Shown piece by piece: positions 1 to 32,003 of a DNA stretch of 32,003 bases. The stretch's first letter is position 1, and each line of letters starts with the position of its first letter. Source of the DNA: a virus; the IMG/VR virus record IMGVR_UViG_3300002144_000740, positions 1-32,003 of that record; one strand, written 5' to 3'. The notes under the pieces were generated by a model that was not told where the DNA came from, searched no databases, and saw nothing but the letters and a program-made list of their open reading frames with translations. Both the position numbers and the translations under genes were made by a program.

Positions 1-1
1 C

Positions 2-676
2 AATCCAGCAATCAATGCTACCAGTCTGAACAGGGGAATCGATTCATCGGCAAACGTGCCGATAACTCCTGGAAAATCTGCACCTCCTTCCACGTTTATA
101 TCGCAACCAACACCTTCCAAGCCACTGGGTAACTTGAGTCAAGACGAACTTCGTGCATATTTTGCACAAACCGGTTTCAGTGAAAGTTCAAATAATTACA
201 CTGCTGAAAATACATTAGGGTATCAAGGAAAATACCAATTCGGCAGCGCCGCACTAGTTGATTTGGGGTATGTCAAGCCTGGGACGTCGCAAACACCGGA
301 AGCATTGAACAATCCCAACAACTGGACTGGTAAAAACGGCATTTCCAGCGCTGCGGCATTCCAAGCCAGTCCCTCGGTGCAAGAAGATGCAATGTACAAT
401 TATACCAAACAGAATTACGCAACTTTGCAACGACAGGGATTAATTACTGGCACCACAGATAATTCAACTATTGCAGGGTTGTTATCAGCTAGTCACTTGG
501 CAGGACCCGGTAATGTTAAAAACTGGGTAAATTCGGGCACTGACTTTTCCGATGGTTACGGCACTACATTAACATCTTATTATAATCAAGGAAAATATAG
601 TCAAACCCAAGTGCCAGTAATTCAAGCAAGCAATGAAAGCAAAACATTGGTAACGGTTACAACCACAGCCGGCTAA
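2..676 (+). CDS. Tail-associated cell-wall hydrolase, C-terminal part of a gp5-like baseplate hub protein (5' end outside window)
   Basis: The frame is open back to the first codons of the window, so this is the 3' part of a longer gene. A GTG at 56 would give 206 aa but has no well-placed ribosome site. The visible protein has a Ser/Pro/Thr-rich linker followed by a muralytic-type domain. Numbered from the GTG codon, SESSNNY at about 42-48 resembles the catalytic Glu-Ser-Ser segment of lytic transglycosylase-like domains. GYQGKYQFGSAALVDLGY at about 55-72 and the later ASHLAGPGNVKNW segment are typical of phage tail lysozymes. By analogy with T4 gp5 it would sit at the spike or hub and cut peptidoglycan during injection. 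The gp25 and gp6 homologues directly downstream support a baseplate role. The hub half is not visible, so a separate virion hydrolase remains possible. Confidence 0.65.
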   Translation, partial: NPAINATSLNRGIDSSANVPITPGKSAPPSTFISQPTPSKPLGNLSQDELRAYFAQTGFSESSNNYTAENTLGYQGKYQFGSAALVDLGYVKPGTSQTPEALNNPNNWTGKNGISSAAAFQASPSVQEDAMYNYTKQNYATLQRQGLITGTTDNSTIAGLLSASHLAGPGNVKNWVNSGTDFSDGYGTTLTSYYNQGKYSQTQVPVIQASNESKTLVTVTTTAG

Positions 677-679
677 TAA

Positions 680-687
680 GGTAAATA
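680..687 (+). promoter_or_regulatory. Late-promoter-like octamer GGTAAATA (weak)
   Basis: GGTAAATA lies 5 nt before the ATG at 693 and overlaps the probable AAGG ribosome site (678-681). It resembles the octamer at later junctions, but it is too close to this start to drive this gene. It may be chance. Confidence 0.15.
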
Positions 688-692
688 TTACT

Positions 693-1070
693 ATGGCAAT
701 ATACAAAGGATTCAGCACATTTCAAAGAAGTAAACACTTCCGTGTCACTGACTTTAACTTGGTTAAACAAGATCTTATGAATTATTTTAATATTCGTAAG
801 GGCGAAAAACTAATGAATCCAGAATTTGGTACTATCATATGGGACAAACTATTTGATCCATTGACCGAAGACACCAAGGCAATCATAATGCAAGATATCA
901 AGCGTATTATCAGCTATGATCCTCGGTTGGCTGCAAAAGATGTTGCAGTGACTGAGTATGACAGAGGGTTACAGATAGAGATCACACTGGTGTATATAGA
1001 GTCCAATCAAGTTGATACTTTGAGATTACAGTTCGATCAACAAGCCCGCACTGCATACCAGTTCGTATAA
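693..1070 (+). CDS. 25: gp25-like baseplate wedge protein
   Basis: This 125-aa protein matches the GPW/gp25 family in length and layout. It has an N-terminal segment with a Phe-Arg-Val-Thr-Asp-type core. NPEFGT (42-47), then IWDKLFDP (about 49-56), is the usual G-T-x-I/L-W-x-x-L-F-x-P signature. A C-terminal strand region ends in LRLQFDQQ. In T4, gp25 is a wedge component that nucleates the sheath. The family's usual Glu-Pro-Arg triplet appears here as Asp-Pro-Arg (76-78), a conservative change. The start is set by ATG at 693 with AAGG at 678-681 upstream. It sits between the hub lysozyme and gp6, as expected for a baseplate operon. Confidence 0.9.
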   Translation: MAIYKGFSTFQRSKHFRVTDFNLVKQDLMNYFNIRKGEKLMNPEFGTIIWDKLFDPLTEDTKAIIMQDIKRIISYDPRLAAKDVAVTEYDRGLQIEITLVYIESNQVDTLRLQFDQQARTAYQFV

Positions 1071-1090
1071 TATACCCACTTTCTAGTGGC

Positions 1091-1098
1091 GATAAATA
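1091..1098 (+). promoter_or_regulatory. T4-late-type promoter octamer GATAAATA before the gp6-like gene
   Basis: GATAAATA differs at one position from the T4 late consensus TATAAATA. It lies 17 nt upstream of the ATG at 1116, in the 45-nt gap after the gp25-like gene. The ATAAATA heptamer recurs at several other junctions in this window. Confidence 0.5.
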
Positions 1099-1115
1099 TT
1101 TAAAACGGAACGAAT

Positions 1116-4100
1116 ATGGCCACCACTAGCAGACAAAACAGCTTATTAGTCAATCAAGATTGGACTAAAATTTACGAAAGTTTCAGATCGGCTGACTTTC
1201 AAGCATATGATTTTCAAACGTTGCGCAAAGCAATGTTGGACTATCTGAGACTATACTACCCGGAAGATTTTAACGATTTTACTGAAAGCAGTGAATACAT
1301 TGCGTTAATTGATCTAATCGCCTATATGGGACAAAGTCTTGCATTCCGCACAGATTTAAATGCTAGAGAAAACTTCATTGACACTGCTGAACGTAGGGAC
1401 AGCATCTTAAAATTAGCAAAGTTAGTAAGTTATATCCCCAAACGCAATCAGGCTGCCGCTGGCTATTTAAAGTTTGACTCTATTCAGACTACGGAACCAT
1501 TGACTGACAGCAACGGGTTAGATTTAACTAATCTCGTGGTTAAATGGAACGACAGCACAAACGTCAATTGGTACGAACAGTTTATTACTATTTTAAACGG
1601 ATCGTTTCCGACTTATCAAACAATTGGCGATCCTTCCAACAGTCAGGCAATCGGCGGCATACAAACTGATGAATATGCCATTAATACTCCCAGCGGAGTA
1701 TTACCAGTTTACCCATTTAGTTCTGCCGTGGAAGGGTCTGCATTGAGCTTTGAAGCAGTGAGCGCAACTTCTAAAGATAAAGAATTTATTTACGAAGCAA
1801 GTCCAGCAGCCGGCAACGCTTTTAATATTCTTTATCGTAACGACAATTTAGGCAATGCCAGCAACAACACTGGATTTTTCTTTTACTTTAAGCAAGGTAC
1901 ATTGCAGAGTTTAAATTTTTCTTTTAACGAAAGCATCCCTAATAATATCGCCAGCATTAATGTCAACAACATCAACAATACTGATGTGTGGTTATACCGG
2001 CTGACTAATCAAGGTACAGTGTCTCAAGAGTGGTCGCCTACACCCAGTGTAAACGGATTTAATGTAATTTACAACAACAACACTGCAAAACAATCTTACC
2101 AAGTGTCTACCAGAGCAAATGATCAAATTGATTTAATCTTTGGTGACGGTACATTTAGTGTAATACCGCAGGGTAGATTCAGATCTTTTGTAAGATCCAG
2201 TTCAGGAACAACTTATAAAATTACGCCAGATGATATGCAGAATATCACCATCACTGTTCCTTATGTGGGCAGAACTGGTCGAGTTGAAACATTGACGATA
2301 GTTTCTAGTTTAAAATACACAGTTGCCAATGCTGTTGCTAGAGAATCCAATGCAGAAATTAAAACAAAAGCTCCTCAACTGTATTATACACAAAACCGTA
2401 TGGTGACAGGCGAGGACTATAACGTTTTTCCTTACAGCAACTACAACACTATCAGCAAAGTTAAAGCCGTTAACAGAACAAGCAGCGGCACAAGTAGATA
2501 CTTAAATGTGGTGGACAACACCGGGCGTTACAGCAGTACTAATATTTTTGCCGAAGATGGGGTAGTATTTGAAGAAGATGCATCGTCTAGTTTTGATTTT
2601 AGCTGGACAACCAGCGCTGACATAAACAGAGTTATACAAAATCAAGTATTGACTTCAATCAGAGATCAGGATACTTTACATTTTTATTACAAATATTTCA
2701 ATAGATTTAATTTATCAGCCACATATTGGTTTCGTAGCACAACAGGGTCAAGTAGCAGTACTGGCTATTTTGTGGATGCTTCGGATAATAAACTACAAAT
2801 TGGTCCCGGTGTATCGGGAAACACATCCTATCTGACAGAAAATAGCATTGTTGTTTTCAGCCCAGGTGCCGGAAATTATTTCAATCCAGAAAATGTCATT
2901 AAACCAATACCTGTGTCGGGGATAATTCCACAAGGCGGCAACGCAATATTATACGTAACTTTGGTGCAAGTAGTGGGATCAGGCGGTCAAGGCAATTTGA
3001 GCTCTGGCGCTGGCCCAATCACACTAAGCCAAAACGTCCCACTAACTGCACAGGCAATCACCGTGATTCCTGCATTTAGTAACAGTTTCGGCACTGCGTT
3101 TACTTCGACTATTGTTGGATTGATTTCCAGTTATACTGAGTTTGGTATTAGATTCAATCAGCTTACAAGGGAATGGACAGTTATTTCTGCACAAGACTTA
3201 GACATCAATGGAGAGTTCAGTCAAGTAAACGAAGGCGCCAATTCCAGTCTTAATAACGACAGCAGCTGGATGTTAAATTTTACAGTCAGCGGAACAATTT
3301 ACACAGTTGCGACCAGGGGGTTAAGTTATGTATTCCAGAGCGTGCAAGAAACAAAGTTTTATTTCGACAACAGTGTCAAAGTTTACGATCCTACTACGGG
3401 GGTAACTATAAATGACAGCGTTAACATTTTAAAAGTCAATGGCGATCCTGACACGGGTTCGCCGTATACAAACAATCTGGCTTGGTTCGTTTACGACCAA
3501 ATCGCAGAATCTGACGGATTCGTGGATCAGAGTAAAGTATTGATAACCTATAGCGACTATGACGATGATGGCGTTCCTGACAATCCTGACATCTTTGACG
3601 ATATTGTACAACCCGAGGTCGACCCGTTGGAAAAGTTTATTTTCCTACAAAAAACTTATGGGTATGACAGTTTTGTCACTTACGAAGTGTACAACAATGC
3701 ATTGGTAGACACAGACTATGCGATTAGATCTGAAATACTTGCCAACATCAATAATTACGTTGACGGCCAGGTATTTTATGCAACAACAGAAGAAGCATTT
3801 TATGTATTATCTGTTGTTGGTGCCACAAGAACAATCACACTGAGCGAGGATTACCTGGCCAGAGTAGGAAGACAAGGATTGTACTTCCAGTACAGACATA
3901 ATGCTCCTTCTATTAGACGATTGGATCCTAGTCCAAACAACCTAATAGATATGTATATCTTGACCAAAGAATACGAAACATCTTATCGTACTTGGGCATT
4001 GGACACCACCGGAAGAGTCACAGAGCCGCAGCTGCCATCCAGTGAAACACTACGATTGGCATTTAATGATTTAGAAAACTATAAATCTGTCAGCGATGCT

Positions 4101-4520
4101 ATCATATATAACAACGCAGAATTTAAACCTTTATTTGGCAACAAAGCCAGTGTGGAGTTACAGGCTACTTTTAAAATTATCAAGAATTCAAATGTTAACT
4201 TGAGCGACACTGAGATTAGAAGTCAGGCATTGGCGAGTATTAACAATTATTTTGCTACAGAGAATTGGGACTTCGGTGAAACATTCTATTTTACGGAATT
4301 GGCAACTTATATCCAACAGGGTCTCGCTCCGGCCATTAGCAGTATAGTTATTGTGCCCAATAGTCAGAGTCAGACTTACGGAAGTTTACAACAAATAAGC
4401 AGTAGTCCTAATCAGATTTTAATTAGTGTGGCCACAGCCGAAAATATTGAAATTATCACTGCAATCACCGCCGCACAGTTGAACCTGGAAAATCTAGCGG
4501 TAAATACTATTATTAATTAA
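1116..4520 (+). CDS. 6: gp6-like baseplate wedge subunit (baseplate J-like)
   Basis: The N-terminus has the characteristic gp6 core: DFQTLRKAMLDYLRLYYPED at about 32-51, then SSEYIALIDLIAYMGQSLAFRTDLNARENF, TAERRDSILKLAKL and a YIPKR segment. The middle contains SGTSRYLNVVDNTGRYSS (about 456-473), typical of gp6. The last about 120 residues contain the baseplate J-like region with an SINNYF motif. T4 gp6 (660 aa) forms the inner ring of the wedge, so this 1134-aa version is much longer, with extra beta-rich sequence in the middle. An acidic D-Y-D-D-D-G-V-P-D-N-P-D loop at 814-825 looks like a calcium-binding loop. A GATAAATA octamer precedes the gene, with ACGGAA just upstream of the ATG. The giant gene starts 14 nt after the stop. 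Confidence 0.92.
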   Translation: MATTSRQNSLLVNQDWTKIYESFRSADFQAYDFQTLRKAMLDYLRLYYPEDFNDFTESSEYIALIDLIAYMGQSLAFRTDLNARENFIDTAERRDSILKLAKLVSYIPKRNQAAAGYLKFDSIQTTEPLTDSNGLDLTNLVVKWNDSTNVNWYEQFITILNGSFPTYQTIGDPSNSQAIGGIQTDEYAINTPSGVLPVYPFSSAVEGSALSFEAVSATSKDKEFIYEASPAAGNAFNILYRNDNLGNASNNTGFFFYFKQGTLQSLNFSFNESIPNNIASINVNNINNTDVWLYRLTNQGTVSQEWSPTPSVNGFNVIYNNNTAKQSYQVSTRANDQIDLIFGDGTFSVIPQGRFRSFVRSSSGTTYKITPDDMQNITITVPYVGRTGRVETLTIVSSLKYTVANAVARESNAEIKTKAPQLYYTQNRMVTGEDYNVFPYSNYNTISKVKAVNRTSSGTSRYLNVVDNTGRYSSTNIFAEDGVVFEEDASSSFDFSWTTSADINRVIQNQVLTSIRDQDTLHFYYKYFNRFNLSATYWFRSTTGSSSSTGYFVDASDNKLQIGPGVSGNTSYLTENSIVVFSPGAGNYFNPENVIKPIPVSGIIPQGGNAILYVTLVQVVGSGGQGNLSSGAGPITLSQNVPLTAQAITVIPAFSNSFGTAFTSTIVGLISSYTEFGIRFNQLTREWTVISAQDLDINGEFSQVNEGANSSLNNDSSWMLNFTVSGTIYTVATRGLSYVFQSVQETKFYFDNSVKVYDPTTGVTINDSVNILKVNGDPDTGSPYTNNLAWFVYDQIAESDGFVDQSKVLITYSDYDDDGVPDNPDIFDDIVQPEVDPLEKFIFLQKTYGYDSFVTYEVYNNALVDTDYAIRSEILANINNYVDGQVFYATTEEAFYVLSVVGATRTITLSEDYLARVGRQGLYFQYRHNAPSIRRLDPSPNNLIDMYILTKEYETSYRTWALDTTGRVTEPQLPSSETLRLAFNDLENYKSVSDAIIYNNAEFKPLFGNKASVELQATFKIIKNSNVNLSDTEIRSQALASINNYFATENWDFGETFYFTELATYIQQGLAPAISSIVIVPNSQSQTYGSLQQISSSPNQILISVATAENIEIITAITAAQLNLENLAVNTIIN
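4499..4506 (+). promoter_or_regulatory. Late-promoter-like octamer GGTAAATA before the giant gene
   Basis: GGTAAATA lies inside the 3' end of the gp6-like gene, 28 nt before the ATG at 4535. It is a two-mismatch variant of TATAAATA, weaker than the other copies. Confidence 0.25.
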
Positions 4521-4534
4521 CAGATTGACAAGCA

Positions 4535-7500
4535 ATGGCCATTACAAAGACTTTAGATTTTTTACCAGCAGTATTCCAGAGCGAAACTAACTCTAAATTT
4601 TTAGGAGCAACATTAGATCAGTTAATGACTGAACCTAACGTGGCAACCATCAACGGATATGTTGGAAGAAAGTTTACTCCTGGGTGGGAAGGTATCACTA
4701 GTTATATTAGAGAACCTAATAAAGAACGTGCTGATTACCAGTTAGAACCCACAATAGTTGTTAAAAACAGCACCACATCTGAAGTTGATTTTTACGGCAC
4801 TTATCCAGATTTGTTGGCACAAATAAATTATTTTGGCGGTAACACAACTAACCAGGACAAGTTATTCCATAACGAATATTACAACTATAATCCTCGATTA
4901 AATCTGGATGAGTTGGTCAACTTTGGCAAGTACTTTTGGATTCCAAATGGTCCGGACTCTGTTGATATTTTTTCAGGAACAGCGTCTACATCCAAAACAT
5001 TTTATGTATACCCCGACGACGCCGCTGCGGTTTACACAGTCAGCGGATATACTAACGTAGGAAATCCTGACATTGTTTTAGTGCGTGGCGGGACATACGA
5101 ATTTGTTGTAAATCAAACAGGAAAATCTTTTTACATACAAACTGAACCCGGTCTTAATGTAAGCGCTGACAAACGACTAGTAATAGGAGTTGCGAATAAT
5201 GGCGATGATGTCGGCACAGTTACCTTTACTGTTCCGTTGTCAACTGCACAAGATACATTCATTACTATGCCGGTTGTTCAAAATGTAGATTTTGTAACCG
5301 ACTTAAAGTTCAGCGGAATTGACGGCATTGCACTGAGTGTTATTGCAGAAGCTGGCGGGCTTGACGGGGTCGACGCCAGCACTTTGATATCCGGCAAGAG
5401 CCTGATTTTCAGCACAGACTCTACCTCGTTGGCAGACTGGACATCGAGTAATCAACCAAGCGGCGTAGCCACTATAGACCGTTGGAAAGTTTGGGACATT
5501 ACACTAACTCCCAGCGGGGGTGACTACATTGTCACATTGACTGCAAACGCCACAGTTCCTACTGATAATAAAGTTATTATTCTAAGCGGTGTCGCTAACA
5601 GCGACACACAATGGTACAAAAACGCCACAGGCTATTTTACTGAGATAGCCCCTATCACTGCACCATTAGATACATTGTATTATCAAGACAGTGTGGCCGA
5701 CACAGAAAATGGCATTATTCGTCTGATTGACAGTACCACTAATGTTATTAACATCACATCAGACATCTTAGGCAAACAAAATTACATCAGTCCAAACGGT
5801 GTTATTTTTACCAACGGATTAAAAGTTAAGTTTGATGCCACTGTTATACCTACATCGTATCGCAATGTTGAATATTATGTAGAAGGAGTAGGTACCGAAA
5901 TTCAATTGGTTAAAGCATCTGATCTAACAGTCAGTGCATTTATATCCAGAGCAAATTTTGATCCTACTGGAGATTTTGCAGCAACCACAACGTCAGTGGG
6001 GTTAAATGACACTAGAAATATTTTAACTATTACCGCAAACGCAGACCCAGCATCGACATCTATAGATGTGGGAACGTTTCCGAATTCGATTAACCCAAAT
6101 TATATTTCTGCACAAGATTTAACTTTTAAATATCCCTACAGAGGTGGTCTGAGTATTGAAGGCGACGGAACATCTAATCTGTTACGAGAAGGTGCATTGG
6201 GCGTAAGTTTAACTGGCGTTCCGTTCTACAGTCCTTCCAACGGTCAATATGTAGTAGGCACAAGCGGTGTGTTGTGGCACTATAACACCTCTGAAGTTTT
6301 AGTAAACGGACAGGACGCTTACGGTGGCTTCCCAGACGACAATGAAATCTATCATTATCACGACAGTAATTTTATAACCTCAGATGCATGGGCTAATGTG
6401 CCTGGATTCACTACAGGTTATGTCGCTAGCGACGGACACAGTAAATTGATCGGATTTGCCGCAGACGGCTACCCAATTTATGGTCCTTACGGGTATACCA
6501 ATGCAGTGGATTCATCTAGTGGCACTGCGTTAGTAACTTCTAGCTATACAGTTACATCGGGTGCGTCAGGCAGACCCGAAGCCAGAGAAATAGTAATTTC
6601 TGCCAATACAATAAACGGTGCGAACCTAACAGTTTCTTCCACTTTCGGGTTAAATCCTGGGATGCGATTGACATTCAGCAGCAACTCGACCATAGATGCG
6701 TCTGGAGCTTACTGGATTGTTGCCAGCGGTGGCAGTTCTGTAATTGGCAGTTCAACTGACTACGCTGGCGGCTCAAATCAAATACAATTGAACGCTGATA
6801 TTGAAATTTATGCGAATACATCTATTAGATTTGAATACCTAGCAGGAGCCTTCATCGAAGACTACTCTTATCAAGAAGGTCTAGGCAGTTTGGATCGTTA
6901 TAATGGAAGATATGGGGTAACACCTGAATATCCAACCGGAACTTATGCATACTTCGCACCGCAAGATGTTTCGGGAAATGCTCTTTACCCATACTTTGTT
7001 GGAACCTCCTTCTACGGCAGTTTAGATCCAGCTGAAAATACCAGTCTGTCAGATCCAGATTATATTGTGGTGAATCGGGCCAGTCGAGATCAAAATCCAT
7101 GGACTCGTCGCAACAGATGGTTCCACGAAGAAGTATTAGCAGCAACTGGAATTTATAACAACACAACTGTGGCATACGATACATATCAACGTGCAGCAAG
7201 GCCTATTATTGATTTTAATGCAGATTTAGAATTGTATGATTTTGGTACAACTGCATTGGCCCCAGTTGATATTTTTGATACCCAGCAAACTCGTCCATTT
7301 ATTGGTGTAGAAGGTGTAACTGGTATATTCCTGGACGGAATCAACATTATTAGCGGGATGCGAATCATATTTGCATCCGCAGAAGATCCTGATGTAGCAA
7401 AAAACATCTACCGTGTTTCATTTGTGGATACGGACGGCATTGCATCTACTCCTAATGTTATACACTTGACCTTAGAAGAAACTGCCGGTGTCAATGACAC

Positions 7501-10500
7501 TCTTTCTGTTTTAAACGGCCAAACTAATGTGGGTAAAAGTTTTTGGTATACAGGTGTCGAGTGGAATGAAGGCCAAACTAAAACATCATTGAATCAATCT
7601 CCGTTGTTCAACGTTTACGACAATGACGGCGTATCTTTAAGTGACAAAACCGTATATCCAGTTTCCAATAATTTAACAGCATTCAACGGAACAAAAATAT
7701 TCAGCTATACTCTTGGCACAGGCGCAAATGACACAGTCTTGGGATTCCCATTAACGTATCAATCAATTGGAACACAGGGCGATATTGAATTCACTAATAA
7801 CTACGACTTTGACACATTTAGCTACAAATCTGGAACAGTAGACGTTACACAAAAAGTTGACTCAGGATTCTTACGCAAAAATAATGCAGACGGAACTTAC
7901 ACAGATTTGAACGTGTGGGAAACGGTATCAGAAGAGACCAAGCAATATCAAGTAATCGGTTACGATTACGACGGACTAAACAACGATTTTAGAATTGATA
8001 TTATACCTGCGGCAAATACCTCTACTAGAAATCTTCAGGTGTTTGTTAACTATAGAAAAATTAAAGACACTGATTATCAGATAATATCGTTACCCCAAAA
8101 TTATAGAAGTATTTCCATTAGACCAAATTTGATCAAAGCTGACGACAGAATTGATATTCTTGTTTACAGTGACCAAGTTTCTAAATTGGGAAGTTATCAG
8201 GTCCCGGATAACCTAAACTTAAATGCAGAGAACACTGTGGTTAGCGCAGTTACGCTGGGCGAGTTTAGAAATCACTTGGGGATGATGACACGTACATCTA
8301 CTAGGTTTGCCGGAGTATATCCAGGTACCAGTAACATCAGAGACATTGCAATCACCAGTGCAAAAGGTGCAATTCTACAACAAAGCAGCCCTATAACATA
8401 CGCAAGCATGTTCTTAGGCAGCGACACTTACAATTTTGTGTCTGCCATTTATAATGCCCAACAAGAATACACAAGATTTAAAAATAAATTTTTAACAATT
8501 GCTGCCCAGTCGAATCAAATCAACACAGCGAACCCACGTACAGCGACTGATTTAATTCTTAAACAAATCAACCAAGTTAAGAATAAAACTTTCCCGTGGT
8601 ACTATAGTGACATGGTGCCGTACGGCGACAACAAAAATACCATTAACTATACTATTTTTGATCCTGCTCAGAAACAATATGAAATAACAACAACATTTAT
8701 CAACAGTCGCCCATCAAATACTGCGGTGCTTGTTTATTTGAATAACAGTCAGTTAACAGTTGGGTCGGATTACACTTTCTTAGCTAGTGGCCCTGCTATT
8801 GTATTGACTAATTCCCTCACAGTAAATGTAAACGATATTTTAACTATCGTCGAATATTCAAATACAGATGGTAGTTACATTCCAGAAACACCTTCCAAGT
8901 TGGGTCTTTATCCCAAATATAAACCTGCACTGGTGACAGACAGCACGTACTCTACAACTACAACATTTGTAGTTGGGCACGACGGCAGCAAGACTCCGAT
9001 ATTTGATGATTTCCGCGACGATCTGTTGTTAGAGTTAGAGTTAAGAATTTACAATAATATTAAAGTTTCTTATGACGAAGACTACCTGAGCATATTTGAC
9101 AGCAAGCCCGGTAAATTCAGGGACACCGGTTACACATCGGCCGAATACAACAAAGTTCTTTCAGAAAGTTTCTTAAAGTGGATCGGATTCAACAAAGTAA
9201 ATTATGTGTCTAACACAGTGTTTTCTTCAGCTGACCCGTTCACGTGGAATTACGGACTTGCGTTTGACAGCGGCAATGAAGCACTTCAAGGAAGTTGGAG
9301 AGCTTGTTATGAATATTTCTACGATACACAAACCCCGCACTTAACTCCGTGGGAAATGCTAGGTTTTATAGAAGAACCGTTGTGGTGGCAAGATCGTTAC
9401 GGTCCGGCGCCTTACACCAGCGGTAACAGCATTTTATGGAACGACTTAGAAGCTGGAGTTATTGCCAGCGGAGACAGACAAGGTACCGATTTACGTTTTG
9501 CACGCACAGGGTTGTCTGCTGTTATTCCCGTCGACGAGTACGGAGTATTAAGACCACCAGTCGGTACTTTGACAAACAAATATAATTCTACAGATTTCGA
9601 ACGAAACTGGAGTGTTGGGCAATGGGGACCTGCAGAAACTGCGTGGAGAAATAACAGCGAATGGCCATTTGCCCAGCAAATTGTTATGGCTATTACACAT
9701 CCAGGAAAATATTTCGGATTAGGAATTAATACAAATGCCTACTCACGTAATACCGCAGTTAATCAATATTTGGTTACAGATACCAACTACAGGCTCAAAC
9801 AGTCTGACGTAATGATCAATGGTAGAACTAATACTGCTGGTTCTATACAACGTGCCGCTGGGTATATAAACTGGATCAATGATCTACAAGTATCAAACGG
9901 CGTGCTATCATCAGATGAGCTGTATCGTTATCTGACAGAGTATACAGTGCAACTGTCTTATCGCATGGCAGGATTCAGCGATAAAACGTTCTTAAAAGTA
10001 TTAGCAGAACAAGCCAGTCCTAACAGTATCAATGAATCGGTTATAATTCCCGATCAAGATTTTGATTTGATTTTAGGCAAGTCTGCACCGATACGTAATA
10101 TTAGTTACAGTGCAGTTATTATTAAAAAGACAGATGCCGGATATGAAATAAGTGGTTACGATAGTTTTAACCCGTCGTTTATTATTGTTGCACCCAACAT
10201 TGACAGCACAAAATCCGACAACATAACTGTGATAAATGATTCAGTAGACTACTACACCACATTTAACAGATTTACACTATCTGTTCCTTATGGTACAGTG
10301 TTTACCACTTTGCAACAAGTGGCAAATTTACTTTCTGGCTACGAACAGTATTTGACGTTGCAAGGATTTACATTTAACTATTTTGATGAACAGTTGGGTA
10401 AAATTAAAAACTGGAGATTAAGCACAGAAGAATTTTTATTCTGGAAACAACAAAATTGGGCAGTAAACAGCAGTATTGTTTTAAGTCCTTTCAGTAACCG

Positions 10501-13500
10501 CGGCCAAGTTAATATACCAAATGTTTTTGTTGATGGGATACAAAATAGTTTCTTTGGAACCAAAATAACAGATCAAAACTTTACTATTCAAGGTAACGAT
10601 GCATACAGTGTAGTCAGAGCGCCAGGTGAGTTTTCTATTAGCTTAGACAGTGCTAATTCGTTAATTGGATATTTAGAATTAAATCTAGTGCAGTATGAAC
10701 ATGTATTGATTTTCAACAATACAACACAGTTCAACGATATAATTTACAGCCCACAATCGGGCAATAGACAATTCAGATTAAAGTTAATAGGTCAAAAGAC
10801 TCAAGGGTGGGATGGCAGTTTAAGTGCACAGGGTTTCATTTATAACGATGACCTAGTGCCTACCTGGGTAGCCAGCACAGATTATCTCAGAGGAGATCTA
10901 GTAGAATATAAGAATTTCTATTATTCTGCCATCGCCGACATAGTTGGCAGTGTGGCATTTGACTTCACAAAATGGTTGCCTGTTAATAAAAATAACATAA
11001 AGACAGGACTCTTAAACAACTTTGCAACACAGGCAAATTTGGGCAAGGACTTTTACGATATCGATAAGGTCAATATTGAAAGTCAAGCTGACTTGTTGGG
11101 ATTTGGGCTAATTGGTTTTAGACCGAGAAACTACTTGTATAATGCTGGTATCGATGACTCCAGCCAAGTTAAGTTTTACCAAGGTTTTATCAAACAAAAA
11201 GGCACACGTAATGCTATTAATGCATTGGGTTCTGTGAGTTTTAACAAAGAAGAGAATCAAATCGAAGTTAACGAATACTGGGCGCTAAGAGTAGGCGAGT
11301 ACGGCAGTGTATCAACTAATCAATTCGTTGAGTTAGTTCTAAGCGAAGACTATACATTAAATAATCCTACCAGTTTGTTAGTCAACTCCAATAACGTTGT
11401 AACTTACAGCAGTTTGTACAATTACAGCCAAGGAGTGTACAATTCAGAATCTGATCCTTTTGTAGCACCGTTCTTGTTAAACCGATCAAACTCCAGTGTT
11501 GTGACTGATGATGTACAAACTGCTGGATTTACCAACTTAGAAGATGTTGACTATACAGTATTTGATCTGTCAGATATTTCTACCTTTACTGGCAATGCAC
11601 AAACAGTCGGAACAGGAGAAACAATCTGGACTGCTAAGAGTTATGATCTAGATTGGGATGTTTTATACGTGACAGGATTGCGTTGCAGTGCTACAGAAAT
11701 TGTAAATGCATTAAACGGCAGAATAAACATCAATACTGACGTTGACCACAGGTTGTCCGTGGGTGATACAATTGTGATGCAGTCAGGCACAGCAGGCACA
11801 ACCACAACTGGACTAGGCGACGCAGAATATTTTGTAGGTTTTTATCGAGTATTATCGGTCCAAGGCCCGTATTCATTCACAGTTGATTTTCCAGGTAATC
11901 TAAACGGGTTCTCTAGAATACTAGTAATTGCTCCTATCTATAAATTAGAGTCGTTACGCAAAGACAGAGCAAGCGAAATTGCAGACTTTACTCCCCCAGA
12001 CGGCTGGTCGGCTAATGATAAAATTTGGGTAAACTACGAGACTACAGACACTTGGGGAGTATATAATAAATCCGAACCTTTTGTTGCAAATACAGTTTTT
12101 GAACGGGGCCGAGTTTACACAAGCGGTGCCAACGGCGCTGCATTGAAAATCAGTACTGACAGTAATTTTGTATTGGTGGGTGTCCCTGGCCAGAATCAAA
12201 TTGTTAACTATCAGAAAAATGAGTCTAATAGACTAGTTGAAGGCAAAACAATATCTTCTAGATCGCCAGATTCTGTTGATTTTGGTAGTGTTATAGATAG
12301 CGGTGATAATATCATTGCAGTAGGATCGCCACTGAGCGGCGCCAACAGCGAAGGATATGTGCATATTTTCCAAAGAGATTTCACGGGAGAATTAACATTA
12401 ATCCAGATACTGTCAGCTACCGACGGAAACGTAACATCTTTTGGTAACAGCATAGCAATGAGCGCAGACTACCAATGGCTCTATATCGGTGCACCAGATA
12501 GTGATATTGTTCTAACTTATGCATGGGATGATTCGGTGGATGCTGTCACTGACACATTCATCGTGCCCAATGCCAACGTTGCAACTTTTACTTTAGATAC
12601 GATAGACACAGAACACTCTGAGCTCATACTGGTATCTAACTCCAGTGTAGATTTTGCACCGTATAGGGATTACACGATCACCGGGGATCAACTTACATTC
12701 ACTACAAATGCACAACCTGACACGTATGTGGTAAGACTACAATCAGGATTTAGAAATATATCAGGCGGCACGTTTGTGGGCAATGCCGATACCGCATTCG
12801 GAAGAAGTGTTGCTTGTAGTACAGACGGTGCGCAGATAGTGATAGGTGCACCGTTAGAGACTGTTGATGGCGAATTAAATGCAGGATCTGTCACAGTATA
12901 CGATAGATCAGTTGAGCAGTATATTGCAATTGCCGATCAGACATTATTTGGTGGAAATAGACCAATATCATACATGAATAAAATTTATGTCAATGGCGTG
13001 TTGCAAGTTTTTGAGATCGACTATACGATTGTGTTGAGTACGTGGGTAGAGTTAACTGAAGCACCTGATGCAGGATCAACCGTTGTAATTCAAAGTAATG
13101 CATTCAATCTGCTACAGTATATCACAGCTCCTGCTGCTATAGCAGAAGCACAATACGGCTATAGCGTGGATCTCTGCACTTATAATTGTAGCCTTTATGC
13201 AGGCAGCCCGTACTACAGCAAAAATGAAAGTATCGGAAAGTTTTACACAGGTGCAGTTTATAGACAGCTAAATCAGGGAAGAATATACGGTACCATTACC
13301 GCTGCGGTGCAAAATCCAACAGTTAACAGTGGAGACAGTATCAGACTCAATGACTTCGAAGTTGCTTTTACTGATACTACTTTATCTAGTGTTGTTGATG
13401 CAATCAATGCAGCAGGTATTCCAGGAATAACTGCAACGACATCGGACAACTATTTGGTCATCAATGGCGATTCTACAATATCGGCAGATAAGCTGCGTGT

Positions 13501-16500
13501 TCTTCCAGGTTTTGGTACATCGCTTGCAGATTTAGGATTAACGGTATTTGCATATACCCAGACCATTGAAAACCCAACTAACTTTGCAAACGATCTGTTT
13601 GGTCAGACTGTTAAAATTGATGAAACTAGTAACAGACTGGCAGTTGCAAGTGATGTTGCGATTACAGTGATGGACACAACATTCGATCTGACCACGTCTG
13701 AAACAACATTGGATGCTGACAGCACTGGGTTTGTGGATGAAATTGCATCAGGCGCAGTTTGGTTGCTGAGTTTATTGTCGGACAGTAGAAACACAATTGA
13801 TAATCCTAGCAAATTCGCATATGTGCAACAACTAAAGCCCAGCAACATAAATGTTCCTGGACTGGCATTTGTTGAAGGCATGAAGTTTGGTAGTGCAATA
13901 GATTTACTAAATGGAAGATTATTTGTTGGCGCCGAAGGCGCTGATGTGACCACAACAGATTCCGGAATTGTTGTGCAGTACAACAACCCTAATTTGCTCA
14001 ACGGCTGGGATCTGTACCGTGAAGAAGGTGCCAGGGTTGATGTGAACGGAATTCTTAAAGCCTATGTTTACAGCGAAGATAGTCAAACTATTTTATACAC
14101 CTTAGATTACATTGATCCAGTTAAAGGTAAAATATTAGGCGCTGCAGAACAAGACATTACATTCAAAGTAGACTACGATCCTGCTAGTTACAATAATGGA
14201 AATATAGACACTGTGGCCATAGATACAAAGTATTACTGGAATACATCGCAGATCGGGCAAGTATGGTGGGATCTATCTGCTGTGCGTTATGTAGACTATG
14301 AACAAGGATCTATCAGCTACAGAACTAACAATTGGGGTAGAACATTCCCTGGTAGTAGCATAGATGTATACGAATGGATCGAAAGCAACTATCTGCCTAG
14401 TCAATATGTTGCCAACGGCGGAGACGGTGTGCCCAAGTACGCAAATAATGAAGCATATGTGACTTTGGGGTATGTGGATCCTAGAACAAATCAAGCAACT
14501 GTAAAATATTATTACTGGGTTAAAGACAAGACTAATTTAGCAGCAAATCAATTTGGTAGAACTATTCCGACAATCACAATTGCCAACTACATCAGAACTC
14601 CAAAATCCAGCGGAGTAAAATACTTTGCGGCTATACGCGATGATGCAGTTTCGGTATATAACCTAGAAAAGAATGTAGTAGGCAATGACACTATATTCCA
14701 CTTGGATTATGCAACAAAACTAAACAGTAACATTATTCACAGTGAATTTGCATTGGTATCGGAAACAGGAACTACTCCTGCCACAGTCCCTACAAAAATT
14801 TACAATAAAATAATTGACAGTTTGTCGGGAATCGATGCTTCTGGAAATTCAGTACCCGATCCAACGCTACCAGTACAAAGACGATACGGTATCAACCTTC
14901 GTCCTCGTCAGGGCGTGTTTATCAATAGCTCATTGGCATTCAAAGAGCTAATAACTTATGTTAATACTATATTTGCAGAAAACCTAATAGGACAAGGGTA
15001 TGATCTTTCTCTATTAGAAAATGGTGATCCGATACCGGTTCAATCAACTGGTACGTGGGATAGTGAAGTTGCTACATTTGAAATATTGACATTTATCAAC
15101 GTAAACACTGTTAATCCTGGGTATCGTGTGCTGGTAGATATCGACGAAACAGTTGATAACTTATGGACAATCTACACCCTGCAGGCAGATAGAACTTGGA
15201 AGTTAACACGAGTCCAAACGTTCCGTACTACGGATTACTGGCAATATGTAGATTGGTATGCAACAGGAGTGACAGATGACACAGTGCCAGAGTACACTGT
15301 ACGCACACTGGCAGACATCAGTGCAATCACTACACTTCGCACAGGCGACATTGTTAAAGTTTTAAACAACGGACAAAACAAATGGTTGCTAGTACAGGTA
15401 TTTGCCAATGTTGTAAACACAGTGGGATTGGAAGATGGTACCATCAAGTTACTTGACAGTCTTTGGAATATCCAAGCATATGGAATGTCGTACGACAATG
15501 ATTTGTTTGATACTGAACGATTTGACCAGAACCCAAGTTTGGAAACACGAAAAATACTAGAGTCGTTGAAAACAGATATATTCATCAATGAGTTGAAGTC
15601 TAATTTTGTTGAGATGTTTTTTACTCAAATTTATTATGTGTTGACGGAACAAAAATCTGTAGACTGGTTGTTTAAGACCAGTTTGATTGATGTAATACAA
15701 AAAATTGATGGGCTAACACAGCCACAGATTTATGCAAGAGATAACCAAGATATATATAAAAATTATATCGAAGAAGTCAAACCTTATCATACCACAATAA
15801 GAGAGTATATCACTGATTATATAGGAAATGATAACTGGAATGGTTATACCTCCGACTTTGATTTGCCTGCATACTATGATCCAGTATTGCAACAGTATCG
15901 CAGTCCCAGTGGCGAGTTTGCACAAGATGCAACTGCATTGCAGAGATTAGAATACAGGGATTGGTTATTAAGCTATCCTTATTCTATCACTGAAATCCGA
16001 GTTGTTGACGGTGGTTCTGGATACACAACTGCGCCGAACGTTACGATAACAGGCAGCACATTAACGAATGATGCTGTTGCTGTTGCAAGAGTGACAGGCG
16101 GAGTAGTTACCAGAATATCTTTGTTGTATACCGGTACAAACTATGTTACGCAACCTACTATCACTATCAGTGGCGGTGGTGGAACAGGAGCTCGAGCATA
16201 TGCGGTATTGGGGAATAATCCTGTTAGAAAGATAAAAACAACTTTAGTTTATGATAGGCTGACATACGGAACCACCGTGTTAGAATGGACTGCAAATACT
16301 GCCTACATGCAAGGTGATATTATTACCTTCGGCAACATTGCATATCAGGCAGTGAGAGATTTCTCTGCTGGAGCTACGTTTATCGGTAACGATCTGACAG
16401 AATATGATGCAGCCAAATTTGAAAATGCCAACGATCGAATACAGTCGTACTATACACCTGAAGTTGGGTTGCCAGGGAAAAACTTTGGATTATTACAGTA

Positions 16501-17914
16501 CGGAATTGACTATCCAGGAGTTTCAGTACAAGGCCCATTATTTACTGAAGGGGGCGGATTTGATTCTGGCCCGTACGACATATCAGCGTTCGATTCTTTA
16601 AGTGTTGATGAAGATGGTACTTATATTATCAGTGAAGCAATATTAGACAGCAAGATTGAAAGTTTATACACCGACAGTAGCTTGGGGTTACGTCCTGAAG
16701 ACATTATTGTCGACGGAGACAACTATATAAGCAATCAAGTGTTAGAGTGGACGGCCAGCACGTATTACCCACAAGGCACTGTGTTAAAGAGTGATGGCGC
16801 ATATTACATCACCAATATTGGTGTTACTACAGGGACGGAATTTGGCACAACGGATTTGATGAACTATCCATTGAATCCATACACTGCATTTAGTTCGCAT
16901 GCACCTGAAGAATTAATTCCAGGACGGGTGTATGACACATTGGATATTACAGTTTCTACTTTTGCAGTTGATGCATCAAGTGCTGCATACGAAACCTGGG
17001 TTGATTTTACAGCACTTGACGTAAGCGAAATTATCATTGCTGATGGCGGCGCTGGTTACGACAGCAACGTTGCTAATATTACTGTAACAATTTCTGGCAG
17101 CACAGGCACAGGGGCAACTGCCAGTGTCGCCAGCGTTGATGCGAACGGTGCAATTACAGCAATCAGTGTAATTAGTGCAGGTACAACATATACCACCATA
17201 CCAAATGTGGTAATTACTGGATCTAACACTAGTACAGCAACCGCAACTGTGATACTAACACAGAACGAATACGACACATTTGAATATAGAATTTTCAAAG
17301 ATATGAATGATAATTATTCATATTACAGAGTGAACCCCACACTGCACGGAACCACTTTGGCAGAAAATGTAACTATTACGTCCAACACAATTGTAGTGGC
17401 TAATTCGCAAGTACTAAGCAATCCTGCTCCGTACGGTACGGTTCCTGGTGTGATTTATGTCAACGGTGAGCGTATTACTTACTGGACTAAAAATGATGGC
17501 ACCAACACATTAAGCAATATCCGTAGAGGAACATTGGGCACAGGTGCAAATGCACACGCCATCAATAGCACAGTATACGACGGCGCAACTGCACAGAAAG
17601 TGCCGTACAGCGATAACTATACCGTAACTAACTTGAGCGGAACAGTCATCACCACAAGCGGTGGCGGCTATACATACAGTGCGGATGCCACGTATATTCG
17701 AAGTAATCTGTGGCAGAATGGCGGGTTTCAGCCAACGGCGATCATTATCGAAGAAGTCATTGCCAATGCAGCCGCAAACATTGTTACCACAGAATCCAAT
17801 ATAGGAATAACCACTGAAGGCGGTATATCAGGCGGCACACCGTCGCCAACAGATGGCTCGGGATTGTATAATAGTACACTGGTACAAGCAATATTCGTTA
17901 GAGATGAGATTTAA
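4535..17914 (+). CDS. Giant baseplate/virion structural protein (gp7 position), 4459 aa, multidomain
   Basis: One uninterrupted frame of 4459 codons occupies about 42% of the window. Its position directly after gp6 is that of T4 gene 7 (1032 aa), so a wedge role is inferred mainly from synteny. Visible parts are: YHYH at 606-609 with a DGYPIYGPYG segment near 646; beta modules of the form VNG-x-DY-x-I-x-L near 1165-1213, 1397-1444, 2694-2739 and 2817-2858; a Trp-rich segment with PWEMLGF and LWWQDRYG at about residues 1608-1625; FG-GAP-like blades at about 2530-3145; W-x5-Y-x2-G modules at 2111, 3918 and 4072; an EVKPY-containing segment near 3746; and two Gly-rich GGSGY-type repeat blocks (3825-3890, 4170-4241). 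The protein is beta-rich and Cys-poor, with no visible signal peptide or membrane helices. It may merge functions of gp7, gp8 and host-binding proteins, since no separate gp8-gp12-like genes follow. The exact role is uncertain. Confidence 0.8.
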   Translation: MAITKTLDFLPAVFQSETNSKFLGATLDQLMTEPNVATINGYVGRKFTPGWEGITSYIREPNKERADYQLEPTIVVKNSTTSEVDFYGTYPDLLAQINYFGGNTTNQDKLFHNEYYNYNPRLNLDELVNFGKYFWIPNGPDSVDIFSGTASTSKTFYVYPDDAAAVYTVSGYTNVGNPDIVLVRGGTYEFVVNQTGKSFYIQTEPGLNVSADKRLVIGVANNGDDVGTVTFTVPLSTAQDTFITMPVVQNVDFVTDLKFSGIDGIALSVIAEAGGLDGVDASTLISGKSLIFSTDSTSLADWTSSNQPSGVATIDRWKVWDITLTPSGGDYIVTLTANATVPTDNKVIILSGVANSDTQWYKNATGYFTEIAPITAPLDTLYYQDSVADTENGIIRLIDSTTNVINITSDILGKQNYISPNGVIFTNGLKVKFDATVIPTSYRNVEYYVEGVGTEIQLVKASDLTVSAFISRANFDPTGDFAATTTSVGLNDTRNILTITANADPASTSIDVGTFPNSINPNYISAQDLTFKYPYRGGLSIEGDGTSNLLREGALGVSLTGVPFYSPSNGQYVVGTSGVLWHYNTSEVLVNGQDAYGGFPDDNEIYHYHDSNFITSDAWANVPGFTTGYVASDGHSKLIGFAADGYPIYGPYGYTNAVDSSSGTALVTSSYTVTSGASGRPEAREIVISANTINGANLTVSSTFGLNPGMRLTFSSNSTIDASGAYWIVASGGSSVIGSSTDYAGGSNQIQLNADIEIYANTSIRFEYLAGAFIEDYSYQEGLGSLDRYNGRYGVTPEYPTGTYAYFAPQDVSGNALYPYFVGTSFYGSLDPAENTSLSDPDYIVVNRASRDQNPWTRRNRWFHEEVLAATGIYNNTTVAYDTYQRAARPIIDFNADLELYDFGTTALAPVDIFDTQQTRPFIGVEGVTGIFLDGINIISGMRIIFASAEDPDVAKNIYRVSFVDTDGIASTPNVIHLTLEETAGVNDTLSVLNGQTNVGKSFWYTGVEWNEGQTKTSLNQSPLFNVYDNDGVSLSDKTVYPVSNNLTAFNGTKIFSYTLGTGANDTVLGFPLTYQSIGTQGDIEFTNNYDFDTFSYKSGTVDVTQKVDSGFLRKNNADGTYTDLNVWETVSEETKQYQVIGYDYDGLNNDFRIDIIPAANTSTRNLQVFVNYRKIKDTDYQIISLPQNYRSISIRPNLIKADDRIDILVYSDQVSKLGSYQVPDNLNLNAENTVVSAVTLGEFRNHLGMMTRTSTRFAGVYPGTSNIRDIAITSAKGAILQQSSPITYASMFLGSDTYNFVSAIYNAQQEYTRFKNKFLTIAAQSNQINTANPRTATDLILKQINQVKNKTFPWYYSDMVPYGDNKNTINYTIFDPAQKQYEITTTFINSRPSNTAVLVYLNNSQLTVGSDYTFLASGPAIVLTNSLTVNVNDILTIVEYSNTDGSYIPETPSKLGLYPKYKPALVTDSTYSTTTTFVVGHDGSKTPIFDDFRDDLLLELELRIYNNIKVSYDEDYLSIFDSKPGKFRDTGYTSAEYNKVLSESFLKWIGFNKVNYVSNTVFSSADPFTWNYGLAFDSGNEALQGSWRACYEYFYDTQTPHLTPWEMLGFIEEPLWWQDRYGPAPYTSGNSILWNDLEAGVIASGDRQGTDLRFARTGLSAVIPVDEYGVLRPPVGTLTNKYNSTDFERNWSVGQWGPAETAWRNNSEWPFAQQIVMAITHPGKYFGLGINTNAYSRNTAVNQYLVTDTNYRLKQSDVMINGRTNTAGSIQRAAGYINWINDLQVSNGVLSSDELYRYLTEYTVQLSYRMAGFSDKTFLKVLAEQASPNSINESVIIPDQDFDLILGKSAPIRNISYSAVIIKKTDAGYEISGYDSFNPSFIIVAPNIDSTKSDNITVINDSVDYYTTFNRFTLSVPYGTVFTTLQQVANLLSGYEQYLTLQGFTFNYFDEQLGKIKNWRLSTEEFLFWKQQNWAVNSSIVLSPFSNRGQVNIPNVFVDGIQNSFFGTKITDQNFTIQGNDAYSVVRAPGEFSISLDSANSLIGYLELNLVQYEHVLIFNNTTQFNDIIYSPQSGNRQFRLKLIGQKTQGWDGSLSAQGFIYNDDLVPTWVASTDYLRGDLVEYKNFYYSAIADIVGSVAFDFTKWLPVNKNNIKTGLLNNFATQANLGKDFYDIDKVNIESQADLLGFGLIGFRPRNYLYNAGIDDSSQVKFYQGFIKQKGTRNAINALGSVSFNKEENQIEVNEYWALRVGEYGSVSTNQFVELVLSEDYTLNNPTSLLVNSNNVVTYSSLYNYSQGVYNSESDPFVAPFLLNRSNSSVVTDDVQTAGFTNLEDVDYTVFDLSDISTFTGNAQTVGTGETIWTAKSYDLDWDVLYVTGLRCSATEIVNALNGRININTDVDHRLSVGDTIVMQSGTAGTTTTGLGDAEYFVGFYRVLSVQGPYSFTVDFPGNLNGFSRILVIAPIYKLESLRKDRASEIADFTPPDGWSANDKIWVNYETTDTWGVYNKSEPFVANTVFERGRVYTSGANGAALKISTDSNFVLVGVPGQNQIVNYQKNESNRLVEGKTISSRSPDSVDFGSVIDSGDNIIAVGSPLSGANSEGYVHIFQRDFTGELTLIQILSATDGNVTSFGNSIAMSADYQWLYIGAPDSDIVLTYAWDDSVDAVTDTFIVPNANVATFTLDTIDTEHSELILVSNSSVDFAPYRDYTITGDQLTFTTNAQPDTYVVRLQSGFRNISGGTFVGNADTAFGRSVACSTDGAQIVIGAPLETVDGELNAGSVTVYDRSVEQYIAIADQTLFGGNRPISYMNKIYVNGVLQVFEIDYTIVLSTWVELTEAPDAGSTVVIQSNAFNLLQYITAPAAIAEAQYGYSVDLCTYNCSLYAGSPYYSKNESIGKFYTGAVYRQLNQGRIYGTITAAVQNPTVNSGDSIRLNDFEVAFTDTTLSSVVDAINAAGIPGITATTSDNYLVINGDSTISADKLRVLPGFGTSLADLGLTVFAYTQTIENPTNFANDLFGQTVKIDETSNRLAVASDVAITVMDTTFDLTTSETTLDADSTGFVDEIASGAVWLLSLLSDSRNTIDNPSKFAYVQQLKPSNINVPGLAFVEGMKFGSAIDLLNGRLFVGAEGADVTTTDSGIVVQYNNPNLLNGWDLYREEGARVDVNGILKAYVYSEDSQTILYTLDYIDPVKGKILGAAEQDITFKVDYDPASYNNGNIDTVAIDTKYYWNTSQIGQVWWDLSAVRYVDYEQGSISYRTNNWGRTFPGSSIDVYEWIESNYLPSQYVANGGDGVPKYANNEAYVTLGYVDPRTNQATVKYYYWVKDKTNLAANQFGRTIPTITIANYIRTPKSSGVKYFAAIRDDAVSVYNLEKNVVGNDTIFHLDYATKLNSNIIHSEFALVSETGTTPATVPTKIYNKIIDSLSGIDASGNSVPDPTLPVQRRYGINLRPRQGVFINSSLAFKELITYVNTIFAENLIGQGYDLSLLENGDPIPVQSTGTWDSEVATFEILTFINVNTVNPGYRVLVDIDETVDNLWTIYTLQADRTWKLTRVQTFRTTDYWQYVDWYATGVTDDTVPEYTVRTLADISAITTLRTGDIVKVLNNGQNKWLLVQVFANVVNTVGLEDGTIKLLDSLWNIQAYGMSYDNDLFDTERFDQNPSLETRKILESLKTDIFINELKSNFVEMFFTQIYYVLTEQKSVDWLFKTSLIDVIQKIDGLTQPQIYARDNQDIYKNYIEEVKPYHTTIREYITDYIGNDNWNGYTSDFDLPAYYDPVLQQYRSPSGEFAQDATALQRLEYRDWLLSYPYSITEIRVVDGGSGYTTAPNVTITGSTLTNDAVAVARVTGGVVTRISLLYTGTNYVTQPTITISGGGGTGARAYAVLGNNPVRKIKTTLVYDRLTYGTTVLEWTANTAYMQGDIITFGNIAYQAVRDFSAGATFIGNDLTEYDAAKFENANDRIQSYYTPEVGLPGKNFGLLQYGIDYPGVSVQGPLFTEGGGFDSGPYDISAFDSLSVDEDGTYIISEAILDSKIESLYTDSSLGLRPEDIIVDGDNYISNQVLEWTASTYYPQGTVLKSDGAYYITNIGVTTGTEFGTTDLMNYPLNPYTAFSSHAPEELIPGRVYDTLDITVSTFAVDASSAAYETWVDFTALDVSEIIIADGGAGYDSNVANITVTISGSTGTGATASVASVDANGAITAISVISAGTTYTTIPNVVITGSNTSTATATVILTQNEYDTFEYRIFKDMNDNYSYYRVNPTLHGTTLAENVTITSNTIVVANSQVLSNPAPYGTVPGVIYVNGERITYWTKNDGTNTLSNIRRGTLGTGANAHAINSTVYDGATAQKVPYSDNYTVTNLSGTVITTSGGGYTYSADATYIRSNLWQNGGFQPTAIIIEEVIANAAANIVTTESNIGITTEGGISGGTPSPTDGSGLYNSTLVQAIFVRDEI
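6350..6490 (+). other. YHYH-motif domain within the giant protein
   Basis: YHYH (residues 606-609) is followed about 40 residues later by GYPIYGPYG. This is the signature pair of the YHYH domain seen in bacterial secreted proteins and in some aquatic phage structural proteins. The function is unknown; the His/Tyr cluster suggests metal binding by inference. Confidence 0.65.
10865..10975 (+). repeat. W-x5-Y-x2-G-D carbohydrate-binding-like module, copy 1 (giant protein)
   Basis: W2111, Y2117 and G2120-D2121 are followed by a YKNFYYSA strand and a closing KW (W2147). This spacing is like CBM5/12-type modules (W-x5-Y-x2-G-D-x-V-x-Y-x2-x-x-Y). The assignment is by motif only. Confidence 0.5.
12122..13969 (+). 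repeat. Seven FG-GAP-like blades (probable beta-propeller) within the giant protein
   Basis: Seven segments follow the pattern [FY]-G-x-[SA]-[VI]-x-(6-9)-[LI]-[YFAV]-[VIA]-[GA]-[SAV]. Their anchor residues are G2534 (degenerate first copy), F2583, F2636, F2755, Y2874, F3022 and F3118. Examples are FGNSIAMS followed by LYIGAPDSD, and FGRSVACS followed by IVIGAPLE. Spacing is uneven (about 50 to 150 residues), implying other modules inserted between blades. FG-GAP repeats build integrin-alpha-like propellers. Confidence 0.65.
16007..16204 (+). repeat. Gly-rich GGSGYT-type beta repeat block 1 (giant protein)
   Basis: DGGSGYTTAP (from residue 3825), then a valine-rich turn, a second Y-x3-P half-repeat and GGGGTGARAYA. 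This two-step motif is common in phage tail fibre and adhesin proteins, and the same block recurs at 17042. Confidence 0.6.
16286..16427 (+). repeat. W-x5-Y-x2-G-D module, copy 2 (giant protein)
   Basis: W3918, Y3924, G3927-D3928 and a following GNIAYQAV strand match copy 1 in spacing. It lies just after Gly-rich block 1. Confidence 0.5.
16748..16850 (+). repeat. W-x5-Y-x2-G-T module, copy 3 (giant protein)
   Basis: W4072, Y4078 and G4081 follow LE, as in copy 2 (both begin LEWTA). The GD acidic residue is Thr here, so this copy is slightly diverged. Confidence 0.45.
17042..17257 (+). repeat. Gly-rich GGAGY-type beta repeat block 2 (giant protein)
   Basis: DGGAGY (from residue 4170), then VTISGSTGTGATASV, then a second half-repeat with TTYTTIPNVVITGS. 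It is a diverged copy of the block at 16007. Confidence 0.55.
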
Positions 17915-17918
17915 AGCA

Positions 17919-17926
17919 AATAAATA
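17919..17926 (+). promoter_or_regulatory. T4-late-type promoter octamer AATAAATA
   Basis: AATAAATA lies in the 32-nt gap between the giant gene and the next fibre gene, 20 nt before its ATG. It has one mismatch to TATAAATA. Confidence 0.5.
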
Positions 17927-17946
17927 TATAGAATGGTTGAATAAAA

Positions 17947-19446
17947 ATGACAATTAAAATCAGTGAATTACCCAGTTTAGAATCAGCAACGCTGATTACT
18001 ACGCCAACGACAGTTATACCCTTAGTTGCTAATACTGGCGCAGAAAATACCACTTTCATTACCACAATCGCCAATGTTAAAAGCTATGTAGAAAGCGGAG
18101 ATTTTTCGTCGACTGGTACGGTAACAGTGGGCTCGTCGTTGATAGTTACCACTGATGCCACAGTTGGTGGAAACTTGATTGTTAACGGTAATTTGAATAT
18201 CACAGGTGCAAACAATTTGGCAGTGACTGATAACGTCATCGAACTACACGTTGCCAACACAGCAAACATTGCAGAACCCTGGACGTTTGATGACGGTAAA
18301 GACATAGGTATACGTTTTCACTGGTATGGTACGCAAGATCAAAACGCCGCATTGGTATTTTCAGCGGCTAACCGTGCGTTTGAATTTTATGACACTGGGG
18401 CGTTGGGATCAAATGTATTCACCGGTAATACTTACGGTCCGATTAGGGCTGGACGAGCAACATTTGTAAACACCACTCCGGCAACCGGCAATGCCACTGG
18501 TTCATTGCAAACATACGGCGGTATGAGCGCAACAGGAAGTATTTGGTCAGGGGGTAACATCACTGCCACGCAACAACTGTCGGCCAACAGTGCAGTTGTT
18601 GCATTGGACATCCGCAGTACCACTTCTAACACAGCAGGCGCTACACAAGTAGGATCACTGAGATCAAACAGCTTTGCTACTGTTCACACCACATTAGTAA
18701 CGGGCGGCACTGCTACGGTGAATGCCGTAAACGTTAACACCGCTGCCACCATAGGCACTACTTTGATTGCCACAGGCGACATAACCGGCGCTACTATAAC
18801 ATCAAATGCCAACGTAAGCGGAATCGGGGCTGCATTCAGCGGTGTTGGCGTGTTTGCCAGTATACAGAATACACCAATAGGTTCGGTCACGCACTCGAGC
18901 GGCAAATTTACCACATTAAATGCCACCGGCGCAACTACTTTGGACAGCACAGCCAGCGTGGATGGAGTACTGACTACAAACGGTATTGTTCCGTTCGGCA
19001 ATGCCAACGCAAATATTGGATCTACCAGCAATCAATACAATGTGATTTTTGCTCAAGCAAGCAGAGCACTATACGCTGACTTGGCAGAAAAATATGATTC
19101 TGATGCAGAATACGATCCTGGGACAGTGGTTATTTTTGGCGGTGATCGCGAAATAACAGTGACAGACATCCCAGGCGATGTCAGAGTCGCCGGCGCTATC
19201 AGTACAGAGCCTGCATATATTATGAACAGCGGCAGTACAGGTTTAGAAGTTGCATTACGCGGTAAAATCCCAGTTAAAGTGATAGGTGCAGTGACTAAAG
19301 GTGATTTGTTAATAACATCTGCAATGGTGGGATATGCTTGCTCTGTTAGACGGTACCCGGATAGTAGTCCCAATGCGGTATTCGCCAAAAGTTTAGAAAC
19401 AAATACCAGTCAAACTGCAAGAACAATATGGGCAGTTATAGTATGA
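17947..19446 (+). CDS. Tail fibre-like protein with DLAE-type C-terminal domain
   Basis: This 499-aa protein begins with MTIKISELPSLE, a common start of phage fibre proteins. Residues about 75-160 form the widespread fibre module with GNLIVNGNLNITG, VTDNVIELH and DDGKDIGIRFHWYG. A low-complexity Thr/Ala/Asn-rich shaft follows to about residue 350, as expected for a trimeric beta-helical fibre. The C-terminal 125 residues begin with YADLAEKYDSDAEYDPGTV (D378). This domain also closes the 493-aa protein at 20233 and resembles the C-terminal domains of other phage appendage proteins that may fold or self-cleave, though no catalytic residue can be assigned here. The start follows an AATAAATA octamer. 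The stop overlaps the next ATG by ATGA. Confidence 0.82.
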   Translation: MTIKISELPSLESATLITTPTTVIPLVANTGAENTTFITTIANVKSYVESGDFSSTGTVTVGSSLIVTTDATVGGNLIVNGNLNITGANNLAVTDNVIELHVANTANIAEPWTFDDGKDIGIRFHWYGTQDQNAALVFSAANRAFEFYDTGALGSNVFTGNTYGPIRAGRATFVNTTPATGNATGSLQTYGGMSATGSIWSGGNITATQQLSANSAVVALDIRSTTSNTAGATQVGSLRSNSFATVHTTLVTGGTATVNAVNVNTAATIGTTLIATGDITGATITSNANVSGIGAAFSGVGVFASIQNTPIGSVTHSSGKFTTLNATGATTLDSTASVDGVLTTNGIVPFGNANANIGSTSNQYNVIFAQASRALYADLAEKYDSDAEYDPGTVVIFGGDREITVTDIPGDVRVAGAISTEPAYIMNSGSTGLEVALRGKIPVKVIGAVTKGDLLITSAMVGYACSVRRYPDSSPNAVFAKSLETNTSQTARTIWAVIV

Positions 19447-19607
19447 TAAATAACAATACTGATTCTATGAAATACACATCTGATGAGCAAGAGCCTAAGC
19501 GTGTTGCTCCGGAAACACCAAATGAATCATCAGGGATATATGTTCGGGGTTTTTTGAAAATTACAGACCCCGAAACTGGTAAAGTTCTAATAGAAACAGG
19601 GAATTAA
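19443..19607 (+). CDS. Small 54-aa phage protein related to the start of the next gene product
   Basis: An ATGA overlap (19443-19446) couples this short frame to the fibre gene upstream, and it ends 11 nt before the ATG at 19619. The product starts MINNNTDSMKYTSDEQEP and closes with YVRGFLKITDPETGKVLIE and a short tail. The closing half looks like the opening of the next protein (VQGHVKIWDPRTQEVFID): V-x-G-x-x-K-I-x-D-P-x-T-x-x-V-x-I. The first 30 residues are polar and probably disordered. The tight fit between two structural genes and the motif match make it a likely real gene. A small structural cofactor is possible, but the function is unknown. Confidence 0.65.
   Translation: MINNNTDSMKYTSDEQEPKRVAPETPNESSGIYVRGFLKITDPETGKVLIETGN
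19445..19452 (+). promoter_or_regulatory. T4-late-type promoter octamer GATAAATA
   Basis: GATAAATA overlaps the stop of the 499-aa fibre gene and the first codons of the 54-aa frame. It could drive the 197-aa gene starting at 19619, but not the 54-aa frame as annotated. Confidence 0.35.
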
Positions 19608-19618
19608 CGGATCGCAAT

Positions 19619-20212
19619 ATGTTAGATAACACAAACGCAATGGTACAAGGACATGTTAAGATTTGGGATCCAAGGACCCAAGAAGTTTTCATTGACAAGC
19701 CCAATGCTATTCACTACGAAAACATGAGTGAAGCATTGGCAACGAGTATAGGCAACAAAGCAACAAATTACATCAGTAATATGGCGTTTGGAAACGGCGC
19801 CACGGTAGTTGATACAACTGGTGTTATTACTTATTTGCCACCGAACACATATGGTCAAAGCGCAACATTGTATAATCAAACTTATACAAAACTAGTAGAC
19901 GATACTAGCGCACTTAACTTAGATCCTACCAGAAACTTTATCGAAATTAGACACACACCTGGATTAATTTTTACTGATATTTTTGTTAGTTGTCTATTAG
20001 ATTATGCAGAACCTGCAGGACAGCAGAGTTTCGACAATAGCGCAAGCATGCAAGGTACCTATGTTTTCGACGAACTAGGACTGGTCAGCAACTCTGGAAA
20101 ATTATTAACACATGTGATTTTCCACCCTGTGCAAAAAGCACTAAACAGATTAATTCAAGTTGATTACACCGTTAGAATACAAACACTAACCAACTTGAGT
20201 AGTAATTTATAA
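19619..20212 (+). CDS. Virion structural protein of unknown role (GHVKIWDP family)
   Basis: This 197-aa protein opens with MVQGHVKIWDPRTQEVFIDK, then NAIHYENMSEALA and NYISNMAFGNGA, an N-terminal pattern seen in structural proteins of aquatic T4-like phages. The rest is predicted beta-rich, with DPTRNFIEIRHTPGL and a C-terminal HPVQKALNRLIQVDYTVRI segment. It has no signal peptide or membrane helix. It lies between two fibre genes, so a tail or fibre-attachment role is inferred from position. No enzymatic motif is visible. Confidence 0.7.
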   Translation: MLDNTNAMVQGHVKIWDPRTQEVFIDKPNAIHYENMSEALATSIGNKATNYISNMAFGNGATVVDTTGVITYLPPNTYGQSATLYNQTYTKLVDDTSALNLDPTRNFIEIRHTPGLIFTDIFVSCLLDYAEPAGQQSFDNSASMQGTYVFDELGLVSNSGKLLTHVIFHPVQKALNRLIQVDYTVRIQTLTNLSSNL

Positions 20213-20213
20213 A

Positions 20214-20221
20214 AATAAATG
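20214..20221 (+). promoter_or_regulatory. Late-promoter-like octamer AATAAATG
   Basis: AATAAATG lies just after the stop of the 197-aa gene and 11 nt before the ATG at 20233. It has two mismatches to TATAAATA. Confidence 0.3.
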
Positions 20222-20232
20222 GTTATATAACA

Positions 20233-21714
20233 ATGGCATATACAATTAATAAAACAGACGGAACAACGCTAACTATCATCGCAGATGGCACAGTTAACGA
20301 TACCAGTACCGAATTAACACTAGTCGGTAAAAACTATGCAGGTTACGGGCAGTTTTTAAACACTAACGTTGTTCATTTGTTGGAAAATTTCAGTAACGAC
20401 ACTGCGCCCACTACACCGTTAACCGGTCAACTTTGGTGGGATACGCAGGGTAACTTAAAAATTTACAACGGGTCTGCATTTAAGACGTTGAGTTCTATCA
20501 CTAGCAGTACTGCACAACCCGCATCAGCAGTAACAGGAAACAGTTGGTGGGACACAGCCAACAGCCAATTTTATGTATACAGTGGAACAAGCTGGGTACT
20601 AGTTGGGCCAGCTTTTGGCAGCAATACTGGAACAAGTGGCACAATCGTTGGTACAATCACAGACACTGGAAACGTTTCCCACGTTGCAGTAAACGTGTTT
20701 GTTGCAGACCAATTGATGACAATTATCAGCAGTGACGACACATATACTCCGCAAACATCTATTACGGGGTTTACAACAATTAAGCCTGGATTTAACTTAA
20801 TTGGCACAGCGGCGCTGGCTAACGTTGCATATTACGGAACTGCCAGCGATTCCAGTACGTTAGGAAACGTGGCTGCTGTGAATTATGCAAGAACAGATAT
20901 TGCTGAAACATTTGACAATACTGTTACTATTAATAACAACAGTGGACTAACGGTAGGCACAGGCACTAATTTCACAACATCGATTAGTGGTACAACTACA
21001 CAATTAACCAGCAATAATAACAATGCCAACATTGCTGTCAGAGTCAATGTAGGTGGCCTGATCACAACCGCAATGCAAGTTATCGGAGCAAATGCAAGAG
21101 TAGATTTTGCCAATGCCATTACCACTGCTGGTACTATCACAGCGCAAGCCACCGGATACATCATTGCCAAGAATACTGATAATGCTACTAGCAATGTCAC
21201 TGGTGCTATACAAACAGACGGCGGTATATCTGCTAAAAAAGCAATTTTCGCAAGCGGCAACATAACATCCTCGGCCAACATTAACGGTGTGTATTTCACA
21301 GGTACTGCTGTTGGCGCATTATATTCTGACTTGGCAGAACGCTATCTGGCGGATGCGGTATACGACCCCGGCACAGTTTTAATGATGGGCGGCGAACAGG
21401 AAGTTACAATTTGCAATGAAGAAAACTCCATTGATGTATTTGGTGTAGTTTCCACTGATCCAGCGTATTTGATGAATAGTCTGAACGGTAGCGCAGAATT
21501 AAGACCTGCTCCTCCAGTTGCTATGGTAGGACGAGTACCAGTTAAAGTGACAGGTCAGGTGAAAAAAGGACAACGTTTAGTGAGTGCACTAAACGGGTTT
21601 GCACAAGCAGCGCCCGATAATGTCAACCCAATGGCTGTTATCGGGAGAAGTTTAGAAAACAAAATGTCAGATTCTGAAGGTGTCATTGAAGCTGTGGTTA
21701 GAATAAATACTTAA
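20233..21714 (+). CDS. Tail fibre-like protein with GQLWWDT repeats and DLAE-type C-terminal domain
   Basis: This 493-aa protein starts with a widespread phage fibre module: LTLVGKNYAGYGQFLNTN (about 29-46), HLLENF, then GQLWWDTQGNLKIYNG (about 65-80). A second copy, GNSWWDTANSQFYVYSG, lies at about 104-120. These resemble sugar-binding-type modules repeated in tandem. A Thr/Asn/Ala-rich shaft runs to about 360. From YSDLAERYLADAVYDPGTV (D366) onward it matches the C-terminal domain of the 499-aa protein, including AYLMNS, GRVPVKVTGQVKKG and a closing AVVRI strand. Two fibres with the same tip or maturation domain and different shafts suggest two receptor-binding or scaffold-like appendages. 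Confidence 0.82.
   Translation: MAYTINKTDGTTLTIIADGTVNDTSTELTLVGKNYAGYGQFLNTNVVHLLENFSNDTAPTTPLTGQLWWDTQGNLKIYNGSAFKTLSSITSSTAQPASAVTGNSWWDTANSQFYVYSGTSWVLVGPAFGSNTGTSGTIVGTITDTGNVSHVAVNVFVADQLMTIISSDDTYTPQTSITGFTTIKPGFNLIGTAALANVAYYGTASDSSTLGNVAAVNYARTDIAETFDNTVTINNNSGLTVGTGTNFTTSISGTTTQLTSNNNNANIAVRVNVGGLITTAMQVIGANARVDFANAITTAGTITAQATGYIIAKNTDNATSNVTGAIQTDGGISAKKAIFASGNITSSANINGVYFTGTAVGALYSDLAERYLADAVYDPGTVLMMGGEQEVTICNEENSIDVFGVVSTDPAYLMNSLNGSAELRPAPPVAMVGRVPVKVTGQVKKGQRLVSALNGFAQAAPDNVNPMAVIGRSLENKMSDSEGVIEAVVRINT
21702..21709 (+). promoter_or_regulatory. T4-late-type promoter octamer AATAAATA
   Basis: AATAAATA overlaps the last codons of the 493-aa gene and lies 17 nt before the ATG at 21727, the same spacing as at the gp6-like gene. 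Confidence 0.45.
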
Positions 21715-21726
21715 AAGGCACAACAG

Positions 21727-22665
21727 ATGACGTATTCATTAGGCGGATTAATTCAAGCAAGCGACTACAATGGTTTTGTAGGCGGAAACGGCGGCGGCGC
21801 AAACGTCTCGGGTCAACTCAACACAGTGTTGGCCACTGGATACGGAAATGCTGGGTACGGTCAATCGGCAGTGTCTAACGTTAGTATCGCTGGATCAGTC
21901 ACTGCCACCCAATGGAGTACATTGGTTGCAGGGGTCAACGTGGTTCGAAGCCACCAAGCTGCATTCAGTAACTTATCGCTTTATGTTGCAGGTACTACCA
22001 TCAATGCAACTACTGATGTTTCTACTAATTTATCAACAGCATATACCAATAGATTAGCTCACGCAGCAACGGGTACAGTTACCACAGGCGCCAACAAAAC
22101 TCTAAACATTGTCAGTGCGAACACCACCGATGCAGTAACTGCGAACCAGGAAAATACCGCAACATTTGCCAGTGCAGATCAGGCACGTTATTTCTTCAAT
22201 GCAGGCGGTGAGCTCCGTTATGTTATTGCCAGCTCCGTTAATACAGGCGCCACAGCTCGCGGATCGTCGTTGGGAACACTGGCAGTCAGCGGCTTAGGCA
22301 CTAAAGTGTTTGACGGTCAGAACGCAGCCGCTCGCACTGGGACTGGTTATACTGTCACTACCGATCAAACGACCGGTGCCGGCTACTTTGGACAAACTGC
22401 TAGTTATGTCACTAGATGTCAAATCACTGGTGGGGACGCAGCATATACCTCAGATTTTGTACGCATACAGACCAAAACAAATGGAGCTCAGGGGTCTAAC
22501 GCTGACAACGGATCAATTTACTATTTTTACCTAACTTTGAACAGCGCCGCACAAAGCCCAGCATTCGACGACAGTATCGATATGACAGTCACTTATCGAA
22601 TTGACGTGGCTGCGCCCAGCACAACATATTTGACTGCGTCATGGGGCGCAGTGACCATCGCCTAA
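21727..22665 (+). CDS. Fibre-like virion structural protein
   Basis: This 312-aa protein has a Gly-rich start (FVGGNGGGANVSGQLN), an Ala/Thr/Asn-rich middle and the motif ARYFFNAGGELRYVI at about 156-170, found in many phage tail or fibre proteins. The C-terminal part is beta-rich: FVRIQTKTN, YYFYLTLNSAA, DMTVTYRIDV. It shows no DLAE domain. AAAGG about 10 nt upstream of the ATG is the best ribosome site in this block. It is the last structural gene before the promoter and stem-loop at 22682-22718. The precise role is unknown. Confidence 0.7.
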   Translation: MTYSLGGLIQASDYNGFVGGNGGGANVSGQLNTVLATGYGNAGYGQSAVSNVSIAGSVTATQWSTLVAGVNVVRSHQAAFSNLSLYVAGTTINATTDVSTNLSTAYTNRLAHAATGTVTTGANKTLNIVSANTTDAVTANQENTATFASADQARYFFNAGGELRYVIASSVNTGATARGSSLGTLAVSGLGTKVFDGQNAAARTGTGYTVTTDQTTGAGYFGQTASYVTRCQITGGDAAYTSDFVRIQTKTNGAQGSNADNGSIYYFYLTLNSAAQSPAFDDSIDMTVTYRIDVAAPSTTYLTASWGAVTIA

Positions 22666-22681
22666 TAGAATACTATTTAGG

Positions 22682-22710
22682 TTGACTTTTAGATAGGTAC
22701 GTAGTAATAT
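22682..22710 (+). promoter_or_regulatory. Sigma70-like promoter candidate upstream of the modification gene block
   Basis: TTGACT (22682-22687), a 17-nt spacer and TAATAT (22705-22710) fit a host-type promoter. Transcription would start near 22717, about 25 nt before the ATG at 22742. The other junctions with octamers lack this arrangement. Confidence 0.4.
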
Positions 22711-22718
22711 GTACCTAT
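22693..22718 (+). terminator. Perfectly spaced 11-bp stem-loop with GTAA tetraloop; terminator or operator
   Basis: ATAGGTACGTA-GTAA-TATGTACCTAT pairs over 11 bp with one G-U pair and leaves a GNRA-type loop. It is followed by TACCTTTTG, a short T run, so it could terminate the fibre transcript. It also overlaps the spacer and -10 of the promoter candidate, so it could be an operator. Confidence 0.5.
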
Positions 22719-22741
22719 TACCTTTTGTAATGTGAATATCA

Positions 22742-23059
22742 ATGACTACAGAAATCGAAACGTTAGTGGCTGAGGTTAAACAAGCAACCGACTACCAAAT
22801 CAATAAACGAATATTAAAAGAAAAAATCAAAACGGATTTGCATTTGGTTTACAAAACCGGAATGTTTTTAGTAACCCCGGAACTACTGGCATTTACTGCA
22901 ACTTGGCCTGATGACACATTTTATCTGGCAGATGTATACGAAAATCCCGTGGAGATTATCAAAGAAGAATTTTTGCAATTGGCAAGAATGCATTATCACA
23001 CTGTGATGAATACCTGGCACCAACAGCATGAAGAACTCAAACGAATTAGAAAAGTCTAG
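22742..23059 (+). CDS. Conserved phage protein of unknown function, 105 aa
   Basis: This is a small, mostly helical, charged protein: TLVAEVKQATDYQINKRILK, then KIKTDLHLVYKTGMF and a WPDDTFYLADVYENPVEI segment. The C-terminal helix is rich in His, Glu and Lys (RMHYHTVMNTWHQQHEELKR). It has no Cys pairs, signal peptide or membrane segment. It resembles small uncharacterised proteins near fibre genes in T4-like aquatic phages, but I cannot name the family. It opens the overlapping gene chain behind the 22682 promoter, and its last 32 nt overlap the next gene, so the two are probably translated together. Confidence 0.7.
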   Translation: MTTEIETLVAEVKQATDYQINKRILKEKIKTDLHLVYKTGMFLVTPELLAFTATWPDDTFYLADVYENPVEIIKEEFLQLARMHYHTVMNTWHQQHEELKRIRKV

Positions 23060-23852
23060 AGGCGTTGTAGTCTTTGCGTTTAATACCAATTTGGTAGATT
23101 ACGTTGCCATTGCAGATCTCACTAGTAGACTCACGAATAAATTTTTAAAATTGCCTGTCACACTAATTACTGACAGTAAAGCAGATCCCGGATTCAATTA
23201 TGACAAGGTTGTCAGAGTTGAATACAGTGGCAGTAATTTTAGACCAAATAGATCAGCTGGTATAGATGAGTGGAAAAATTTTGGCAGATACCTGGCTTAC
23301 GAATTAAGTCCGTACGATGAAACAATTTTATTAGATGGCGACTACTTGACATTGGATGATAGTTTACTTAAACTTTGGGAACAACCGTTTGATTATAAAC
23401 TAATGTACGATTCTTCTACTCCCGACGGCAAGATCGCGAATATCATAAGCAACACTGGCTTATCTTTTGTATGGGCCACTGTGGTATTGTTTAAAAAATC
23501 GACTCGTGCAAAAATGCTATTTGATTTTGTAGGAAAAATTCAACGTAACTATCCCTATTACAAAACCTTGTACAATGCCGACGGTTCTTACCGCAACGAT
23601 TATGCTTTTGCGATTGCAGACTTGGTTTTGAATGGGTACACCATTGATAAACAGCAGGGAATCCCTTGGAATATGATGACTATAGAAAATCCAGTAATCA
23701 GTATAGACGTCAATAATCACAAACTTGTGGTAAGGGAAAAAGATCGGGCAATTGTCATGCCCTGGCAAAATTTGCACATCATGGATAAAAAATATCTGCA
23801 ACACTCAAAGTTTAAACAATTTGTTGATGAGGTGGTTGATGTCGCAACATAA
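23028..23852 (+). CDS. Glycosyltransferase-like protein (GT-A type), paralogue 1
   Basis: This 274-aa protein has a Rossmann-like opening strand and loop (RGVVVFAFNTNLVDYVAIA, from residue 11), then PVTLITD. A LLDGDYL motif follows, with Asp-Gly-Asp at 103-105, placed as the metal/nucleotide-sugar DxD motif of GT-A glycosyltransferases. FVWATVVLFKKS and a central RNDYAFAIADLVLNGY segment fit an acceptor-side domain. It is shorter than many enzymes of this type and shows no membrane anchor. Its N-terminal pattern matches the next protein (FA-x-NT-x2-VDY), so the two are tandem paralogues. It overlaps its upstream and downstream neighbours. Donor and acceptor cannot be inferred. Another nucleotide-binding role is possible. 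Confidence 0.65.
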   Translation: MKNSNELEKSRGVVVFAFNTNLVDYVAIADLTSRLTNKFLKLPVTLITDSKADPGFNYDKVVRVEYSGSNFRPNRSAGIDEWKNFGRYLAYELSPYDETILLDGDYLTLDDSLLKLWEQPFDYKLMYDSSTPDGKIANIISNTGLSFVWATVVLFKKSTRAKMLFDFVGKIQRNYPYYKTLYNADGSYRNDYAFAIADLVLNGYTIDKQQGIPWNMMTIENPVISIDVNNHKLVVREKDRAIVMPWQNLHIMDKKYLQHSKFKQFVDEVVDVAT

Positions 23853-24693
23853 AGAGCAACAAGGGTTCGTTACATTTGCGCAAAACACGGACTCGGTTGA
23901 TTATTTAAAATTGGCTTACGTACAAGCCATGAATATAAAGCTCACACAAAAAATCAACAAGTATGCAGTGATAGTGGATAAAAAAACTGCGGCATTGGTA
24001 ACTGATCAACATCGACAGGTGTTTGATTACATAATTGAACTGACTGACGATTGCTCTACTGAATTCAGTAGATTTGCCAATGAATGGCAAGTGTTCCATT
24101 TAACTCCGTTCAAGGAAACAATCAAAGTGGAAAGCGATCTGTTGTTTACTCGTAGCATAGATCATTGGTGGGATACCTTCCGGCTGAGGGACGTGGTACT
24201 GAGTACAGGTTGTAAAAATTATCTCGGCGAAAACAGCAAGGATCGACGCTATAGACAATTTTTCGATGACAATGATTTGCCGGACGTTTACAACGGGTTG
24301 ATGTATTTTAGATACAGTAATCATGCTGCAATATTTTTTGCAAAAGCAAAGGCAGTGTTTGAAAATTGGCAAAGTCTCACCGATTTAGTATTAAAAAATT
24401 GCAGAGAAGACTCGCCTAGTACCGATGTATTGTACGCTGTCACTTCATTATTAACCGACCCGACATTGTCTGCCTTGCCCAGTGCAGACTTTATTAACTT
24501 TGCGCATATGAAGCCCGGTATAAACGGATGGTCGGATGCAGCAGCATGGAATGAATCTGTGCTGACCGAAAGATCTCAGGACATGATTCGTGTTAACCAC
24601 ATTAATCAGTATTCGCCAGTCCATTACTTCGTTAAAGAATATGTTACAGACACTATGGTAAAAGAATATGAGCTTAGATCCGGAATTAATTGA
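23839..24693 (+). CDS. Glycosyltransferase-like protein, paralogue 2
   Basis: The start is placed at the ATG at 23839, preceded by GAGGTGG at a good distance. An upstream ATG at 23752 would add 29 residues entirely inside the previous gene. The 284-aa product begins MSQHKEQQGFVTFAQNTDSV, then DYLKLAY, and parallels the preceding protein. The place of the DxD motif is taken by VESDLLF (Glu-Ser-Asp at 98-100), a variant seen in some GT-A-like proteins. Further signatures are WWDTF, YNGLMYFRYS and SPSTDVLYAV. It overlaps the neighbour on each side. Activity is uncertain because the first acidic residue of the motif is Glu. Confidence 0.6.
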   Translation: MSQHKEQQGFVTFAQNTDSVDYLKLAYVQAMNIKLTQKINKYAVIVDKKTAALVTDQHRQVFDYIIELTDDCSTEFSRFANEWQVFHLTPFKETIKVESDLLFTRSIDHWWDTFRLRDVVLSTGCKNYLGENSKDRRYRQFFDDNDLPDVYNGLMYFRYSNHAAIFFAKAKAVFENWQSLTDLVLKNCREDSPSTDVLYAVTSLLTDPTLSALPSADFINFAHMKPGINGWSDAAAWNESVLTERSQDMIRVNHINQYSPVHYFVKEYVTDTMVKEYELRSGIN

Positions 24694-25036
24694 AGAACTA
24701 AAACGATTAGACGCATTAATGAATGCGCCGAAACCAGTTATCGAATACAGATTTTATCATGATGAATCTGGTAGGATCACTCAGTGTGCAGAAATTTCGC
24801 CGTACCCAGACGGCGATAAGTACATCGTAGTAGATGAATCAGTATACAAAGATTATTACAATTACAGAATTTCAAACGGTCGAGCAGAAAGAATTATTAA
24901 AGACACTGGTCATATAAAATCTTCTTTTGTCAAATGCAACTCGGGGTTTAGAGTTGTCAATGGTCATGCTAGTTTGCTAGTAGAAGAAACTGAAAATTAT
25001 CAAGACATAGAGTATTATGACACAAGAAATAGTTGA
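24668..25036 (+). CDS. Unknown protein, 122 aa, within the glycosyltransferase/radical SAM block
   Basis: This is a small acidic alpha/beta protein. After an acidic helix (LDPELIEELKRLDALMNA) it has YRFYHDESGRITQCAEISPY, a VVDESVYKDYYNYRI segment and a hydrophobic C-terminal half (GFRVVNGHASLLVEE). It has no recognisable catalytic motif, metal-binding cluster, signal peptide or membrane segment. It overlaps the neighbouring genes by 26 nt (upstream) and 20 nt (downstream), so it is co-translated with two glycosyltransferase-like proteins. A subunit or adaptor role is possible, but only the context suggests it. Confidence 0.65.
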   Translation: MSLDPELIEELKRLDALMNAPKPVIEYRFYHDESGRITQCAEISPYPDGDKYIVVDESVYKDYYNYRISNGRAERIIKDTGHIKSSFVKCNSGFRVVNGHASLLVEETENYQDIEYYDTRNS

Positions 25037-25943
25037 TATCGCAGACTTAGACTGCATCTTCCTCACTTACGATGAACCAAAGAAAGAAGAATTTTGGATA
25101 CGTATCCAAAATATGATACCGTGGGCTAAACGGGTAGATGGTGTACACGGTAGTGATGCAGCACACAAAGCAGCCGCAGCAGCTAGTGACACTGGCAGAT
25201 TTGTGTTGATAGACGGCGACAACTTGCCAGACCCAGATTTCTTTAATCTACAACTACAGTTGAATGACCAAAACCGAGACTACGTGTTTCGGTGGAAAGC
25301 ACGTAACGAAGTCAACGGACTAATGTACGGCAACGGAGGATTAAGTTGCTGGACCAAAGACTTTGTTAACAACATGCAGACACATGAACACTCAGATGGG
25401 GCAGACGACACTTGTGTGGAGTTTTGCTTTGATCCTAAATATCAAGCGATGCATGATTGTTACAGCACAACACACCCCAACGGCAGTGCTTACCAAGCAT
25501 GGAGAGCAGGATTCCGTGAAGGTGTAAAGATGTGCTTAGATCGAGGCGCAAAGCCTGATCTTAAAGAATTTGAACGCAAAGTGCATCAACGTAATTACGA
25601 CCATTTGTCAATTTGGCAAACAGTTGGCAGAGATGTTGATAATGGCTGGTGGGCAATCTATGGCGCACGAGTCGGAACTTATTTAACTATGCTGGCAGAT
25701 TGGGACTATCGCCAGGTGCAAGATTTCAACAATCTAAAACAGTTGTGGGAAGATTATAAACACAAAACAGATGAGGACAATGTCATCTTAGGAGAAAACT
25801 TGCAACGTAAACTAGCATTGCCTATCACTGAAATGAGTGCAGATCAGAGCAGATTCTTTAAGCATCATTATAAACAGAGCCAAAAGAATTTGGGAACAAC
25901 AATTACAGAGATGGATATCATTCGTCGACAAGAGGGCTGGTAA
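25017..25943 (+). CDS. Glycosyltransferase-like protein with DGDN motif
   Basis: This 308-aa protein has DLDCIFLTYDEP near the N-terminus, then GRFVLIDGDNLPDPDF with Asp-Gly-Asp at 66-68, a good GT-A DxD motif. NGLMYGNGGLSCWTKDFV follows (about 101-118), resembling the Y-G-x-G-G acceptor-loop segment of bacterial sugar transferases. Several Trp/Tyr residues in the second half (IWQTVGRDVDNGWWAIYGA) could form the sugar or acceptor site. It is not a close copy of the two upstream paralogues. Its stop and the next start form TAATG (25941-25945), which couples it directly to the first radical SAM gene. Substrate unknown. Confidence 0.7.
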   Translation: MTQEIVDIADLDCIFLTYDEPKKEEFWIRIQNMIPWAKRVDGVHGSDAAHKAAAAASDTGRFVLIDGDNLPDPDFFNLQLQLNDQNRDYVFRWKARNEVNGLMYGNGGLSCWTKDFVNNMQTHEHSDGADDTCVEFCFDPKYQAMHDCYSTTHPNGSAYQAWRAGFREGVKMCLDRGAKPDLKEFERKVHQRNYDHLSIWQTVGRDVDNGWWAIYGARVGTYLTMLADWDYRQVQDFNNLKQLWEDYKHKTDEDNVILGENLQRKLALPITEMSADQSRFFKHHYKQSQKNLGTTITEMDIIRRQEGW

Positions 25944-27334
25944 TGACTAAAAGTGTATTTCTTACATCAGCTGAAGATGCCAAAGCAAAATTAGGAGTGG
26001 GTCTTTGTTTGGCAAAGTGGAAACAAGTTAGTTTACACTTGCCCACAGGTCTTAACAACAGTTGCTACCACCCGCCACTGCACCAAATTGATGCAGATGA
26101 AGTGGCAGTAAATCCCAGCGCATTGCATAATACCCAGCATAAAAAAGAACAGCGTAAAATTATGCTGAAGCAAGAACGACCCAGCGAATGTAGTTATTGT
26201 TGGACACAGGAAGACCTGGGAAATTTAAGTGACAGGCACTATCGCAGCGGTGAGCCGTGGGCTGCTGTTGACTTTGAAAAAATAAAAAATAGCACAGGAG
26301 ACGAAGATGATGTTATACCCAGTTACGTCGAAGTCAATTTTAATCACGCTTGCAATCTTTCTTGCAGTTATTGCAGCCCTCAATTTAGCAGCACCTGGCA
26401 GTCAGAGGTGGACAAATTTGGAGGTTACCCTACTACTCCTATACACAACGACCCTAGTCATTTTACCGGACGTAATCGACCTATTCCAGCAAGAGAAGAC
26501 AACCCATATGTTGATGCCTTTTGGCGGTGGTGGCCTGAACTCTATCCTACACTAGAGCATTTTAGAATGACCGGTGGTGAACCGCTCATGGATAAAAATA
26601 CCTACCGTGTGTTTGATCATGTACTGGCAAATCCCAGCCCTAAGTTGCATTTGAATGTAACCAGTAACTTTAGTGTAGAAGACAGTTTGTTTGACAAGTA
26701 TTTAGACTATGTAAAACAGATGACCAGCAACCAACCAAAATACTTAGAACACTTCATGCAGTACGTTAGTTTGGATGCAATGTTTGAACGTGCTGAGTAC
26801 GGAAGGCACGGACTAGACTTCGAACGTGTTTGGCATAATGTAAATCGTTTCCTAGCTGAAGTACCTGATCGCAGTAGTTTAACATTTATTATTACTATGA
26901 ATACATTAAATGTAACGGGATTTCACGAGTTGATAAATGGAATCCATGGACTCAGACAAGTGTATAGTAAAACATATCAGCGTGTTTGGTTTGATACTCC
27001 AATTTTACGACAGCCTGCTTGGCAGAATGTACAGATACTGCCAGAAGAGTATACTGACCCGCTGGAAGAAGCCTGGGCATTTATGTGTAGTAAAACAGAA
27101 CAACCAGATAATCTCTACAAAGGATTTAAAGATTACGAGATGCATAGATTACAACGAGTAATCGATTATATGCAAGAAGGTTGCAAATTGGATTCAGAAT
27201 ATGTTACAATGCAAAGAGCAAATTTCGCAAGGTTCTTTAAGGAACACAACAGTCGTCGGGGAACTGATTTTTTGACTACGTTTCCCGAGATGTCAGAGTT
27301 CTGGAAAGAATGTAATTACCATGCACACCAATAA
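25943..27334 (+). CDS. Radical SAM enzyme with N-terminal twitch-type cluster domain, copy A
   Basis: In this 463-aa enzyme four Cys (22, 41, 83, 86) form an N-terminal auxiliary-cluster domain: GLCLAKW, NSCYHPP, then ECSYCWTQED. The catalytic CNLSCSYC (137-144) is the CX3CX2C motif that binds the [4Fe-4S] cluster and S-adenosylmethionine. CSPQFSSTW follows it and GGEP (211-214) contacts the cofactor. The C-terminus closes with RGTDFLTTFPEM. This is the architecture called twitch domain-containing radical SAM protein, in which the auxiliary-cluster domain precedes the barrel. Such enzymes modify peptides, sugars or small molecules by radical chemistry; the substrate here is unknown. It is coupled to the upstream GT by TAATG and overlaps copy B by 14 nt. 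Confidence 0.85.
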   Translation: MTKSVFLTSAEDAKAKLGVGLCLAKWKQVSLHLPTGLNNSCYHPPLHQIDADEVAVNPSALHNTQHKKEQRKIMLKQERPSECSYCWTQEDLGNLSDRHYRSGEPWAAVDFEKIKNSTGDEDDVIPSYVEVNFNHACNLSCSYCSPQFSSTWQSEVDKFGGYPTTPIHNDPSHFTGRNRPIPAREDNPYVDAFWRWWPELYPTLEHFRMTGGEPLMDKNTYRVFDHVLANPSPKLHLNVTSNFSVEDSLFDKYLDYVKQMTSNQPKYLEHFMQYVSLDAMFERAEYGRHGLDFERVWHNVNRFLAEVPDRSSLTFIITMNTLNVTGFHELINGIHGLRQVYSKTYQRVWFDTPILRQPAWQNVQILPEEYTDPLEEAWAFMCSKTEQPDNLYKGFKDYEMHRLQRVIDYMQEGCKLDSEYVTMQRANFARFFKEHNSRRGTDFLTTFPEMSEFWKECNYHAHQ

Positions 27335-28670
27335 AAAAGAAACAGATTTAGAATATAAACGCAGAGTAATCGACATCAAGTCAGATTCATTCTGCGGAGC
27401 CAAGTGGTACAATGCTACTATTTGGCTGGGCAGCGGTATGACCACCAGTTGCCACCATCCATTGCCACACAAAGTAGAAGTGTCTGAGGTTCTTACAAAT
27501 CCCAAAGCATTGCATAACACGCAGAAGAAAAAGATGGAGCGCGAGCAGATGCAGAAAGGTGAACGACCTAGTGGATGTGAATACTGCTGGAAGATTGAAG
27601 ATATTGGCAGGGACAACGTGAGTGACAGAGTTTACAAGACTAAAATTTATTCAGACGAGGATTTATCTTATGCAGCCAGAACACCAGCAGGTACAGATAT
27701 TGACTTACAAACCTTGGAAATCGCGTTTGATCGTACTTGCCAACTTGCTTGTAGTTATTGCAATCCTGCTTTTAGCAGCACATGGGTCAATGATATTCGT
27801 AAGCATGGGGAATACACTGGATTGGTTTCAGACGGTCGCAATCATTTCACTCATGCTCATGATAGTAGCCAACTGTATAAGTTTAGTCAACATAATCCGT
27901 ACGTAGATGCATTTTTTAAGTGGTGGGAAACAGACCTCCACCGAACTCTGAAAGAACTACGCATCACTGGCGGCGAACCGTTAATGAGTGGAGAAACTTG
28001 GAAACTGATTGACTGGTTTAAAGAGAACCGAGGTAAGAGTACAACACGTCTTGCCATCAACAGTAATTTAGGACCTAACATCGATATTGATAGGTTAATT
28101 GCCAGTGTCGATGGTTTAGAGATTGATTTATATACCAGCAACGAATCAGTTGGTGCCCAAGCAGAGTACATTCGTGATGGACTGGACTATGACCAGTGGA
28201 TGAAAAACGTTGTTAAACTCGTTGAGAGCAAACGATTTCGAGGTATGCATGTGATGTGTACGGTTAATGCATTATGCTTGGATAGTTTGCCAGAGTTTTT
28301 AGACCAACTAGTGGAACTGAAAAAACAATATGGAAAAGACTATCCAAATTTTACGCTAAATATCCTAAGATTCCCTAGTTTTCAAAGTGCGCTGGTATTA
28401 CCAGACGACATACGTACCCAATATAAAAATAATTTGATAAATTGGCTAGACAAGCACAGAGCCAATGACTACATGCACGAGCATGAAATTAATCATGTTA
28501 TCAGATTGATAGACTATCTGGACGTAGTTAAAACTCCCCACAGTGAAGCATTTGACATGCCCAAGTTACACAATGATTTCAAGGAATTCTATTCACAGTA
28601 CGACATACGTAGGAACAAAGAGTTCGCTACTGCATTTCCTGCTTTGGCTAACTGGTATAATACTTTATGA
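27321..28670 (+). CDS. Radical SAM enzyme with N-terminal twitch-type cluster domain, copy B
   Basis: This 449-aa enzyme is closest in layout to copy A. The auxiliary Cys are 25, 44, 86 and 89 (SFCGAKW, SCHHPLPH, GCEYCW), with the same NP-x-ALHNTQ helix between them. The radical SAM motif CQLACSYC is at 140-147, followed by CNPAFSSTW and GGEP at 217-220. The C-terminus is RNKEFATAFPAL. It starts 14 nt inside the end of copy A and ends in an ATGA overlap with copy C. A and B appear to be sister subtypes, separate from C and D, because both use a S-C-x-H-P element where C and D use P-C-C. Confidence 0.85.
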   Translation: MHTNKKETDLEYKRRVIDIKSDSFCGAKWYNATIWLGSGMTTSCHHPLPHKVEVSEVLTNPKALHNTQKKKMEREQMQKGERPSGCEYCWKIEDIGRDNVSDRVYKTKIYSDEDLSYAARTPAGTDIDLQTLEIAFDRTCQLACSYCNPAFSSTWVNDIRKHGEYTGLVSDGRNHFTHAHDSSQLYKFSQHNPYVDAFFKWWETDLHRTLKELRITGGEPLMSGETWKLIDWFKENRGKSTTRLAINSNLGPNIDIDRLIASVDGLEIDLYTSNESVGAQAEYIRDGLDYDQWMKNVVKLVESKRFRGMHVMCTVNALCLDSLPEFLDQLVELKKQYGKDYPNFTLNILRFPSFQSALVLPDDIRTQYKNNLINWLDKHRANDYMHEHEINHVIRLIDYLDVVKTPHSEAFDMPKLHNDFKEFYSQYDIRRNKEFATAFPALANWYNTL

Positions 28671-29995
28671 GCGAAGAAAAAACAATAAAAGAGTTTTATA
28701 AAAATTATGATTACATGTCCAAGGCTCCTTACTTTATAGACAAAGAGCAGCTGACAGAAAAAGAAGCTGGCTTACTCATGGGTAGTAAATCGTTTTGTAT
28801 GCTGCCTTGGATGCATATGCACGCCTTCCCAGATGGCAGAGCGTATCCTTGTTGTCTTGCTGACTATTGGCATCCAGTTGGTGACCTGCGTAAAAACACC
28901 ATGGAAGAAGTCTGGAACCAAGACAAGTACAAAGACATGCGTAAGAACATGATGGCTGGCAAAGAGTGCAAGGAATGCACCAAGTGTTATGAGCAAGAGG
29001 ACAACGGGTTCTTTAGCATGCGCAACGACTCTAATAGAAACTATGGGCATCTCATTAAGGAAGTAGAAAATACCAAACTTGATGGTGAACATGCAGAATT
29101 TAAACTTCGTTACTGGGATGTACGGTTTAGCAACTTGTGTAACATGAGTTGCAGAAGCTGTGGTCCTATCTTTAGCAGCAACTGGTACAAAGATCACGTT
29201 AAACTATATAATAAAAAGCCTGACGTTTTGGGTAGAGAGATGCTGCGGATCGAGTATACTACGGGTGATGAAGATGACATGATTAATCAGATGTTACCTC
29301 ACTTACCTCACCTAGAACAAGTTTACTTTGCAGGTGGTGAACCGCTTATCATGAAGGAACATTATTTCATGCTGGAGAAGTTAATCGAACTAGGCAAAAC
29401 GGATGTGCGTGTGCAGTACAACACCAACTTCAGTGAGATGCGGTATAAAGACAAGCATGTATTCGAATACTGGAAAAACTTTAAGAGTGTTAGCGTTGGT
29501 GCAAGTTTGGATGGTATGGGCCCACAAGCAGAATTGATACGCAAAGGAACAAACTGGCAGCAAACTGAAGATAATCGTAGGCGTATGATAGAAGAAGCAC
29601 CACATGTGGATTTTTATGTTAGTGCCACTGTTAGTGCGATGAATGTGTTACATATATTGGACTTTCATAAAGAATGGGTAGCAAAGGGGTTGATCGCTGC
29701 CAAAGATTTTAACATCAATGTTCTACAAGGACCGCAGTGGTATCGAATCGACATACTGCCCACATGGTTTAAAGAAGAAGTTGTGTACCCTGCATACGAA
29801 GCCCATATAGCCTGGCTAGAACCACAAGACACTTTGCAACGTGCAACCAACGGGTATAAAAGTCTATTAAATATGATGCGAGCAACAGACAATAGTCATG
29901 ACTTTGAAAAATTTAAAAGAGAAATCTACATCTTAGACAAACTGCGTGGTGAGAAATTTTGGGATACGTTTCCAGAGCTGGCGAGGTTAAAATGA
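28667..29995 (+). CDS. Radical SAM enzyme with N-terminal twitch-type cluster domain, copy C
   Basis: In this 442-aa enzyme a 40-residue leader precedes the cluster domain: FCMLPW (C44), YPCCLA (C62-C63), then C101, C104 and C107. The last set, ECKECTKCYEQED, has one more Cys than the other copies. The radical SAM motif CNMSCRSC is at 158-165, followed by CGPIFSSNW. GGEP is at 223-226 and RGEKFWDTFPEL closes the protein. FCMLPW-x(11)-YPCCLA is the classic N-terminal twitch signature. ATGA overlaps join it to copies B and D. Whether the extra Cys belongs to a cluster cannot be judged. Confidence 0.85.
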   Translation: MSEEKTIKEFYKNYDYMSKAPYFIDKEQLTEKEAGLLMGSKSFCMLPWMHMHAFPDGRAYPCCLADYWHPVGDLRKNTMEEVWNQDKYKDMRKNMMAGKECKECTKCYEQEDNGFFSMRNDSNRNYGHLIKEVENTKLDGEHAEFKLRYWDVRFSNLCNMSCRSCGPIFSSNWYKDHVKLYNKKPDVLGREMLRIEYTTGDEDDMINQMLPHLPHLEQVYFAGGEPLIMKEHYFMLEKLIELGKTDVRVQYNTNFSEMRYKDKHVFEYWKNFKSVSVGASLDGMGPQAELIRKGTNWQQTEDNRRRMIEEAPHVDFYVSATVSAMNVLHILDFHKEWVAKGLIAAKDFNINVLQGPQWYRIDILPTWFKEEVVYPAYEAHIAWLEPQDTLQRATNGYKSLLNMMRATDNSHDFEKFKREIYILDKLRGEKFWDTFPELARLK

Positions 29996-31197
29996 ACTTA
30001 CCTGAATCAATTTGCATGCTACCTTGGATCAGTATCGAAGCAAGTCCAACTGGAACGGCCCGTCCTTGTTGTTTAGCCAGAGAAGATATTGCTGGAATTG
30101 ATTTGAGAACAAATACATTACAAGAAGCATATCAAAGCGAATACATGCAAAACATGCGCCGACAGATGCGTAGTGGTGAAAAACCTGCTACTTGTAAACT
30201 TTGTTGGGATGAAGAATCTGCTGGTAGAGACAGCAAACGTATGCATAGTCGTGTGCGATTGAAAGAACTGTATCCACAAGTTGACTGGCAAAATGATACA
30301 CCAGACCAATTGTGGTTCTTAGATTTAAAATTAGGCAACATTTGCAATTTAAAATGTCGCATATGCGGTAGTTGGAGCAGTAGTAAGTGGGCAGCCGAAG
30401 AATTAGATTACATGCCCAAAGGTTCTAATAAAAAAGAACACATTGCGTACACTTGGCTTAAACAAGGTAAGTGGCCAGAAGAATCTCCAAACTTTTGGGA
30501 AAATCTTAAAAAATTATTGCCGCATATCAAATACTTTGAATTTACCGGGGGTGAACCTTGGTTAATACAAGAACACTGGGACCTGTTAAAGTATGCAGTG
30601 GAAACAGGCGAAAGCAAACACATCGACATACACTACAACACCAATGCAACTGTTGATGTTTTGGGACTTGAAAAATCTCTATTATGGGAAAGTTTCGGAC
30701 GTGTTGATATTGCATTTAGTGTTGACAATGTGGGCAAGCGGTTTGAATATGAACGTTACGGAGCTGATTGGGACAAAGCAAATGAAATAATCGACGGTGT
30801 GCATTTTGCCAGAGATATTGATGCCCCAAATATCACTACCCAACTTTGTTTTACAGTGAATATTCAAAATGTCTACTATATCGACGAGTTATTGGAATGG
30901 GCAAAAACTAAATCGTTTAACAGCATTTATTTTAATATGATGCACGGACCAATAGAAATGAGCATTGCTTATATGACGCCAGCGGCAAAAGAGTTAGTGT
31001 TGAACAAACTTAAAAATACATTTTGGAAGTCAGAATTTTATCAACAAGAAATTGACAATGTAATAAAATTCATTGACAACGGCCCAGGCAGTGATGGGGC
31101 AGAGTTTTTGTTTAACATGCAACGTACTGATGCATATCGTAAACAAAACTTCATGGATACACACCCCGAGATAGCCGAGGCTATGGGATATGAATAA
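29992..31197 (+). CDS. Radical SAM enzyme with N-terminal twitch-type cluster domain, copy D
   Basis: The start is taken at the ATG at 29992, in an ATGA overlap with copy C and with GAGG upstream. An in-frame ATG at 29959 would add 11 residues inside copy C. The 401-aa product has C8 (CMLPW), C26-C27 (RPCCLA), C68 and C71 (TCKLCWDEE), then the radical SAM motif CNLKCRIC at 118-125 and GGEP at 186-189. The C-terminus is RKQNFMDTHPEI. It lacks the leader of copy C and is the shortest of the set. A convergent homing endonuclease ends 6 nt after its stop, and a fifth copy begins beyond it. Confidence 0.87.
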   Translation: MNLPESICMLPWISIEASPTGTARPCCLAREDIAGIDLRTNTLQEAYQSEYMQNMRRQMRSGEKPATCKLCWDEESAGRDSKRMHSRVRLKELYPQVDWQNDTPDQLWFLDLKLGNICNLKCRICGSWSSSKWAAEELDYMPKGSNKKEHIAYTWLKQGKWPEESPNFWENLKKLLPHIKYFEFTGGEPWLIQEHWDLLKYAVETGESKHIDIHYNTNATVDVLGLEKSLLWESFGRVDIAFSVDNVGKRFEYERYGADWDKANEIIDGVHFARDIDAPNITTQLCFTVNIQNVYYIDELLEWAKTKSFNSIYFNMMHGPIEMSIAYMTPAAKELVLNKLKNTFWKSEFYQQEIDNVIKFIDNGPGSDGAEFLFNMQRTDAYRKQNFMDTHPEIAEAMGYE

Positions 31198-31202
31198 CCA
31201 GT

Positions 31203-31832
31203 CTATTTCTTATTCCATGGAACTTTACCAAAATTTGGATTTTTAGCACCTTTCTTACTCTCACTGAGTTTTCTTTTATGTTCTTCGGATAATGGTCTTC
31301 CCTTTCTAGAAGTTGACATTTTTTCCTTAGTCTCAGCAGAGTGAGTCATACCTTTATTCCATGCAATTTTACCAGTATTCTTTTCTGCAATCTCTTTGAT
31401 TTTTGAATTTGTTTCTTTAGTTTGTCCCTTGCTCCATGCAGTGCGACCAAACATTGGATTATTTGTTCCGCTTGTTGCTATTGAAATTTTAGACTTTGTT
31501 TCTTCTGTATGGAACCGTCTAATATTTTTAAGAATTTCAAATTTCTTTGTAGTTAGTTTTCTATCACCGTACGGGGAAAATGATATACGAATGAAGGCAT
31601 AATTCATTTTACTTAATGCATCATTTGATGTCATCTCTGTGAGTAACCAATGACAAAGGAAATGTTCCCTTGCAGTAAGCGTGACTAAGTTTCTGAGTGA
31701 GTTGTCGCCACCTAGACTTTTAGGAATGATGTGATGTTTTTCGGTATAAACATCTGCTGGTAAAGTTCTTGTTTGTGCGTTAGTGATTATGTTATAATAC
31801 CAACGAGTATATTTGTTATCTATAAATAACAT
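31203..31832 (-). CDS. Free-standing HNH homing endonuclease with NUMOD3-type DNA-binding repeats
   Basis: This 209-aa protein is the only convincing gene on the minus strand. KHHIIPKSLGGDNSLRNLV (from residue 32) is the HNH core, with His33-His34 and Asn48 in expected places and H57 and H61 after it. The C-terminal half has NUMOD3-type repeats: SGTNNPMFGR, TGKIAWNKG, KEKMSTSRKGRPLSEEHK, KGAKNPNFGK. This arrangement is standard for phage mobile endonucleases that cut a target gene and spread by homing. It lies between radical SAM copies D and E, antisense to them, and ends 6 nt from the stop of copy D. No intron signature is seen, so it is probably free-standing. Confidence 0.88.
   Translation of the reverse strand: MLFIDNKYTRWYYNIITNAQTRTLPADVYTEKHHIIPKSLGGDNSLRNLVTLTAREHFLCHWLLTEMTSNDALSKMNYAFIRISFSPYGDRKLTTKKFEILKNIRRFHTEETKSKISIATSGTNNPMFGRTAWSKGQTKETNSKIKEIAEKNTGKIAWNKGMTHSAETKEKMSTSRKGRPLSEEHKRKLSESKKGAKNPNFGKVPWNKK
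31821..31828 (+). promoter_or_regulatory. Exact T4 late-promoter consensus TATAAATA, plus strand
   Basis: TATAAATA lies inside the first codons of the endonuclease and points toward copy E, whose ATG is 84 nt downstream. It is the only exact match to the T4 late consensus seen in the window. Confidence 0.45.
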
Positions 31833-31895
31833 TGCTGATAGTTCCTTGTAAACTGGTAGAGCAGGTGGTAGTTGACGCTACGCGATCTGCACTTT

Positions 31896-31903
31896 TATTT
31901 ATC
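31896..31903 (-). promoter_or_regulatory. Late-type octamer GATAAATA, minus strand, upstream of the endonuclease
   Basis: The plus strand reads TATTTATC, which is GATAAATA on the minus strand, 63 nt upstream of the endonuclease start. It is the same variant as before the gp6-like gene. Confidence 0.4.
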
Positions 31904-31911
31904 AATTAATT

Positions 31912-32003
31912 ATGGAATTTCCAAAAGAAAAGCCCCCCAATTTTTGCCTTGCGCCATTTGTGCATACATATTTGTCGCCGGTTACAGAACGCAGGATGTG
32001 TTG
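31912..32003 (+). CDS. Radical SAM enzyme with N-terminal twitch-type cluster domain, copy E (5' end only)
   Basis: Thirty residues are visible before the window ends. NFCLAPFVHTYLSPVTERRM, closing with a Cys codon at residue 30, follows the opening of copies C and D: C12 fits the CMLPW Cys, and SPVTERRMC fits SPTGTARPCC. The next codon starts TG, so a second Cys is likely. It therefore appears to be a fifth member of the array, with the homing endonuclease between it and copy D. The ATG at 31912 is the only suitable start; no strong ribosome site precedes it. Confidence 0.7.
   Translation, partial: MEFPKEKPPNFCLAPFVHTYLSPVTERRMC

Follow-up and report, generated by a model that had tools for sequence, protein, structure and literature searches.

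Uncultured T4-like jumbo phages, kin of Phosso, Atu_ph07 and CBB/121Q that are represented by environmental DNA only, carry an operon that unites five distinct radical SAM enzymes of the N-twitch type (A–E), whose identity as radical SAM proteins with intact cluster ligands is, judged from their sequences, near certain. The five are inherited and translated as a set together with glycosyltransferase (GT)-like proteins, SGNH-motif proteins and a carbamoyltransferase of the TobZ/GdmN type. That they constitute a multi-enzyme pathway is moderately supported. As to its target and chemistry, we infer, tentatively and with somewhat less than an even chance of being right, a multi-step, glycan-type tailoring pathway that acts on a tail or adhesin protein.

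The window, i.e. the whole stretch of 32,003 nucleotides analysed here, covers the upstream two thirds of this operon, which runs k10-k8-k9-k5-k6-A-B-C-D-E-k2-k1-k3. Beside A–E it encodes three proteins resembling GTs, the products of two small genes, one unknown protein, the SGNH proteins and the carbamoyltransferase. Its relevant features are:

20233–21714, + strand: k12, tail protein and final tail gene ahead of the cassette (PHROG structural/tail matches)
21727–22665, + strand: k7, 312 aa, Gly/Ser/Thr-rich, structural-type and fast-evolving by alignment, a candidate substrate; in 71/71 loci found through k6 with enough left flank
22682–22718, + strand: putative sigma70-type promoter with inverted repeat (sequence; enrichment in the k7–k10 gaps of relatives)
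22742–23059, + strand: k10, 105 aa, opening the overlapping operon (gene conserved in relatives)
23028–23852, + strand: k8, GT-A-like by its invariant D-x-D(Y) motif, without a profile match
23839–24693, + strand: k9, second GT-like protein (family alignment); it starts at 23839 or 23827, a TTG at 23752 falling outside the family alignment
24668–25036, + strand: k5, conserved 122-aa protein (68/71 loci)
25017–25943, + strand: k6, GT-A-like with an invariant DGDN, immediately 5′ of A (AlphaFold model, GT-A fold comparison with modest scores)
25943–27334, + strand: radical SAM enzyme A, 463 aa (NF033640, 317.8 bits; orthologs 64–81% identical)
27321–28670, + strand: radical SAM enzyme B, 449 aa, sister group of A in the tree (NF033640, 296.4 bits)
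28667–29995, + strand: radical SAM enzyme C, 442 aa (NF033640, 410 bits; PF13186 and PF04055 over cut-off; model pLDDT 95.8)
29992–31197, + strand: radical SAM enzyme D (NF033640, 338.3 bits), 401 aa from the first in-frame ATG (29992), taken as its start; the ORF tool begins at a TTG, 29959
31203–31832, − strand: NUMOD3/HNH homing endonuclease between D and E (PF07460, 4.8e-25; phrog_655, 5.3e-41)
31912–32003, + strand: radical SAM enzyme E, start only, about 30 codons; the segment 31912–32001, MEFPKEKPPNFCLAPFVHTYLSPVTERRMC, matches the E-family profile at E=6e-13

A profile search, which the earlier note on this DNA had suggested as a check, finds that A–D each match the NF033640 (N_Twi_rSAM) model almost end to end and exceed its curated threshold (170 bits), as do the orthologs of E in relatives. 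With the Pfam Radical_SAM model, C alone among the four passes on its own score, and in C and D the N-terminal part matches the SPASM model PF13186 over its cut-off. The CX3CX2C motif occurs as CNLSCSYC, CQLACSYC, CNMSCRSC and CNLKCRIC, and all four proteins begin with a twitch quartet of the form C-x17/18-C...C-x2-C. Both the CX3CX2C motif and the N-terminal cysteines are kept in 25–31 orthologs per enzyme (A–E; one or more B rows deviate), and the motifs are therefore far beyond chance; CX3CX2C is also invariant among 80 diverse members of C, D and E. Across relatives, the seven cluster cysteines and the GGEP motif are essentially invariant, which rules out that these genes are inactive relics. 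The quartet, CX3CX2C and GGEP motifs that had been read in A–D from the window are thus real and conserved, and GGEP extends to the orthologs of E.

In all five enzymes the twitch precedes the core, and the C-terminal auxiliary cluster domain of SPASM/twitch peptide maturases was not encountered. Close solved relatives were not found by single-sequence search, and profile search returned distant ones only. The model of C shows a radical SAM barrel, and the matches listed for it are radical SAM structures (Z 9.5–12.9), the top ones, tied within 1 Z, being both sugar-nucleotide enzymes (BlsE, DesII) and peptide enzymes (SkfB, CteB, anSME).

The reading frames overlap at the junctions k6/A (TAATG), A/B (14 bp), B/C and C/D (both ATGA), and from k10 to k1 they do so in nearly all loci of relatives. 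Of the five tandem, translationally coupled enzymes described in the earlier note, four are complete and the fifth begins in the window, but the coupling extends from k6/A to C/D and no further: the run is not fully coupled here because the reverse-strand homing endonuclease parts D from E, whereas in many relatives the two adjoin and are coupled.

In a comparison set of more than 100 related viral contigs, A–E are each single-copy, overlapping and nearly always in the order A-B-C-D-E in nearly every contig that is long enough. Identity is 22–32% among the five paralogs, as against 60–81% between each enzyme and its own orthologs. In a FastTree phylogeny, whose long branches are unsure, A, B and E each form one clade and C and D nearly so, all mutually distant; the exception is one fused C-D frame, labelled D, that groups within C. 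By these sequence comparisons A–E are old paralogs, the low paralog identity and deep clades ruling out a recent tandem duplication. Nor is the gene order an artefact of picking loci by C, as a search seeded with k6 only gives the same order: k12, k7, k10, k8 and k9 lie upstream in 71/71 loci, and A downstream in 73/73 loci, with enough flank. The earlier note had left open whether the enzymes serve one pathway or act in parallel; the deep clades, single copies, fixed order and co-translation with partners speak for a single pathway served by several enzymes that are not redundant.

Copies that act in parallel and are partly redundant, and so diversify a product instead of catalysing successive steps, appear quite improbable. 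Evidence for them comes from diverged relatives, where composition varies: these have A alone, or A with two or three C-like copies, the extra copies being 25–39% identical. The main group, by contrast, retains all five as deeply separated single copies. The family as a whole is abundant, with at least 597 matched environmental viral stretches and up to 13 NF033640 members per record among relatives of the source phage.

The partner genes give the pathway its glycan character. Against Pfam, k8, k9 and k6 have no match above cut-off; the GT label that the earlier note gave the upstream genes is right in kind, the k6 model being GT-A-like, and weak by sequence. Ortholog alignments show an invariant DGDN in k6 and DxDY in k8, and the putative GT assignment of k8 and k9 derives from such motifs. 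That of k6 is weak, its predicted structure resembling GT-A enzymes with a best Z of 7.5 and a Foldseek E of 0.009, itself weak. For k3, both the N- and C-terminal carbamoyltransferase domains are recognized (PF02543, 1.2e-33; PF16861, 4.1e-45), with GdmN and TobZ as solved homologs. Together with the SGNH proteins, k3 and k6 are the glycan-type partners that we count for the pathway, and an independent GT link comes from the radical SAM/GT8 cluster of Vibrio phage K566. Among bacterial relatives, the neighbours include GT2, carbamoyltransferase and further radical SAM genes; these neighbourhoods are mixed, GT2 accounting for just 4/104 neighbours, which speaks against a glycan reading, and gene neighbourhood is not proof of a target.

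The gap between k7 and k10 contains a predicted sigma70-type promoter (TTGACT-17-TAATAT), and an inverted repeat with 8-bp arms, ATAGGTAC..GTACCTAT, spans its −10 element. Among 124 distinct k7–k10 gaps of relatives, 62 have a promoter score of ≥10/12 (2.8 in shuffles) and 66 a long inverted repeat (2.4 in shuffles), and in many relatives the palindrome thus looks operator-like. The k12–k7 gap is a weak promoter control because it is too short (median 19 bp). A T4-type late promoter motif is enriched 5′ of k12 across relatives; in the window, the one match to it is at chance level and lies within the homing endonuclease region. With a sigma70-type promoter of its own and no T4 late promoter, the operon may be expressed apart from, and perhaps before, the tail proteins.

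In the proposed pathway, the GT-A-like enzymes would attach sugars, and the five radical SAM enzymes would act successively on the sugar or on the sugar-bearing residue. The CX3CX2C cluster of each would yield a 5′-deoxyadenosyl radical that abstracts hydrogen, and the single N-terminal twitch cluster may bind the substrate or take up an electron. Carbamoylation, along with acylation or deacylation, would complete the decoration, giving the receptor-binding apparatus a chemically unusual coat. A tail or adhesin protein is the most likely target, with k7 and k12 as the candidates, since their genes immediately precede the operon and nothing in it is an obvious membrane or export component. Two observations speak against the proposal: no precursor-like repeat was found in the cassette, and the operon's own promoter may set its expression apart from that of the tail proteins.

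Alternatively, A–E might alter residues of a virion protein directly, in the manner of RiPP maturation (epimerization, thioether or C–C cross-links, C-methylation), with glycosylation secondary. SPASM/twitch enzymes often modify peptides, and elsewhere in related genomes an N-twitch radical SAM gene is directly joined to a ClpP gene. The slot behind k12 offers a further analogy. Two isolated rhizobial jumbo phages, the Sinorhizobium phage Phosso and the Agrobacterium phage Atu_ph07, whose proteins are ~40% identical to k12 across 53% of its length, also have a multi-radical-SAM operon there, unrelated to this one. Its three to four enzymes are of the C-terminal SPASM type, with weak best matches largely to the peptide maturases PapB, DynA, DarE and HxsB, and lie with a cupin and a 296–306-aa protein whose CHxSCHxSCHxSRSRR end may be repeat-like as in RiPP cores. 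Unlike A–E, however, these enzymes fall outside NF033640, so that the shared slot is an analogy. As to a dedicated precursor peptide, k10 and k5 are both short and co-translated with the enzymes, but searching them for repeats or core-like motifs gave none. The CHxS-repeat protein was looked for and found in no cassette locus, and no RRE domain was reported in A–E. We regard direct maturation as a serious candidate that is nonetheless rather unlikely. Slightly less doubtful is the bolder idea that a five-step radical SAM assembly line adds carbon-centred changes as well as sugars to a tail-tip adhesin, other jumbo phages filling the slot with a different radical SAM operon that acts on a repeat-tailed tail protein.

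The GT, SGNH and carbamoyltransferase genes would equally suit surface polysaccharides, and the operon might then edit host lipopolysaccharide or capsule during infection, e.g. to block superinfection; its sigma70-type promoter would suit early expression, and a PagP-like gene lies near the K566 cluster. Yet the operon has no flippase, polymerase or membrane GT, by hydropathy none of its proteins scores high enough for a membrane span at the usual threshold, and the fixed position behind tail genes would be left unexplained, which makes host-surface editing improbable. Less probable still is a nucleic-acid or small-molecule pathway (a modified base, queuosine-like, cofactor or antiviral-nucleotide chemistry): the similarity to the radical SAM cores of QueE, MoaA and viperin is far under the family cut-offs and reflects the common core, and A–E are accompanied by GT, SGNH and carbamoyltransferase genes, not by nucleotide genes.

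Phages decorate DNA and sometimes virions. If the glycan-type pathway is real, few chemistries proposed for a virus would be as elaborate as that of five conserved radical SAM enzymes sharing an operon, and the assembly line would imply a virion surface chemistry unlike any known from cellular organisms. The gene sets, syntenic isolates and strict order make function, including radical modification of phage adhesins, directly testable.

Among isolates, the full cassette is absent from every phage in the collection, and k7, k10 and k6 have zero matches among 50,697 records. A, C, D and E have distant matches only, in Vibrio phages K566 and K567 (C and D also in a short marine virus contig). In K566, an N-twitch radical SAM gene, a GT8 gene (PF01501) and two further N-twitch radical SAM genes are consecutive; NF033640-type enzymes are thus interleaved with a glycosyltransferase as in the operon, but with ~23% identity, different neighbours and fewer enzymes. 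A literature search for tail modification by phage radical SAM enzymes gave no relevant report, and while phages with several such genes have been reported, we found no description of this operon. The earlier view that single radical SAM genes are usual in phages and five unusual is therefore correct only in part, as eight and 12 per phage have been published (PMC12390700; PMC5332604). The marine T4-like virus TARA_ERS488813_N000010 resembles the source phage in having many, namely 12, in a single T4-like genome; in the parts of that account available to us, they are framed as Fe-S biology, and no five-gene operon with GT and carbamoyltransferase is described (PMC5332604). Aeromonas phage 332-Vera has eight within its structural gene cluster, among tail fibre and baseplate genes as in the operon (PMC12390700), but belongs to another phage group, the Chimallinviridae; the comparison with it covers gene number and position. 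The radical SAM cassettes in the tail-fibre region of the pelagimyophage host-recognition cluster share this location, the sections at hand describing neither their order, number nor partners (PMC7029224). With the NF033640 family, whose name carries no function, A–D share the N-terminal twitch and radical SAM core at full length and over cut-off; the operon differs in bringing five distinct subgroups of it together.

Genes A–E encode N-twitch radical SAM (rSAM) enzymes that are conserved together as a set. A–D are complete members of NF033640, the NCBI N-terminal-twitch rSAM family, and the start of E in the window is confirmed (E=6e-13); the general Pfam radical SAM model on its own accepts only C among A–D. 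The seven cluster cysteines and GGEP are kept in ortholog alignments of each of the groups A–E, as are the radical SAM and twitch cysteines among 80 diverse members. In a tree, A groups as sister to B, E is a single clade, and C and D each come out as essentially one clade; the bacterial members, of which many are Bdellovibrionota, lie outside the phage clades or neighbour them. Several-gene N-twitch arrays also occur on bacterial-binned contigs (L086, Rickettsiales MAG; L087, unassigned bacterial MAG; L077, Bdellovibrionia MAG), some near carbamoyltransferase or glycosyltransferase (GT)-like genes.

The window is a 32-kb virus-record fragment of a T4-like jumbo phage. The nearest counterparts of its baseplate wedge protein come from phages of 350-490 kb (Phosso, Atu_ph07, CBB and 121Q among them), and contigs bearing relatives of the cassette reach 374 kb. 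A baseplate hub/lysozyme gene is followed by a gp25-like gene, the baseplate wedge, a 4459-aa structural protein, tail proteins and the structural-type k7; then come k10-k8-k9-k5-k6-A-B-C-D, a homing endonuclease and E, of which the window includes the first 30 codons.

22682-22710: promoter TTGACT-17-TAATAT before k10, position conserved in relatives
22693-22700 and 22711-22718: palindrome arms across the -10 of this promoter (whole element 22682-22718)
31203-31832, reverse strand: NUMOD3/HNH homing endonuclease, after D and before E

The earlier note's translationally coupled run of five needs correcting: the junctions k6/A, A/B, B/C and C/D do overlap, but the endonuclease parts D from E in this phage. 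The 63-bp k7-k10 gap carries a sigma70-type promoter (score at least 10/12) in 62 of 124 distinct gaps, against 2.8 expected from shuffles, a count inflated by relatedness, and an operator-like palindrome often lies across its -10. Upstream of the tail gene k12, T4-type late motifs are exact in 22/109 cases (about 0.2 expected). Given these separate sequence signals, the modification operon is probably its own transcription unit.

Scanning viral contigs with C yielded 38 relatives, a profile scan 70 further loci, and a k6 query, which does not select for rSAM genes, 80 loci; together these are roughly 170 contigs by our count, since some matched twice. All sufficiently long contigs among the first 38 have the order A-B-C-D-E, with genes inserted now and then; orthologs share 60-81% identity, paralogs within a cassette 22-32%. 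In the wider set, one subgroup has A-B-C-E-D, and C and D form one open frame in some loci. Apparent fusions of two N-twitch enzymes were seen at L163:10001-12550 (C-D) and in G052 and G057 (834-846 aa). Where flanks suffice, k6-scan loci have k12, k7, k10, k8 and k9 ahead of k6 (71/71) and A behind it (73/73). With more than 9.9 kb on the right, 30 of 51 have ABCDE as their complete set, and some of the others are interrupted by inserts or the stretch end. Copy number, which the earlier note proposed to check, does vary, because a diverged group has other rSAM sets, the smallest being just A; counted over whole records, family members number from 1 to 13.

The five enzymes likely form a multi-step pathway, and our best single, if tentative, reading of its product is a glycan-type modification of a tail protein. 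The main rival, direct modification of peptide, appears rather unlikely to us. The model of C is very confident (pLDDT 95.8) and is a radical SAM barrel; its closest solved folds, at most 1 Z unit apart, include the sugar-nucleotide enzymes BlsE and DesII and the peptide enzymes SkfB, CteB and anSME, so the fold of C alone cannot pick the substrate. The partner genes support a glycan-type pathway without proving it. Reading frames from k10 to k1 overlap in nearly all loci; k6 has an invariant DGDN, and its modelled fold has GT-A enzymes as neighbours, with modest scores. Accessory inserts resemble, partly by reading of their sequences, fucosyltransferase-type, epimerase-type or additional rSAM proteins, and the Vibrio phage isolate K566, whose N-twitch rSAMs are placed around a GT8 gene, supports the glycan-type reading in the same measure. 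Three genes lie 3' of E in relatives:

k2: no family match
k1: SGNH protein
k3: carbamoyltransferase

The k2 protein (L007:14111-15184 and relatives) is about 360 aa long, has His, Glu, Asn and Gln residues that are invariant, and is possibly a new enzyme. At the cluster end, the conserved k14 (L023:19884-21308) has repeated WHP...FPSxWQ units.

Immediately 3' of the k12 homolog, the isolated rhizobial jumbo phages Phosso (L291:16999-24742) and Atu_ph07 (L293:17811-25460) carry another operon, which encodes several rSAMs of the C-terminal-SPASM type, a cupin-like protein and one of 296-306 aa. This suggests that radical-SAM modification systems have a slot of their own following the tail gene. 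The 296-306-aa protein ends in CHTSCHASCHSSRSRR or CHSSCHASCHNSRSRR (pattern CHxSCHxSCHxSRSRR) and may be a virion protein that undergoes RiPP-like maturation; its operon offers a tractable model in an isolate. At other sites in related jumbo genomes (L281:6823-8707, L283:6187-8114, L288:6010-7943), the gene for a ClpP protease directly adjoins one for an N-twitch rSAM, the two being separated by 0-10 bp or overlapping. Phages rich in rSAM genes are already known (PMC5332604, PMC12390700, PMC7029224); the A–E operon is a further form of this kind, for which the paper searches gave no earlier description.
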